Shown here: positions 1-59,616 of the stretch, in pieces
How the letters are laid out: every line of letters starts with the position of its first letter
Numbering within the stretch: the first letter of the stretch is position 1
Assembly: GCA_011390345.1 (NCBI GenBank)
Contig: JAABSP010000028.1
Location: 1 to 59,616 of the forward strand
Source: Desulfobacteraceae bacterium
GTDB lineage: Bacteria > Desulfobacterota > Desulfobacteria > Desulfobacterales > JAABSP01
Reading direction: 5' to 3'
Length of the DNA stretch: 59,616 nt
The notes under the pieces: generated by a model
What the model was told of the DNA's origin: nothing
Database searches by the model: none
What the model saw: the letters and a program-made list of their open reading frames with translations, nothing else
Made by a program: the position numbers and the translations under genes

Positions 1-76
1 TTTTTGATTTCGCTCAAAACAGGCGATTCTCCCGGATGCCCCATATATAAAACGATAATAAAAGAGGTTGCGACAG

Positions 77-745
77 ATGATTGTTGCCGATAAAAAACCG
101 ATCGAAGAGATCATCGAATATGTAAAGGACAAGAAGAGCATCCTCGTGGCCGGCTGCAACGAGTGCGTGACTGTCTGCGAAGCCGGGGGGAAGAAAGAGG
201 TGGGAATCCTCGCGTCGGCCCTTCGGATGTACTTCAAGAACAAGGGAGAAGATGTCCGCATCGACGAGGTGACGCTGGAGCGGCAGTGCGACCACGAGTA
301 CCTTCAGGAGATCGCCGGCACCGTCCGCGAGTATGACGGGATCCTCTCCATCGCCTGCGGCGTGGGGATCCAGTTCATGGCTGAAGAGTACCCGAACATG
401 CCGGTCTATCCCGGGGTCAACACCTGCTTCATGGGCGCCACTGAAGAGCGGGGCCTCTGGGTGGAGCGGTGCCAGGGGTGCGGAGAGTGCGTACTGGCCT
501 TCACGGGCGCGGTCTGCCCCGTGACCCGGTGTGCCAAGCGGGTCCTCAACGGCCCGTGCGGCGGCTCTACGGAGGGGAAGTGCGAGATCAGCAAGGATGT
601 TGACTGCGCATGGCAGTTGATCGTGGACCGGCTCAAGGCCCTGGGCAGGCTCGAAGATTATGAGAAGCTCTTTCCGATCAAGAACTGGTCAACCGACAGG
701 GCCGGCGGACCCCGAAAAGTCGTCAGAGAGGATGTGCAGTCATGA
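77..745 (+). CDS. metV: MetV-like methylene-tetrahydrofolate reductase partner (zinc/Fe-S protein)
   Basis: Protein of 222 residues matching the MetV family (methylene-THF reductase C-terminal-like domain), the partner of MetF in the methyl branch of the Wood-Ljungdahl pathway. Cysteine motifs are visible early (CNECVTVCEAGG) and in the C-terminal half (CQGCGEC, then a CPVTRCAKRVLNGPCGG stretch typical of the family). I chose the ATG at 77 because GAGG at 64-67 lies 9 nt upstream; a TTG at 68 would sit directly on that ribosome site. The stop overlaps the metF start in an ATGA, so the two are translationally coupled. In acetogens MetV joins MetF with Hdr-like electron-transfer subunits, and an Hdr-like gene follows here. 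Confidence 0.88.
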   Translation: MIVADKKPIEEIIEYVKDKKSILVAGCNECVTVCEAGGKKEVGILASALRMYFKNKGEDVRIDEVTLERQCDHEYLQEIAGTVREYDGILSIACGVGIQFMAEEYPNMPVYPGVNTCFMGATEERGLWVERCQGCGECVLAFTGAVCPVTRCAKRVLNGPCGGSTEGKCEISKDVDCAWQLIVDRLKALGRLEDYEKLFPIKNWSTDRAGGPRKVVREDVQS

Positions 746-1671
746 GCGTGAAGACCGACAGCAAACTGGAGAAGATTTTTGCCGCAGGGCATTACGCGGT
801 AACCTCGGAGTGCGGCCCTCCCCGGGGAACCGACATGGAGGATGTGGAAAAAAAGGCGAATCTGATCAAAGACCATGTGGACGCGATCAACATCACCGAC
901 AACCAGACCTCCGTCACCCGCCTCTGCTCCCTGGCCGCGTGCATCAAGCTGAAGCTGATGGGCCTGGAGCCGGTGCTTCAGATGGTGACGAGAGACCGGA
1001 ACCGGATCGCGCTGCAGAGCGACATCCTCGGGGCCGCGGCTTTCGGCATCAACAACATGCTCTGCCTCTCCGGAGACCACCAGAGCTTCGGGGACAACCC
1101 ACAGGGTCAGAACGTCCACGACCTCGACTCCATGCAACTGCTCCAGGTGGTGCGGATGATGAGAGACGAGGGCAAGTTCCTGGGCGGCGACGACCTCAAG
1201 AAGCCGCCCAAGATGTTCGTGGGCGCGGCCGCCAACCCCTTTGCCGATCCTTTCGAGATCCGGGTTCCCCGTCTGGCCAAGAAGATCGCGGCCGGCGCGG
1301 AGTTCATCCAGACCCAGTGCATCTACAACCTCGAAAAGTTCGAGGAGTGGATGAAGGGGGTCCGGGAGAGAGGGCTGCACGAGAAGACCTGCATCATGGC
1401 CGGCCTCACCCCCATGAAGTCCGTGGGCATGGCCAAATACATGAAGAACCGGGTCCCCGGCATGGACGTTCCCGACGAGGTGATCAAGCGGCTCCAGGGC
1501 GTGCCCAAGGAGAAGCAGGCCCAGGAGGGAATCGACATCTGCGTGGAGTCGATCCAGCGCCTCAAGGAGTGCGAGGGGGTGCGGGGCTTTCACGTCATGG
1601 CGATCGAGTGGGAGGAGAAGGTTCCCGAGATCGTGGAGCGGGGCGGACTCTCACCTCGGCCCCAGGTATAA
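742..1671 (+). CDS. metF: Methylenetetrahydrofolate reductase
   Basis: A 309-residue TIM-barrel flavoprotein of the MetF family that interconverts 5,10-methylene-THF and 5-methyl-THF. Recognisable family stretches are TSECGPPRGTD near the N-terminus, the INITDNQTS segment, LCLSGDHQSFGDN in the middle and FIQTQCIYNLEKF further on. The length is that of the short bacterial form without a regulatory domain. It overlaps metV by 4 nt. Together with metV and the downstream HdrC/HdrB-like protein this suggests a methylene-THF reductase complex that exchanges electrons with an Hdr-type module rather than using NADH alone; that physiological role is inferred from context. Confidence 0.93.
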   Translation: MSVKTDSKLEKIFAAGHYAVTSECGPPRGTDMEDVEKKANLIKDHVDAINITDNQTSVTRLCSLAACIKLKLMGLEPVLQMVTRDRNRIALQSDILGAAAFGINNMLCLSGDHQSFGDNPQGQNVHDLDSMQLLQVVRMMRDEGKFLGGDDLKKPPKMFVGAAANPFADPFEIRVPRLAKKIAAGAEFIQTQCIYNLEKFEEWMKGVRERGLHEKTCIMAGLTPMKSVGMAKYMKNRVPGMDVPDEVIKRLQGVPKEKQAQEGIDICVESIQRLKECEGVRGFHVMAIEWEEKVPEIVERGGLSPRPQV

Positions 1672-1690
1672 GAGCGATATAGATTCATTA

Positions 1691-1709
1691 CAAGGCTTTT
1701 AAGCCTTTG
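1691..1709 (+). other. Intercistronic hairpin between metF and the Hdr-like gene
   Basis: The sequence CAAGGCTTTTAAGCCTTTG forms a short near-perfect stem with a tiny loop in the 78-nt gap after metF. There is no following T-run, so it is more likely an RNA-processing or stability element than a terminator. The next gene has AGGAGG about 13 nt before its ATG. Confidence 0.4.
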
Positions 1710-1749
1710 TCCATAGGAAGTATTTTTTTCAGGAGGAACGAAAAACATT

Positions 1750-3072
1750 ATGGCTGACGAAGCAATTAAAATAAAAAAGGGCAAAAGGAGCAGCTTGAAA
1801 GACAAGGTTGCCGAACTTCTGCCCGAGGGGGGGAACCTCAACCTCTGCCTGACCTGCGGGCTCTGTTCATCGGGATGCCCCGCAACCGGTCTGGAGGGAA
1901 TGGACCCGAGAAAGTTTCTGCGGATGGCGGCCCTCGGCATGGACGAGGAGATCCTCAAATCTGACTGGCCCTGGATGTGTACCATGTGCCAGCGGTGCAT
2001 CTACGCCTGCCCCATGAAGATCAACATCCCGCAGCTCACCTTCTATACGCGTCAGCAGCGCCCCAGGGACGAGCGTCCCAAGGGAATTCTGGGATCGTGC
2101 AACATGGCGCTGCAGAACGATAGCCTGAGCGCAATGGGCGCAAGCTCCGAGGATTTCCAGTTTGTGGTCGAAGATGTGCTGGAGGAGTACCAGGAGGCCC
2201 AGCCCGAATTCAAGGATATGGAGGCCCCGATCGACAAGCAGGGTGCGGAGTTCTTCCTGAACCAGAACTCCCGTGAGCCGGTTACCGAGCCGGACGAGAT
2301 GACGCCCCTCTGGAAGATCCTCCACCTGGCCGGCGTCGATTGGACATACGGCTCCAAAGGATGGGCAGGGGAGAACTACTGCCTCTTCATGGCCGATGAC
2401 CAGGGCTGGGAGCACATCACCCGGACCACCATCGGGCAGGCCGAGTCATTGGGGTGCAAAACGTACCTCAACACCGAGTGAGGGCATGTCACCTTTGCAG
2501 TCCTGGCAGGACTGAAAAAATTCAACATCGAGACCAATCTCGTCGTCAAGAACATCTACGAGTATTATGCAAAGTGGATTCGGGAGGGGAAACTGAAGCC
2601 CTCCTCAGACTGGAACAAGGATCTGAAGATCAAGTTCACGGTTCAGGACCCGTGCCAGATCGTCCGCAAGTCCTATGGGGACGCGATTGCAGATGATTTC
2701 CGGTATGCCATCAAGGCGGTAGTCGGCGAGGAGAACTTCATCGACATGCATCCGAACCGGTCCAACAACTTCTGCTGCGGCGGAGGCGGAGGCTTTCTCC
2801 AGTCCGGATTCAAAGAGCAGCGCCTCAAGTACGGCAAGGTCAAGGATGATCAGGTCAAGGCGACCAAGGCCGATTACATCATCGCGGGCTGCCACAACTG
2901 CCACGCGCAGATCCATGAGCTGAGCGAGCACTATGAGGGGCACTACGGCGTGATCCATTTCTGGACCATTCTTGCGCTCTCCCTGGGTATCCTCGGCCCC
3001 AAGGAGCGGACCTACCTGCATGACGACCTGAAGGATGTATGGGTCTTCCATCCGGAGCATGAGGATATGTAG
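1750..3072 (+). CDS. HdrC/HdrB-like iron-sulfur oxidoreductase, selenoprotein (UGA at codon 244)
   Basis: One 440-codon gene if the in-frame TGA at 2479-2481 is read as selenocysteine. The N-terminus (HdrC-like) carries two 4Fe-4S motifs, C33-C36-C39-C43 and C77-C80-C83-C87, each ending in CP. The rest is HdrB/GlpC-like: residues 242-246 read T-E-Sec-G-H, where the family normally has ECGH, and the second CCG domain is complete (C302 in DPC, C342-C343 in FCCGGGGG, C381 and C384 in CHNC). The frame stays open from 2482 to 3072 and the coding quality does not change across the TGA. A SECIS-like hairpin follows. The neighbours metV and metF suggest a role in passing electrons to or from the MetVF reductase. 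The first CCG domain lacks its other cysteines. A genuine nonsense mutation is possible but unlikely. Confidence 0.87.
2479..2520 (+). promoter_or_regulatory. Sec UGA codon with bacterial SECIS-like stem-loop
   Basis: After the TGA at 2479-2481 a perfect 6-bp stem forms between CAGTCC (2498-2503) and GGACTG (2509-2514), closing a 5-nt loop TGGCA that contains guanines. Past a single G/A mismatch the stem extends with TTT pairing AAA. The loop lies about 23-29 nt after the UGA, which is the distance expected of bacterial SECIS elements read by SelB. The hairpin is inside the coding frame. Stem and codon are seen directly; function is inferred. Confidence 0.75.
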
Positions 3073-3146
3073 GTCCGGAAGATCTGAAGGGTCGTTACCG
3101 GCGGTTTTACAAAGGGCGCGGCAGGGGCTGTGCCCTTTTGGAAATG

Positions 3147-3190
3147 AAAAAGCCTCTTTTCCGCGGAATGTGGAGAAGGGGCTTTTTTTT
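3147..3190. terminator. Strong rho-independent terminator, probably bidirectional
   Basis: AAAAAGCCTCTTTTCC (3147-3162) pairs with GGAGAAGGGGCTTTTT (3172-3187), allowing one G-T wobble and small mismatches, around a 9-nt loop. It is followed by a run of Ts on the plus strand and preceded by As that give a T-run on the minus strand. It ends the metV-metF-Hdr operon and faces the end of the convergent gatZ-like gene. Confidence 0.8.
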
Positions 3191-3230
3191 ACAGACGGGA
3201 TGGGGTCATCTCAATCGGAAAGAGGATCGA

Positions 3231-4553
3231 TCATCTCCGCTCTTCAACAGGATCGCAGCAGGCATCCGTGTAGCGGTCCAGCACCTCCATGATCTTACGC
3301 TTCACCAGATATCCCGGAGTGCAAGGGATACGCCTTTCCCGAATCGCTTCATACTGGGCCGGCAGATACTGGCTGAGAAGCGGCAGTGGAATTCCGTATT
3401 GGGTCAAATTGTCAAACAGCTTTGCAACGGCCCCTGCGATCCGGGGATTTGACCAGTAATAGCGAATCCGATCGCTGAAGCCATAGGTCAACAGATACCG
3501 CAGATCTTCCGGGGAGCCGTGATAATGGTTTTGCCAGTGGGTCCGGTCCGCGGTCATCACCTCCAGCATCATTTGGGAAAGATCGGAAGAGTCCAACCCC
3601 CGGCGATTCCCTAAGAATTCCCGTTCAATCTGTTCAAGCGCGAAAAGGGTTTCCCGCATGGCAAAGGTCAGATTCGGTCCGACCTTGAGAATGGCAAAAT
3701 GATCCCGCACCATCTGCCCGAGGGCCTTCCGGCTCTGATAATCCGTGGAATGGGCTTCGTAGACCAGATGATCGGTTTTTTGGATCAACGCCTTGAGATC
3801 ACTGGTCTTTTGGCTGTCATACTCCCAGATGGTTTCCGGTCCGAAAGCCGCGCCGGTCTGTACAACAATGGCCACACAGCGATTCCATGCGGATTCGAGT
3901 CCTCTTCCGGCAAAAGCCGCCTGCAATCGGCCGATGGTCTCTTCCGTCTTTGCCGCAGAAGAGGCGGGAATATCGGCACTCTCTTCCGGCTCTCCGCCGG
4001 GCAGGGGAACCTCTGTCCCTGCAACATATAGAAGCTGTGCATTCGGGTTCGGAGATGAGGCCGCGGCCCCTTCAGCGCACGCACAAAGGGAAGCCGTTCT
4101 TTCGGCGATGGTCTCCACGGAAATATAGGGGCGTCCGTCGCGCACATCATCCCGGCAGGGCATGCTCGGGTCCAGATGCAGCTTTCGATAGCCCGCACGG
4201 ACGCACTTTCTGATCAGTTCAAAGGCTTTTGCCATGGCCGCATCCGAGGTCTCGGAGCGCCAGGGTCCAGGCCCGAGGTGATCTCCTCCCAAAACCACCT
4301 GATCCGGCCCAAGACCTGCCTTCTCCGCCGTCTGCCGGACATGTTCTGCAAATTTTTCCGGATCAATTCCCGAATAGCCGCCATACTGGTTGACCTGCTG
4401 CCCTGTGGACTCCAGACAGGCCACCCGGTTCAGCTTTCGGGCATGTTCCAGTGCCGCCGCAACGACAAAGGGGTGTGCAGAACATACCGAAGGAAGCCCG
4501 ACGCCTTCGTCTTCCTTGTTTTTTGAAAATATCTTTCTTATCTCATCGGACAT
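3231..4553 (-). CDS. GatZ/KbaZ-like D-tagatose-1,6-bisphosphate aldolase non-catalytic subunit
   Basis: Clear member of the GatZ/KbaZ family: SVCSAHPFVVAAALEHA near the start, then ESTGQQVNQYGGYSG, VLGGDHLGPGPW, KLHLDPSMPC and YVAGTEVPLPGGE. These proteins stabilise the catalytic GatY/KbaY aldolase and keep a barrel fold without activity of their own. No gatY partner or PTS galactitol gene is in the window. The ATG at 4553 fits the usual family N-terminus; a TTG at 4613 that overlaps the stop of the upstream antitoxin gene would add 20 residues. The role in this organism is uncertain. Confidence 0.82.
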   Translation of the reverse strand: MSDEIRKIFSKNKEDEGVGLPSVCSAHPFVVAAALEHARKLNRVACLESTGQQVNQYGGYSGIDPEKFAEHVRQTAEKAGLGPDQVVLGGDHLGPGPWRSETSDAAMAKAFELIRKCVRAGYRKLHLDPSMPCRDDVRDGRPYISVETIAERTASLCACAEGAAASSPNPNAQLLYVAGTEVPLPGGEPEESADIPASSAAKTEETIGRLQAAFAGRGLESAWNRCVAIVVQTGAAFGPETIWEYDSQKTSDLKALIQKTDHLVYEAHSTDYQSRKALGQMVRDHFAILKVGPNLTFAMRETLFALEQIEREFLGNRRGLDSSDLSQMMLEVMTADRTHWQNHYHGSPEDLRYLLTYGFSDRIRYYWSNPRIAGAVAKLFDNLTQYGIPLPLLSQYLPAQYEAIRERRIPCTPGYLVKRKIMEVLDRYTDACCDPVEERR

Positions 4554-4609
4554 TTCAACTGTTAGATCATCTACAGGAATAATATGGATACAATTTGCAA
4601 CGGTCTGGA

Positions 4610-4876
4610 TCAATAACGCAATTCAGAATCGATGCGTTCGGAAAGAAATATCTTCAACAGTGACTGGTATGGAACATCCCGTTTGTTTGCCAATAATTTC
4701 AGATCTTCAATCATTGATTCCGGAAGACGGATCGAGATGGTCCGGGTTGTCGGTTTCAACTTGGAAAAGACAGCTTCCTCTGCGTCTGACCAGTCCAGGT
4801 AATCTGAAGAATCGTTCTTCTGCCAGAAAAGGCGCTCTTCAGCCTCATTTGCAAATTCTGGAATTTTCTTCTTCAT
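4610..4876 (-). CDS. BrnA/CopG-type antitoxin, orphan
   Basis: Ribbon-helix-helix antitoxin: the segment TRTISIRLPESMIEDLKLLA followed by NKRDVPYQSLLKIFL is the DNA-binding signature, and the N-terminal KKKIPEFANEAEERLFW plus SSDYLDWSDAE is typical of BrnA-like CopG antitoxins. I start at ATG 4876; ATG 4891 is an alternative. The open frame continues upstream through HKFISARDMTESE, which resembles the C-terminal end of BrnT toxins (ISAR motif), so a decayed toxin probably lies between this gene and leuA. No intact toxin gene is present. Confidence 0.75.
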   Translation of the reverse strand: MKKKIPEFANEAEERLFWQKNDSSDYLDWSDAEEAVFSKLKPTTRTISIRLPESMIEDLKLLANKRDVPYQSLLKIFLSERIDSELRY

Positions 4877-4927
4877 CTCTGATTCGGTCATATCTCGTGC
4901 CGAAATGAATTTGTGAGGAATGGGAAA

Positions 4928-4955
4928 TTCCCCCTTCAAAAGAGAGAGGGGGGAA
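4928..4955 (-). terminator. Possible terminator after leuA
   Basis: TTCCCCC (4928-4934) can pair with GGGGGAA (4949-4955). Read on the minus strand it is followed by AATTT, a short and weak T-tract. It sits just beyond the leuA stop and could end the ilv-leu operon. Confidence 0.35.
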
Positions 4956-4981
4956 CAGGAAAAAGCGCAAGGCAAAAAGAT

Positions 4982-6523
4982 CTACAGCATCTCCCTCGTC
5001 TCCACCGGATGCGTTTTCAGATACTCCAGCCGGTTGAGCCCGTTGATATAGGCTTTTGCGCTTGCGGTGATGATGTCCGGATCGGCCCCTTTTCCCAGGG
5101 CCATCAGCCCGTTCTCACGCAGCCGCACAGTCACCTCGCCCTGGGCATCGGTGCCGCCGGTCAGGGCCGAGACCGAGAACCGGAGCAGCTCCGACTCCGC
5201 ACCCGTCAGTTTTGCGATCGCGTTGAAGGCCGCGTCGATGGGGCCGTTGCCGTAGTCCGCGTCTTTTACCGAACGTCCGTTGATCGACATCTTGATGCTG
5301 GCCATCGGCATCACCGTGTTGCCGCAGGTGACGTGGATGTATTCCAGCTTGAATATGTCCGCGATGCGGAGAATCCCCTCGGTGACGATGACTTCCAGAT
5401 CCTCGTCCACCACATGCTTCTTCTTGTCGGCCAGATCCTTGAACCGCTCGAAGACCATCTTCAGCTCCTCGTCCGACAGGTCGTAGCCCATATCCTTGAG
5501 CCGGGAGCGGAGGGCATGGCGGCCCGAATGCTTCCCCAGCACCAGGGTGCTCCGGTTCAGGCCCACGGTCTCGGGGCGCATGATCTCGTAGGTCATGGGG
5601 TTTTTCAGCATCCCGTCCTGGTGGATGCCGGCCTCGTGCGCGAACGCGTTGGCCCCCACAATGGCCTTATTCGGCTGCACCATCATGCCGGTGATCATGC
5701 TCACCAGCCGGCTGGAGGGGTGGATGTATTGTGTCTGGATATTGGTGTTCACCGGCAGGTAGTTGCCCCGGGTGTGGATGGCCATGACCACCTCCTCCAG
5801 AGAGGTGTTGCCGGCCCGCTCCCCGATGCCGTTGATGGTCACTTCGGCCTGTCTCGCGCCGTTGCTGATCGCGGCGATGGTGTTGGCCGTGGCCAGCCCC
5901 AGATCGTTGTGGCAGTGGACGCTCAAGATCGCCTTATGCATGTTCGGGGTGTTCTCAATGACATACCTGACCAGCTCGCCGAACTCGGAGGGGATTGCGT
6001 AGCCTACGGTGTCGGGCAGGTTGACCACGGTGGCCCCGGCCTCGATGGCAGCGCCGAAGATTTTACACAGAAAATCCCGGTCGCTGCGGGAGCCGTCCTC
6101 CGCGGAGAATTCCACGCTGTCGGTGAAGGATTTGGCATACTTCACGGCCTCCACCGCGTTTTTCAGCACCTCCTCCCGGCTCATCTTCAGCTTGTATTCC
6201 AAGTGAATGTCGGATGTCGCGATAAAGGTGTGGATCTTCGGCTTTGCCGCGTGCTGGACCGCGCCCCAGGCCCTGTCGATGTCATGCTTGGATGCCCGGG
6301 CCAGCCCTGCGACCTCACATTGGGTCAGCTTCTGCGCGATCCGGGATACGGCCTCGAAATCGCCCTCGGAGGCCGCGGGAAAGCCGGCCTCGATCACATC
6401 CACCCCCAGCTTCTCCAACTGGGTGGCCAGCCGCAGCTTTTCGCCGGTGTTCATGCTGGCGCCCGGGGACTGCTCGCCGTCTCTCAATGTGGTGTCGAAG
6501 ATATAGACTCTGTCGTTGCTCAT
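4982..6523 (-). CDS. leuA: 2-Isopropylmalate synthase
   Basis: A 513-residue LeuA: the catalytic HMGL-like barrel begins with [16 protein letters not shown], contains the metal-binding [13 protein letters not shown] and [16 protein letters not shown] motifs, and is followed by the linker [18 protein letters not shown] and a C-terminal leucine-sensing domain ([20 protein letters not shown]). It condenses acetyl-CoA with 2-oxoisovalerate, the first step of leucine synthesis. The length is the full family length, so feedback inhibition by leucine is expected. It is the last biosynthetic gene of the ilv cluster, 200 nt after cimA; no leuCD or leuB is in the window. Confidence 0.95.
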
Positions 6524-6723
6524 GGGATCGCTCCTGTTTTATTCTGTCTGGTTATCGATTTTGTTGGTTTTTTCAAAAAGTTTGAAAATACAGGTGCAAT
6601 TTCCAAAGCATGGGCCGCAGGACTCGGCTGGGGGGCCTCTGTCCCGCGGCGTGTACGACTCCTTTGGTCTTCATGAATCCCTCGATTCTGTTCGATTTCC
6701 GATGATAATGGTTCTGCAATTGC

Positions 6724-8346
6724 CTATCCGACCTTCCGCTCTTTCGTAACCTGCTGTTCCTGTTCCATCTCAGGCGCATTGAGCCGGTACTGGAAGCTGT
6801 CGGCCAGTGCCTGCCAGCTCGCCTCGATGATGTCTTCGGAGACGCCGATGGTGCTCCAGATCCGGTCTTCATCCCTCGATTCGATGAGCACCCGGACCTT
6901 GGCTGCTGTCCCGACGCGGCCGTCGATGACCCGCACCTTGAAGTCGACCAGGTGCATCGCGTCGATGCCCCGGTAGAATTTGGCCAGCGCCTTTCTTAAA
7001 GCGTTGTCCAGTGCGCTTACGGGGCCCATCCCCTCGGCCGCGGTGATCTCCTGCTGGTCCCCTACCGATATCTTGATGGTGGCGTGGGCCGAGCAGGGCT
7101 TGTCTTTGTCCTTTTCGATGGTGACCCGGAAGGACTCCAGATCGAAGGTGGGGACGAATTGGTCCGTCAGCTTCTCCATCAGTACCTTGAAAGAGCCGTC
7201 AGCCACATCGAACTGATACCCCTCCTGCTCCATCTCTTTGATCCGGGAGACGATCCCGCGGCTGTCCACACCGTTTCCGCCGATCTTTATCCCCATCTCC
7301 CGGGCCTTGTACTCCACATTGCTCTTGCCGGAGAGATCCGAGATCAGCACCCGGCGCTGATTGCCCACCATCTCCGGGTCCATCTGCTCGTAGGCCCGGG
7401 TATCTTTGCGGATCGCGCTCACATGGATGCCGCCCTTGTGCGCGAATGCGCTCCTGCCCACAAATGGCCGGCTGTTGAGCGGGATCATGTTCGCGGTCTC
7501 GCTCACGAACCGGGAGAGACGCCTCAGCTTTGCCAGGTTCTCCTCGGTCACGCAGGGGATGCCCATCTTGGCTGCAAGAATGGGAACAATGGTTGTCAGA
7601 TCCGCATTGCCGCACCGCTCGCCGTAGCCGTTGATGGTTCCCTGCACCATGACCGCGCCCGAACGGACGGCCGAGATGGTGTTGGCCACTGCAAGGCCGC
7701 AGTCGTTGTGGGTGTGGATGCCCAGGCGGACATCAAAACCGCGGTTTTCCACTGCAAAGAACTTCGAGACATCTGCAAGCGCGCTCTCCAGGTCGAAGGA
7801 GAGGGTCCCGCCGTTGGTGTCACAGAGGACGATGAATTCCGCGCCCGCGTCGGCCGCGGTTTTCAATGTCTTCAGCGCGTATTCCCGGTTGTCCCGGTAT
7901 CCGTCGAAGAAGTGCTCCGCGTCGTAGATCACCTCCTTGCCCTTTGCCTTCAGAAAGGCCACCGTATCCCGGATCATGGCCAGGTTCTCGTCCATCGTGG
8001 TTCCCAGAAGATCGACATGCAGATCCCAGGTCTTGCCGAAGACCGCGACAGCAGGGGTTCCGCTGTTGATCAATGCCCGGAGGTTGCCGTCTTCGGCTGC
8101 CCGGACTCCCGGCTTTCGGGTGGCCCCGAAGGCGACCAGTTTTGCATTCTGGAAATCCTCCTGCCGTGCCAGCTCGAAGAACTCCTGATCTTTGGGGTTG
8201 GAACCGGGCCAGCCACCCTCGATGTAGTGGAACCCGAACGCATCCAGGCGCCGGGCGATCTTGATCTTCTCCTGTGCGGAAAAGTTTATGTTCTCCCCCT
8301 GGGTTCCGTCTCTCAACGTGGTGTCATAAAGGTAAACCGGTTCCAT
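6724..8346 (-). CDS. cimA: Citramalate synthase
   Basis: A 540-residue LeuA-like enzyme of the CimA type: YLYDTTLRDGTQGENINFS at the N-terminus, the CimA-typical GFHYIEGGWPGSNPKD, FIVLCDTNGGT, HTHNDCGLAVANT and the NGYGERCGNADL motif, then a C-terminal regulatory domain. It makes (R)-citramalate from pyruvate and acetyl-CoA and so feeds a threonine-independent route to 2-oxobutyrate and isoleucine. Placement between ilvC and leuA supports this assignment over homocitrate synthase. ilvA is absent from the cluster, which fits a citramalate route. Confidence 0.93.
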   Translation of the reverse strand: MEPVYLYDTTLRDGTQGENINFSAQEKIKIARRLDAFGFHYIEGGWPGSNPKDQEFFELARQEDFQNAKLVAFGATRKPGVRAAEDGNLRALINSGTPAVAVFGKTWDLHVDLLGTTMDENLAMIRDTVAFLKAKGKEVIYDAEHFFDGYRDNREYALKTLKTAADAGAEFIVLCDTNGGTLSFDLESALADVSKFFAVENRGFDVRLGIHTHNDCGLAVANTISAVRSGAVMVQGTINGYGERCGNADLTTIVPILAAKMGIPCVTEENLAKLRRLSRFVSETANMIPLNSRPFVGRSAFAHKGGIHVSAIRKDTRAYEQMDPEMVGNQRRVLISDLSGKSNVEYKAREMGIKIGGNGVDSRGIVSRIKEMEQEGYQFDVADGSFKVLMEKLTDQFVPTFDLESFRVTIEKDKDKPCSAHATIKISVGDQQEITAAEGMGPVSALDNALRKALAKFYRGIDAMHLVDFKVRVIDGRVGTAAKVRVLIESRDEDRIWSTIGVSEDIIEASWQALADSFQYRLNAPEMEQEQQVTKERKVG

Positions 8347-8370
8347 TTTATATTCTCCCTTTTCTTTTTT

Positions 8371-9423
8371 TTAAGCTTTTCGGTTTTCGGGCCGAAGCGA
8401 TCGGACCTTTTTGCCGGCCTGCCACATCTCGGAGTTCCCGATCTCGTCGAGTTCCTTGTTCAGCTTCTCCCGGTAGTCGGATGTGCTGTTGGCTGAAAGC
8501 ACCCGGGCCGTCTCCTTGCCGGTCTTTACGCTCTCATAGAGATTCTCGAACACGGGCGCGACCGCATCCCGGAACTTGGGGGCCCAGTCCAGTGCCCCCC
8601 TTTGGGCCGTGGTGGAGCAGTTGCCGAACATCCAGTCCATCCCGTTCTGGGCCACCAGCCGGATGAGGCTCTGGGTCAGCTCCTCAACGGTCTCGTTAAA
8701 GGCCTCCGAGGGGCTGTGGCCGTTTTTCCGCAGCACCTTGTACTGGGCATCCATCACCCCGGCCAGACATCCCATGAGGACCCCCCGCTCCCCGGTCAGA
8801 TCCGAGAAGACCTCCTTTTCAAAGGTGGTGGGGAAGAGGTATCCGGAGCCGATCGCGATGCCTAATGCAACGGCCCGATCCTTTGCCCGGCCCGTATAGT
8901 CCTGATGGACCGCAAAGCTGGAGTTGATGCCGCTGCCCTCCAGGAAATTGGTGCGGACCGTGCGGCCCGACCCTTTGGGCGCAACCAGTATCACATCCAC
9001 ATTTTCCTGCGGGATGATCTCGGTCTGATCCCGGTAGACGATCCCGAAACCGTGGGAGAAGTAGAGCGCATCGCCCTCATCCAGACATTTTTTGACCTTC
9101 GGCCACATGGCCACCTGTCCCGCGTCCGATAGCAGGTACTGGATGACCGTGGCCGCTTTTGCAGCCTCTTCTATCGGCAGGAGCGTCTCTCCCGGCACGA
9201 ATCCGTCCGCGACCGCCTTTTCCCAGGACTGGCTCCCCTCTCTTTGTCCCACCACCACCTCGATGCCGTTGTCTCTCAGGTTCAGCGCCTGTCCGGGCCC
9301 TTGAACTCCGTAGCCGAGAATGGCCACCTTTTCACTTTTAAGCACCTCCCGGGCCTTGTCCAGGGGGAACTCCTCTGAGGTAATGACCTCTTCCACAACT
9401 CCGCCAAAATCGATCTGCGCCAT
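8371..9423 (-). CDS. ilvC: Ketol-acid reductoisomerase, eukaryote/Bacteroidetes-like class I
   Basis: A 350-residue KARI. The Rossmann motif is GYGVQGPGQALNLRDNG, followed by VVVGQREGSQSW, ILVAPKGSGRTVR, FEKEVFSDLTGERG (metal-binding Asp/Glu) and NGHSPSEAFNETVEE; the tail LEN-terminal KVRSLRPEN also matches. These exact stretches resemble fungal Ilv5 and Bacteroidetes enzymes more than the usual GYGSQGHA proteobacterial type. It isomerises and reduces acetolactate or acetohydroxybutyrate. It lies between ilvN and cimA in the same orientation. Identity as ilvC is firm; the subgroup is from memory of motifs. Confidence 0.94.
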   Translation of the reverse strand: MAQIDFGGVVEEVITSEEFPLDKAREVLKSEKVAILGYGVQGPGQALNLRDNGIEVVVGQREGSQSWEKAVADGFVPGETLLPIEEAAKAATVIQYLLSDAGQVAMWPKVKKCLDEGDALYFSHGFGIVYRDQTEIIPQENVDVILVAPKGSGRTVRTNFLEGSGINSSFAVHQDYTGRAKDRAVALGIAIGSGYLFPTTFEKEVFSDLTGERGVLMGCLAGVMDAQYKVLRKNGHSPSEAFNETVEELTQSLIRLVAQNGMDWMFGNCSTTAQRGALDWAPKFRDAVAPVFENLYESVKTGKETARVLSANSTSDYREKLNKELDEIGNSEMWQAGKKVRSLRPENRKA

Positions 9424-9478
9424 TGAACTTTTCCTCTTTTTTAAGATAATTGAATATTGTACCGGCCAAAGGCCATCT

Positions 9479-9967
9479 CTACTTCGGCTCCCGAAAGAGC
9501 GCGATCATACCCGTTCTTGCAATCTCCTTGATCCCGTGGGGGGCCATCATCTTCAGTATCGCGTTCATCTTTCCGTCGTCTCCGGTCACTTCGATGGTGT
9601 AGTGATCCAGGCTCACATCCACCACCTTGCACCTGAAGATATCCACGATCCGCAGAATCTCGGCCCGGCTTTCCGGCTTTGCCGATACCTTGATCAGGGC
9701 CATCTCCCGCTGGACATAAGGGGAGCCGGTCAGCTCAAACACCTTGAGCACGTTGATCAGCTTGTTGAGCTGCTTTTTGATCTGCTCCACTAGGGGCGTG
9801 TTGGCCTGTGTCACGATGGTTATCCGGGAGACCCCGGTCTCCGTGGTCTCTGCGACACAGAGGCTTTCGATGTTGTACCCCCTGCCCGAAAAGAGCCCCG
9901 AGATCCGGGATAGGACACCGGGCTGGTTGTCCACGAGAATGGAGAGCACATGTTTTTCTTCCTGCAT
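9479..9967 (-). CDS. ilvN: Acetolactate synthase small (regulatory) subunit
   Basis: A 162-residue IlvN/IlvH: an N-terminal ACT domain beginning HVLSILVDNQPGVLSRISGL with the valine-binding GRGYNIESL segment, and a C-terminal domain ending GIKEIARTGMIALFRE. It confers valine feedback inhibition on IlvB and activates it. The gene is 18 nt downstream of ilvB, consistent with co-translation from one message. Full family length. Confidence 0.95.
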   Translation of the reverse strand: MQEEKHVLSILVDNQPGVLSRISGLFSGRGYNIESLCVAETTETGVSRITIVTQANTPLVEQIKKQLNKLINVLKVFELTGSPYVQREMALIKVSAKPESRAEILRIVDIFRCKVVDVSLDHYTIEVTGDDGKMNAILKMMAPHGIKEIARTGMIALFREPK

Positions 9968-9985
9968 GGATCGACCTCCCTTTTT

Positions 9986-11677
9986 TTATACCAGCAGCAT
10001 CTCGGTGATGGGCGCGCCCGCGGGAACCATCGGGTAGACGCACTCCTCCTTGTCAACGGCAAAGTCCATGATCACGGGCCGGTCATTGTGGTTGAAAAGA
10101 CCCTGCTTCAAAACGGTCTCCACCTCTTCCGGCTTTGTGGCCCGCAGCCCCACGCCGCCGTAAGCTTCTGCCAGCTTAACGAAGTCGGGCGCATGCTCCA
10201 TGCAGGTGCAGGCGTACCGTTTGTCATAAAAAAGCTCTTGCCACTGCCGGACCATACCGAGATAGCCGTTGTTTAAAATCACCACCTTAACCGGCAGGCA
10301 GCACTGAACTGCGGTGGCCATCTCCTGGATGTTCATCTGGATGGAGCCGTCCCCTGCGATATCCACCACCAGCTTGTCGGGGCAGGCCATCTGCGCGCCG
10401 ATCGCGGCCGGCAGGCCGAAGCCCATGCAGCCGAGTCCCCCGGAGGTGATGAAGTGGCCGGGCCGGTCAAAGTGGTAGTACTGGGCGGCCCACATCTGGT
10501 TCTGGCCCACCTCGGTGGTGATGATCGCCTTCCCCTCGGTCATCTCGTAGAGCTTCTCCACCACGAATTGGGGCTTGATGATCTCCTTCTGTTCATAGTC
10601 GAGGCGGCCGGCCCGCTTCCACTCATCGATCTGATCGAACCAGGGTTTGCGCCGTTCAAAGAGATCGCCGAGGTCCGCGTCGCCGAGCATTTCATTTAAC
10701 ATGTCCAGGGAGTTTTTGCAGTCCCCGACAACGGGGATGGTGACCGGGATGTTCTTCCGGATGGAGGTCGGGTCGATGTCGATGTGGACGATCTTGGATT
10801 GAGCCGCAAATGCGTCGGTCCTGCCCGTGACCCGGTCGTCGAACCGCACCCCGATGCCGATCAGCAGGTCGCAGGCGCTGGTCGACATGTTGGCCCGGTA
10901 TGTTCCGTGCATCCCCAGCATCCCCAGCCATAATGGATCGGAGCCGGGAAATCCCCCCAGTCCCATGAGCGAGCCGGTTACGGGGATTTGGGCTTTTCTG
11001 GAAAATTCGGTCAGCGCTTTTGATGCCTCGGAAAGAATGATTCCGCCGCCTGCAAAGATCACGGGCCGTTCGGCCTCTTCAACGAGCTTGATCACCTTCT
11101 GCAACTGCCGGCGGTTCGGATTGTAGGTGGGATTGTAGGTGCGCATCTTCACCTTTCCCGGGGCTTTGTAGTCGATAACGGCCTTGACCACATCCTTTGG
11201 AATGTCCACCAGCACAGGACCCGGCCGTCCTGATCGTGCAATATGAAAGGCCTCCTTGATGATTCCGGCCAGGCTCTCCGCGCTCTGCACCAGATAGTTG
11301 TGCTTGGTGCAGGGCCGGGTGATGCCGACGATGTCCACCTCCTGAAACGCATCGTTTCCGATGAGGGTTTTTGGGACCTGTCCCGTGATCACCACCAGGG
11401 GAATGGAATCCATGTAGGCCGATGCAATTCCCGTTACTGTATTGGTCGCACCGGGGCCCGATGTCACGAGGCTGACGCCCACCCTGCCTTTGGCCCTGGC
11501 GTAGCCGTCCGCGGCATGAACCGCGGCCTGTTCGTGCCGGACCAGAACATGCCGGATATCGGTCTTGACCAGTTCATCATAGATGTCGATGACCGCGCCG
11601 CCCGGATATCCGAAGATGGTCTCCACCCCTTCGTCCTTCAGCGCCTTCATCAGAATCTGCGCACCGTTCATTTTCAT
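9986..11677 (-). CDS. ilvB: Acetolactate synthase large subunit
   Basis: A 563-residue ThDP enzyme: the N-terminal [20 protein letters not shown] includes the conserved glutamate region, followed by [23 protein letters not shown] and the C-terminal ThDP motif [12 protein letters not shown] with [12 protein letters not shown]. It condenses two pyruvates, or pyruvate and 2-oxobutyrate. I start at ATG 11677, whose ATGA overlaps the ilvD stop and follows AAGGGGAAAC; the frame is open 40 codons further upstream, inside ilvD, without need. Confidence 0.95.
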
Positions 11678-13365
11678 GCTGTTTCCCCTTCCTTTGTACA
11701 GGTTCCCGTCACCACAGCGCCTCTGCTGGCCGAGGATACTGTCTGGGCATAGCGGGCCATATAGCCCCGGGTGATTTTGGGCGCAGGTGCTGTCCAACCC
11801 CCAAGCCGCTCTTGGATCTCGTCATCTCCCACCTGCAAGGTAAGCTGTTTGGCGGGAATGTCGATCTCAATGGTGTCTCCCTCCCTGACCGCTGCCATGG
11901 GACCGCCCTGCATGGCCTCGGGCGAGATGTGGCCGATTGCAGCCCCGCGGGTTCCGCCGGAGAATCTGCCGTCGGTGATGAGCGCAACATGCGCATCCAG
12001 CCCCATGCCCGCAATCGCGGAAGTGGGTGTGAGCATCTCCCGCATCCCGGGCCCTCCTTTCGGCCCTTCGTACCGGATCACCACCACATCCCCTTTGACG
12101 ATCTTTTCAGCCAGAATCGCCTCGGTGGCCGCCTCCTCCGAATCGAATACCCTTGCCGGCCCTTTGTGGCGAAGCATCTCGTCTCTGACCGCCGACTGCT
12201 TCACCACGCATCCTTCGGGGGCCAGATTGCCGAAGAGAACCGCAAGCCCCCCCTGCTGATGGTACGGCTCTGCGACCGGCCGGATGACCGAAGAGTCCAG
12301 AACCGTCACCCCCGCAAGGTTTTCTCCCACGGATTTGCCGGTTGCGGTCATCGCATCCAAATCGATCTTCCCGGCTTCGGCAAGGATTTTCATCACCGCC
12401 TGGATGCCGCCTGCCCTGTCTAGGTCTTCCAGATGGTGCGCGCCGCCCGGGCTGAGGGAACAGAGGTGGGGGGTTTTCCCGCTGATCTCGTTGATCCGGT
12501 TCAGATCGATTTCGACGCCGGCCTCCTCTGCGATGGCCGTCAGGTGGAGCACCGTATTGGTGGAGCACCCCAGCGCCATATCCACGGCCAGTGCGTTGCC
12601 GAAGGCTTGCGGCGTCATGATCTTGCTCGGCGTGATTCCCTCTTGAATGAGTCGGACGATCTGCTGTCCCGCTCTTTTGGCCAGCCGGAACCGGGCCGCC
12701 ATCACCGCAGGGATTGTTCCGTTTCCGGGAAGGCCCAGACCGATGGCCTCGGTCAGGCAGTTCATGGAGTTTGCGGTGAACATCCCGGAGCAGGAGCCGC
12801 AGGTGGGGCAGGCTGCATCCTCGATCTCGCAGAGTTCTGCCTCGGACATTTTGCCTGAACGGACTGCGCCAACGGCCTCGAAGACCGAGATGAGATCGAC
12901 CTTGCCCTTTTTGGGATGGTATCCGGCCAGCATGGGCCCGCCGCTGACCACGATGGTCGGAATATCGAGGCGGGCTGCGGCCATGAGCATCCCCGGCACG
13001 ATCTTGTCGCAGTTGGGGACCATCACCAGCGCGTCGAAGCCGTGGGCCGTTGCCATCACCTCGATGGAGTCCGCGATCAGTTCCCGGCTCCCCAGAGAGT
13101 ACTTCATCCCCACATGGTTCATGGCTATCCCGTCGCAGACCCCGATGACGCCGAACTCCATGGGCGTGCCCCCGGCCATATAGACTCCGGCCTTGACCGA
13201 ATCCACCACCTTATCCAGATGGACATGGCCCGGAATGACCTCGTTGAAGGCATTGGCAATCCCGACCAGAGGCCGGCCGATCTCCTCGTCGGTATAGCCC
13301 ATCGCCTTGAAGAGCGCCCGGTGCGGCGCCCGCTCGATCCCTTTTTTTACGCTGTCGCTTTTCAT
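11674..13365 (-). CDS. ilvD: Dihydroxy-acid dehydratase
   Basis: A 563-residue IlvD/Edd family Fe-S dehydratase. Motifs: [17 protein letters not shown], the cluster cysteines in [13 protein letters not shown] and [19 protein letters not shown], and [19 protein letters not shown] near the end. It dehydrates dihydroxy-isovalerate and dihydroxy-methylvalerate to the keto acids. It is the first structural gene of the operon, directly behind the leader peptide and attenuator, so its transcription should respond to charging of branched-chain tRNAs. Confidence 0.96.
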
Positions 13366-13397
13366 CGGTCTCCCTGCTCTGTGTTATGAAATTCGGC

Positions 13398-13440
13398 AAA
13401 AAAAAATCCGTTATCGGCCTTTTCGGGCTGATAACGGATT
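13398..13440 (-). terminator. ilv operon attenuator (terminator hairpin before ilvD)
   Basis: On the minus strand an 11-bp perfect stem (plus positions 13430-13440 with 13405-13415), one mismatch and three more pairs closes a 6-nt loop and is followed by nine Ts (plus As at 13398-13406), an ideal intrinsic terminator. It sits between the leader peptide stop (13466) and the ilvD start (13365). The 3' arm (complement of plus 13411-13421) is also perfectly complementary over 11 nt to leader codons 3-6 (plus 13550-13560), so alternative pairing that would prevent the terminator is possible. Confidence 0.85.
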
Positions 13441-13465
13441 TTCTGATTCCAGATGGTGCAAAATG

Positions 13466-13567
13466 TCAGAAGGCCATAATCAACCCTTTGTCCTCGACGC
13501 AGAGGAGAATCCCTACGACGAGGAGGATAATAAGGCTAATAAGGTTGATAAGGCCGATAAAGTTCAT
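13466..13567 (-). CDS. ilv leader peptide (33 aa, Ile/Leu/Val-rich)
   Basis: A 33-codon ORF directly upstream of the attenuator hairpin. Eighteen of 33 residues are Ile, Leu or Val, including the uninterrupted core L-I-I-L-L-V-V at residues 12-18 and I-L-L at 20-22. It starts MNFIGLIN and ends GLIMAF. This is the classical layout of an ilv leader whose translation speed senses charged Ile, Leu and Val tRNAs. The ribosome site is weak (ACGGAAC about 4 nt before the ATG). It is too short for normal gene callers. Operon position and composition make chance unlikely. Confidence 0.82.
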   Translation of the reverse strand: MNFIGLINLISLIILLVVGILLCVEDKGLIMAF

Positions 13568-13606
13568 TGGGTTCCGTAAAAAATTCGTATTTTAATCTCA
13601 GCCCCT

Positions 13607-13635
13607 GTTTAACAGCTTCGGGATAGCCTTGTCAA
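13607..13635 (-). promoter_or_regulatory. Probable sigma-70 promoter of the ilv operon
   Basis: On the minus strand TTGACA (plus 13630-13635) is separated by 17 nt from TTAAAC (plus 13607-13612). The -35 is perfect, the -10 matches three of six consensus positions. It would place the transcription start around 13600, about 33 nt before the leader peptide ATG, a typical distance for an attenuator leader. Confidence 0.5.
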
Positions 13636-13765
13636 ACCTTTTTTTGGAGATGCCCGATTCTATCGGGATATCTCCCATTTTTGGGGGAAGAAAAGAGATT
13701 CATCCATGAAGACGGCTTGACAAGATGGGTTGCAAGGGGTAATAGTGAATAGAAAAAATGGAGAT

Positions 13766-13853
13766 GCCTGGGTGGCGGAACAGGTAGACGCAAGGGACTT
13801 AAAATCCCTTGAGGCTTGACCTCGTGCGGGTTCAATTCCCGCCCCAGGCACCA
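13766..13853 (+). tRNA. tRNA-Leu (anticodon UAA)
   Basis: Acceptor GCCTGGG pairs with CCCAGGC, discriminator A and encoded CCA follow. The anticodon stem AGGGA/TCCCT encloses CTTAAAA, giving TAA. A long class II variable arm (around GAGGCTTGACCTC) and the T-loop GGTTCAATTCC are present. It marks the left border of an AT-rich accessory region. Confidence 0.97.
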
Positions 13854-13860
13854 GGAAATC

Positions 13861-14308
13861 AAGGGTTTACGGTTTTTTTACTGTAAGTTCTTTCTGGGTC
13901 TTTTCATAAGTTCGGCCACCTGCCTAATCTTCGAGCCTCTGGCGTTCCTATCGCCTTGATCTACAGAAAGGGGTTAGCCGGAAACTGGCCGATCTTATGA
14001 TCAAGCCCCCCTTTTTACCGGATGGCTCTCGCTGCCGTCGGCCCCCACGGACGTCACCACAAAATGGTATGCGTTTCTATCCCCCACATAGCCCCCTTTT
14101 TTAGCTCTTGGAGTTCGTCACCTTGATCATTGAAGATACTCTCGGACTTCTGGGGTTTCAAGAGATCCTTTAAAGCTTACGATAACGATAGTTCTCTTGT
14201 CTTCTTGGGAGCGGTCTGCCGGAATGATTTTATTGACATCTGAAAGATTTAGTAAGATAAATTGTTTGACAATCAGGATACACATATCTGCAAGGGATAG
14301 GCAAAACG
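13861..14308. other. Gene-poor stretch after tRNA-Leu
   Basis: No convincing gene. A weak hairpin TTACGG-T7-ACTGTAA directly follows the tRNA. The minus strand holds short open fragments (one ending SKIRQVAELMKRPRKNLQ, near 13885-13985; another of 69 codons at 14127-14336 with a plausible C-terminal half) that could be remnants of decayed genes, but neither has a recognisable domain. Composition becomes AT-rich from about 14150 onward. Confidence 0.5.
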
Positions 14309-14671
14309 ATGAAACAGAAGAACGATAAACCGTCAAAAAAACTTCAAAAGGATAATAAGTTTCGAATAGAATACATAATTCCCAATGATTTAAAGGACAT
14401 GTATGTCAATGGGGTTTATGGAGGTATTTTTTCGGAAAATGGTGATATACAATTACATTTTTTTTCAGAGAGACCCTCTGTTCCGAAATTAGTAAATTAT
14501 GATGTTGATATTGAGAATCAAAAGATAATAGCAGAAAGTGAGGAGTTAGATTTTGATAGTAACTTTGTAAGAGTAATTCAATCATCATTGATAATGAATT
14601 TTTCCACTGCTGTAAAAATTCGAGATTGGTTAGACGACAAAATAAACGAGATAAACAAAACAAAAGGGTAA
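14309..14671 (+). CDS. Hypothetical protein, first gene of a TA-like operon
   Basis: A 120-residue protein, lysine-rich at the N-terminus (residues 1-15), then a beta-rich segment (RIEYIIPNDLKDMYVNGVYG) and a C-terminal helix (SLIMNFSTAVKIRDWLDDKI). The layout is loosely like DUF3467 proteins, which I cannot confirm. Base composition is clearly more AT-rich than the flanking genome, suggesting transfer. It lies 4 nt before the HicB-like gene and is probably co-transcribed with it; a chaperone or antitoxin-accessory role would be speculation. Confidence 0.6.
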   Translation: MKQKNDKPSKKLQKDNKFRIEYIIPNDLKDMYVNGVYGGIFSENGDIQLHFFSERPSVPKLVNYDVDIENQKIIAESEELDFDSNFVRVIQSSLIMNFSTAVKIRDWLDDKINEINKTKG

Positions 14672-14675
14672 GGAA

Positions 14676-15161
14676 ATGATGTTTGATAGTCTTGGAAAAG
14701 CCGCCGTGCCAAATAATATTATGTCATTTAACAAAGCAAACAAACAGAATTCTACATTTTTATCAAGTGGGAAAATGTCTTTCGACTATTCTGCAAGTAT
14801 AGATCCTTCTGATATATATCCTTCTGTAGCTAAGAAGAATTTCCTTGCTCTTAAAGAAGAAATTGCGTCTTCAGAGAAAGAAAAAAATCACAAAAAAGAA
14901 TATATTAAAATTTCAAGATTAATTGATTATAATCTTTCTTTTCCAATTGATGTAGTGGTTGAACCGGATGATGAAGGATTTATTGCAAGGCCGTTTGATT
15001 TATCAATGCTTTATGGTTATGGAGATGATGAAATAGAAGCTGTTGATAATCTTAAGGATGAAATTGAGTCATTATATAAAGATCTTATGGAAGATGATGA
15101 TTTTACAGAGGATTGGCTGAGTATAAAACAATATTTTAAAAAATTATTATTGAATGATTGA
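14676..15161 (+). CDS. HicB-like antitoxin domain protein
   Basis: A 161-residue protein with a poorly conserved, Ser/Lys-rich N-terminal half (about 1-85) and a C-terminal half resembling the partial RNase-H-like HicB fold: the strand FPIDVVVEPDDEGFIARPFD followed by YGYGDDEIEAVDNLKDEIES. The C-terminal end is acidic. It is directly followed by a HicA-like gene whose ATG overlaps its TGA by one base. Strongly AT-rich. HicB-HicA order (antitoxin first) is less common than toxin first. Assignment rests on pattern and pairing. Confidence 0.55.
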   Translation: MMFDSLGKAAVPNNIMSFNKANKQNSTFLSSGKMSFDYSASIDPSDIYPSVAKKNFLALKEEIASSEKEKNHKKEYIKISRLIDYNLSFPIDVVVEPDDEGFIARPFDLSMLYGYGDDEIEAVDNLKDEIESLYKDLMEDDDFTEDWLSIKQYFKKLLLND

Positions 15162-15445
15162 TGAAAAATGCAAACTTTGACACCAAGGATGTGAAAAAGG
15201 TCTGTGAAAATAAATTAGATATTAATTTTAGAAAAGGTAAAGAATATAATGGTTGGTTTAATCTTGAAGGGAAAAAAGCTGCACGAATAACCATTCCCAA
15301 AGGAAGAAAGCCTATTCCAAGAAAAACCTATAAATCTATGGCAAAGCAGTTGCAGATAAATGTTGACCAATTTGATAGATTGTTAGAGTGCCCATTGGAT
15401 AGAAATGAATATGTAAAACTACTTAAAGAAAGTAAGGGTGGATAA
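15161..15445 (+). CDS. HicA-like toxin candidate without the usual histidine
   Basis: A 94-residue basic protein. The segment KAARITIPKGRKPIPRKTYK followed by SMAKQLQINVDQF resembles the HicA mRNA-interferase fold, in which the IP-x-GRK-x-I and the following helix with K-x-L are conserved. HicA normally has a catalytic His in a GSHH-like motif before this; here the matching stretch is EYNGWFNLEGKK with no His. Either a divergent, inactive or mechanistically different toxin. ATG at 15161 overlaps the preceding stop; AT-rich like its neighbours. Confidence 0.5.
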   Translation: MKNANFDTKDVKKVCENKLDINFRKGKEYNGWFNLEGKKAARITIPKGRKPIPRKTYKSMAKQLQINVDQFDRLLECPLDRNEYVKLLKESKGG

Positions 15446-15837
15446 GGAATATAAATTTCCTTTTGATTTCCTTTCCCCCGATTGATAACTCATACTGCCG
15501 CTGAGTTTTTACAAGTATGAGATGGGCGTATAGAAAGGAGACGCATAGGGTTAAAGGCTTGGCAATTTATGATAACAGTTTGAAATGCAAATAAATTTCT
15601 ACACCAGAGGCATTCTGAGCATATAGCTTTGATATAACAGCAAATAACCTGCTGATTTTATTACAAATATCCGAATGTTACAATTAAGTATTTATTCAAC
15701 AAAATCAATCGCTTACGTCTTAAAGTACCAAAGTAGTAATAGAAATGCCAACACTTGTAGATCTATCCGATCAGGTTCTCCTTTCTGCGGACAAGAGGGG
15801 TTGAGTACATCGTTGCCCAATTGTTGCAGACGGGGGA
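15446..15837. other. AT-rich intergenic stretch, no gene seen
   Basis: About 390 bases downstream of the HicA-like gene. It contains an imperfect hairpin (CTCATACTG near 15490 with CAAGTATGAG near 15513-15522) that may terminate the TA-like operon, and otherwise AT-rich sequence without a supportable ORF, RNA gene or repeat. Confidence 0.5.
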
Positions 15838-16269
15838 TCACATTGCAATATCATCTTGTAACGCACACCCGCTTAACTGGATGATAAGCCCTGTCAGAAC
15901 AGCACATTGGACCGACAAGGAATCTTGTAACGCATCTTTTACCGGTGAGGAAATCGTTGATGCAACCGGTTGATTTACTACAGGTTTTTCTTCCAAGGGA
16001 TCTTGTGACGTGCCCGAGGGCTCAGGACTCTTTTCGAGCCAGTAGCCAGGGTTCTTTTCGCGCCACCGGCGGACCCGTTCGACATTCTGCTTTCCCCGGA
16101 AATAATCCCGGTTTTCCGGCTTATTCAGCCAGCGCTTCTGGCTTTCAGCCTTGTTGGCCTTGCGGCACTCGTCTTTGATACAACAGGCCTGCCGGCCCAC
16201 ATTGCGGTGATCAGGGTTGAAAATGTCGCCGCAGTTCCTGCATTTGGACCCTTTTGATCTTTGCGCCAT
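15838..16269 (-). CDS. Small Cys-rich (zinc-binding-like) hypothetical protein
   Basis: A 143-residue protein from ATG 16269, which has AAGGAG 9 nt upstream. The N-terminus has a probable zinc site, KCRNCGDIFNPDHRNVGRQA followed by CCIKDECRKANKAESQKRW, and then repeated aromatic/basic segments (NRDYFRGKQNVERVRRWREK, NPGYW). I recall proteins of this make-up as small hypothetical genes in mobile or accessory regions of environmental proteobacteria, function unknown. The C-terminal third is low in conserved features and ends in an LTGLIIQLSG segment. The frame is open upstream of the start but without protein-like features. Confidence 0.6.
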   Translation of the reverse strand: MAQRSKGSKCRNCGDIFNPDHRNVGRQACCIKDECRKANKAESQKRWLNKPENRDYFRGKQNVERVRRWREKNPGYWLEKSPEPSGTSQDPLEEKPVVNQPVASTISSPVKDALQDSLSVQCAVLTGLIIQLSGCALQDDIAM

Positions 16270-16498
16270 CGGCAGTCTCCTTTCAGCCCCAAGGATGCCG
16301 GATGAATGCGGATCAGGAAAGAAACAATTCAGGGTGGGAAGGAATGGGGAGAAAAAAGAAGAATATGGATGAATATGGTATAAATCGAAGGGAGGGGAAG
16401 AATGTGAGTTTATCTCGTAATTTGCATTTTCAAACCGCCCGTTTTTGGGCATTTTCAGGTCGGCGTTGACACTTGTTTCAACACAGCCGGTTGTGCGC

Positions 16499-16786
16499 TT
16501 ATACAAGCTCTACTTTCAACCTTCTTCCCAGCGCTGATGCCGCTTTTGTCATCGTATTCAAGGTTACAGCGGCATTATCAGGGTTTAGCAGGCGGTCTAA
16601 CGAGGGGCGGCTCGTGTTCATCTTTTTTGCCATGGCGGCCTTGGAAAGTCCCTTGTTTTTCATTTCCTGTCTGATCTGGTACGCCAGAACCCGCTTGATG
16701 GATGCCTCTGTGACCTCCTGAAGAATCCCTTCTTCTTCCAAGAAATCTTCAAAATCGCTGCCAATATAGTTTTCATTGATCGTCAT
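16499..16786 (-). CDS. XRE-family HTH protein (HigA-type antitoxin-like), orphan
   Basis: A 95-residue protein with a helix-turn-helix: QIRQEMKNKGLSKAAMAKKM followed by NTSRPSLDRLLNP and a final helix ending LGRRLKVELV. This matches HigA/antitoxin-type Cro-CI proteins. No HigB/RelE-like toxin is found in the 266 bases upstream (16787-17052) or downstream, so it appears orphaned or a free regulator. The gene ends just upstream of the Cys-rich protein gene, which is read in the same direction. Confidence 0.7.
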   Translation of the reverse strand: MTINENYIGSDFEDFLEEEGILQEVTEASIKRVLAYQIRQEMKNKGLSKAAMAKKMNTSRPSLDRLLNPDNAAVTLNTMTKAASALGRRLKVELV

Positions 16787-17052
16787 AATTTCAATCCTTA
16801 GAAATCGAATTTTCCGGTCTTCTCATTTTTTCTCATGTATGGTCACATTGAAGACCGCCATGATGTTTATCACTATGCACCTATTTTTTTACATCGTCAA
16901 CCTCGAATAGAGACCCTTTCATGGAAGGGGAAAGGGCCATCTGTGTCTGCGGCCGGAAATTGGACAATCTCCGCATGATCTCTTACAATAGAGAACGATG
17001 GTCGTGAATGTTTAGAGGTTTGGCATCGAAAACAATGTAAAGGGGGCTTGCC

Positions 17053-17442
17053 ATGAATTCATCCAGACAGTGGGTTCCGTTTCAGGCCGGGGAATATCTG
17101 GTGGAGAGGGCGTTTCTGTCCGCACCGGATGGTACAGCGGTTCCGGTTGAGAATGCGGTGATCGAGGTCTATGAGGGCAGGGACGGGAAAAGATATCTCA
17201 AAGGGTATGGGAAAGTGCGGCCATTTCTGATGGTGGAGATTCAGGAGGAGAATGACCGGGTGGATCTGATTCTGGATCTGGGGGAGGAGTTCAAGTATCG
17301 CCTGAAAGATCCGGAACTCCATTCGGGGAAGGTCTTTTCATCGGATGTGTCTGCTACGCTACAGTTTTCGCCGTCGAGTCCCTGGGAACAGATTCCACAG
17401 GAGGGTTTTGTCGAGATGGTGGGGGCGGCAAGGTTCCTCTAA
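17053..17442 (+). CDS. Hypothetical protein
   Basis: A 129-residue protein with no family I recognise. A good ribosome site (AAAGGGGG, 7-14 nt upstream) precedes the ATG. The sequence is acidic, predicted mostly beta (ENAVIEVYEGRDGKRYLKGY, RPFLMVEIQEENDRVDLILD), without signal peptide or membrane segment. Base composition is like the core genome rather than the AT-rich island to the left. It stands alone between a minus-strand HTH gene and a terminator. Confidence 0.65.
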   Translation: MNSSRQWVPFQAGEYLVERAFLSAPDGTAVPVENAVIEVYEGRDGKRYLKGYGKVRPFLMVEIQEENDRVDLILDLGEEFKYRLKDPELHSGKVFSSDVSATLQFSPSSPWEQIPQEGFVEMVGAARFL

Positions 17443-17498
17443 TAGTTTCTTCACTCATTCTACGATTCCGCCGCAAAAAGAAACAGAGCCCTTAACGC

Positions 17499-17542
17499 AA
17501 AATGGCCTGCACCCGATAATTTTTCCCGGGGCAGGCCATTTT
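17499..17542. terminator. Bidirectional rho-independent terminator
   Basis: AAAATGGCCTGC (17499-17510) is perfectly complementary to GCAGGCCATTTT (17531-17542), with a 20-nt loop, and is flanked by A and T tracts. It separates the plus-strand hypothetical gene from the convergent large surface-protein gene. Confidence 0.82.
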
Positions 17543-17606
17543 TAATTATGCGGGAGCCTGCGGAGAAGTTCCACAGGCTCCGGAATACTAATGGTTATTG
17601 GATCGG

Positions 17607-20180
17607 TTAACGAATCTCGCTGATCACCTGAAGATCATAAAGAATCTCAACCATATCGATCACGCCGTCACCATTGACATCCGCATCCATGTAAACATAG
17701 ACGGGGAGGCCGGCCATCATCTGTAGACCAAGGATGACATCATTGAGCGTGACCCCATCATAACTATCGAGATCGCCCGGCTCTATGGTGAAATCAGCAA
17801 CCGTAATGATGAATTCGCAGGAGGCCGTACCGTCGGGATTTCCATCGGATACATTGAGGACCATATTGTATTCGCCAACCTTATCCAGCGCCGGCCGATT
17901 CTGAAGGTTCGTCAATTTTCCCGTACTGGTATCGATATGGATCCAAGAGGGCTGCGAGTCGAGATAAAAGAAGAGTTCGTCCTTGTTTCCTTCCAAATCG
18001 AAATCGATATCTTCTACAACCGGTTGAAAGGTAAGGGCTTCTCCGGCACCCACGGTTTCGGTGGCCGGATCGATGGCATCCACTCGCGGCGGCGTCGTAC
18101 AACTGATCACGGGGGGATCATTGACAGGTTGAACCGTAATCGAAAAAGCCGGCAACAGAGCCTTTGCTTCGCTGTTGTCGGTCACCTTGATTTCGATATT
18201 GGAATAGACACCTACGTCATCATTTCCGGGAGTTCCTGACAATTCGCCCGTTTCTGTGTTGAAGGCTGCCCAGGGTATATTGGTGGCCGTCTGGCCTTCA
18301 GATGTTGTATAACTGATTGAAAACGTGAGCTTTTCCGTGCTGTTGGGAATCTTCAGATCGTCGTCGTTTGCTGTCGGTTTGAAAGCATAGAGCGTATCCT
18401 CTTTGACCGTAGTCGCCGGTGTTCCGCTGATGGTCGGCTTGTCATTGGTATTCTCTACCACAAAATCGAATGTATAGGTGTCGGAGAGGCCGGAACTGTC
18501 CGTCACTTTCAGCTTTACGCCTCTGATCGTCCCGACGTCTGCATTGAGCGGTGCGGTGCTGGCTGCTAAAGTCGCCCTGGCAACATTATCTTCACTGACA
18601 CCATCGTTGGTAAAGGTGAGCCAAGCGGGCTGCGTATTCGGCCAAACAAGTTCAAAGGTCAGGCTTTCAGTGATGCCGGTAATCTCTAAATCGGGATCTG
18701 TTGCCGCGAAAGTATGGGTATAGGCACTGTCATCCTCCGTGGCAGCCGGGACGGTCGCTTCGACAATAGACGGAGGATCAGGGGTGTTTTCCACTTGAAT
18801 ACTGAAGGTTCGACTGACATTTTCCGTACCATCACTTACGGTGATGGTGATGTCACTGTAAGTACCGACGTCTTTATTTGCCGGTTTTCCGCTGAGGATA
18901 TAAGTTGTCGGTTCGGTCGTAGATGGATTGAAACTCGTCCATGAAGGTTGATTCGTGATGCTGAAGATGAGGTCATCTGCCGGCTCTCCTGCTACATTGA
19001 TATCGATATCCGATGCAGCGACCGTCAAAGCAAAGGAATCATCATCCTCAAAGGCGGTAAGGGTCTGGCCATCCTGTACACCGGTAAGGGTGGGGGCGGT
19101 GTTGACATTCGTAATCGTCAGGGGATAGGAGACGGTAGTTGTTGCGCCGCTGTTATCGATGAACTGGATGCTGATCGTATACTCGCCCACATCGTAATTC
19201 CCTGCTGTTCCTTCCAGAACAAAGGTATATTGTGTCTCTCCTGCAGCGGGTGGGGTCTTTGTGATTAAAGCTTCTCCGGTATCCGGATCAAATAACCAGT
19301 CCGGCAGATCGAGTGTTGCAGCAACAATGTTCACATCCTCGGTGGTATCGACCATTTGGTCTACGTCCGTTACATAGATCGTCTCTGTGTACAGCCCCTC
19401 CGGAACCGTTCTCGAAGGGATGTCGGCTGCTGTAGGTGCATCATTGCTGTTTTTCACCTGGATTGTTCCGGTCAAGGTGAGAAGCTCCGCATCTGTCACC
19501 CTGCTGTCATCAATGGTGAATCCCACATCTGCCGTACCTACGTCAGCATTCTTCGGGGTACCTGTTAGTGTCAATTCCCAAATCGTATCCGAATCGGTTA
19601 CCCGATTGAAAGACCAGCTTCCACCTCCGTCAGCAGTAAGCCAATTCGGAAGAGTTGTCGTGGGCTGTATGGTCAATGCATCACCATCTATATCCTGCAC
19701 TCTGATGCTGTAGCTGTAATTTTTGTCCTCTGTAGCCGAAGGAGGAGCGAATGTTGATAAAGTCTCCGGGGGATCATTTAAATCTTCTACGGTGATGCTG
19801 AAAGGATCAAGTTGGGCGACCGCACCGGTGGCAATATTTTTGGCAAAAATCCGTATGTTTGTATAGGTTTCATCTACATCTGAATTGGTAGGGGTTCCGG
19901 TCAGTGTTCCCTGACCATCCGCATTGAATGTCAACCATTCCGGATAAGGATCCTGATCTAAATTCCAGCTCCAATTATACCCTTGGGAACAATCGGTCTG
20001 CGTCTCATCGCATACAAGCGGTGGTGTAAATTGATATAGCGAATTCTGCTGAATTGTTGTATCAGGCGCAGGCGTCTGTTCGAAATAAAAAGCTTCCTGT
20101 GCTTGTGCCGGAATGGATACCGCCATCGCCATTACCAACAGCATCAATCCGGTGAAATACCGAAATGCCTTTACCATCAT
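17607..20180 (-). CDS. Secreted protein with cadherin-like (He_PIG) repeats and dockerin-like C-terminus
   Basis: About 857 residues. The N-terminus is a signal peptide (basic start, hydrophobic LMLLVMAMAVSIPAQAQ). Then come six to seven repeats of roughly 90-110 residues with recurring blocks: acidic E-D-x-x-Y, aromatic W-x-x-F or W-L, the turn TGTPTNSDVD / SGTPGNDDVG and ITVEDLNDPP / ITVQPVNDPP. These match putative Ig/dystroglycan cadherin-like repeats that bind Ca2+ and mediate adhesion. The last 60 residues (GDLDSYDGVTLNDVILGLQ, then DADVNGDGVIDMVEILYDL) form a duplicated EF-hand-like dockerin. Strong AAAGGAGG site; two adjacent ATGs (20180, 20177). No cohesin gene is visible. Surface attachment role is inferred. 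Confidence 0.82.
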   Translation of the reverse strand: MMVKAFRYFTGLMLLVMAMAVSIPAQAQEAFYFEQTPAPDTTIQQNSLYQFTPPLVCDETQTDCSQGYNWSWNLDQDPYPEWLTFNADGQGTLTGTPTNSDVDETYTNIRIFAKNIATGAVAQLDPFSITVEDLNDPPETLSTFAPPSATEDKNYSYSIRVQDIDGDALTIQPTTTLPNWLTADGGGSWSFNRVTDSDTIWELTLTGTPKNADVGTADVGFTIDDSRVTDAELLTLTGTIQVKNSNDAPTAADIPSRTVPEGLYTETIYVTDVDQMVDTTEDVNIVAATLDLPDWLFDPDTGEALITKTPPAAGETQYTFVLEGTAGNYDVGEYTISIQFIDNSGATTTVSYPLTITNVNTAPTLTGVQDGQTLTAFEDDDSFALTVAASDIDINVAGEPADDLIFSITNQPSWTSFNPSTTEPTTYILSGKPANKDVGTYSDITITVSDGTENVSRTFSIQVENTPDPPSIVEATVPAATEDDSAYTHTFAATDPDLEITGITESLTFELVWPNTQPAWLTFTNDGVSEDNVARATLAASTAPLNADVGTIRGVKLKVTDSSGLSDTYTFDFVVENTNDKPTISGTPATTVKEDTLYAFKPTANDDDLKIPNSTEKLTFSISYTTSEGQTATNIPWAAFNTETGELSGTPGNDDVGVYSNIEIKVTDNSEAKALLPAFSITVQPVNDPPVISCTTPPRVDAIDPATETVGAGEALTFQPVVEDIDFDLEGNKDELFFYLDSQPSWIHIDTSTGKLTNLQNRPALDKVGEYNMVLNVSDGNPDGTASCEFIITVADFTIEPGDLDSYDGVTLNDVILGLQMMAGLPVYVYMDADVNGDGVIDMVEILYDLQVISEIR

Positions 20181-20198
20181 CGAAACCTCCTTTATCAT

Positions 20199-20609
20199 CC
20201 TTGTTTCAGACCAAAAATTCCGTTGTTTCTACGTTTGAATAAATCTAATGAATCCCAATTATAATCAATAAAATCCTATTTGGACTATAGATAATAAGGG
20301 GCTTCCCTGTCAAGCAAAAACCCCTTTTTGGATCATAGAGACGGAAAAGAGGCTTCCGTAGGCAGGAAAGCCAAAGCTAAATGTACATTTGCAAAAACTA
20401 TGCCTGTCACATTTTTTGGCTCCGATGGAAGAATGGCGATTTTAATGTCAGGCAACGGATAGCCTTATCCTGTATCAAAAATGGATATCCTCGCTATTCT
20501 GACGGCTTCAGAAAAATTCTTTCATCGGGAATAAAAAAAATTTATAGTAGGGACATCCGGAGAACATCCGGAAACGATTAGAATCCCAAAGAGCCAAAGG
20601 AATGAACCG
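20199..20609. other. Divergent intergenic region between the surface protein and pyrF
   Basis: About 410 bases, AT-rich near both gene starts, so promoters in both directions are expected. A stem AAGGGG/CCCCTT with a T-run (about 20297-20325) could act as a terminator. The stretch 20340-20420 contains several complementary short blocks (AGGCA with TGCCT; GCTAAATG with CATTTGC) that suggest a structured RNA, but I cannot match it to a known riboswitch. No ORF is convincing. Confidence 0.4.
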
Positions 20610-21350
20610 ATGAAACAGAGCCATCACAAGATCATCTTCCCCCTGGATGTCCCCTCCCAGGAGGACGCGGAAAAATGGATCGACCGCCTTTCCAATCATG
20701 TCGGCATGTTCAAGGTCGGCCTGGAGCTTTTCATCCAGGCCGGGCCTGCCATCATCCGCAGTATCAATCAAAAAGGCAAAGCCCGTGTCTTTCTCGACCT
20801 CAAACTCCACGACATCCCCGAGACCGTCCGCCGGGCAATGAGGCGGGTTGCCGATCTGGATGTCGCCCTTGCCACGGTTCACTGCGGAGAGAACCAGGAG
20901 ATGCTGAGAGCCGCAGTCAGAGGCGCGGATGGGAAAGTCGGGGTTCTCGGCGTTACGGTTCTCACCAGCGTCTCGGCCGCAGACATCGCGATGGCCGGAT
21001 TCCGGGATGATTATGCAAAGGATCTCTCGGCGCTGGTGATGAAGCGGGCGAGTATGGCAAAGGACGCGGGCTGTGCCGGAGTGGTCTGCTCCGGATTGGA
21101 GGCTGCCCGAATCAAAATGGCCTATGGCGCGGATTTTCTGGCGGTGACGCCGGGCATCCGGCCCCTTCGGAGAGGGGAGGGGGATGATCAGAAAAGAGTG
21201 GTTACTCCTGCAAAGGCCATTGAAAACGGCGCGGACTATCTGGTGATCGGCCGTCCCATCCGGGATGCCGATGATCCGGTCGCGGCCGCAGAGGCCATCG
21301 CATCGGAGATCGAAGCGGCCATGAAAAAGATCGAGGATCAGGCCGTGTAG
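20610..21350 (+). CDS. pyrF: Orotidine 5'-phosphate decarboxylase
   Basis: A 246-residue OMP decarboxylase: IIFPLDVPSQEDAEKWIDRL at the start, the catalytic signature VFLDLKLHDIPETVRRAM (Asp-Lys-x-x-Asp tetrad region), and LAVTPGIRP and YLVIGRPIRDADDPVAAAEA phosphate-binding loops at the end. It makes UMP in pyrimidine synthesis. An AAAGGAA site precedes the ATG. The 3' end overlaps the convergent tRNA nucleotidyltransferase gene by 13 nt. No other pyr gene is adjacent. Confidence 0.95.
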   Translation: MKQSHHKIIFPLDVPSQEDAEKWIDRLSNHVGMFKVGLELFIQAGPAIIRSINQKGKARVFLDLKLHDIPETVRRAMRRVADLDVALATVHCGENQEMLRAAVRGADGKVGVLGVTVLTSVSAADIAMAGFRDDYAKDLSALVMKRASMAKDAGCAGVVCSGLEAARIKMAYGADFLAVTPGIRPLRRGEGDDQKRVVTPAKAIENGADYLVIGRPIRDADDPVAAAEAIASEIEAAMKKIEDQAV

Positions 21351-23998
21351 TTGCGGGCAAAGTTGATCTCGTCGTTCCGGGTCTTCACGCGACCGTTGAG
21401 CCTGGCTTCGAGCACCGCATCCAGGATCTCCCGGTATAATGGCCCCGGTTTGAGCCCCATGGATTTGAGGTCTTTTCCCCGGATGGAGGTCTCGACGAAC
21501 CGGAGGCGGGTGAGATAGTGCGCGATGGCTCTTTTGGTCCGCTGCTGGCCCGCTGCGGCCATCATGTAGAGGGTGATCTCGATCCGGAAAGGGACAAGAG
21601 CCCGGTAAAGGGCACTGTTTTCCAGGGGCAGCCCCCGCTTGATACTGTAGAGGCAGCGCATGGCCTCGAACCGCTCCTCGGTGAAGATGCTCCGGTAACG
21701 GGGAGCCAGTTCCAACTTCTCGCAGATCTCTTCGGTGCTGTTGGGATCGCATCCGTGGAAGAGGGCCGCCAAGTAGACGACCCAGCGGAGAAAGGGCTCC
21801 TCGGTAAACTGCAGGTCGTGCCAGTCGATCACCTTTTTTGTCCCGGAGAGGCGGGCGTCAAAATGCTTATCCCGCTTCAGACTCGGGTGGAGGATGGCCA
21901 GCAGCCCGTAATCATCGAGCCGGCCGATGGCCGGGACCGGGTTCTCCTCTTCTAAAATCAACCGGAGTTCGGAAAAGATCCGCCGGCCGCTGAGGTGGCG
22001 GAAGAAGTCCATCTCGGCAACATTCTTGATCAGATTCGAGGTGAGCTTTCCGATGGTGAAGTCGAAGCGCTGCTCGAACCGGATGGCCCGGTAGACCCGG
22101 GTCGGATCCTCCACAAAGCTCAAATTGTGGAGGATCCGGACAACCTTCTCCTTGATGTCCTTCTGGGCCGAAAAAAAGTCGATGAGGGTTCCGAACCGCT
22201 TTTCGTTGAGCTGGATCGCCAGGGTGTTGATGGTAAAATCCCGCCGGAAGAGGTCGAGCTTGATGGAACTCATCTCGACCGTGGGCAGGTCGGCCGGGAA
22301 CCGGTAGTGCTCCAGCCGGGCAGAGGCCACGTCGATCTTGAATCCGTCCGGAAAGATCACCACGGCCGTGCCGAACTTCTCGTGGGAGTGGATTCTGACC
22401 CCCTGCATCTTTGCAAAGGTGCGCGCGAACTCGATGCCGTCCCCCTCCACCACGATGTCGATGTCCTCGTTCTTTCGGAAAAGAAAGAGATCCCGGACAA
22501 ATCCGCCCACCACAAAGACGCCGCAGCCGAGATCATCCCCTACATCCCCGATGGTCTTCATCAGCTCCATCAGCCGGTCCGGCAGGCGTTCCCGCATGAA
22601 GCGCAGGATATTCCGGGTTCTGGCATTCACCTCCTCTTTGTACGGGTTGGGCAGATCCCCGCCCTTGTACCGGGATTCTTGCACCAGAATATTCAACAGA
22701 TCGGTGCGGGTGATCACTCCGATGATCCGATCCGCCTCCATCACCGGGAGCACCCGCTGCTTGTTGTCGATTATCTTCTCCTGGATCTCTCCGATCTCGG
22801 CATCGGGCCCCACTGTGCCCAGCTCCGTCATCATGTACTCTCTGACCTTGGGATTGAGATTCAGGTAAAGGGTCTTTGCGATGATCTGCCGGGTGATATA
22901 GCCCAGCAGCCGCTCTTTTCCGGACGGATCTTTTTCGACCACCAGAAGGGCGTTGACATTGTATTTAGTCAACAGGTTTCGGGCCTCTTCGCAGGAGAGA
23001 TCCGGGTCAGCCGAAATGGCCGGGGAGGACATCAGATCGTTGGCTCTTTTGCTGGAGCGGAGGGTCTGGTGCAGGACATCCAGGAGCTGCTGTTCCACCT
23101 GGGCAAGGGTCCGCTCCTTGATGGTCGCGGACGCGGCATAGGGATGGCCCCCGCCTCCCAGCGCACGGATGATCGCGCCTGCATCCACGTCCGAAGTCCG
23201 GCTCCGGGCCACTACATAGACTTTGTTGCCCATCCGGGCCACCGCGAAGATGGAGTTGAGATTCTCCATCTTGACCATCTTATGTACCAGAAAGGCAAAA
23301 TCAGAGATGTACCGCTCCGAGGTGACGCTGGTGACCATCACCTCTACACCTTTAATATGGTAGCGGGTCGCGGCCTGAAACATGTCGTTCAAGATGGAGA
23401 CCTGCTCCTGGCTGATCTCCCTCGATATCAGATTGGAGACCATGCTCAGATTTGCGCCCTGGGAGACCAGAAAGGCCGCGGCCATGAAATCGGTCTCTGT
23501 GGTGGAGGTGAAGGTGAAGGAGCCGGTATCTTCGTAGATGCCGAGGCACAGGATGGTGGCCTCGTCCGGAGTGATGACGATCGCCTTCTCCCGGATGATT
23601 CGGGTAAGAATGCTTACCGTGGCCCCCACCAGCTCCTGCACCTCGTATTGGCCCCGGATGTCCTCGGGAAGGGAAGGGTGGTGGTCGTAGATGTGGATCT
23701 CCAGATCGGGCCGTTCCACGATCTCGGCAAAGCGGCCGATCCGGCCCGGCTGTCTCGTGTCCACCAGCACCAGCCGCTGGATGGCTGAAAAATCGATCTC
23801 CTTGATGTCGGCCATGTTGAAGAGATAGACCATGGACTGGACAAAGAAGTTGCGGAGGTTCTTTTCATGGGAGCCGGGAAAGACCACCAGCGCATCAGGG
23901 TAGAGCTTCTGGGCCGCGAGCATGGAGGCCATCGCGTCGAAGTCCGCATTGGTGTGGGTGGTGATGACGGTCAGGCCCTTTTTCTTCGGCGGGGTCAT
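21338..23998 (-). CDS. DHH phosphoesterase - CBS - tRNA nucleotidyltransferase fusion
   Basis: An 886-residue multidomain protein. Residues 1-310: DHH/DHHA1 phosphoesterase (NADFDAMASM, LVDTRQPGR, YDHHPSLP, ALGGGGHPYAASATI). About 315-440: two CBS domains (VNALLVVEKDPSGKERLLGY, RVLPVMEADRIIGVITRTDLL). About 470-886: class II polynucleotide adenylyltransferase with the GGFVRDLFLF and EDIDIVVEG nucleotidyltransferase motif, RRDFTINTLAI, and an RNA-binding C-terminus (EDPTRVYRAIRFEQRFDF). Such fusions are known in Deltaproteobacteria and are thought to be A-adding or CCA-adding enzymes; the CBS pair suggests adenine-nucleotide sensing. It overlaps degV by 4 nt. Confidence 0.88.
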   Translation of the reverse strand: MTPPKKKGLTVITTHTNADFDAMASMLAAQKLYPDALVVFPGSHEKNLRNFFVQSMVYLFNMADIKEIDFSAIQRLVLVDTRQPGRIGRFAEIVERPDLEIHIYDHHPSLPEDIRGQYEVQELVGATVSILTRIIREKAIVITPDEATILCLGIYEDTGSFTFTSTTETDFMAAAFLVSQGANLSMVSNLISREISQEQVSILNDMFQAATRYHIKGVEVMVTSVTSERYISDFAFLVHKMVKMENLNSIFAVARMGNKVYVVARSRTSDVDAGAIIRALGGGGHPYAASATIKERTLAQVEQQLLDVLHQTLRSSKRANDLMSSPAISADPDLSCEEARNLLTKYNVNALLVVEKDPSGKERLLGYITRQIIAKTLYLNLNPKVREYMMTELGTVGPDAEIGEIQEKIIDNKQRVLPVMEADRIIGVITRTDLLNILVQESRYKGGDLPNPYKEEVNARTRNILRFMRERLPDRLMELMKTIGDVGDDLGCGVFVVGGFVRDLFLFRKNEDIDIVVEGDGIEFARTFAKMQGVRIHSHEKFGTAVVIFPDGFKIDVASARLEHYRFPADLPTVEMSSIKLDLFRRDFTINTLAIQLNEKRFGTLIDFFSAQKDIKEKVVRILHNLSFVEDPTRVYRAIRFEQRFDFTIGKLTSNLIKNVAEMDFFRHLSGRRIFSELRLILEEENPVPAIGRLDDYGLLAILHPSLKRDKHFDARLSGTKKVIDWHDLQFTEEPFLRWVVYLAALFHGCDPNSTEEICEKLELAPRYRSIFTEERFEAMRCLYSIKRGLPLENSALYRALVPFRIEITLYMMAAAGQQRTKRAIAHYLTRLRFVETSIRGKDLKSMGLKPGPLYREILDAVLEARLNGRVKTRNDEINFARNYTA

Positions 23999-24885
23999 TC
24001 GAGGGGCCGCTCTTCCCCGTAGACCGCGAATGCATAGGCTTCGGGGCCGCTCAGATTGGCCACGGTTGGCCAGATCCGGTTTCGGATCACCCGGTAATTT
24101 TCGATGCCCAGCTTTTCAAAACCCTCCATAAACCGGGTATAGACCGCCTCCACCTGCCGCTTGTTCTTATCCAGGCCGTGGATCAGATAGATTTTGACGT
24201 TGTATGGCCGCTTTTCCAGAAATCGGAGCGCGTTTTCAGAGATCTTTTGGATCATCTTCTCCTTGCCCCGCTCTTTTGACAGAGGCGTGAGATATCCCTC
24301 CTCATCGATGCTGAGGATGGGGCGAAGGCCCAGCAGATTTCCCACAAGGGCTTGGGCCCGACCGATTCGCTTGTTCTTTACCAGATATTTGAGCGACGAG
24401 AGGGAGACCTGCATCAAAGTCGAACTCCGGATCTCCGGCAGGAGGGAGACCACGGTCTCATAAGGCTTTCCGGCATGGAGAAGCTCGATGACCTTTTCGG
24501 CCACCAGATAGGCTCCGGCCGAGATGTTCTCCGTGTCGAGAATCCGGACATCCAGGCCGCTGACCATGCCCCGGGCGTTGTTGCAGGTGGTGATCAGGTT
24601 GGACATCTTCGAAGAGACATGGACCCCGATGATCTCGTTATAGCCCCTGCGCTTGATCTCCTCGTAGATCTTCCGGATCTCCCAGACCAGCGGCGGATTG
24701 GTGTTGAAGTCTTTGACCTTGTCGATGATCGAGTAGTAGGTCTCCTTGTCCATGTCTGCGCCGTCGATGTAGGTCTTGTCGTCCAGAAAGAGCTTCATCC
24801 CCATCAGTTCGATGTCATACTTGCCGATGATCTCCTCTGTGGGTTCAGATCCGGTGTCCATCATGATCAGCCGTTTGCGTGCCAT
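23995..24885 (-). CDS. DegV family fatty-acid-binding protein
   Basis: A 296-residue DegV protein: RLIMMDTGSEPTEEIIGKYD, the segment IIGVHVSSKMSNLITTCNNA that forms the fatty-acid carboxylate-binding loop with serine, and VRILDTENISAGAYLVAEKV. In other bacteria DegV/FakB proteins present fatty acids to a FakA kinase. FakA is not in the window, so the role here is open. Stop overlaps the fusion-protein start in an ATGA-type arrangement, so the two are co-translated. Confidence 0.85.
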   Translation of the reverse strand: MARKRLIMMDTGSEPTEEIIGKYDIELMGMKLFLDDKTYIDGADMDKETYYSIIDKVKDFNTNPPLVWEIRKIYEEIKRRGYNEIIGVHVSSKMSNLITTCNNARGMVSGLDVRILDTENISAGAYLVAEKVIELLHAGKPYETVVSLLPEIRSSTLMQVSLSSLKYLVKNKRIGRAQALVGNLLGLRPILSIDEEGYLTPLSKERGKEKMIQKISENALRFLEKRPYNVKIYLIHGLDKNKRQVEAVYTRFMEGFEKLGIENYRVIRNRIWPTVANLSGPEAYAFAVYGEERPLE

Positions 24886-24938
24886 ATTTCAGCTTTCTCC
24901 GATTCTGCTGGGATTGGTAATCTCAAATCGCGTTCTTT

Positions 24939-25811
24939 CTATCCAAGCGCCAATATCTCTATGGTGTTATCCATCAGATCGGCCACAAGCATCCGGTTTT
25001 GAAGAACGGTTCCCCGGCCTGTCAAAATCTTCATGGCTTCAGATGCCTCTAAGGTTCCCATCATGGCCACAATGGGAGAGAGGCAGCCAAGGGCTTTTTC
25101 CGCACCTTTTGATGGTGCGGTTTCCGGGGGGCCGTAGATCCGTTCCAATCCCTCATCCTCGGGACAGATGACGGTCAGATGGCCGCATGACCCGGCCACC
25201 GCGGCGGTGACCAGGGGGATTTGCAGATCTTTTGCGATTCTTTCCAGTACAAAGCGGCTCTCCAGGTTGTCGAGGCAGTCCACAATGAGATCCGCGTCTT
25301 CCATCAGCTTTCGATCCTCTCCGGGGGAGCGGACAAAGTGCTGGTGTGCGGAGACGGCTACAGATCGGTTGATCCGGTTGACCCGCTCGGCAGCAACTTG
25401 GGCTTTGGGCATTCTCAACCGATCCTCTTGGCTCAGGAACTGCCGGTTCAGATTGGTCTCGTCGAAGAGATCACCGTCGATGAGGATCAGAGAGCCGATA
25501 CCGGCCCGGGCAAGATTCTCGATCACCGATCCTCCCAATCCACCCAGGCCGACCACGCAGACTTTGGCACGGAGCAGCGCGATCTGATCCGCAAAGGAGA
25601 GGGCGCGGAAGTTTCGTACATACCGCCACGGAATGATCCCGGCTTCCAAGGCTTGGATCTCGATCCTGTAACCGGGCAGACTGTATTGACCGGCCAGATC
25701 GGTCACATCGGCAACAGAGATCTTCCGGCATGGGGTTCCGTCCTGAAACACGGCATCAACGGCCCTTTTTTCGATCGCGCTGCGGATTTCGGAACCATTG
25801 TCAACGGGCAT
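24939..25811 (-). CDS. ThiF/MoeB/HesA family E1-like adenylyltransferase
   Basis: A 290-residue E1-like protein: nucleotide-binding VCVVGLGGLGGSVIENLARA, LILIDGDLFDETNLNRQ with the Arg finger region, LIVDCLDNLESRFVLE with Asp/Asn, and the tail AMMGTLEASEAMKILTGRG. The Zn-binding CxxC pairs of MoeB are reduced. It adenylates the C-terminal glycine of a ubiquitin-like sulfur carrier; such a carrier is encoded 2 nt upstream. The pair probably serves molybdopterin/tungstopterin or thiamine-like sulfur transfer; HesA-type activators of tungsten oxidoreductases in anaerobes are one option. Confidence 0.82.
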   Translation of the reverse strand: MPVDNGSEIRSAIEKRAVDAVFQDGTPCRKISVADVTDLAGQYSLPGYRIEIQALEAGIIPWRYVRNFRALSFADQIALLRAKVCVVGLGGLGGSVIENLARAGIGSLILIDGDLFDETNLNRQFLSQEDRLRMPKAQVAAERVNRINRSVAVSAHQHFVRSPGEDRKLMEDADLIVDCLDNLESRFVLERIAKDLQIPLVTAAVAGSCGHLTVICPEDEGLERIYGPPETAPSKGAEKALGCLSPIVAMMGTLEASEAMKILTGRGTVLQNRMLVADLMDNTIEILALG

Positions 25812-25813
25812 GA

Positions 25814-26050
25814 CTAACCGCCTCCGACCGGTGGAAAGATCCCGAGACGGTCTCCGCTCTTAAGGAGGGAGTCCAGGTCTGCCCGTGTATTGTTGATGAA
25901 GATCAGCTTTGCCTCCTTTTTGGGAATCGAAAGCGCCGTTACAACGTCGGCAACGGTCGCATCATCGGGAATCGGATAATGATCCCCATTCTCCGGCGCG
26001 AATTTGTTAAGCGTTGCAAATAGTTTGATCTGGATTTCAGGATTGGCCAT
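25814..26050 (-). CDS. MoaD/ThiS family sulfur carrier protein
   Basis: A 78-residue beta-grasp protein ending in the required di-glycine tail (FPPVGGG). Internal features: LFATLNKFAPEN, IPDDATVADVVTALSIPKKE, INNTRADLDSLLKSGDRLGI. I start at ATG 26050, preceded by GGGAAAG at 6 nt; ATG 26065 would add five residues. It is coupled to the E1-like gene immediately downstream, which would activate its C-terminus. MoaD-like is preferred over ThiS because of the FPPVGGG ending. Confidence 0.85.
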   Translation of the reverse strand: MANPEIQIKLFATLNKFAPENGDHYPIPDDATVADVVTALSIPKKEAKLIFINNTRADLDSLLKSGDRLGIFPPVGGG

Positions 26051-26144
26051 TATATTCTTTCCCATTGCATTATCGGAACCGGGAGTATAACATTTCAATT
26101 TTATGCAAGTGTACTGGGAAATTATCGGATAAGTCAAGCGGACA

Positions 26145-27077
26145 ATGGAGATTCTCAATACAATCCTGCCGATATTCGCGGTCATCCTCACCGGATGGCT
26201 GGTCCGGCAGAAGGGTTTTATGCCCTCGAATTTTCTGGAGCCGGCAAACAGGCTCGTCTTCTACCTGGCGATCCCGGCCATGATCTTCAGAGCGATTGCC
26301 GGGGCATCTTTGAAGGCCCATTTCAACGGATATGCTCTTGCCATCACCCTCTTTTCCGCGGCACTGATCTTCGGCGCGGCCTGGGGTATGGGCCTGCTCT
26401 TTCATCTGCGGAGAAGGGAGATGGGGACCTTTGTCCAGAGCGCATTTCACGGAAATCTGGGCTACATCGGCCTTGCGGTGGCCTTCTATTTTCTGGGGGA
26501 CGAGGGGCTGGTGCAGGCGAGCATCATCGCGGGATCGCTGATGATCCTGCAGAACCTGCTCGCGGTGCTGGTCCTTTCCTTTTACGGAGAGAACCGGGAT
26601 GGAGAGGCCAAAGGAAAAAAGGATCTTAAAAAGCTGGTTTTCCGGATCTTCGGCAATCCCATCATCCTCTCCGCGGTCGCGGGCATGCTCTACTCCCTGT
26701 CGGAGCTGCCGATCCCGAAGATCATCGACCGGTCCCTGGATATCCTGAGCAATATGGCCCTCCCCCTGGCGCTTCTGATCATCGGCGCTTCCCTCTCTAC
26801 GGAACTTATCCGAAGCCGGATCTGGCCGGTGCTCTGGACCGCGGCCATGAAATTGCTCCTGCTGCCGGCCCTGGGTCTTGGGTTTTTCACGCTGTTCGGC
26901 CTTCCGGCAAAGGTATATCTGCCGGGGCTGATCCTGCTGGCCTCGCCAACGGCCACGGTGGTCTATGTCATGGCCAAGGAGATGAACGGGGATGCTGATT
27001 TCGCGGTGGCCGCCATATCGGGAACAACGCTTCTGTCTGCAGTCACCTTTTTTCTGTGGCTCAACATTAGACTATAA
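26145..27077 (+). CDS. AEC family transporter (auxin efflux carrier superfamily)
   Basis: A 310-residue membrane protein with ten predicted helices in two bundles. N-terminal LNTILPIFAVILTGWLVRQK, the middle helix-break GFHGNLGYIGLAV-like stretch (AFHGNLGYIGLAVAFYFLGD) and the C-terminal LLASPTATVVYVMAKEMNGD are family hallmarks. AEC proteins export or import small carboxylates or malate; substrate here unknown. It is divergent from the MoaD gene by about 95 nt, which must hold both promoters. Confidence 0.85.
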   Translation: MEILNTILPIFAVILTGWLVRQKGFMPSNFLEPANRLVFYLAIPAMIFRAIAGASLKAHFNGYALAITLFSAALIFGAAWGMGLLFHLRRREMGTFVQSAFHGNLGYIGLAVAFYFLGDEGLVQASIIAGSLMILQNLLAVLVLSFYGENRDGEAKGKKDLKKLVFRIFGNPIILSAVAGMLYSLSELPIPKIIDRSLDILSNMALPLALLIIGASLSTELIRSRIWPVLWTAAMKLLLLPALGLGFFTLFGLPAKVYLPGLILLASPTATVVYVMAKEMNGDADFAVAAISGTTLLSAVTFFLWLNIRL

Positions 27078-27113
27078 TCCGAATAGAACCCGAATAGAAC
27101 AAGGAGGATATTC

Positions 27114-27176
27114 ATGATTCTGGAATCATTGGGAAAGGAGGTCTATTGGCACATCGAATTCAAAAGGCGCTGGTGA
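27114..27176 (+). CDS. Possible 20-aa leader ORF upstream of the epimerase gene
   Basis: An ATG at 27114 has a perfect AAGGAGG site (27101-27107) at 6 nt and opens a 20-codon frame that runs over the ribosome site and start (TTG 27146) of the epimerase gene, ending at 27176. It could be a translational coupling leader that compensates for the TTG start. Composition gives no hint of a sensing role. Confidence 0.35.
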   Translation: MILESLGKEVYWHIEFKRRW

Positions 27177-28096
27177 CGGGCGGAGCCGGTTTCATCGGCT
27201 CCCATATCGCAGAAACCCTCTCGGGGCAAGGGGTCGAGACCGTGGTGCTCGATGATCTGAGCAGCGGAAAGATGGCCAATCTCGATGGTTTCAAGGACCG
27301 GATCACCTTTGTCAAAGGAGACATCCGGGACATGGAGACCGTAAAGTCGGCCGCGGCCGGCTGTGATCTGGTCTTTCATGAGGCCGCGTTCGTTTCGGTT
27401 CCCGCGTCGGTGCGGGACCCGGTGCTTTCGGCCGGCATCAATGAGATCGGAACCCTAACGGTGCTGGAGGGAGCCCGAAGCGTCGGCGTAAAACGCGTTG
27501 TTCTGGCGGCTTCCAGCGCGGTCTATGGTGATCCGGAGACGGTTCCCATCACTGAAGAAGCCCGCAAACGCCCCACGAGCCCCTATGCGGTTCAAAAACT
27601 TACCCTCGAGTTCTATGCAGATCTCTACAATGAACTGTACGGGATGGAGACGGTCTGCCTCCGGTATTTCAATGTCTATGGCCCCCGCCAGGACCCCTCC
27701 TCCCCATATTCCGGGGTGATCTCCATCTTTTCCGCCAAAGCCGGTGCAAAGGAGAGACCGCTGATTTACGGAGACGGGAATCAGTTCCGGGATTTCATCT
27801 TTGTCTCGGATGTGGTAAGAGCAAACCTGATTGCAGCAGGGCATGAAGATGCCCCGGGCCATATTTTCAATATCGGAACCGGGCGGCGGACCTCGGTCAA
27901 TGAACTCTGGGAGAGGATCGCAACCATTTCAGGTGCGGCCGGCATCGAACCGGAATATGAACCGGCAAGAGAGGGGGATATCTATGCATCCCTTGCCGAG
28001 GTGCAGAAGGCCGAATCGATCCTCGGCTTTAAAGCAAAGATCTCACTGGATGAGGGGCTGAAACGGACACTGGCCTGGTATCAGGGTTTGGCATAA
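27146..28096 (+). CDS. NAD-dependent sugar-nucleotide epimerase (UDP-glucose 4-epimerase-like)
   Basis: A 316-residue extended SDR. Rossmann motif VTGGAGFIGSHIAETL, VFHEAAFVSVPASV, the catalytic serine stretch VLAASSAVYGDPE and the YAVQKLTLEFYA YxxxK pair, then RYFNVYGPRQDPSSPYSGVI. The closest pattern is GalE-like/WbpP-like UDP-hexose or UDP-HexNAc 4-epimerases. Start is TTG 27146 behind AAAGGAGG at 4-5 nt; no ATG fits. It forms a pair with the UDP-glucuronate epimerase gene 17 nt downstream, indicating surface polysaccharide precursors. Confidence 0.88.
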   Translation: MAHRIQKALVTGGAGFIGSHIAETLSGQGVETVVLDDLSSGKMANLDGFKDRITFVKGDIRDMETVKSAAAGCDLVFHEAAFVSVPASVRDPVLSAGINEIGTLTVLEGARSVGVKRVVLAASSAVYGDPETVPITEEARKRPTSPYAVQKLTLEFYADLYNELYGMETVCLRYFNVYGPRQDPSSPYSGVISIFSAKAGAKERPLIYGDGNQFRDFIFVSDVVRANLIAAGHEDAPGHIFNIGTGRRTSVNELWERIATISGAAGIEPEYEPAREGDIYASLAEVQKAESILGFKAKISLDEGLKRTLAWYQGLA

Positions 28097-28113
28097 CAAA
28101 AAGGAGAGAGCAT

Positions 28114-29136
28114 ATGAAAGTGGAATTCAAGCGGGCGCTTGTGACAGGAGCTGCAGGGTTTATCGGGTACCATCTGTCGAAACGGCTTCTGGAGGCAGGA
28201 ATTGGAGTTGTCGGGATTGACAATATGAACCCCTATTACGATGTGAAGCTGAAAGAAGACCGGCTGGCCCAACTGAGGGATTATAAAGGCTTCACCTTCC
28301 ATCAGATCGATCTTGCCGATCTTTCGGCCATGGAGAAGGTCTTTGCCGAATCAGATATCGAGGTGGCCGTCAATCTTGCAGCCCAAGCCGGAGTCCGCTA
28401 TTCGCTGGAAAACCCCCACGCCTATGTCCAGGCCAATCTGGTCGGATTCGTCAACCTTCTGGAGTGCTGCCGTCACAACAAGACAAAGCATCTCGTCTTT
28501 GCCTCTTCCAGCTCGGTTTACGGGGCCAATACAAAGATGCCCTTTTCGATCCACCAGAATATCGACCACCCGGTCTCCCTCTATGCGGCCACCAAAAAAT
28601 CCAACGAGCTGATGGCCCACACCTATAGCCATCTCTACGGGCTCCCCTGCACAGGTCTCCGGTTTTTTACGGTCTACGGCCCCTGGGGAAGGCCCGACAT
28701 GGCGCTCTTTCTCTTCACGGACGCGATCCTGAACGACCGGCCCATCCAGGTCTTCAATCACGGGAAGATGAGGCGGGACTTCACCTACATCGATGACATC
28801 GTCGAAGGGGTGGTCCGGGTCATGGCCCGATATCCCGAGCCTGATCCGGCGTGGAGCGGGGACGCCCCTGACCCCGGAACCTCCTATGTACCCTATCGGG
28901 TCTACAATATCGGCAACAATGCGCCCATCGAGCTGACCCGGTTCATCGAGGTGATCGAGGAGGCGCTTGGGAAAAAGGCTGTCAAGAATATGATGGAGAT
29001 GCAGCCGGGGGATGTTCCCGCGACCTATGCCGATATCGATGATTTACAAAAGGATGTGGGATTCAGACCGGCAACGCCCATCGAGACGGGCGTTGCCCGG
29101 TTTGTGGAGTGGTATCGCGACTATTACGGTCGCTGA
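28114..29136 (+). CDS. UDP-glucuronate 4-epimerase-like SDR
   Basis: A 340-residue SDR: VTGAAGFIGYHLSKRLLEAG, GIDNMNPYYDVKLKEDRL (typical of UDP-glucuronate 4-epimerases), NLAAQAGVRYSLENPHAYV, FASSSSVYGANTKMPFS, YAATKKSNELMAH and RFFTVYGPWGRPDMALFLF. It converts UDP-glucuronate to UDP-galacturonate for capsule or lipopolysaccharide. AAGGAGAG site precedes the ATG. The 3' end overlaps the convergent queD by 13 nt. Confidence 0.9.
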   Translation: MKVEFKRALVTGAAGFIGYHLSKRLLEAGIGVVGIDNMNPYYDVKLKEDRLAQLRDYKGFTFHQIDLADLSAMEKVFAESDIEVAVNLAAQAGVRYSLENPHAYVQANLVGFVNLLECCRHNKTKHLVFASSSSVYGANTKMPFSIHQNIDHPVSLYAATKKSNELMAHTYSHLYGLPCTGLRFFTVYGPWGRPDMALFLFTDAILNDRPIQVFNHGKMRRDFTYIDDIVEGVVRVMARYPEPDPAWSGDAPDPGTSYVPYRVYNIGNNAPIELTRFIEVIEEALGKKAVKNMMEMQPGDVPATYADIDDLQKDVGFRPATPIETGVARFVEWYRDYYGR

Positions 29137-29510
29137 GGAGGGATGTACGCGGCCCCTGCATTCTCCGACTCCCATGCCCGGACCCGGCTCACCCGGGCAG
29201 GGCTCCCGGCAAGGCGTTCGGACAGGGCGTCAGCAATATAGCGGGCGATGTTTTCGGAAGAGGGCGGAACTGCATCGTTAAAAAGATCCAGCTCGTTCAA
29301 GAACTTGTGGTCGAGGGTCTCCATGATCTCGGCCACATGCTTTTTCAGTACCCCGAAGTCCATGAGGATGCCGGCCTTCGGTTCGAGCTGATCTCCCTGA
29401 ACCTGCACCTCCACCTTCCAATTGTGGCCGTGGAGGTTTTCGCATTTTTCGGCCACCATCTTCAGTTGGTGCGCGGCCGCAAAATGGGTTACTACCGTCA
29501 GTTCGTACAT
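29124..29510 (-). CDS. queD: 6-carboxytetrahydropterin synthase (QueD/PTPS family)
   Basis: A 128-residue PTPS-fold protein: zinc ligands in HFAAAHQL and NLHGHNW, the catalytic cysteine in KCENLHGH, Asp-His in ETLDHKFLNELD and the pterin-binding Glu in PPSSENIARYIADAL. It converts dihydroneopterin triphosphate to 6-carboxy-tetrahydropterin in queuosine synthesis. The last glutamate-rich motif RVRAWESENAGAAY fits QueD. Convergent overlap with the upstream epimerase gene. Confidence 0.92.
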   Translation of the reverse strand: MYELTVVTHFAAAHQLKMVAEKCENLHGHNWKVEVQVQGDQLEPKAGILMDFGVLKKHVAEIMETLDHKFLNELDLFNDAVPPSSENIARYIADALSERLAGSPARVSRVRAWESENAGAAYIPPQRP

Positions 29511-29577
29511 GGTCGCTCCCTTATATCAGCCGTAACCGGTTGCCCGGCCCGATGAGTCCGGATGGATACTTGATGGA

Positions 29578-30693
29578 TCAGTTGGCCGCCTGCGCGCGGT
29601 CCCCTTTGAAGATGTTTTTCAGTTTGCTTCGGAATTTCTTGGCCTCGGCATTTTCAAACTCCTGGAGCAGTTCCTCCTGCTTCTTGCTGAGATTGGTGGG
29701 GGTCTTGACCATCACCTGGATGATCTGATCGCCCTTGTCACCGGTCCGCAGGGAAGGGATGCCCTCGCCGCGCATCCGGATGATCTCTCCGGCCTGGGTC
29801 CCTTTGGGGATCTCGAAGAGTTTCTCCCCCTCGAGGGTGGGAACTTTGATCTTGTCGCCTAACGCGGCCTGGACAAAGGAGATCGAGATCTGGCAGATAA
29901 CATCCGTGCCGTTTCTCTGGAAGAAGTCATGGGGCTCCACATGGATGAAGACGTAGAGATCCCCTGGAGGTCCGCCCATTGTTCCGGGCTCGCCCTCTTC
30001 GGTGAGGCGAAGCCTGGACCCGTTGTCCACTCCGCCCGGTATTTTCACCGAGACTTTTTTGGTGGTCCGGATCTTTCCCATGCCCCGGCACTCGGGACAG
30101 GGGTGGGTGATGGCCTGGCCCGCGCCCCGACACCCGGGACATGTGGTGCGTACCGTAAAAAAACCCTGGGAGCGGGAGATCTGTCCTATGCCTCCGCACT
30201 GCCTGCAGGTCTCCGGATAGGTTCCGGGCTCACTGCCGGTTCCGTTACATTCGGGGCAGCCGGACATCTTGTCCACGGAGATCTCGGTCTCCTTGCCGAA
30301 AGCGGCATCCATGAAGCTCAACTTCATATCATACCGGAGATCCGATCCCCGGTTGGCACGGCTTCGGGTTCGCCGGCCCGTGTTGAAGCCGAAGAAGTCC
30401 TCGAAGATGTCTCCGAAGCTGGAGAAGATGTCATCAAAGCCGCCGAACCCGGAAAAGCCGGTTCCCTCCAGACCCTGATGGCCGTACTGATCGTATAGAC
30501 TCCGCTTCTGCGGGTCCCGCAGGACCTCATATGCCTCGGCCCCCTCCTTGAATTTCTCCTCGGCCGTTTTGTCTCCCGGATTCTTGTCCGGGTGGTATTT
30601 CATTGCCAGTTTTCGATAGTTTGCCTTGATCTCGCCGTCCGTTGCGGTCCGGCTGATGCCAAGGATCTCGTAATAGTCCCTTTTGTTCGCCAT
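29578..30693 (-). CDS. dnaJ: Chaperone protein DnaJ
   Basis: A 371-residue full-length DnaJ: J-domain with [10 protein letters not shown] (HPD loop), Gly/Phe region ([20 protein letters not shown]), four CxxCxGxG zinc repeats ([32 protein letters not shown]), C-terminal substrate-binding domain and a short basic tail. It delivers unfolded proteins to DnaK. dnaK and grpE are not in the window, so it may be an additional or separately placed copy. Confidence 0.95.
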
Positions 30694-30793
30694 GAAAGTT
30701 CCTGATTATTCCTAGTGCTTTCTTATAGTTAGAATTTGACAGACCACCCTTGGGATAGGATAATGCAAAATCGGCCCTTGTCAATAATGGTTC

Positions 30794-32419
30794 TCAACCC
30801 ACAAAGGGGCGTCGGATGACCGTATCCTTCTGCCAGCGTTGGTCGTCCCGGTTCGGATATTCGATGTTGTAGTGGAGCCCTCGGCTCTCCCGCCGGTGCA
30901 TCGCGCCTCTGATGATCAGCTCGGCCACGGTCGCGATGTTCCGCAGTTCGATCAGATCCGAGGCCACTTTGAAGTTCCAGTAATACTCGTGGATCTCGCT
31001 GGTGATGATCTTGATGCGCCGGCGGGCCCGGGCAAGCCGCTTGTTTGATCGGACTATCCCGACATAGTTCCACATGAGCCGGCGGATCTCGTCCCAGTTA
31101 TGGGAGACCATGATCAGCTCGTCGCTGTCGGTGGTTCCCGATTCATCCCATAGGGGCGGGTGGGGCGTCTGGCGGATGTCGGGCCTTTTCAGTTCTCCGA
31201 TGGCTTTTTCTGCGGCCCGGTCCGCATAGACCAGAGCCTCGATCAGGGAGTTGCTGGCCAGCCGGTTGGCCCCGTGCAGGCCCGTGCAGGCGCTCTCCCC
31301 CACCACATAGAGGCGCTGGATGTCGCTTCTGCCGAACATGTCGGTCGCGATGCCGCCGCACATATAGTGGGCCGCGGGAACAACAGGGATCGGCTCTGCG
31401 GTCATATCTATGTTGAACTCCAGACATTTCCCGTAGAGATTCGGGAACCGGCGCCGGACAATCTCCCCATCCTTTTGTGAAATATCGAGAAAGACCGAAT
31501 CGTCACCGCTCTTTTTCATCTCCCTGTCGATGGCCCGGGCCACCACATCCCGGCACGCCAGATCTTTCAGCGGGGAATACTTCTCCATGAAGGGCTGCCC
31601 CCTGGCGTCGATGAGAACTCCGCCTTCCCCCCGGACCGCCTCGGAGATGAGGAAGTTCTTGGCCTCGGGATGGTAGAGGCAGGTCGGGTGGAACTGGACG
31701 AATTCGGTGTTGGCCACTGTGGCCCCGGCCCGATATCCCATCGCGATGCCGTCGCCAGTGGCCACATCCGGGTTGCTGGTGTAGAGATAGACCTTGCCCG
31801 CGCCCCCCGTAGCCAGAAGGGTGACGGCCGCGCAGAAGGTCTTGACATGCTGGGTCCGGTTGTCCAGTACATAGGCCCCGTAGCAGTGATCCTCATGGGT
31901 GGTCGTCACCTGGCCCCGATTCATCCGGGTTGAGACGGTGATCAGATCGATGGCGATATGCTCTTCATGGATCTCGATATTCGGATGGGCCCGGACATGG
32001 TCCACCAGCACCCGCTCCACCTCCCGGCCCGTCATATCCTCGGCATGGACGATCCGCTTGCAGGAGTGCCCCCCCTCCCGGCCCAGATCGAGATCCGATC
32101 CGTTATCCTCTTTCCGGTTGAATTTCACCCCGAGTTCGATCAGCTCCTGAATCCGGTCCGGACCGTTTTTGACCACCATCTCCACAACATCCGGGTTGCA
32201 GAGGCCGTCGCCCGAGTCCAGGGTATCCTGGATATGCAGGTCAAAGGAGTCGAGGGTGTCGAAAACCGATGCGATCCCGCCCTGGGCCAAACTCGTGTTG
32301 CTGTCTGCAATCCCCCGCTTGGTGACGATGGCCACGGTTCCGGCCTGTGCGGCCTTCAGTGCAAAGGTGAGGCCTGCCACGCCGCTGCCGATCACCAGAA
32401 AGTCTGTTTTGATCTCCAT
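30794..32419 (-). CDS. nadB: L-aspartate oxidase
   Basis: A 541-residue flavoprotein: FAD motif TDFLVIGSGVAGLTFALKAA, GGIASVFDTLDSFDLHIQDT, HSCKRIVHAEDMTG, LLATGGAGKVYLYTSNPDVA, EAVRGEGGVLIDARG and GLHGANRLASNSLIEALVY. In anaerobes it uses fumarate or another acceptor to make iminoaspartate for NAD. I start at ATG 32419 (GGGAAACC just upstream); the upstream open frame has no homology-like content. nadA and nadC are not adjacent. Confidence 0.94.
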   Translation of the reverse strand: MEIKTDFLVIGSGVAGLTFALKAAQAGTVAIVTKRGIADSNTSLAQGGIASVFDTLDSFDLHIQDTLDSGDGLCNPDVVEMVVKNGPDRIQELIELGVKFNRKEDNGSDLDLGREGGHSCKRIVHAEDMTGREVERVLVDHVRAHPNIEIHEEHIAIDLITVSTRMNRGQVTTTHEDHCYGAYVLDNRTQHVKTFCAAVTLLATGGAGKVYLYTSNPDVATGDGIAMGYRAGATVANTEFVQFHPTCLYHPEAKNFLISEAVRGEGGVLIDARGQPFMEKYSPLKDLACRDVVARAIDREMKKSGDDSVFLDISQKDGEIVRRRFPNLYGKCLEFNIDMTAEPIPVVPAAHYMCGGIATDMFGRSDIQRLYVVGESACTGLHGANRLASNSLIEALVYADRAAEKAIGELKRPDIRQTPHPPLWDESGTTDSDELIMVSHNWDEIRRLMWNYVGIVRSNKRLARARRRIKIITSEIHEYYWNFKVASDLIELRNIATVAELIIRGAMHRRESRGLHYNIEYPNRDDQRWQKDTVIRRPFVG

Positions 32420-32459
32420 AGGTTTCCCGATCTTCCGGTTTCTTACGGACCGGTTTTTT

Positions 32460-33113
32460 TTATAGATAAGAGGATCGTTTGTTCCGCCTGGTCCGAACCC
32501 CGATGAGTATCCCCAGCAGCAGCACACCCGAACCGGCCAGAAACCATTTGATGTTCCGCTGTCGCTCCAGATCCTTGAGTTCAATTTCCAGGGTCTCCAG
32601 CCGTTGTGCCTGCTGGTCCCGTTCCGATGCGGTCCGTTCGAATGCGTTCTTCATCTTGAGGTAATCCGCACATTCGGCCTGAAGGCTCTGGTAGGATGTG
32701 TTCAGCTTTTCAAGCTGGTCCGCCTTGCTCTGAAGCGCATCGCTCAGGCGGCCATTCTCCTCGGTCAGGGTCGTGTTCTGCCCTTTCAGTTCTTCCACCT
32801 CCCTGGTCAACTGCTGCTTCTCCTCCTGCAGATTGGCCAGCTCCAGCTTGTTGGGAACCTGGGCCGTCAGAAACCGGCTGAGGACCCAGCCGGTCTTGCC
32901 GCTCGGAAGCTTTACCTCGCTCCAGCCGCCTTCGGTACGGATCAGCTCCACCCGCTGTCCTGATTCGAGTTCGTCCACTACCTTGTGCGCGACTCCGGGC
33001 CCGGTTCTGAAGGTGATTTTAATGATATCATTGACATATCGAGACTGTGCCATCCCCCATGCGGGAAAGAGCAGGAAAAGTAGAAAGATGCCTGCAATCC
33101 TTGTTGATTTCAT
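32460..33113 (-). CDS. Membrane-anchored SH3-domain protein (YgiM-like)
   Basis: A 217-residue envelope protein: signal peptide (GIFLLFLLFPAWGMAQ), bacterial SH3 domain (ITFRTGPGVAHKVVDELESG to TGWVLSRFL, residues about 28-85), a long coiled coil (about 90-180, heptad Leu/Gln/Glu) and one C-terminal membrane helix (WFLAGSGVLLLGILIGV) with a basic end. This is the TIGR04211/YgiM layout of unknown function, possibly in envelope or division. Probably co-transcribed with nadB, which starts 41 nt downstream. Confidence 0.85.
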   Translation of the reverse strand: MKSTRIAGIFLLFLLFPAWGMAQSRYVNDIIKITFRTGPGVAHKVVDELESGQRVELIRTEGGWSEVKLPSGKTGWVLSRFLTAQVPNKLELANLQEEKQQLTREVEELKGQNTTLTEENGRLSDALQSKADQLEKLNTSYQSLQAECADYLKMKNAFERTASERDQQAQRLETLEIELKDLERQRNIKWFLAGSGVLLLGILIGVRTRRNKRSSYL

Positions 33114-33301
33114 TTTTTATGGCTCCGTGATTCGGATTTTCGTCCGGATGCATCCGGTTTCCTTCTGTGTCAGAACAAAAAAGGTTCATATTATACTTCG
33201 CAGAACCGTGAGGCTGTCAATAAATTCTTTTCATTTTTTTCTGGTCATGCTACAATTTCAATCCTGTAATTTGTTGAATAAAAAACAGGATACCCCTATT
33301 C

Positions 33302-33721
33302 ATGATTGTATTCGATCTGCAATGCGGCAGCGGACATAAATTCGAAGGATGGTTCGACGACAGCGACGCGTATGAGGATCAGCAGCAGCGTTCCCTGATC
33401 GCCTGTCCGATCTGCAGCGATACCCATATCTCCAAAGCCCCGACGGCCTTTGCCATCAAATCGTCACAGCCGGCCCCTTCGGCTCCCGATGCTGAGCCCC
33501 AGCTCATGGCTATTGCCGAGAAAATCTCCTCCATTGTGGAGAAGAATTTTGAAAACGTCGGCTGCGACTTTGCCAAAGAGGCGCTGAAGATCCATTACGG
33601 GGTTTCAGAGCCGCGCAACATCCGCGGCGTAACCACGCAGGAGGAGGAGAAGACCTTGAAAGAAGAGGGTATCAAGTATTTCAAAGTCCCGGTCTCCTCC
33701 ACCGATTCCGATGATGCCTGA
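33302..33721 (+). CDS. DUF1178 family protein
   Basis: A 139-residue protein of the DUF1178 type: MIVFDLQCGSGHKFEGWF, then ACPICSDTHISKAPTAFAI, a zinc-ribbon-like N-terminus, and the later EALKIHYGVSEPRNIRGVTT and EEGIKYFKVPV that are characteristic of the family. Function unknown. Stands alone on the plus strand, convergent to fabD. Short AT-rich region upstream should hold its promoter. Confidence 0.88.
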   Translation: MIVFDLQCGSGHKFEGWFDDSDAYEDQQQRSLIACPICSDTHISKAPTAFAIKSSQPAPSAPDAEPQLMAIAEKISSIVEKNFENVGCDFAKEALKIHYGVSEPRNIRGVTTQEEEKTLKEEGIKYFKVPVSSTDSDDA

Positions 33722-33764
33722 TCTCCTGGCGCTGCGGATTCGGGTTTTGGTTCCTCGCCCCTGA

Positions 33765-34706
33765 TTACTCGGCCCCCTCCTCGGCAAATTTTTTCAATCC
33801 CTTAATATCATTCACCGAATAGATTCGGATCTCCGTCTTTTTGGGAAGACTCTTCTTTAGGAGGTTGGAGAGCACTTTTCCGGGTCCAACCTCCAAAAAT
33901 ACGGTTCCGCCCTCTTCAATCAGCCGCTGCATGGTCTGATACCAGCGGACCGGGCTGTAGAGCTGACTGGCCATGATCTCCCGGATCCTATCCGGCTCCG
34001 ATGCGGTATCGGCCGTGACATTGTGGATGAGGGGGATTTTGGGCAGGTTGAAGGGAATCGATTGGAGGTACTCGGCAAATTCGGCCTCGGCCCCCCGCAT
34101 CAGCTCGCTGTGCCATGCACCGCTCACATTGAGCGGGATCGCCTTTCCGCCGGCCGCTTTGGCCAGCTCCGCCGCGTTTTGGACCGCTTGGGGCGCGCCC
34201 GAGATCACGATCTGGCTCTCGGCATTGTGGTTGGCCACTGAAACCGGGCCGGCCCCGCGGGCTTCGACCGTGATCCGTTCCACGGTCTCGATGGGCAGGC
34301 CGATGATCGCGGACATTGCCCCTGTATTCTTATCCGCTTCCCGGTGCATCAACTCTCCGCGCCGGAACACCAGTTTGAAGACATCGGCCGCAGAGAGAAT
34401 CTGTGCCGCATAGAGTGCGCTGTACTCACCGAGACTGTGGCCGGCCACGATGTCCGGCTCCATGCCGGTCTTCCGGATGGCCTCCAGGCAGACCAGGTCC
34501 ACTGCGGTGACGGCCGGTTGAAGATTGACGGTCCGGGTCAGTTCCTCCATGGGGCCCTCGAAACAGAGTTTTTTCAGATCGAGCCCTGTGATGGATGAGC
34601 CGACTTCAAAGATCTCCTTGGCCTCTTGGTCCGCGTCGAAGAAATCCCTGCCCATCCCTACGGTCTGGGAGCCCTGGCCCGGGAAGAGGAAGACATATTT
34701 TTTCAA
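33765..34706 (-). CDS. fabD: Malonyl-CoA:acyl-carrier-protein transacylase
   Basis: A 313-residue acyltransferase: LFPGQGSQTVGMGRDFFDA, active serine S91 in AGHSLGEYSALYA, the arginine stretch FRRGELMH, and active histidine in NVSGAWHSELM, then EVGPGKVLSNLLKK. It loads malonyl groups on ACP. Unusually it is not in a fab cluster but overlaps hemA by 4 nt, at the end of a tetrapyrrole operon. Confidence 0.94.
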   Translation of the reverse strand: MKKYVFLFPGQGSQTVGMGRDFFDADQEAKEIFEVGSSITGLDLKKLCFEGPMEELTRTVNLQPAVTAVDLVCLEAIRKTGMEPDIVAGHSLGEYSALYAAQILSAADVFKLVFRRGELMHREADKNTGAMSAIIGLPIETVERITVEARGAGPVSVANHNAESQIVISGAPQAVQNAAELAKAAGGKAIPLNVSGAWHSELMRGAEAEFAEYLQSIPFNLPKIPLIHNVTADTASEPDRIREIMASQLYSPVRWYQTMQRLIEEGGTVFLEVGPGKVLSNLLKKSLPKKTEIRIYSVNDIKGLKKFAEEGAE

Positions 34707-36085
34707 AAGGAACCTCCTGTTTCATTTGCAGTGTCGGCTTCGATTTCCGCGGCGCAGGAAGATGTCCCGCTTTTTCTGTCCTCGGGAAAATCGGGGGGCG
34801 GGTGCGAATGGGAATCCCCGTTGTCGAGATTGAAGAGCCGTCGGGTGATGTCGATATAGAGGGATTTGTCCCCCCGGCAGCCGTTGTTTTTGAGAAAGAG
34901 GGTCGGATGGTGGAGGGTCTTGTTGATGAGCGCGTCAGTCATCCGCTCGATGGCCTCCTTGTCCGCTTCCGATAGGTGGCTCATGCCCGTCAGGGTCTTT
35001 TTCAGTTCCGCGGCCGCGATCCGGGCCATCCGGGTCCGCATCTCGATTATGGTGGGGACCACATCGAGGCTCTCATACCAGCGCCGGAAGCTGATCACGG
35101 CCTCGTCAATGATCCGATCGGCTCTCAATGCCTCCCGGTTCCGATCCTCCATATTGTCATCCACAACCCCCTTGAGATCGTCGATGTCATAGATATAGGC
35201 GTTCGAGATCCGGTTGATAGCAGGCTCGATGTTTCTGGGAACCGCGATGTCGATGAAGAATAGGGGGCGATTCTTCCGGCCCCGCATCGCGCCCTTCACC
35301 GATTCCCGGCGGATGACGAACTCGGTCGCGCCCGTGGAGCTGATGATGATATCGACCTCGTTGAGATAATGGCCGATCTCGTTGAATTTGATGGCCGTGC
35401 CCTTAAACCGCTTGGCCAGATCGAGCCCCCGCTCGAATGTCCGGTTGGCCACGAAAATGTTATGAGCCCGATGGCGGATCAGATGCTCCACCGCGAGTTC
35501 TGCCATCTCCCCCGCGCCGATGAGAAGCACCCGCTTTCCTTCCAGTTCCCCGAAGATCTTCCGGGCCAGCTCGATGGCCGCATAGCTGATGGAGACCGCA
35601 TGATCACCGATCCCGGTCTCACTTCTCACCCGTTTGGCCGCAAAAAAGGCCTTGTGGAGCAGCCGGTTCAAAATCACGCCCGAGGTCTTCTTGACGGTGG
35701 CGATCCTATAGGCCTCCTTGATCTGCCCCAGGATCTGGGGCTCTCCCACCACCATCGAATCGAGGCTTGCCGCCACCCGGAAGAGGTGGCGGACCGCATC
35801 ATCTCCCTGGTGGATATAGAGAGCATCTTCAAACTGTTCCACCGGAAGGTTTTTGAATCTTGAAATGATCTCCTTGGCAGTCCCGACGGCCCTTTTGGGC
35901 CAATCGGCTGTCATCAGCACCTCCACCCGGTTGCAGGTGGAGAGTAAAACGGCCTCTGCGATCTCCGGATTTTCCCCGAATGCCCGCAGAGCATCATCTG
36001 CATCGGTCCTGGAAAAGGCGATGCACTCCCGCAGATCAACGGACGCGGTTTTATGGTTCATTCCCAGCAATATAATGGTACGCAT
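34703..36085 (-). CDS. hemA: Glutamyl-tRNA reductase
   Basis: A 460-residue HemA: LGMNHKTASVDLRECIAF, catalytic cysteine in VLLSTCNRVEV, VVGEPQILGQIKEAY, GAGEMAELAVEHLI NADPH-binding fold and the C-terminal dimerisation helix region. It commits glutamyl-tRNA to 5-aminolevulinate. I use ATG 36085; the frame extends 17 codons upstream into the ccsA end. The C-terminal tail past residue 430 is long and acidic. Coupled by ATGA to fabD. Confidence 0.94.
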   Translation of the reverse strand: MRTIILLGMNHKTASVDLRECIAFSRTDADDALRAFGENPEIAEAVLLSTCNRVEVLMTADWPKRAVGTAKEIISRFKNLPVEQFEDALYIHQGDDAVRHLFRVAASLDSMVVGEPQILGQIKEAYRIATVKKTSGVILNRLLHKAFFAAKRVRSETGIGDHAVSISYAAIELARKIFGELEGKRVLLIGAGEMAELAVEHLIRHRAHNIFVANRTFERGLDLAKRFKGTAIKFNEIGHYLNEVDIIISSTGATEFVIRRESVKGAMRGRKNRPLFFIDIAVPRNIEPAINRISNAYIYDIDDLKGVVDDNMEDRNREALRADRIIDEAVISFRRWYESLDVVPTIIEMRTRMARIAAAELKKTLTGMSHLSEADKEAIERMTDALINKTLHHPTLFLKNNGCRGDKSLYIDITRRLFNLDNGDSHSHPPPDFPEDRKSGTSSCAAEIEADTANETGGSF

Positions 36086-36129
36086 GAATCTCGTTTGACA
36101 TATTGGTCGTAAAAGCGGCAGCTTACAGC

Positions 36130-36957
36130 CTACCACCGCGTAAATGGCTGATGGTGTCCCTCAAAAAGGAAATTGACGCCGAAAAATGTGAAGAGCAGCA
36201 CCCCGAACCCGATAATCGACATGATGGCCGCACGCCTTCCCCGCCATCCCACGGTCAGCCGCTCATGGAGCAGGGCCGCATAGAAGAGCCACATGATCGC
36301 GGACCAGACCTCCTTGGGGTCCCAGCTCCAGAAGCGGCCCCAGACGGTTCTGGCATAGAGAAAGCCGGAGATCAGCCCCAGTGTCAGCGCGATGAATCCG
36401 ATCACGATGCAGCCGTATCCCACCGCATCCAAGAGGTCGAGAGAGGGGAGCCGGCTGTAAAAAAAGCCCCGGATCTTCTCCTTGATGGCCCGCTCCTGGA
36501 GCAGGTAGAGGATTCCAACGCCGCAGGCCAGGCCAAAGGCCGCATTTCCCACGAGGATCACCACCACATGGAAGATGATCCAGAAATTGTTGAAGGTGAT
36601 CTCCTGCTGGGCCGGATTCTGGGATAAGGGCGCAGCCATTCCCATAATAGATGCCGTCAGTGGCGCGGCCACAATTCCCAGAATTTTGAGACGGAATCGG
36701 TATTGAAGCCCCAGAAATACACTGGCCACGGCCCATGCTGCGATCACGAAGGTCTCCCGCAGGTTCCGGACCGGAAAATGTCCTGTCTGAGCAAAACCGA
36801 CGAGGATCAGCAGCGTATGGGTGAAAAATCCGCCCATCAGCAGCCCCAGCCCCCATTTTCGGAACCGCTCCTGCTGAAAGAATAGATAGGCGAGATACCC
36901 GGCCGTTGCCCCCAGGTAGAGAAGCGTCGTTGTGATGAAAAGTATTTTTGCCGCCAT
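36130..36957 (-). CDS. ccsA: Cytochrome c assembly protein CcsA/ResC-like (HemX-like)
   Basis: A 275-residue integral membrane protein with about eight helices. The WWD-type haem-handling motif is visible as WGRFWSWDPKEVWSAIMW, with conserved histidines before and after (NFWIIFHVVVIL, LLHERLTVGW). It belongs to system II cytochrome c maturation or the related HemX family, which sits next to hemA in many bacteria. It lies between the siroheme gene and hemA in one operon. Confidence 0.87.
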   Translation of the reverse strand: MAAKILFITTTLLYLGATAGYLAYLFFQQERFRKWGLGLLMGGFFTHTLLILVGFAQTGHFPVRNLRETFVIAAWAVASVFLGLQYRFRLKILGIVAAPLTASIMGMAAPLSQNPAQQEITFNNFWIIFHVVVILVGNAAFGLACGVGILYLLQERAIKEKIRGFFYSRLPSLDLLDAVGYGCIVIGFIALTLGLISGFLYARTVWGRFWSWDPKEVWSAIMWLFYAALLHERLTVGWRGRRAAIMSIIGFGVLLFTFFGVNFLFEGHHQPFTRW

Positions 36958-36958
36958 A

Positions 36959-37660
36959 TCAGCCGTCTTCCGATTCCGTAGCGCCGGTTTTCATCAATTT
37001 GGTTTTCATCAATTCGTTGTAATGAAACCCCAGGCCGAGTACCGAAGCCAGCAGTCGGTCGATGGCTCCGACATCCTCTTTTCGCACCAGGTCCAGCAGC
37101 CCCTGCCGGATCAGGGATTCAAAGAGGGGTTTATGTTCCTCGGGCGCATGCTCCTGCACCAGCAGCTTTTTCCGGATCGCGCCCATGAGATCGAGGAAAC
37201 GGCCGTATTCCGGGCCATAATCCCTTTGAATCTCTCTTTTCAGGTGCTTGGCAAAGGCCGGGCTCTTTCCGGAGGTTGAAATCGCAATGACCATGTCCCC
37301 CTGCTGAACCAGGGCAGGCAGAATGAAGTTGCAGATCTCGGGCCGGTCAGCGATGTTGCAGAGGATGTTTCGAGCCCCGGCATCGGCATGGATCTGACGG
37401 TTCAGGGTTTCGTCATCGGTTGCACCGATCACCAGAAATACCCCCTCGATATCTTTGGATCGATAATTCCGCTGATGCAGCTCGATCAGATCCTCTTTTG
37501 CCAGCCTTTGGATCTCCGGCGTATTTTCAGGGCTCACCACCCGCACCTTCGCGCCGCAGTTCAAAAGCCCCTTCACCTTGCGGGTTCCCACGGCTCCGCC
37601 CCCCACCACCAGGCACTGCTGATTGGTAATGTCCAGATTGACAGGATAGTAGCGCATCAT
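36959..37660 (-). CDS. Precorrin-2 dehydrogenase / sirohydrochlorin ferrochelatase (CysG-N/Met8-like)
   Basis: A 233-residue protein: YYPVNLDITNQQCLVVGGGA then VGTRKVKGLL is the NAD-binding start of Met8/CysG N-terminal domain, followed by VFLVIGATDDETLNRQIHAD, NILCNIADRPEICNFILPAL and AISTSGKSPAFAKHLKREIQ. It makes siroheme from precorrin-2, needed for sulfite reductase and for the siroheme-dependent haem pathway of sulfate reducers. ATG 37660 overlaps the stop of the MBL gene. Confidence 0.9.
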   Translation of the reverse strand: MMRYYPVNLDITNQQCLVVGGGAVGTRKVKGLLNCGAKVRVVSPENTPEIQRLAKEDLIELHQRNYRSKDIEGVFLVIGATDDETLNRQIHADAGARNILCNIADRPEICNFILPALVQQGDMVIAISTSGKSPAFAKHLKREIQRDYGPEYGRFLDLMGAIRKKLLVQEHAPEEHKPLFESLIRQGLLDLVRKEDVGAIDRLLASVLGLGFHYNELMKTKLMKTGATESEDG

Positions 37661-38427
37661 ATCTTTAACTGCATCAGATCCTGGGCCAGATAGAGTGGCC
37701 CGCTGTAGGTCTTCCGGCACTGTCCGACCATGTCCACACCGTCACATTCCGGGTAGAAGTGGATCAGCATCAGGTTTTTGACATTTGCCCATGTTGCCAT
37801 CTCTCCGGCAAGGGAGGGGGTGAGATGGCCTTCGACCTTGAGCCCGTCCGGATGCGCGCACTCGCAGATGAGCAGATCCGCATCCTTTGCCAGCAGAGAC
37901 AGATTCTCATTTCTGTCCGTGTCCCCGGAATAGACCGCGGACCGGCCGGTATTGTCGGAGATCCGGTAGGCGAGGCTCTGTTCCGTATGCCTCATGGGAA
38001 GGGTCTTTACGGAAAACCCCTCGAACGCGGCCCGGTCTTCGGCTCCGTTGTCCATCTCCAGGATCTTCAACAGCTCCTCATCCCACTCGATCCACTCCCC
38101 GTAAACCTTCCGGAGCCCGTCATAGAAATCGACAAACCCCTTTCCCCCGACAATTGTCAGCGGCGTTTTGCGCGCCCGGCTCCACCCCGCATATTTGGTG
38201 GAGAAGAGAAAAGAGACCAGCTCCCCCGTATGATCCGGATGAAGATGGCTGAAGAAGAGGTAGTCGATCTCCGTGATCATATGGCCGGCCTCCAGAAGTC
38301 TTCTGATGGTTCCCGCGCCGCAGTCGAAGAGCAGCTTCGCCTCCCCGGTCTCCATCAGCATCGAACAGGAGCTGCGCTGCAGGCTGGGCACACATGTTCC
38401 GGACCCGAGAACCGTTACCGATATCAT
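37657..38427 (-). CDS. MBL-fold metallo-hydrolase (RNase Z-like)
   Basis: A 256-residue metallo-beta-lactamase-fold protein: VTVLGSGTCVPSLQRSSCSM, LLFDCGAGTIRRLLEAG, the metal motif FFSHLHPDHTGELVSFLF, then MRHTEQSLAYRI, YSGDTDRNENL and LMLIHFYPECDGVD. This is the RNase Z/arylsulfatase-like subgroup; real substrate unknown. Overlaps its neighbours on both sides by 3-4 nt (ATGA with the DHH gene, ATGA with the siroheme gene). Confidence 0.87.
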   Translation of the reverse strand: MISVTVLGSGTCVPSLQRSSCSMLMETGEAKLLFDCGAGTIRRLLEAGHMITEIDYLFFSHLHPDHTGELVSFLFSTKYAGWSRARKTPLTIVGGKGFVDFYDGLRKVYGEWIEWDEELLKILEMDNGAEDRAAFEGFSVKTLPMRHTEQSLAYRISDNTGRSAVYSGDTDRNENLSLLAKDADLLICECAHPDGLKVEGHLTPSLAGEMATWANVKNLMLIHFYPECDGVDMVGQCRKTYSGPLYLAQDLMQLKI

Positions 38428-39497
38428 GATTCATCCTCCTCAGATTCATCCTCCTCAGATTCATCCTCCGATTCCTTTTTTTCGGCCGACTGCCCCCGCT
38501 TGGGACTCTTCTCGATCTGGTCGATGACCCACTGCGCGGTGCGGCGGGTGTCGGCCGTATCCAGGGACGAGGGCAGGTTCTCCAGGGTAATCTCTGCCCT
38601 GGCCATGCTCTTGTGTCCCCCGGCAGATCCAATCTGCTCGAAGGTCTGCTTGGCCTTCTTTCCCGCGTTCTTCCGGATGCCGTCATTGCGGAAGATCACC
38701 ACCAGTTTCTCCTCGTAAACACCCGATATAATGCTCCATTTCACCGGATTGACCCGCATGAAGAAGTCCGCGATAAGCACGCAGATATCCGGGTTGGTCA
38801 CACTCCCCAGATGGACAAAGGCCCTCCCCTTCCTCATGCAGAGGTTCTGAAGGGCATACCGGAAATATTTTAGAAAATCAAGGCGCAAGTCCGCAAGTTC
38901 GATTTTTCGGGCCAGATGGATGTTGGCATGGCGGAAGAGAAACTGGAAGGCTTTGACATCCTCGATCAGGGCCTGGCGCTCGAAGTCGCTGGTGTCGGTC
39001 TTGATCCCGATGAAAAGGCCCGTTGCCAGCTTTGCCGAGGGCTTGATCTTCGCGGCCCGCAGGTATTCGGTCATCATGCTTGCGGTCGCGCCGTATTCGG
39101 GCCGGATGTCCACAAATGGGGCCTTGACCGGCTCGGATACGGGGTGATGGTCGATCACCACATCGAATTTGAAGGGTTTGAAGGCCTCGCTGTGGCCCGG
39201 TTGAGAATCGACCACCACGAACTTGTCGAATTTCTTCGGGTCGATCTCATCCGTATGGATCAGAGAGACCCGCAGCAGCCGGGTCATCGCTATGTTGTCG
39301 GGCCGTTTGATCGCGTTGAAATGGGACAGGGTAACGCCTGCGGCCTTGCGCCAGAGGAGGCGTTTGACGGCCATTGCGCTTCCAATGGCGTCCGGATCCG
39401 CATTGATCACGACCAGCACCTGATCCGTTTTCGAAAACTGGTTGTAAAAACGGCGCAGCCGTTCGCTGCCGGAGAGTTTCATCTTCATTTTTCCCAT
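38424..39497 (-). CDS. DHH family phosphoesterase (NrnA-like)
   Basis: About 357 residues. DHH motifs: VLVVINADPDAIGSAMAV, FVVVDSQPGHSE, VVIDHHPVSEPV, GIKTDTSDFERQA, and DHHA1 FRNDGIRKNAGKKAKQTFEQ with IGSAGGHKSMARAEI. Related to oligoribonuclease/pAp phosphatases and c-di-AMP phosphodiesterases. The C-terminus is a low-complexity acidic tail from a 15-bp repeat. Start is ambiguous among ATGs at 39497, 39488 and 39482 (GGGAAAA lies before the last). Confidence 0.86.
   Translation of the reverse strand: MGKMKMKLSGSERLRRFYNQFSKTDQVLVVINADPDAIGSAMAVKRLLWRKAAGVTLSHFNAIKRPDNIAMTRLLRVSLIHTDEIDPKKFDKFVVVDSQPGHSEAFKPFKFDVVIDHHPVSEPVKAPFVDIRPEYGATASMMTEYLRAAKIKPSAKLATGLFIGIKTDTSDFERQALIEDVKAFQFLFRHANIHLARKIELADLRLDFLKYFRYALQNLCMRKGRAFVHLGSVTNPDICVLIADFFMRVNPVKWSIISGVYEEKLVVIFRNDGIRKNAGKKAKQTFEQIGSAGGHKSMARAEITLENLPSSLDTADTRRTAQWVIDQIEKSPKRGQSAEKKESEDESEEDESEEDES
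38428..38475 (-). repeat. 15-bp tandem repeat encoding an acidic tail
   Basis: GATTCATCCTCCTCA occurs twice in tandem (38428-38442, 38443-38457) followed by a partial third copy. It encodes the D-E-S-E-E repeats at the end of the DHH phosphoesterase and touches the start codon of the downstream MBL gene, so copy-number change would keep frame and alter only tail length. Confidence 0.85.
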
Positions 39498-39574
39498 TTT
39501 GAAATGTTGATGATAAAAAACATCCCCTACTTTAGGATTGCCTGAAAAGAATTGCAACCCGAAAAAGTATCTTC

Positions 39575-39603
39575 TTGACAGGGAGGCAACTCATTTGATA
39601 CGG
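39575..39603 (+). promoter_or_regulatory. Probable promoter of the F0 operon
   Basis: Perfect TTGACA at 39575-39580, then 16-17 nt to GATACG/ATACGG at 39597-39603, a weak -10. It lies about 35 nt before atpZ, the first gene of the operon, in a 140-bp divergent gap. Confidence 0.42.
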
Positions 39604-39636
39604 ATACTCTCTTGATTATGGGAATGAGAAAGGAAG

Positions 39637-39927
39637 ATGAGCTTTTATAAAAAGAATCGAGACTGGACCGAACATTTAACCATTGTAATGCAGCTCGGCC
39701 TGACTATGGCCGGAAGCATCATCTTCTGCTTTGCCGTCGGATGGTATATCGATAAATGGCTGGGTACCCGGGGGATCTTTGTAACGATCTTCATCCTGCT
39801 TGGGGTTATCGGCGGCGGCAATGTCGCATACCGGCAGATTATGGAGATCACCCGGCAGAAAGAACCGGAACAGGGTGGGTCAGCCCCGGGAGAGGAGGAT
39901 AAGGAGTACAGAGATGGAAACCCTTAA
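39637..39927 (+). CDS. atpZ: AtpZ/AtpI family F0 accessory protein
   Basis: A 96-residue protein with two membrane helices (MQLGLTMAGSIIFCFAVGWY and IFVTIFILLGVIGGGNVAYR) and the IDKWLGTRG loop typical of the AtpZ/AtpQ-type accessory subunits at the head of F0 operons. Proposed to help in c-ring assembly or Mg2+/ion handling. Its end overlaps the next gene by 14 nt. Confidence 0.82.
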   Translation: MSFYKKNRDWTEHLTIVMQLGLTMAGSIIFCFAVGWYIDKWLGTRGIFVTIFILLGVIGGGNVAYRQIMEITRQKEPEQGGSAPGEEDKEYRDGNP

Positions 39928-40300
39928 ACAGACACGGAACCGATACTGCTCTGCGGCCATGACCGCGGCCATTGTCATCGGACTCGGGCTGATCATCGTA
40001 GACATGCGGCCCATGGGCAAGGGCCTGATTCTGGGCACACTCTTTTCTGTTTTCAATTTCATTCTCATGGCCCAGGCCCTGCCCCTGAGGATGGCGCATA
40101 CAAAAGGTAAAACTCTTTTTTACTCCCTCTTCTCCATTTTTTTCCGTTTTTCTCTCATGGCCGTCCCTCTGATCATAGCCCTCAAGGTCGAAAATTTTGC
40201 CCTGATCGGGGTTCTGATCGGCCTTGTGGCAATTCAGATCATGATTCTTGCCGACCATGTGTTGAGCTTATTCATATCAACTCGTACAGGACAGGTTTAG
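39914..40300 (+). CDS. atpI: ATP synthase subunit I
   Basis: A 128-residue membrane protein with four predicted helices (MTAAIVIGLGLIIVDMRPMG, LILGTLFSVFNFILMAQALP, LFYSLFSIFFRFSLMAVPLI, ALIGVLIGLVAIQIMILADH). It fits AtpI/subunit I proteins that help assemble the c ring, including Na+-type rings. I start at ATG 39914, inside the end of atpZ; a longer upstream frame is the reading-frame shadow of atpZ. Confidence 0.8.
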   Translation: METLKQTRNRYCSAAMTAAIVIGLGLIIVDMRPMGKGLILGTLFSVFNFILMAQALPLRMAHTKGKTLFYSLFSIFFRFSLMAVPLIIALKVENFALIGVLIGLVAIQIMILADHVLSLFISTRTGQV

Positions 40301-40310
40301 GAAAAACGCT

Positions 40311-40985
40311 ATGGAAGATCTCGGTAGGATATCTCAGTTGGTCATTCCCATCATGGGCCATGACATGGTCTTCAACCTCAATGTCATCATCATGACATGG
40401 ATCGTCATGGGCCTCCTCGTATTCTTCGGCATCATGGCCTCCCGAAAGCGGAACGTGCTGCCCAATCCGGTGCAGGTGGTCGGTGAGCTTCTCGTGTCGA
40501 ATCTATACGGGCTCACCGAAGATGCCTTGAACAAAGAGCGGAGCAAGAGCTACTCCCCGCTGATTACCGCACTCTTCATGTTCCTGCTTCTCTCCAACTG
40601 GATAGGGATGATCCCCCACATGCATGAGCCCACAAAGGATTTGAACACGCCGCTGAGCCTTGGGTTCATGGGTTTTGTAATCGCACATTATGCGGGCATC
40701 AGGGCGAAAGGATTCAAAAATTATGCCAAAGCATATTTCGAGCCGATCTTCTTCATGGCGCCCTTGAATATTATCGGTGAAGTGTCGAAAGTGATTTCCA
40801 TTTCCTTTCGTCTGTTCGGAAATATAATGGGAGGATCCATTATCATACTGGTGGTTTCGCACCTGGTCTTCAGCCTGGTGCTGCCCCCGTTTTTGAACGC
40901 CTTTTTCGTTATATTCATCGGTGCAATACAGGCCTTTGTTTTTACAATGCTCACCCTGGTTTACATTGCAGTACAGGTTAATTGA
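40311..40985 (+). CDS. atpB: F0F1 ATP synthase subunit a
   Basis: A 224-residue subunit a. The essential stator arginine lies in SISFRLFGNIMGG, and the last helices QAFVFTMLTLVYIAVQ match the family. N-terminal VIPIMGHDMVFNLNVIIMTW and LLLSNWIGMIPHMHEPTKD are typical. It carries the ion half-channels facing the c ring. The stop is 2 nt before the fused c-subunit start. Short form, like that of Na+- or alternate-type operons. Confidence 0.95.
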   Translation: MEDLGRISQLVIPIMGHDMVFNLNVIIMTWIVMGLLVFFGIMASRKRNVLPNPVQVVGELLVSNLYGLTEDALNKERSKSYSPLITALFMFLLLSNWIGMIPHMHEPTKDLNTPLSLGFMGFVIAHYAGIRAKGFKNYAKAYFEPIFFMAPLNIIGEVSKVISISFRLFGNIMGGSIIILVVSHLVFSLVLPPFLNAFFVIFIGAIQAFVFTMLTLVYIAVQVN

Positions 40986-40987
40986 CT

Positions 40988-41962
40988 ATGGCAATCGAAA
41001 TCGAATCTTGGGTAAAAGTGGCGGCATTTGTCGGAGCCGGGCTCTCGATGGGGCTTGGGGCCATTGGTGCCGCAATCGGTGAAGGTTTTGCCGCTGCAAA
41101 AGCGAATGCGGCCATTTCCCGGAATCCGGGCATATCCGGTGACATTTTCAAACTGATGCTTGTGGGGCAGGCTGTAGCCGAAACCGCAGCCATATTCTCG
41201 CTGGTAATCGGCATAATTCTCCTTTTCTCCAACTATTCAACAGCCTCTATCATCTCGATGGCCGCACTTCTTGGGGCCGGTCTATGTATGGGCTTCGGAG
41301 CGATCGGCTCCGGTGTCGGGTCCGGTTATCCGGCAGGTGAGGCGTGCAAAGGCGTTGCCCGCCAGCCTGAAATGAGAGGACGCCTTACGACCAATATGCT
41401 TATCGGTTCGGCCGTCAGCCAGACCCCTGCCATTTTCTCAATGGTGGTAGCCTTCATGTTGATGTTTCTCAACTTTTCCGGCGCACCCCTGCATCCGACT
41501 TCGGCAGCCCTGCTCGGAGCCGGCCTGGCCACGGGGCTCGCATCCATCGGATCCGGCCTCGGCAGCGGACTTGCCGCCGGCGCGAGCTGTGAGGGATCGG
41601 CCAGACAACCGCTCAATGTCGGTAATATAACTGTTATAATGCTGGTGGGACAGGCCGTATCTCAGACACCATCGATTTTCGGTCTGCTGATCAGTTTTGT
41701 CCTCATGTTCAAGACGTATCCATCCTCGGAATTGCTGGGTGCATCGATGGCTTTGCTCTCCGCGGGACTGTGTACCGGCTTCGGCGGCATCGGCCCCGGT
41801 GTCGGCAACGGCATGACTGCACAAAGTGCCGTTACATGGGTGGCTCGAAATGTTCGGCAGGAATCTGTGCTTATGCGCTCCATGCTGGTAGGGCAGGCGG
41901 TTTCCCAATCGACAGCCATTTATGCTATGGTGATATCGCTGGCACTTATTTTTCTGATATGA
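40988..41962 (+). CDS. Four-hairpin fused F-type c subunit with one ion-binding site
   Basis: A 324-residue proteolipid made of four c-like hairpins in tandem (about 1-80, 81-161, 162-242, 243-324), eight membrane helices in all. Each has the GAGLxxGxGxIG first helix and the MLVGQAV-type second helix. Hairpin 1 keeps both carboxylates, E32 (IGEGF) and E65 (AVAETAAIF). The matching positions in hairpins 2-4 are S112/Q145, S193/Q226 and N274/Q307, so they cannot carry an ion in the usual way. The start at ATG 40988 gives MAIEIE, like MAIEGID of the single c genes. Fused c proteins with lost sites are known in Acetobacterium (two hairpins) and V-type rotors; four hairpins here are seen directly. 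It would build a rotor with few ions per turn, or mix with the normal c subunits. Confidence 0.9.
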   Translation: MAIEIESWVKVAAFVGAGLSMGLGAIGAAIGEGFAAAKANAAISRNPGISGDIFKLMLVGQAVAETAAIFSLVIGIILLFSNYSTASIISMAALLGAGLCMGFGAIGSGVGSGYPAGEACKGVARQPEMRGRLTTNMLIGSAVSQTPAIFSMVVAFMLMFLNFSGAPLHPTSAALLGAGLATGLASIGSGLGSGLAAGASCEGSARQPLNVGNITVIMLVGQAVSQTPSIFGLLISFVLMFKTYPSSELLGASMALLSAGLCTGFGGIGPGVGNGMTAQSAVTWVARNVRQESVLMRSMLVGQAVSQSTAIYAMVISLALIFLI

Positions 41963-42244
<282 letters not shown>

Positions 42245-42294
42245 TCTGTTATTCTAAAAAAGCCTTGATAAAATGGGCAAACACTCTCGAACAG

Positions 42295-42317
42295 GAGGCG
42301 GTTACGCAATCTGCCTC
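42295..42317 (+). other. Hairpin between the two atpE copies
   Basis: GAGGCGG (42295-42301) can pair with CTGCCTC (42311-42317), seven pairs with one G-T, loop of nine. No T-run follows. It lies in the 107-nt gap between two identical c genes and may set relative amounts through RNA processing; this is inference. Confidence 0.45.
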
Positions 42318-42330
42318 GTTAAACCAATAA

Positions 42331-42600
<270 letters not shown>

Positions 42601-42638
42601 TAATATTTCCCAAGAGCCCTAACGAAACGGAAACCGCT

Positions 42639-43106
42639 ATGGAAATCGTCAGCAACATTGCTCTTATCAGCATCAATGAGACCATGATCGTCCAACTGGT
42701 CTCCTTTCTGATCTTTCTGTTTATCATCAATCGGGTGATGTTTCGTCCTTTGAGAGGGGTGATGGGGGAGAGAGAGCAGTTTGTGGAAGGCATCAAATCG
42801 GAGATCTCCGATGCCGAGTCCGAGATGGAGAAGATCAACTCCCTTCTGAAAAAGCAGGAATCCGCCACCCGGCAGCAGGCTTTTGATATGCGTAAAGAGC
42901 TTGAAGACGCGGGAAGTCAGCAGGCCTCGGTCATATTTGCCGCGGCCAGAAAAGAGGTGATGGATTTGAAGGAGCGGACCGAAGAGGAGATCGAAGTACA
43001 GATCAGCGAGGCCAGAAAGAAGCTGAAGGAAGAATCTGAGGCCCTGGCCCTTCGGATTATGGAAAAGATTCTTGAACGGAGAATACCCCATGAAACACAT
43101 CCGTAG
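42639..43106 (+). CDS. atpF: F0 subunit b
   Basis: A 155-residue stator subunit: N-terminal membrane helix (MIVQLVSFLIFLFIINRVMF) with the RPL motif just after it, followed by a long charged helix (about 40-150; EREQFVEGIKSEISDAESEM...). It links F0 to F1 delta. The last 17 nt overlap the b' gene. Confidence 0.85.
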   Translation: MEIVSNIALISINETMIVQLVSFLIFLFIINRVMFRPLRGVMGEREQFVEGIKSEISDAESEMEKINSLLKKQESATRQQAFDMRKELEDAGSQQASVIFAAARKEVMDLKERTEEEIEVQISEARKKLKEESEALALRIMEKILERRIPHETHP

Positions 43107-43662
43107 AAGCATCCGCCTGCTCGGCCCCTCGGCTCTTATAATCGGAGGACTTGCCTTTCCGGCCTGGGCAGCCGAAGATACGGGAAACTGGCGGGGGACG
43201 TATGACCTGGTCATGATGTGGGTCAACTTCGGTATTCTCGCCTTTATCATCGTCAAGTTCGGCAGAAAGCCCCTGATGGATTTTCTCTACAGCCAGAGGG
43301 CCCAAGTGGCAGAGGAGATCGGCCGTCTGGAAGAGGAGAAGAGCCGGATGACGGACAAGATCAACAAAACCTTCAAAATCCTGGATGAAAGCGACGCGCA
43401 CTTTGAAAAGATCAAGGAGCGGATCGTTGAAGAAGGGGAAAAGCGGAAGCAGGAGATCATCGATGAGGCCAATGAGCAGAGCCGGATGATCATCGAAATG
43501 TCCAAACAGAAGGTCGGAAACAAGATCTATCGGGCCCGGGAGAACTTCCGGGCCGAACTGGTCGATTTGGCCATGGAACTGGCCATGAAGCGCATCCCCG
43601 GCGAGATCACCCAAGAGGACAACGAACGCTTGATCGAGGAGTACATCTCCGCGGCCGGTTAG
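43090..43662 (+). CDS. atpF: F0 subunit b' (second b-type stator)
   Basis: A 190-residue b-type subunit from ATG 43090 (ACGGAGA 8 nt upstream). It begins with a hydrophobic, signal-like stretch (LLGPSALIIGGLAFPAWAAE), then a second membrane helix (VMMWVNFGILAFIIVKFG) with KPLMDFL, and a long coiled helix. The cleavable-looking first segment is common in deltaproteobacterial b' proteins. Last gene of the operon; a terminator follows and no F1 genes. Confidence 0.85.
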   Translation: MKHIRRSIRLLGPSALIIGGLAFPAWAAEDTGNWRGTYDLVMMWVNFGILAFIIVKFGRKPLMDFLYSQRAQVAEEIGRLEEEKSRMTDKINKTFKILDESDAHFEKIKERIVEEGEKRKQEIIDEANEQSRMIIEMSKQKVGNKIYRARENFRAELVDLAMELAMKRIPGEITQEDNERLIEEYISAAG

Positions 43663-43703
43663 GTCACGCGTTTTTTTAAAGACATCTTTTTTCGGACAGA
43701 AAG

Positions 43704-43740
43704 AAAAAACCCGACTTTTTTGAAAAAAGCCGGGTTTTTT
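43704..43740 (+). terminator. Terminator of the F0 operon
   Basis: AAAAAACCCG pairs with CGGGTTTTTT around a second small stem CTTTTTT/AAAAAAG, ending in six Ts. It closes the F0 operon directly after the b' gene, showing that F1 is encoded elsewhere. Confidence 0.85.
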
Positions 43741-43781
43741 CGTTCGGGTGGACGAAGATCTCTCCTGCCCCTTTCAGGGCA

Positions 43782-45136
43782 TTCAATTTATATTACTGGA
43801 AATCCCGCTTTGACGAACACGGATATGCGGGGCTGGAAGCCTTTGAAAGCAAAGCCTCGAAGAATCCGCGCAAGACCCCGCCTGACGTAGAGGCACAGGT
43901 GATCGAGATGCGGCGCAAGCATCCGAAATGGGGCAGACAGGGCATTGCCGACGAACTGGCAAAAGCAAACGGCTGGAAACCCCTTGTCAGTGCCAATACC
44001 GTCAAGCGGATACTGAAAGACGCCGGCCTGTGGGAAACCATTGAGGCCGACGTAAAAAAAAATCCCGGAAGAGGAGAAGCCGCACCGCAGCAGAGCCGGA
44101 ACAGACCGCAAACATTGACCTGTGCTTTGTTCCCGCCACCCACGAAGACGTAACGAAACTGCCTGCGGTAAGCGGATCTTCGGGCAAACTGAAGGTGCAG
44201 CCCCCGAAGGCGGAGACGGATGATCGAACATGGCCCGGACAGGTGTTCGAAGATCCGGAGCTGGACTATACAGAGGCAATGCTTGAGTATGTAGCCGCCT
44301 CTCAGGAACGGGATGAACAGCGGGCAAACAGTCCTGATGATGCCCAAACGCCGGTTCCGGAGACTCCCAAGGCCGAAAAGAAGGCATTGAAGCGTGAAGA
44401 AGAGCAACTGCGGGACGAACGGCGGTCTGTTCGGGAGCAGAGGAAGATCGAGGACGAGGCCTGGAAGGAGACTCGGGCAGCCCGGAAGGAAGAGCAGGAG
44501 GCGTTCAAGGAGCTTCCGAAGGAGGAACGGCGGCAGCAGAAAGCCGCCAAAGAAGCTGCTGACGAGTACTGGCGGAAGATGCATGAACAGCGCCGTGCCA
44601 AGCAGCAGCAGCGGAAAGAGGAGGACAGGGGATGGCGGGAAACGCGGAACAGTCTTCGTGAGCAGATGTCCCGGCTGCCCGTTGTCATGGCCTGGGTCGC
44701 CATTCTTGTTGTCATCGACAACTGTACCCGGCAGTGTTTTGGCCTCCCGCTCTTCGTCGTCGGCCCTCATGTAACCTCCGAAATGATCGTTGAAGCCCTG
44801 GAGTCGCTCCTGCCGCCTGAACTCCAGTTTCTGATTTCGGATCGGGGCATTCACTTCAAGGCCGGCGTCTTCAAAAATTTTCTGCTCAGCAAGGAGGTTA
44901 TCCATGTCCTCATCTCCCGCCAGCGACCCGAAACGAACGGAATCGCCGAGCGTTTTGTCCGAACCCTCAAAGATTGGCTGGAGGATAAAACCTGGAGCAG
45001 CGATGAGGAACTGGCAGCTCTTCTGGAGCAATTCCTGAAAGAATATAATGATCGCCCGCATCAGGGCCTGGATATGCCGGGTTTATCCCCCAATGAGTAT
45101 GCCAGACGCCTGAAGCTCAGGCAGCCTGACGGTTAG
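43782..45136 (+). pseudogene. IS transposase (DDE/rve core), 5' truncated and split by a -1 frameshift
   Basis: The first frame (to 44153) begins inside a helix-turn-helix region without a start codon (FNLYYWKSRFDEHGYAGLEA) and continues MRRKHPKWGRQGIADELAKA. The second frame holds the integrase core: first Asp in NIDLCFVPATHED (near 44117), VVIDNCTRQCFGLPLFVV, second Asp in LISDRGIHF and the Glu in ETNGIAERFVRTLKDW, then YNDRPHQGLDMPGLSPNEYA. A run of nine As (44054-44062) is where the frames join by -1, so programmed slippage of the IS3/IS1 kind is possible. Between the first Asp and the next strand is a highly charged insertion of about 150 residues rich in Arg, Lys and Glu. No terminal inverted repeats are evident, and the N-terminus is lost next to the F0 terminator. 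Confidence 0.75.
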
Positions 45137-45255
45137 TGTTTTAACTGTTGCTGCCGATTACACTTTTTGTGAAGGTTGATCTGCATCTGCAAGACAGAGC
45201 AATATCCTTATGGTATAGATGGTTTTTTCCCACCGCTGTCAACCGCTTAGAATTG

Positions 45256-45392
45256 CTGGGATTGAAATCCCAGACTGAACCCAGAAAACCGGCTGAAAGC
45301 CGGTTACGGCGATCAGAGCTTAGGTGGTCATTGGAAATTTGAACCGGCTTTCAGCCGGTTTTGAATGATTTGAGCCTGGGGTTTCAACCCAA
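45256..45392. repeat. REP-like palindromic repeats
   Basis: A cluster of palindromes in the gap after the transposase: CTGGGATTGAAATCCCAG (45256-45273), AACCGGCTGAAAGCCGGTT (about 45287-45305) and its inverted copy AACCGGCTTTCAGCCGGTT (45342-45360), and GGGTTTCAACCC (near 45379). The two middle units can pair with each other or fold singly. No ORF lies in 45137-45399. Typical of mobile-element margins or REP/terminator islands. Confidence 0.7.
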
Positions 45393-45399
45393 GGCGATC

Positions 45400-46113
45400 T
45401 TACAGATCCTCCAGCCGCTTCCAGACCCAGATCGCCCTCCCCAGACAGAGATCCCGCCAGTCCAGCCGGGTCAGCTCCGGCGGATAGTCGGGATTGCTGC
45501 TGATGAGCACGAATCCCTCGTCCCAGGTCTGCACCCGTTTGACGGCCGCGATGTTCTCACCCTCCGAGGGATAGTTGACCGCATAGACCCGGTTGTTGAT
45601 CATCTCCTGGTCATCCATGTCAACTATCACGATGGAGCCTTGGGGGATCAAAGGGCTCATACTGAGGCCCCCCACATTCAGCCCTACCAGATGGTGGTTT
45701 CGCCGCCCTGTGAGCTCCTGCTCGCTGAGCATCAGGGAGGAGGCCGGCTCCTCAAACGGGTCGAAGATCATTCCTTTGGCCCCGGCTGCAAGCTTTCCCG
45801 ATGCATAGACCGCAATTCCCTTGTACGCGGTCTCATCATCCGGAGTCGGCAGCATATTTGCGGCAAAGCTGACCGGCGACGGCTCCCCCGCCTCCAGAAG
45901 CCGCCTTCCCAATGCCAGAAATTCGAAGATATCCAGATCAAAGGCCATCGCAATCTTCGCCTGAGTCTTGGGGCCATAGGACTTCTTCTTCAAGATCTCG
46001 CTCAACACGCTCGGGCTCACGCCGGCCGCCTTTGCTACGGCCCGCTGATTCGGGTATTCCGAATTATCAAGACAGTACCGCAGCGCTGTCCGGAACATTT
46101 CGATTGTCTCCAT
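45400..46113 (-). CDS. S24 family repressor (CI/LexA-like, HTH plus autopeptidase)
   Basis: A 237-residue regulator. Residues 1-70 are a helix-turn-helix (NQRAVAKAAGVSPSVLSEIL). The C-terminal half is an S24 peptidase fold with nucleophile S151 in GGLSMSPLIPQGS and the general-base lysine K192 in NIAAVKRV. Such repressors cleave themselves on RecA-DNA signals or act as plain repressors. A GAGGAG site precedes the ATG. The gene is divergent from a strong promoter carrying two related palindromes, its likely operators. May be a prophage remnant or a resident stress regulator. Confidence 0.88.
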   Translation of the reverse strand: METIEMFRTALRYCLDNSEYPNQRAVAKAAGVSPSVLSEILKKKSYGPKTQAKIAMAFDLDIFEFLALGRRLLEAGEPSPVSFAANMLPTPDDETAYKGIAVYASGKLAAGAKGMIFDPFEEPASSLMLSEQELTGRRNHHLVGLNVGGLSMSPLIPQGSIVIVDMDDQEMINNRVYAVNYPSEGENIAAVKRVQTWDEGFVLISSNPDYPPELTRLDWRDLCLGRAIWVWKRLEDL

Positions 46114-46183
46114 GTCTCATCTCCTCTTCTATCATTTCGATCTTGCAAGAGATTTGCACACTCTATCCGAAAAGGCAAGGTAA

Positions 46184-46241
46184 ATTCGATGTAGTCGAAT
46201 ATTTTTGTTGACATGGTCACGACTATTCGATATAAACGAAC
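46184..46241. promoter_or_regulatory. Strong promoter with two repressor operator-like palindromes
   Basis: Operator 1 is the perfect palindrome ATTCGA-TGTAG-TCGAAT (46184-46200). Operator 2 is ATTCGA-TATAA-ACGAAC (46225-46241), matching the same half-sites with two changes. Between them is a near-perfect sigma-70 promoter on the plus strand, TTGACA (46208-46213), 17 nt, TATAAA (46231-46236); operator 2 covers the -10. The divergent S24 repressor is the obvious candidate to bind. Half-sites and promoter are seen directly; binding is inferred. Confidence 0.75.
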
Positions 46242-46323
46242 CAACATGGAACAGGAGGAGGGAAGGCCGAAAACGCTTCGGATGACCCGGCAGAGGAAAA
46301 CTTTGGCACGCTCAGAGGTAAGC

Positions 46324-46866
46324 ATGACAGGCATTGTGATTGTCACCCACGGCCCCTTGGGGGAGGCGCTGATCCGGACCGCGGAATTTGTTCTGGAAAG
46401 GCCCATCGAGCAGATTGCTGCGGTACGCATCGACGTCCATCCCGATTCCGAGACGACCCGGGCCGAGATCGCCAGAGCCATCATCCGAGTCAACCGGGGA
46501 AAGGGGGTGATCCTGCTGACCGACATGTTCGGCGGCGCGCCTATGGATATCAGTTGTGCGTTTCTGGAGAAGCGGCGGGTGGAGGTGATCTCGGCCGCCA
46601 ACCTGCCGATTCTGCTCAAGGCCGTGGGGATGCGGGGCAGGCTCTCGTTCGACGATCTTGTCCGGTGCATTGAAATCCACGGGAAGAAGAGCATCGCCGC
46701 GGCCGGGGGAATTCTTGCGGGAAGGCCGAGAAGAGCCGGGGCTTCATCCTGCCCCTTTGAAACCGGCTGCCGGTTTTTCGACAAACCGAAATTCGAAAAT
46801 ATCGAAATGGAGGAGGTACACACATGCATAAGAGAAGATGTTGTCGCTGCGGCCAGTTCTTTTTAG
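46324..46866 (+). CDS. PTS EIIA component, mannose family
   Basis: A 180-residue protein. Residues 1-135 are a mannose-type EIIA: GIVIVTHGPLGEALIRTAEF with phospho-accepting His9, then GVILLTDMFGGAPMDISCAF. The last 45 residues form an unusual tail with Cys (SSCPFETGCRFF). GAGGTAAG precedes ATG 46324. Proteobacteria often carry such EIIA-Man genes for regulatory rather than transport PTS; no EIIB or EIIC is present. Transcribed from the operator-bearing promoter. Confidence 0.82.
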   Translation: MTGIVIVTHGPLGEALIRTAEFVLERPIEQIAAVRIDVHPDSETTRAEIARAIIRVNRGKGVILLTDMFGGAPMDISCAFLEKRRVEVISAANLPILLKAVGMRGRLSFDDLVRCIEIHGKKSIAAAGGILAGRPRRAGASSCPFETGCRFFDKPKFENIEMEEVHTCIREDVVAAASSF

Positions 46867-47105
46867 ATGCGGAGATGCTCGACCTGCGGTCAATGGCACT
46901 GGATGCGGAGTCCAGTTACGCGTGCGAGGGATGTCTGCTCTCCTTTGAGCAGGATCTTTTCTATGGGCAGTGGATGCCGATCACCCGGCCCCGGCGAACC
47001 GGGGGCGGCAGGAACGGCAGGGGAGGGAGGCCCCTATCGATCGGCGAGATACTTACCGAATTTCCGGTCGGTTTCCATGATGTGCCTGGCCAGCCAGTTT
47101 TTTAA
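46824..47105 (+). CDS. Small zinc-ribbon-like protein (uncertain)
   Basis: A 93-codon frame behind a very strong site (GGAGGAGG, 7 nt) overlapping the end of the EIIA gene by 43 nt. Residues 6-35 have CCRCGQFF and YACEGCLLSFEQ, a possible four-Cys zinc site. The C-terminal third is Arg/Gly-rich and overlaps the convergent hemerythrin gene by 72 nt, so the true length is uncertain. No family recognised. Confidence 0.5.
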   Translation: MHKRRCCRCGQFFLDAEMLDLRSMALDAESSYACEGCLLSFEQDLFYGQWMPITRPRRTGGGRNGRGGRPLSIGEILTEFPVGFHDVPGQPVF

Positions 47106-47456
47106 AAAGTTGCTGATTTGAACAGGAGCTGAGATCACGCCGTCGTCGAACTGGGTCTTCAGCTCCAGCACCTTGCGGGTCATCTTGTTATGCTTTTCCT
47201 TGTGAAGGGCGTATTCCGGATATCCGTGCTGCTGCATCAGCCGCTCTTCAGTGGCAAAATGGTATCCGGCATATTTCACCAGCCCCTGAAGAACATTGCC
47301 AAGGGCTTCCCGGCCTTTGCCGGCATGCATGGCTGTGAAAAGCTCGTTCAGCAGCGCGACCAGCTCCTTGTGCTGATCGTCGATCTGGGGAATACCGACG
47401 CTGTAGAGTCGGTCATTCCATTCAAAGAAATTTCGCGGCTTTTGATTCTCTTGCAA
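47034..47456 (-). CDS. Bacteriohemerythrin
   Basis: A 140-residue hemerythrin: all diiron ligands are visible, in IPQIDDQHKELVAL, YHFATEERLMQQHGYPEYAL, HKEKHNKM and WLARHIMETDRKFG (His, Glu, Asp). It binds O2 with a mu-oxo diiron centre; in anaerobes it is an oxygen sensor, scavenger or carrier. Single domain, length typical. Confidence 0.93.
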   Translation of the reverse strand: MQENQKPRNFFEWNDRLYSVGIPQIDDQHKELVALLNELFTAMHAGKGREALGNVLQGLVKYAGYHFATEERLMQQHGYPEYALHKEKHNKMTRKVLELKTQFDDGVISAPVQISNFLKNWLARHIMETDRKFGKYLADR

Positions 47457-47525
47457 ATGAACCTCCTGAAACTCTTTGGGGCATCGTCTTTTCCCCTTTT
47501 GCGCAGCAGTTCAGCATTACGGAAT

Positions 47526-47564
47526 AAAAAAAGGGATTAGCCATTTCATCTATTGACTAACCCC
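47526..47564 (-). terminator. Terminator of the tRNA-Val/tRNA-Asp transcript
   Basis: On the minus strand GGGGTTAG (plus 47557-47564) pairs with CTAATCCC (plus 47533-47540), followed by seven Ts (plus As 47526-47532). It lies downstream of the two minus-strand tRNAs. Confidence 0.75.
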
Positions 47565-47621
47565 ATATGATCGCTGTGTCAACCGTTTATAAGCGTCTTT
47601 GCGGCTGCTCCACTTTTTTTG

Positions 47622-47699
<78 letters not shown>

Positions 47700-47738
47700 G
47701 CAGGCGTTATTTACTTCACTTGCGCTGCCCTGTAAAAT

Positions 47739-47814
47739 TGGTAGGCGGAACAGGGCTTGAACCTGTGACCCTCGGCTTGTAAGGCCGATGCTCTCCCAAC
47801 TGAGCTACCCGCCC
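47739..47814 (-). tRNA. tRNA-Val (anticodon UAC)
   Basis: Minus strand: acceptor GGGCGGG with TCCGCCT (two G-T pairs), TAGCTCAGTTGGGAGAGC D-arm, anticodon loop CTTACAA giving TAC, T-loop GGTTCAAGCC, discriminator A and encoded CCA. It is 39 nt upstream of the tRNA-Asp gene and probably shares its transcript. Confidence 0.96.
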
Positions 47815-47894
47815 TTCTCCGCAACCGAAGAAACATACTTATAACAGGGCTGTGGGCTCCCGTCAAGATATTTTTTCGGCGGGATGCATTTTTT

Positions 47895-50348
47895 TCAGTT
47901 GATGGAGGTCGGCTGCCCCGTCTCTCCACCGGTCTTCTCACGGGGGATCATCTCGAAGGCCAGATCATCCTTCTGAAAGAGGCTCGTCTCATTCTTCCCC
48001 AGCAGGATCGCGTGGGAGAGTACCTCGTCCATATGATCCACCACCACCAGTTCCAACTGTTTGGAGATGCTGGCCGGGATGTCCTTGAGGTCCTTCTCGT
48101 TCTCCTTGGGCAGCAGCACCTTCTTGATGCCGCCCCGATGGGCCGCCAATACCTTCTCCTTGAGGCCCCCGATGGGCAGCACCCGGCCCCGGAGAGTTAT
48201 CTCGCCGGTCATGGCCACATCCCGTCGCACGGGCCGCTGGGTCAGTGCCGATACGATGGAGGTACACATCGCGATCCCGGCAGAAGGGCCGTCTTTGGGG
48301 GTGGCCCCTTCGGGCACATGGATGTGGAGGTCGAAGTCCTTGTAGAAATCGGTTTCGATCATCAACTGCTTTGACCGGGAGCGGACATAGCTGACCGCGG
48401 CCTGGGCCGATTCCTTCATCACGTCGCCCAGTTTTCCGGTGATGATCTGGTTCCCCTTGCCCGGCATCACTACGGTCTCGATGTTGAGCAGCTCTCCGCC
48501 GAACTGGGTCCAGGCCAGGCCAGTGGAGAGGCCCACCTGATCCTTCTTCTCGGCCATCCCGTACCGGAAGCGCGCGGGGCCCAGATATTTTGCCACCGAT
48601 TTGGCAGTGATCCGCACCGATGACTCTTCCCCTTTGTTTCTGAGGATCTCCTTGGCCACCTTCCGGCAGATGGAGGCGATCTCCCGCTCCAGGTTCCTCA
48701 CCCCGGCCTCTCTCGTATACTCCCGGATGATCGAGAGGATCGCGCTCTTGGAAAAGCCGATATCCCGGCCCGCAAGGCCGTTGGCCTCCATCTGCTTTTC
48801 GATGAGAAACTCCTTGGCGATCCGGTATTTTTCATACTCGGTATAGCCGGGCAGTCGGATGATCTCCATCCGGTCCTGCAGGGGGAGGGGGATGTCCGGC
48901 AGGGTGTTGGCCGTGGTGATGAATAGGATCTCGGAAAGATCGTAGTCAAGGTCGAGATAATGGTCGTTGAAGGCATAATTCTGCTCCGGGTCCAGCACCT
49001 CCAGCAGCGCGGCAGAAGGATCTCCCCGGAAGTCCATGCTCATCTTGTCCACCTCATCCAGGCAGAAGACCGGGTTGGTCGCGCCCACTTTCTTCAGGGA
49101 CTGGATCACCTTTCCGGGCATCGCACCGATGTAGGTGCGCCGATGGCCCCGGATCTCGGCCTCGTCCCGCACCCCGCCCAGGGAGAGGCGCACGAACTTC
49201 CGGCTCGTGGCCCGGGCCACCGATTTCGCGATGGAGGTCTTGCCCACGCCCGGCGGCCCCACCAGGCAGAGGATGGGCCCCCGGATCTTCTTCACCAGCG
49301 CCTGCACCGCAAGATACTCTAAAATCCGCTCCTTGGGCTTCTCCAGACCGTAGTGGTCCTCGTTCAATATCTTTTCGGCCTCGTCGATATCGGTCTGCAC
49401 CTTGGATCGGTCGTTCCAGGGAAGGCCGATGATCCACTCGATGTAGTTGCGCACCACCGTGGCCTCGGCCGACATCGGGGTCATCATCTTGAGCTTCTTC
49501 AGCTCGGCCTGGGCCTTGGATTTGGCCTCTTTGGACATCTTCTTGCGCCGGATCCGCTTTTCCAGCTCGTTGATCTCGTCCGCGCCGTCGTCTTCGCCCA
49601 TCTCCTTTTTGATGGCCCGCATCTGCTCGTTGAGATAGTAGTTCTTCTGGGTCTTCTCCATCTGATCTTTGACCCGGCCCTTGATCTTCTTGTCCATCTG
49701 GAAGACCTCGATCTCCATCCGCACCAGCTTCAGAAGGAGGCTGAGCCGATCTTTCATGGAGGGGTTCTCCAGAAGCTTCTGCTTCTCTTCGATCTTGAAG
49801 GAGAAGTGCGCGGCCACCGTGTCCACCAGCCGGGAGGGGTCCGAGATGTTGGCGATGTTGCCTACCAGATCCTTGGAGATGTTCTGGTTGATCTTCGCGT
49901 ATTCGGCAAAGCTCTCGATGACGCCTCTGGATAGCGCAACCTCTTCGGGGCCGGTCGTATGATCCTCGGGAAGGAGCCCCACTTCCACCTCATGAAAATC
50001 ATCGTTACCGGTGAAGGAGAGAATCCGTCCCCGGGCCTTTCCCTCCACCAGGGCCTTGACGGTTCCGTCCGGAAGGCGCAGCAACTGGAGAACCGTGCCG
50101 ATGGTTCCCACCTGGCTGATGTCCTTGGGACGGGGGGTGTCGATGTTTGCCTTTTTCTGGGTGGATAAAAAGACGGTCTTGTCCTTGTTCATGGCCTCGG
50201 ACAGGGCATTGACCGACTTGGATCGGCCCACGAAGAGCGGCGCGACCATATGGGGAAAGATCACGATATCCCTCAGGGGCAGCAGTGGCAGCACCCGTTT
50301 GGGCGTATCGGAATCATCCTGTTTGAAAAATTTGGGAAGATTGATCAT
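47895..50348 (-). CDS. lon: ATP-dependent protease Lon
   Basis: An 817-residue LonA: N-terminal substrate domain ([20 protein letters not shown]), Walker [33 protein letters not shown], and the Ser-Lys protease domain with [11 protein letters not shown] (catalytic Ser) and [13 protein letters not shown] (Lys). It degrades damaged and regulatory proteins. It is followed on the same strand by tRNA-Val and tRNA-Asp and preceded by clpX, in a proteolysis cluster. Confidence 0.97.
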
Positions 50349-50504
50349 AATATATATATCTTGTCCGGTTTTATGGGTTTTCGATCTTCATACGGGAAGG
50401 CGCGGCCCATTTGGAATAGACCGCCCATGCTCCTTACATACACGGTTTTCGGATCGTTGTCTACCGGTTCTTTTTGTCGGATTCGGAATATACGAGGGGG
50501 GAAA

Positions 50505-50530
50505 GGCGGGATTTCGTTGAAAATCCCGCC
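50505..50530 (-). terminator. Hairpin after clpX
   Basis: GGCGGGATTT (50505-50514) pairs perfectly with AAATCCCGCC (50521-50530) across a six-base loop. On the minus strand it is followed by only TTTCCCCC, so it is a weak terminator or mRNA end-protecting hairpin between clpX and lon. Confidence 0.5.
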
Positions 50531-50567
50531 CGGCTACAGCGAATTTCGAAAAGCGGTTCCGGCTGAT

Positions 50568-51812
50568 CTATGCCTGCTTCTTGCTCTGCTCGAACAGAAG
50601 GATCGGTTCCTCCTTGTTGAGGACCACATCCTCTCCGATCACACACTCTTTGACATTGGGAACCGACGGTATATCATACATGATGTCGAGCATACAGCTC
50701 TCCATGATCGCTCGCAGTCCCCGCGCCCCGGATTTGCGTTTCAGGGCCTCCTTGGCAATGGCCAGCAGTGCGCTGTCGGTGAGGCGCAGGTTGACGCCTT
50801 CCATCTCGAAGAGCTTCTGAAACTGCTTGGTGAGAGCGTTCTTGGGCTCTTTCAGGATGCGCATCAGCGACTCTTCGTTCAGCTCATGCAGGGTTGCCAC
50901 CACCGGCAGCCGGCCGATGAACTCGGGGATCAGACCGAACTTGATCAGATCCTCGGGCTGCACCAGCTTGAGCATTTCGCCGATGCTCCTCTCTTCAGGC
51001 TTGGGCAGCTTCGCGCCAAATCCCATGGTCTTGGTCGCGATCCGGCGCTGGACCACCTTCTCCAGGCCGTTGAAGGTTCCGCCGCAGATGAAGAGGATGT
51101 TGGAGGTGTCAACCTTCACGAAATCCTGCTGGGGATGCTTTCTTCCCCCCTTGGGCGGAACGCTCGCGGTAGTCCCCTCGATGATCTTCAGGAGGGCCTG
51201 CTGCACTCCCTCGCCCGAGACATCCCGGGTGATGGAGGGGTTGTCCGACTTGCCCGCGATCTTGTCGATCTCGTCGATGTAGACGATGCCCCGTTTGGCC
51301 CGCTCCACATCGTAATCCGCGTTCTGCAGCAGGGCCAGGATGATGTTCTCCACATCTTCGCCCACATAACCGGCCTCGGTGAGGCTGGTCGCGTCCGCGA
51401 TGGTGAAGGGGACGTTCAGAAACCGCGCCAGGGTCTGGGCCAGCAGGGTCTTTCCGGAACCGGTGGGGCCGATGAGCAGGATGTTGCTCTTCTGCAGCTC
51501 CACATCCCCGGCCTTGAGGCCCGTATTCAGGCGCTTGTAATGGTTGTATACCGCAACCGACAGGACTTTTTTGGCCCCCTCCTGCTCGATCACGTAATCA
51601 TCCAGCATGGTCTTGATCTCTTTGGGGATGAGGGAGATCTCCGAATCCCGCAGATCCTTCTCGTTCTCCTCTTCGATGATCTCGCTGCAGAGCTGGATGC
51701 ACTCGTCGCATATGTAGACCGCAGGGCCTGCGATCAGTTTCTTCACCTCTTTCTGATTCTTTCCGCAGAAGGAGCAGAAGAGGTTCTCCGTATCGTTTCG
51801 CTTTTTGGTCAT
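50568..51812 (-). CDS. clpX: ATP-dependent Clp protease ATP-binding subunit ClpX
   Basis: A 414-residue ClpX: N-terminal C4 zinc finger (CSFCGK and ICDECIQLC), Walker [13 protein letters not shown], Walker [13 protein letters not shown], and the C-terminal sensor and ClpP-binding loop IGF-like segment ([14 protein letters not shown]). Unfolds and feeds substrates to ClpP. Its start overlaps the clpP stop by 4 nt. Confidence 0.97.
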
Positions 51813-52438
51813 GTCTGACTTCCTCCGTCTGTGGTCAACTCGTCCAACCGGTCCAGGTCTTCACGATTGGTGATCACATGATCCAGTATACCATATTTTT
51901 TTGCTTCCATACCAGACATGAAGAAGTCTCGGTCCGTATCTTTCTGAACTTGTTTAATATCTTTTCCGGTATGAAACGATATAATCTTGTTAAGGGCATC
52001 CCGCATCCGCAGGATCTCTTTGGCCTGGATCGCGATGTCCGAGGCCTGGCCCTGGGACCCGCCCATGGGCTGATGAATCATGATCCGGGCGTTGGGCAGG
52101 GCATACCGTTTTTCCTTTGCACCGGCCGCCAGCAGCAGTGCGCCCATGCTCGCGGCCTGACCGATGCAGACTGTTGCGATATCAGGTTTGATATACTGCA
52201 TGGTGTCATATACTGCAAGGCCGGCGGTCACGATGCCGCCCGGGGAATTGATGTAGAAGTTGATATCCTTTTCCGGGTCCTCGGATTCCAGGAAGAGCAA
52301 CTGTGCGATGAGCAGGTTCGATACCTCGTCGTTGATCTGGGTTCCCAAAAAGATGATCCGATCCTTCAGAAGACGGGAGTAGATATCATAGGCCCGCTCG
52401 CCCCTGCTGCTCTGTTCGATGACCATGGGAATTAGCAC
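51809..52438 (-). CDS. clpP: ATP-dependent Clp protease proteolytic subunit
   Basis: A 209-residue serine protease: catalytic Ser in [14 protein letters not shown], His in [13 protein letters not shown], Asp in [27 protein letters not shown] and INSPGG are family hallmarks. Forms the tetradecameric core used by ClpX; coupled to clpX and 40 nt downstream of tig. Confidence 0.97.
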
Positions 52439-52478
52439 AAGGAATCTCCTTTTATATTATATAAATTGAAAAAGTGGT

Positions 52479-53813
52479 TTAATTCGTCTCTTCTTCGGTT
52501 TCAGCAGCCGTTTCCGGCTGCGCCTCGACCTCTTCGATGTCGCTGTTTTCAATGATAAGACGCATCGCCTCTTTTTCAAGCAGTCCGTGTTTCAAATGAT
52601 CGATCGCGTTGGGGGTTTCCTTGTAGTATTTCTGAAGCTCTTCAAGGGACTGGCCTATGGAGACCGACATCCTGGCCATCTCCTGATTCACCTTCTCCTC
52701 GGGAAGGTCGAGCTTCTCCTGGTCGATGATCTTGGCCAGGATCATCTGGCGCTTTACCTGGTTGACCGCGGTCTCCCTCCTGTCCTCGGCGATCTTTTCA
52801 GGGGTCAGCCCCATCTCCTCCATCGAGGTGTTGTGATAGGCAAAGGAGCGCTGGACATCATCGACGATCCGGTTGAGTTCCCCTTCCACCAGGACTTCGG
52901 GAACGTCGAACTCCACCTGTTCCAGCAGTTTGGAAAAGGCCTGTTCGTTGAGTTCCTGTTCGGAGCGCTTCTCGTACCCCTGCTGCAGGTTGACGCGGAT
53001 CGCGTCCTTCAGGGCATCGATCGATTCATAGGGGCCGAATTGACTGGCGAATTCAGCGTCCAGCTCCGGCAGGGTCTCCTCCCGGATCTCCTTTACGGTC
53101 AGGTCGAAGGTGAGCGCCTGGCCCGCCATCTCCGGGTTCAGGTAATCCTCGGGAAATGTAACGGTGATGGCTCTGGATTCGCCGGCCTTCATCCCTTTGA
53201 TGTTTTCGTCCAGATCCTTGTGGATGGAATTCTTTCCCACTTCCAGCATGACGTTTTCGTTTCTGCCGATATCGGCCAGGACCTCGCCATCCTTTTTGGC
53301 TTCATAATCCACCAGCACGAAATCTCCCTCCCGGGCCGGCCGATCCTCTTCGATCTTTTTCCGATCCGCGCCCCGCTTCCGGAGCATGGCGAGCTGGGCA
53401 TCTATCTCCCCGTCCGTGATGGGGTAGACCGGCTTTTTCAGTTCCAGGCCTTTGAAGGCGAGGTCCGAAATCTCCGGCATAATATCGACGGTCACCTTGC
53501 AGCGAAACGGCTCCTTTCCCAGGGTTTCGGGCGGTTCCACCTGGGGAGTGCCGACCACCTTCAACTGCAGCTCCTGCAGGACTTCGGAAAAGGACTCCTG
53601 GACAAACTGCTGGGTGAGATCGGCCTGGACCTGTTTGCCGTAGACCCGTTCCAACTGGGACCGGGGGACCTTGCCGGGCCGAAACCCTTTGATCTTCGCG
53701 TTCTTCTTCAACTCCTTGTAGGCATCATCGAGCCTTTCCCTGACCGTCTCCTCGGGAACCTCGATATGGATGACCTTTTTTACGCTGCTGACATCTTCGA
53801 CGTTGAACTGCAT
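52479..53813 (-). CDS. tig: Trigger factor
   Basis: A 444-residue ribosome-bound chaperone: ribosome-docking GFRPGKVPRSQLERVYG, FKBP-type PPIase domain (about 150-240; EGDFVLVDYEAKKDGEVLAD) and an elongated C-terminal chaperone region ending in a Glu/Thr-rich tail. First gene of the tig-clpP-clpX-lon order found in many bacteria. It lies downstream of tRNA-Leu(UAG). Confidence 0.96.
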   Translation of the reverse strand: MQFNVEDVSSVKKVIHIEVPEETVRERLDDAYKELKKNAKIKGFRPGKVPRSQLERVYGKQVQADLTQQFVQESFSEVLQELQLKVVGTPQVEPPETLGKEPFRCKVTVDIMPEISDLAFKGLELKKPVYPITDGEIDAQLAMLRKRGADRKKIEEDRPAREGDFVLVDYEAKKDGEVLADIGRNENVMLEVGKNSIHKDLDENIKGMKAGESRAITVTFPEDYLNPEMAGQALTFDLTVKEIREETLPELDAEFASQFGPYESIDALKDAIRVNLQQGYEKRSEQELNEQAFSKLLEQVEFDVPEVLVEGELNRIVDDVQRSFAYHNTSMEEMGLTPEKIAEDRRETAVNQVKRQMILAKIIDQEKLDLPEEKVNQEMARMSVSIGQSLEELQKYYKETPNAIDHLKHGLLEKEAMRLIIENSDIEEVEAQPETAAETEEETN

Positions 53814-53842
53814 ATCCTGTTTTTACCTTTCTATAAACCAAA

Positions 53843-53867
53843 TGCCTGAAGGGTATCTCTTCAGGCA
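53843..53867 (-). terminator. Hairpin between tRNA-Leu(UAG) and tig
   Basis: TGCCTGAAG (53843-53851) and CTTCAGGCA (53859-53867) form a perfect 9-bp stem with a 7-nt loop. The minus-strand tail has only three Ts. It could end or process the tRNA transcript before tig. Confidence 0.5.
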
Positions 53868-53910
53868 CTCTTTGAGATTATCGGCTGCGGCGAAATGTTC
53901 CCACAAGGAC

Positions 53911-53997
53911 TGGTGCGAGAGGGGAGACTCGAACTCCCATTCCGTTGCCGGAGCTGGATCCTAAGTCCAGTGCGTCTACCAGTTCCGCCACTCTCGC
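53911..53997 (-). tRNA. tRNA-Leu (anticodon UAG)
   Basis: Minus strand: acceptor GCGAGAG with CTCTCGC, D-arm GGCGGAACTGGTAGACGC, anticodon loop CTTAGGA giving TAG, long variable arm (CTCCGGCAACGGAATG), T-loop GAGTTCGAGTC, discriminator A, encoded CCA at 53911-53913. Confidence 0.96.
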
Positions 53998-54181
53998 CGA
54001 CCCGATTTTTGACGGTTTTCCGTCGGAAAGTCTTTTGCGAATCCCGCAAAAAACGCCACTAAGTGTCCGAAACCAATTTCATTTCAAAATAGTATTAAAA
54101 CAAAGTAGTGTCAAGAGAATATTGACATCATTAGGACTTGCACAGAAGGAAAAAGCATGGTAAAAGGGATTTTTAAAACGT

Positions 54182-54259
<78 letters not shown>

Positions 54260-54395
54260 TCCGAGCCGTCTTTTTCCCCCTCTGTCCATCCTTTCCAGAT
54301 GGCCTTTTCATCCGGAAAACCATCTCGTTTAAATGCTTTTTCCGACCCTGCCCCTTTCCGGCCCTCAACTAAAAAGCCTTTCAGGTACATTCCCG

Positions 54396-56909
54396 TTATC
54401 CCTCGGTTTCAACCATAAATCCGGTGCTGCTGAAAAGCCCGGGAACCGGAAGGATCGGGCTTCCGTCCGCGTCGGTCTCGACCCCTTGGGGCCAGGCGAA
54501 ATGGGGGGCCATCTCCCGGTAATAGTCGAGGGAGAAGGGAACGAGCCGCACCCGAAGTCCTTCCTCTCCATCAGATCCGTTCTTCGGTGCCCTCAGAACC
54601 CCCGAGATCCCGAAATCGACCTCCCCCAGTTCTGTCCGGATGATATAGCGGGGGATCTCCCTGCCGCTGCCGTCCCTTCGAACCTTTGTCGCGATGTCGA
54701 TGAAATCCTCGGTATCGACCGGATGCTTTTCTGCCCATTCCCGCTGCATGGGAAGCCCCCCTATATAAAGGTGGTGGAATTCGATCCCCGATTCCCGGAG
54801 CCGGTAGGCCAGTCTCTGGATCGTCTCGGGATGGTCGTTGATCCCGGAAAACATCGGAACGTCGGCATAGACGGTGATCCCGCGAAATCCCAGAGCCCGG
54901 GCGATCTCCCGGTGTTCCGGCAGCACCTCGTCCGGATGGAGAAACCAGGTCTCGATCTCCAGCCGCTGGGGCCGCGAGACCGTCAATTTGTTGAGCCCGC
55001 CGAGCCGGTCGATCAGGGCTTCGGAATACCGCTCCGGATGGGCTGCGTAATCGTGGCTCCGGATGCGGATCGCGTTGATGTGGGGGATCTCCCGGAGCCG
55101 TTCGATGATCCGCTCGATCCGGTAGAGGCCGCGGATCGCATCGGTCTCTCCCGCGAGGACAACATCGGTGATCTCGTCGTTCTTCTCCAGATATTCGAAG
55201 ACCTCAGCCCCGGCTTCGATATCCATCTCCGCACGGGTCTTGTGAATCCGGAAGATCCCGTCATATCCGGTGGGGGCCATGCTCTGTTCTTCCCGGCCAT
55301 CCGCTTCCATCTTCTCCCGGACACCCGCGATCCGCTGGCGCACCTGATCCGGGTCCGGCGGTTCCTGGGCAGGGCTTTGCCGGGGAATCCGTTTTCCGAA
55401 GAAACGACCATTCTCTCCCATGTCGGCCATATACCGGACATCGAATGTCCCCTCCTCGTTCTTCCGAAGCATCTCCAAAGAGCTGGTGAGGGGGGCAAAC
55501 GACTCGAAGTATGCCGCATCATAGGGGCTTCTCAGCCAGACGAACTGATCGTTTTCGCTGTCCGGCTCCACGGCCCAGCCGCTGGTGTGCCAGTCGAGCT
55601 TGCCGATCGGGGTGGCGGTGCAGATTCTGGGGATGACCCTGTCAGACAGGTGTGCCCGCAGATATCTTCCCACCGCAAGCCCCCGGTCGATGGATGTCCA
55701 GTAGATGCTGTTGCCGTGGATGGGGCTGCAGGGGATATAGATATAGTGGAGTTCAGCGCCCGCGCCCCGCAGCAGGCTGTAGAGGCGGACAAGTTCGGGC
55801 CCCTCGTCGTTGCAGTCCTTTAAAAAAGGGGTCTGGACATAGACCGCGATCCCGCTTTTCACCAGCTCGGTTATGATGGCAAGGCTCTGGACCGAGATCT
55901 CGGCCGGATGGATGAAGTGGGTGGCCACCTCCATCCGTTTCCCTCTGCGCTTCAGCTCGATATTCTTCCGCTTCAGCTCGTCGATCAGCTCCCGGTCATC
56001 CCCCAGAAAAAGGTGCGGATAATAGGCGATGGAGCGGGTGGCCAGCCGCAGGGTCTGGACATGGGGGACCTCCTTGAGGCCGTCTATCGCGGCCGCGATG
56101 TTCGCGCGGTTCAAAAAAGGGTCTCCGCCGGTGATGACGATCTCCTTGATCTCCGGAGAGGCCGCGACATGCGCGACAGCGTCATTGACATCTTTTACCG
56201 TCGGGTTTTGCTGGTTCCGGGACTCCTTGTGCTTCCGGAAGCAGAACCGGCAGTAGACCGGGCAGCTCATGTTCAAAAGAAAGATCACCCGGTTCCGGTA
56301 CATCTGCTCCAGCAGCCCCTGGTGGAACTGGCCGATCCAGGTGTTGGTGTGGCCCACCGGGTCCAGCTCCTCCACAAACGGGAGGTACTGGTAGGCCACG
56401 TTTTTGGAGACCCGCATCTGGCGGATGATGTGCATGGAGAGGCGCACCGGGTAGGTATCGATCACCCGCTGCATATCGTCTCGATCCCCTTCCGGCACCG
56501 AGATGTTGGTGAGCTGCTCCAGTTGATCCACGTTTCTGACCGTGATGAACCGGCTTCCCGGAACCAGCACCTCCAGAACCGCGGTCACCAGGAGGTGGGG
56601 CAGGGCAACATTATTGATCCGGACCGGCTCCGGGTCCGCGCTGTCGGCCTCCTCGATCCCTTTGAGCAGCGCGGCATAGAATCCTTCCGGATCACCGGGA
56701 TAGCCCGCGGCTTCGATCAGCCGCGTCAGCCGCATCTCCCCGTTCCCCGTGCCGATGATCCCGTAGAAGGGCTTTCCCACCAGCGCCGGTTCTCCGTAAT
56801 GGTCCAGAAAGTCGATCAATGCCCGTTCCAGCTCGGGACGGGCCACCTGGGTCTCCTCTCCGGACTGGCGGAATTCTGCGGTATAGACCGTGTCGTCTTC
56901 GAAATACAT
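54396..56909 (-). CDS. KamA-family radical SAM protein with a second, cluster-less barrel
   Basis: An 837-residue protein. The first half is lysine 2,3-aminomutase-like: AdoMet cluster motif C216-C220-C223 in CPVYCRFCFRK, IVITGGDPFLNRANI (GGDP), RLATRSIAYYPHLFL, THFIHPAEISVQS and YVQTPFLKDCNDEGPELVRL. The second half (from about residue 545) repeats the fold: DVVLAGETDAIRG, INAIRIRSHDYAAHPERYSE, ETWFLHPDEVLPEHREIARA, VYADVPMFSGINDHPETIQR, but has no CxxxCxxC. Thus a tandem duplication with a degenerate second barrel. Substrate is unknown; true lysine or glutamate aminomutases are single-barrel. Alone in its transcription unit. Confidence 0.85.
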   Translation of the reverse strand: MYFEDDTVYTAEFRQSGEETQVARPELERALIDFLDHYGEPALVGKPFYGIIGTGNGEMRLTRLIEAAGYPGDPEGFYAALLKGIEEADSADPEPVRINNVALPHLLVTAVLEVLVPGSRFITVRNVDQLEQLTNISVPEGDRDDMQRVIDTYPVRLSMHIIRQMRVSKNVAYQYLPFVEELDPVGHTNTWIGQFHQGLLEQMYRNRVIFLLNMSCPVYCRFCFRKHKESRNQQNPTVKDVNDAVAHVAASPEIKEIVITGGDPFLNRANIAAAIDGLKEVPHVQTLRLATRSIAYYPHLFLGDDRELIDELKRKNIELKRRGKRMEVATHFIHPAEISVQSLAIITELVKSGIAVYVQTPFLKDCNDEGPELVRLYSLLRGAGAELHYIYIPCSPIHGNSIYWTSIDRGLAVGRYLRAHLSDRVIPRICTATPIGKLDWHTSGWAVEPDSENDQFVWLRSPYDAAYFESFAPLTSSLEMLRKNEEGTFDVRYMADMGENGRFFGKRIPRQSPAQEPPDPDQVRQRIAGVREKMEADGREEQSMAPTGYDGIFRIHKTRAEMDIEAGAEVFEYLEKNDEITDVVLAGETDAIRGLYRIERIIERLREIPHINAIRIRSHDYAAHPERYSEALIDRLGGLNKLTVSRPQRLEIETWFLHPDEVLPEHREIARALGFRGITVYADVPMFSGINDHPETIQRLAYRLRESGIEFHHLYIGGLPMQREWAEKHPVDTEDFIDIATKVRRDGSGREIPRYIIRTELGEVDFGISGVLRAPKNGSDGEEGLRVRLVPFSLDYYREMAPHFAWPQGVETDADGSPILPVPGLFSSTGFMVETEG

Positions 56910-57096
56910 TTCCTGCTGTTCCCCTGAGTTTTAAAATATCCTTGATTGCAGCTAACCCGGTTGTTCACATAATCATCTCCGAGTTCTTGGAATACTCCGG
57001 TCTTCTCTGAGGGTCATTGACATTTAACGCCCCCTTTGTCAACACCGATCTGAAAAATATGTGAAAGATTGGGTTTCTTGCAACTGATCCCCGCTT

Positions 57097-57336
57097 TCAA
57101 TCTTCAACATTCTGTACGCCAGATCGTTCCCTGGATTTTCGAACCGCCGCGAGGATGTCTTCTGTAGTCGCTTGGGTACGGATTCCCGGAACATCAAAGG
57201 GAGAATTCCCGCTTTTTTTCAATGTTACCGAAAATGTTTCACCGCCTCTTCTTTTGATAAAGACCTCTTCTGTCCGCGCGATGTTGAGAACATCCGCAAA
57301 ACGCTTCCTGGCTTCGGAATATGTATAAACTTTCAT
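57097..57336 (-). CDS. Phd/YefM-type antitoxin, orphan
   Basis: A 79-residue protein whose start VYTYSEARKRFADVLNIART and EVFIKRRGGETFSVTL fit Phd/YefM antitoxins. There is no toxin gene (Doc/RelE/VapC) on either side, only non-coding DNA and a GNAT gene. Might be a leftover antitoxin or autonomous regulator. Confidence 0.75.
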   Translation of the reverse strand: MKVYTYSEARKRFADVLNIARTEEVFIKRRGGETFSVTLKKSGNSPFDVPGIRTQATTEDILAAVRKSRERSGVQNVED

Positions 57337-57422
57337 GATAGATTACTCCAGCTTTGACAAATTTTCGATCTTCCGGCAATTTGCTGCAGCAATGAGCGGC
57401 CGAACCCCTCTGCATTGGAAAT

Positions 57423-57956
57423 TCATTCCCGCCAGTGTTCGGGCCGGTTCAATTTCTCCGCACAGATCACCGTCCCCTTATAGGAGATGCATTTTCCCGG
57501 CTGCAGCGCCTGAACCATCCACGCGTCCGCATCCTTTTCCGGGATGGGATAGGGCGCGTTGAAGCCGAGCCATCCGGCCGTCCGGAATCCGTGGCGGGGA
57601 TAGTATGCGGGATGTCCCAGCACAAAGACCAGATCGATGCCCGATTCCCTCAGCATCCGCAGGCCATGTTCGATGAGCTTTCGGCCGATCCCCTGCTTCT
57701 GGCGGTCGGGAACCACCGCCAGGGGCGCGAGAATGGAGATGGAAAGGGGGGCTTCCGGTTCCATCTGGGCGCTGGTGAAAAGGATGTGTCCCACGGCCCG
57801 ATCCCCGTCAAAGGCCAGCAGGGAGAGCGTCGGATTTGCGGTGGGATCGGACAGCAGATCCCTGACCAGATCCGGCACTTCGTCTGATCCAAACGCGGAA
57901 CGGGCCACGGACAGGATGGTGTCCAGCTCCGAATGGCGGGTTTCCCGAATCTGCAT
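57423..57956 (-). CDS. GNAT family N-acetyltransferase
   Basis: A 177-residue acetyltransferase: the acetyl-CoA loop VVPDRQKQGIGRKLIEHGL is clear, with LGHPAYYPRHGFRTA beyond it, as in YhbS-type enzymes. Start ATG 57956 has GGAG at 6-7 nt; an ATG at 57983 overlapping the ZIP stop (ATGA) would add nine residues. Substrate unknown. Likely one operon with the ZIP gene. Confidence 0.85.
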   Translation of the reverse strand: MQIRETRHSELDTILSVARSAFGSDEVPDLVRDLLSDPTANPTLSLLAFDGDRAVGHILFTSAQMEPEAPLSISILAPLAVVPDRQKQGIGRKLIEHGLRMLRESGIDLVFVLGHPAYYPRHGFRTAGWLGFNAPYPIPEKDADAWMVQALQPGKCISYKGTVICAEKLNRPEHWRE

Positions 57957-57979
57957 CTTGTTCTCCGTTTTCTTTGGGT

Positions 57980-58690
57980 TCATCCGATCAACTGATGGCC
58001 GACCATGCCGACCGCAAATCCCAGCACCGCGCCGATGGGCGGCTTCCAGTGGCGCTGCATTTTCGCCTGGGGCGCGATGTCCTGGAAGACCAGGTAGAGG
58101 ATGCCGCCCCCGGCAAAGCTCATGATGGCTGCGGTCCAGATCTTCTGATCCTGCAGAAACCGGTATCCGCAATAGGCCGCGACGGGGCCCAGCAGGCTGA
58201 TCAGGAAGAGCGCGGTCAGCGCGCTTTTGGATGTGGCGCCCGATGCCCGGATCTCCCGAAAGGAGTTGAAGCCTTCGGGGAGGTTCTGGGCTGCGATGAA
58301 AATGGCCAGCAGATATCCGAGGCTCCGGTCCCGGCCAAAGACCGCGCCCAGGGAGATGGCCTCGGGAACGAAGTCGAGCAGCATGGCCATGAACTGCGCA
58401 AGGCTGCCCCCGCGACCCGCGATCCAGGCATCGACGCCGCAGAAGAGAATCCCCCCGGCGCAGAAGGTCAGGGCGAGCAGCCAGGGGCTCAGGACTTCGA
58501 TGGCCTCGGGCGCGAGCGCGAACGCGACCGCAGCGGCCAGAATGCCACCGCCGAACGCGACGATGCCGTGGATGCATTCGCTTTTGACTGTGGACTCGGG
58601 AATGGTTTCCCATCTTGCGCCGAGGCTGCCGATGAATGCGGTGAGGCCGGCGAGCCAGGAGAGGGTGATGATGATGAGGAGCGGGGTCAT
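57980..58690 (-). CDS. ZIP family metal transporter (ZupT-like)
   Basis: A 236-residue membrane protein with about eight helices. The metal-binding helix pair is visible as LLDFVPEAISLGAVF (about 105-120) and AAQNLPEGFNSFRE (about 135-150), the HELPEG-like motif with Asn in place of His. The last helix is FAVGMVGHQLIG. Imports Zn2+ or related divalent metals, probable. Confidence 0.85.
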   Translation of the reverse strand: MTPLLIIITLSWLAGLTAFIGSLGARWETIPESTVKSECIHGIVAFGGGILAAAVAFALAPEAIEVLSPWLLALTFCAGGILFCGVDAWIAGRGGSLAQFMAMLLDFVPEAISLGAVFGRDRSLGYLLAIFIAAQNLPEGFNSFREIRASGATSKSALTALFLISLLGPVAAYCGYRFLQDQKIWTAAIMSFAGGGILYLVFQDIAPQAKMQRHWKPPIGAVLGFAVGMVGHQLIG

Positions 58691-58720
58691 TGACGATATC
58701 TTACCGGAGCCAGCGGCAGC

Positions 58721-58945
58721 TCATTTTTCGGTAAGTTCACACAATGCATTCCGATACTTTTCCATGCCGCGGCGGGCGGCTCCCATCTGTTCTTCGAATT
58801 CCGGGTCATAGGGTGTGATGATATATCCATCGGGGGGTTCCGTGAGAAAGAGGCTGTCGCCCTTCTTCACCTTGAGACGGGCAGCGACCTCCCTGGGCAG
58901 GATAACGCCGGTCGAATTTCCGATTTGCGTTACGGTTGCACGCAT
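58721..58945 (-). CDS. AbrB/MazE/SpoVT-type antitoxin, orphan
   Basis: A 74-residue swapped-hairpin DNA-binding protein: TVTQIGNSTGVILPREVAAR followed by LKVKKGDSLFLTE is the AbrB signature. No MazF, Fic or PIN toxin follows; a ZIP gene does. Preceded by another small antitoxin-like gene 19 nt upstream. Confidence 0.78.
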   Translation of the reverse strand: MRATVTQIGNSTGVILPREVAARLKVKKGDSLFLTEPPDGYIITPYDPEFEEQMGAARRGMEKYRNALCELTEK

Positions 58946-58964
58946 CCGCTACGACTTTCATGGG

Positions 58965-59183
58965 CTAAGACAAATCCTTCCTGTACTCCTCCCATGCGGC
59001 ATTTCTGATCTCTTCCATTTCATTGTAATACTCTTTTTCATCCGTCGTTTTCAACGCTTCCGAAATTCTTCTGAAGGAAGTCTTGAGCTTCATCCATCGA
59101 AGCGTGTTATTCATTTCCTGATAAATCGATTCTCTTCCGAATTCGATCAGATCCTTTTCCGGTATATCAATAGTCATTTTCAT
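58965..59183 (-). CDS. Small antitoxin-like protein
   Basis: A 72-residue charged protein: MTIDIPEKDLIEFGRESIYQ suggests a ribbon-helix-helix or VapB-like start, followed by helices (NNTLRWMKLKTSFRRISEAL, EYYNEMEEIRNAAWEEYRKD). No family firmly recognised. It is followed by the AbrB-like gene and preceded, at 59318-59359, by an inverted repeat that may be its operator. Confidence 0.55.
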   Translation of the reverse strand: MKMTIDIPEKDLIEFGRESIYQEMNNTLRWMKLKTSFRRISEALKTTDEKEYYNEMEEIRNAAWEEYRKDLS

Positions 59184-59317
59184 AAAATTTCAACCTCATA
59201 TCCCGGCGGCTTCCGACCCCTTCCGATTTCTTTCCAAAGCCCTGTATGCCGCCGATGGGATTGCTGATTTGTTTTGCTGCTGCATGGCTTGGTTCATGTC
59301 TCTTTTCAACCATATAT

Positions 59318-59359
59318 TGTAACTTGTTTTCCGTCAAGAATAAAGCTTGACAAGTTACA
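59318..59359. repeat. Inverted repeat between antitoxin-like gene and CRISPR array
   Basis: TGTAACTTGT (59318-59327) is the exact reverse complement of ACAAGTTACA (59350-59359), with a 22-nt spacer. It may be an operator of the upstream-reading small gene or a terminator for the minus-strand CRISPR transcript; no T-run decides. Confidence 0.5.
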
Positions 59360-59368
59360 GATCGGTTG

Positions 59369-59616
59369 AACCCAATCCCCTACATATCCGGGGCTCTCAC
59401 CTGACCTGATCCATATCCATACTCGGAAGTATCACCTGAAGTCCCAATCCCCTACATATCCGGGGCTCTCACCTGACTACACCTTGGTTTTCGATAGGAA
59501 TACTAATGTAGTCCCAATCCCCTACATATCCGGGGCTCTCACCTGACTTTTTTTATTTCCAATGTGGCGGTGGGAGATGTCCCAATCCCCTACATATCCG
59601 GGGCTCTCACCTGACT
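59369..59616 (-). CRISPR. CRISPR array, leader-distal end (four repeats visible)
   Basis: Four copies of a 37-bp repeat start at 59369, 59441, 59511 and 59579, beginning GTCCCAATCCCCTACATATC and ending GGGGCTCTCACCTGAC. Spacers are 35, 33 and 31 nt and unrelated. The repeat holds CCCC...GGGG, a weak stem. Copy 1 differs only at its first two bases (AA for GT). Read on the minus strand the repeat ends GGGGATTGGGAC, like many type I/III repeats, so transcription is probably minus and the degenerate copy is the leader-distal end. The array continues past the window; no cas gene is visible. Confidence 0.93.

Follow-up and report, generated by a model that had tools for sequence, protein, structure and literature searches.

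A four-hairpin fused c subunit with glutamine in place of the ion-binding glutamate in three hairpins, encoded in a Na+-type F0 operon of a Desulfobacteraceae bacterium

The stretch of DNA analysed here (59,616 nucleotides; hereafter the window) contains an F0 operon whose features are listed in Table 1. The fused c gene stands in an F-type context, with atpB upstream and two one-hairpin c genes and two b-type genes downstream. AtpZ also lies upstream of subunit a in most loci of relatives, the gene order a - fused c - c - b is common to loci across phyla, and the stator Arg was retained in all 111 a ORFs (105 by pattern, 6 by reading). The first b-type gene was labelled b' from its best NCBIfam match, which is below cut-off. 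No F1 genes were found within the window downstream of the second b-type gene. The two one-hairpin c genes encode identical 82-aa proteins and differ at 19 of 249 nucleotides, indicating that they are genuine twins and not a copied assembly block. Just after the operon (43899-45136) come two ORFs, one matching HTH_32 below cut-off and one encoding an integrase core (rve_3); they probably represent a mobile element inserted there. An S24-type repressor ORF (Peptidase_S24, 52 bits) lies downstream of the integrase on the minus strand (45400-46113).

Table 1. Genes of the F0 operon in the window
Feature	Position	Strand	Remarks
AtpZ / ATPase gene 1 protein, first gene of the operon	39637..39927	+	PF09527, 54.2 bits, above cut-off
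AtpI family	39902..40300 (frame from 39902, start codon not fixed)	+	PF03899, 35.8 bits, above cut-off
atpB, subunit a (stator), conserved Arg (SFRLFGN)	40311..40985	+	PF00119, 173 bits
Four-hairpin fused c subunit	40988..41962	+	E32/E65 in hairpin 1; Q145, Q226, Q307 in hairpins 2-4
Normal one-hairpin c, copy 1	41996..42244	+	Full two-carboxylate Na+ site; strong ribosome site, GGAGG
Normal one-hairpin c, copy 2	42352..42600	+	Protein identical to copy 1
First b-type peripheral stalk gene	42639..43106	+	PF00430, 61 bits, above cut-off
Second b-type peripheral stalk gene, operon end	43072..43662	+	PF00430, 54 bits, above cut-off

Translation of the fused ORF gave 324 aa without internal stops. 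In a profile search, PF00137 matched four stretches of the protein (194 bits; cut-off 24), and the protein passed F-type models, e.g. with 212.9 bits summed across the four hairpins against a cut-off of 124. All curated V-type K models stayed below their cut-offs (the best, NF011483, reached 115.8 vs 188 bits), and identity as a V-type proteolipid K was therefore rejected. The first-pass annotation had divided the protein into four c-type repeats (residues 1-80, 81-161, 162-242 and 243-324); these limits held, and a position read-out agreed with every residue it had named (E32, E65, S112, Q145, S193, Q226, N274 and Q307). Its further claim of a single ion-binding site was correct in that E65 is present only in hairpin 1 and Gln occupies the position in hairpins 2-4; however, the remaining site is not a canonical Na+ site. 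Hairpin 1 retains E32, V63, E65 and S/T66, but P28, T67 and Y70 of the normal c are replaced in it by A28, A67 and F70.

A strong relative of the fused c was present in 106 of the 194 genomes of the order, the host genome included. Of these matches, 105 had a best E value of at most 1.4e-48 and one, a partial match, had 9.7e-36; a few of the 106 genomes had only two or three hairpins. A second collection, made by scanning one genome per species, gave 115 loci encoding a relative, 80 of which were kept. Their record titles, which may err since most of these loci are metagenome assemblies, were mostly Desulfobacterota, the nearest being Desulfobacteraceae or Desulfobacterales; Cloacimonadota, Hydrogenedentota, Latescibacterota, Coatesbacteria, Planctomycetota and Nitrospiraceae also occurred. 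Two names of cultured species appeared among the relatives, Dethiosulfatarculus sandiegensis and Desulfosarcina cetonica. The database search for further multi-hairpin F-type c subunits that had been proposed at the outset thus yielded many relatives, with three to six hairpins. The possibility that sequencing or assembly error had merged the repeats, a caveat raised with the first-pass annotation, is excluded by these relatives in other assemblies, both in the order and elsewhere, and by the nucleotide differences between the neighbouring c twins. These findings confirmed that the fused gene is genuine.

RnfC was above cut-off in 66 of the 194 order genomes, and the host genome had only a below-cut-off match. 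The fused gene was present in 43 of the 66 RnfC genomes vs 63 of the 128 others (Fisher p 0.047, uncorrected for kinship). One order genome, G150, has a second fused c gene together with a 27-residue remnant of an a gene (G150:C1:2940243-2941899), which looks like an additional F0 operon in decay. Another, G049, has a Na+-type F0 (AtpZ, AtpI, a, c with SEVESTY, and a b-type gene; locus L144, G049:C1:2561903) without a fused c, reflecting either loss or the ancestral state. The fused gene is therefore dispensable in G049.

We used a hairpin profile to read positions 28, 32, 63-67 and 70 in each hairpin of 109 fused genes having 3-6 hairpins. The two locus collections may repeat species, and thinning at 90% left 83 non-redundant genes. 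Own-genome duplicates (L001-L003, L005-L007, L011) and a cut locus (L043) were left out of the counts; four genes cut at contig ends (L081, L085, L093, L117), one split by a frameshift (L090) and one with a spurious extra hairpin (L079) were kept within the 109. The commonest class, four hairpins with one carboxylate, accounted for 41 of the 83 non-redundant genes. The longest carboxylate-free run was 0 hairpins in 1 gene, 1 in 9, 2 in 18, 3 in 40, 4 in 11 and 5 in 4, so that 55 of the 83 have a neutral run of at least three hairpins. Beyond the first hairpin, position 65 of the non-redundant genes was Gln in 224 hairpins, Glu in 35, Asp in 3 and Ile in 1. Gln thus occupies 224 of the 225 carboxylate-free hairpins, indicating that loss of the carboxylate is a specific, retained substitution.

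First hairpins with E65 (n=94) never had the P28/T67/Y70 set; all 94 had Phe70, and 91 had Ala28. In the Hydrogenedentota-type group, position 65 of the first hairpin was mostly Gly or Ser. Four non-redundant four-hairpin genes (L104, L108, L114, L119) have a carboxylate in no hairpin, and F1 genes then follow; a fifth carboxylate-free entry, L090, is the frameshift piece. The number of dead sites varies. Some relatives have two or three live hairpins: the D. cetonica gene reads EE.SQ.EE.EE, and the five-hairpin gene of D. sandiegensis (L071) reads EE.SQ.SQ.NQ.EE. In some Cloacimonadota, each of the three hairpins has Glu.

A one-hairpin c follows the fused gene in all loci read except L015, L023 and L081, where the contig ends. 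The 109 one-hairpin rows, less the H+-type c of the host (L004) and the first piece of L090, gave 107 partner ORFs. All 107 had P28, E/Q32, V63, E65, S66 (T66 in L114), T67 and Y70; in the normal c of the window the set is P28, E32, V63, E65, S66, T67 and Y70, a Na+ motif. The available text of PMC3692424 describes a two-carboxylate Na+ site in Fusobacterium nucleatum c that uses E32, V63, E65, S66, T67 and Y70. The partner residues match this site, save for Q32 in place of E32 in some.

The dN/dS of the window gene against L041 was 0.051, with 0.061, 0.047 and 0.035 for hairpins 1, 3 and 4; these values are rough, because hairpin 2 was saturated and dS was high throughout. Eight other pairs gave 0.013-0.107 in seven cases and saturation in one. 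The fused gene is under purifying selection (dN/dS about 0.01-0.11), and the low dN/dS together with the fixed Gln rules out a pseudogene.

The ATG of the fused gene lies 2 nt past the atpB stop and has a weak ribosome site; both c genes of the window have GGAGG. Across 102 loci, which are related to one another, the mean duplex energy with the 16S tail was -4.31 kcal/mol for the fused gene and -9.67 kcal/mol for c. The site was stronger at c in 91 loci, stronger at the fused gene in 10 and equal in 1; the 11 exceptions include Hydrogenedentota L103 and, weakly, L108. Start codons were chosen by rule, and the stronger site was used where two one-hairpin rows were present (the window and L090). 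The distance from atpB to the start of the fused gene had a median of 3 nt (100 loci). A weak site close behind atpB combined with a strong site at c fits one fused subunit per ring. Judged by these signals, synthesis of the fused subunit may keep pace with that of a, giving about one copy per complex, with c made in surplus.

In the second collection, 62 of the 80 loci have a flank of 2.5 kb or more after the last c gene. In 44 of these, whose titles read Desulfo-, Deltaproteobacteria, Proteobacteria or Olavius-symbiont, the operon was F0-only. The remaining 18, which comprise Hydrogenedentota, Cloacimonadota, two titled 'uncultured bacterium' and the Deltaproteobacteria L091 and L092, continue into F1 genes. 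F1 genes were also seen in three of the 18 loci with a shorter flank. The F1 set of the host lies on another contig with two b-type genes of its own (G000:C151:1413-7286), and a second F0 (AtpZ, AtpI, a, c) lies on a third (G000:C88:16376-17358). The c of this second F0 is H+-type, with CQMESLY vs PEVESTY in the partner of the fused gene. One alpha and one gamma gene were found in the host genome.

We extended the gene counts to a chosen set of 26 order genomes, of which 23 carry the fused gene and three lack it. The a genes exceeded the gamma genes by one in 22 of the 23; G054, the 23rd, has two a and no gamma. The 27-residue a piece of G150, a below-cut-off gamma end in G069 and the gamma of G059, which lies in two overlapping pieces on two contigs, were not counted as extra. 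Seven of the nine single-contig genomes with the fused gene (G066, G070, G115, G117, G150, G171, G185) have two a, one alpha and one gamma; the other two have three, two and two (G010) and two, none and none (G054). In the genomes without the fused gene, a and gamma numbered two and one (G049), two and two (G129) and one and one (G168). The second F0 carries an H+-type c wherever it was read among the checked genomes. The surplus of one a over gamma suggests that one F1 probably serves two F0. By these gene counts, the only F1 of the host probably works with the Na+ F0 as well as with the H+-type F0.

Gene content was also read in 26 assemblies reached via the loci (24 outside the core of the order, plus those of L071 and L051), in which incompleteness could hide further sets. 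In nine of them (G197, G198, G203, G206, G207, G212, G213, G216, G217) the fused gene belongs to the sole ATP synthase found: there is one alpha/beta set, and all c matches fall in the fused gene and its neighbour. G202 and G205 resemble these nine, but have F1 on another contig. Rho and flagellar-type ATPases, which PF00006 also matches, were set aside by length and score.

An AlphaFold2 model of the fused c had pLDDT 94.3 and pTM 0.90 (47 aligned relatives), and that of a six-hairpin relative had a mean pLDDT of 90.1 (five sequences). The sole PDB match under E 0.001 in Foldseek was Acetobacterium woodii c1 in its ring, to which VIA-align gave Z 16.5 (1.6 A over 157 residues). V-type proteolipid chains gave Z 12.0-13.6. 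Because designed helical repeats also reached 13.2, only A. woodii c1 stands clear among the fold matches. In a tree of 155 hairpins (75 columns, weakly resolved), many hairpins grouped by position across phyla. The three A. woodii hairpins (c1 and c2) formed their own group apart from the fused-c family (SH-aLRT 99, 75 columns), so that the fused c may have arisen independently. The extra hairpins of several five- and six-hairpin forms fell among the second-hairpin types, a placement that suggests growth in hairpin number by the copying of dead hairpins.

The fused gene probably encodes a covalent arc of a mixed Na+ rotor, permanently neutral over its dead hairpins, which would lower the number of ions per turn. 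A rotor of this kind had been suggested in the first-pass annotation and is the best-supported reading, given the pairing with a Na+-type c, the A. woodii-like Glu-to-Gln change, purifying selection, the translation signals and its presence in the sole ATP synthase found in some assemblies; ring membership, one copy per ring, the ion ratio, F1 sharing and the direction of use are what we infer from the genes. About one fused subunit would enter each ring, alongside several one-hairpin c of the Na+-type F0. Gln resembles a neutral, loaded Glu. At position 65 it could mimic loaded Glu, so that hairpins 2-4 would fill space in the ring and neither take up nor release ions. If the ring had 11 hairpins, as assumed from related Na+ rings, it would have at most eight sites and transport 2.67 vs 3.67 Na+ per ATP. 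ATP synthesis would then need about 194 mV (eight sites) vs 141 mV (11 sites) at an assumed 50 kJ/mol, and on ATP hydrolysis the motor could pump Na+ against a larger force. Since the host operon supplies F0 only, a shared F1 would leave the cell with two interchangeable gearboxes on one catalytic head. A homomeric ring of fused subunits was rejected: at 50 kJ/mol, 12 hairpins with three sites would demand a force of about 0.5 V, and four non-redundant relatives are without any carboxylate.

In models of F0 rotation, a carboxylate meets the stator Arg at each step. A tentative extension of the mixed rotor, which we hold with less confidence, is a motor working as an interrupted gear, with one neutral arc per ring, in which, within this order, the blank-arc Na+ F0 and the plain H+ F0 alternate on the shared F1. 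The arc would commonly span three and up to five hairpins. With three dead hairpins of 11, the live sites on either side of the arc would lie about 131 degrees apart, more than the 120-degree step of F1, so that roughly one ATP step per turn would proceed without ion flow, carried by elastic energy or by ATP. ATP synthesis was abolished by one Glu-to-Gln change (E56Q) in a c10 ring of Bacillus PS3 engineered as a single chain (PMC8809890); a motor with three to five consecutive dead hairpins could therefore stall. The PS3 ring did not evolve for Gln, and it shows that one Gln can stop such a ring. The same source reports that two Asp-slowed sites were less harmful when adjacent (PMC8809890), an effect that fits dead hairpins joined in one chain.

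The PS3 result bears also on a different role, in which the blank arc is a brake, present in a fraction of rings, that parks at subunit a and, when the sodium-motive force is low, keeps ions from leaking or ATP from being hydrolysed wastefully. The block of ATP synthesis by E56Q alone, the weak initiation of the fused gene and the prevalence of neutral runs of three or more hairpins (55/83) are consistent with a brake; however, coupling to atpB and the presence of the fused gene in the only ATP synthase found in 9 of the 26 assemblies fit a constant part better, and we consider a brake quite unlikely. An assembly ruler would explain the coupling to atpB, with few copies expected, as well as the lineage-dependent hairpin number (3 to 6) and the dead hairpins kept neutral by Gln and not lost at random. 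The fused subunit would then nucleate the ring and set its size as a fixed-length covalent arc; the changed ion ratio would be a side effect, and the lost sites would be tolerated or would prevent Na+ leak from a half-built ring. But a ruler has no need of carboxylate loss, live hairpins recur in some lineages, and ordinary rings are known to assemble without one. We regard this role as unlikely.

Because its place in the ring is deduced from genes, the fused protein might also be a non-rotor paralogue that forms a separate membrane body or acts as an assembly helper. This is very improbable, given that its sequence and fold match A. woodii c1, a member of a solved ring, and that the gene order a - fused c - c - b is kept across phyla. 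A decaying duplicate or an assembly artefact could account for the absence of Glu from three of four hairpins; its probability is negligible, as it is refuted by the occurrence in 106/194 order genomes and in other phyla, the low dN/dS and the fixed Gln.

If the mixed rotor is correct, it offers a natural case of gear-ratio change by fusing and disabling rotor units and a natural test of motor mechanism: with as many as five Gln hairpins side by side, the family would reveal how rotation proceeds across an extended neutral stretch. Many anaerobic bacteria carry relatives in which three to six units are fused. Should a single F1 serve both F0 types, this would also break the customary one-to-one match between F0 and F1 gene sets. 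The abstract of PMC12229609 quotes 2.7 as the low end of the natural ion/ATP range, and fused-c rotors could give ratios at or below 2.7.

F-type hybrid rotors with a fused, partly dead c are already known from A. woodii and Clostridium aceticum. We found no characterised four-hairpin F-type c in the literature searched, most subscription papers and a 2015 hybrid-rotor review being outside its reach; fused-c size, the number of consecutive dead sites, their spread and the F0-only setting were likewise not found in the searchable literature. Brandt and Mueller (Biol Chem, 2015) reportedly surveyed hybrid rotors and listed twelve species that have one c of F type and one of V type, and earlier notice of some fused genes is therefore possible. 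For Desulfatiglandales, two to four atpE copies have been described, with the ion not settled (PMC13343851); the accessible passages of that paper on atpE copies make no mention of fused hairpins.

The closest known system is the hybrid F/V rotor of A. woodii, whose c1 (PDB 4bem chain J) was the best match in both sequence and fold. In both organisms, a fused multi-hairpin c lies beside a one-hairpin c in one F-type Na+ operon; A. woodii too has two identical one-hairpin c copies (PMC7911925, in the part available). In A. woodii c1, Glu is kept together with Phe70 in the first hairpin (AETSGIF) and replaced by Gln in the second (AQTTGIY), the Glu-to-Gln change also found here. However, A. woodii c1 has two hairpins and one lost site, whereas the window gene has four hairpins, three lost sites and one atypical site, and its relatives have 3-6 hairpins and up to five consecutive lost sites. 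The solved A. woodii ring consists of 9 c2 chains and 1 c1 chain and, according to the available portion of PMC7793690, has 10 sites; one dead hairpin is thus compatible with a working enzyme. C. aceticum has a c1 whose second site reads Q....QT beside a one-hairpin Na+ c2 (PMC7911925, same part), but this c1 has two hairpins only, as against four in the window gene. The F. nucleatum c11 ring (PDB 3zk1) shares its Na+ site residues with the normal c of the window, for which it was among the best PDB matches after A. woodii; in contrast, it is homomeric, with neither a fused subunit nor dead sites. V-type proteolipids (subunit c/K) likewise have fused hairpins and fewer sites than hairpins, whereas the window gene lies in an F-type operon. 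The PS3 c10 ring is a man-made fusion of hairpins with chosen carboxylate changes; the natural fused-c family keeps one to five Gln.
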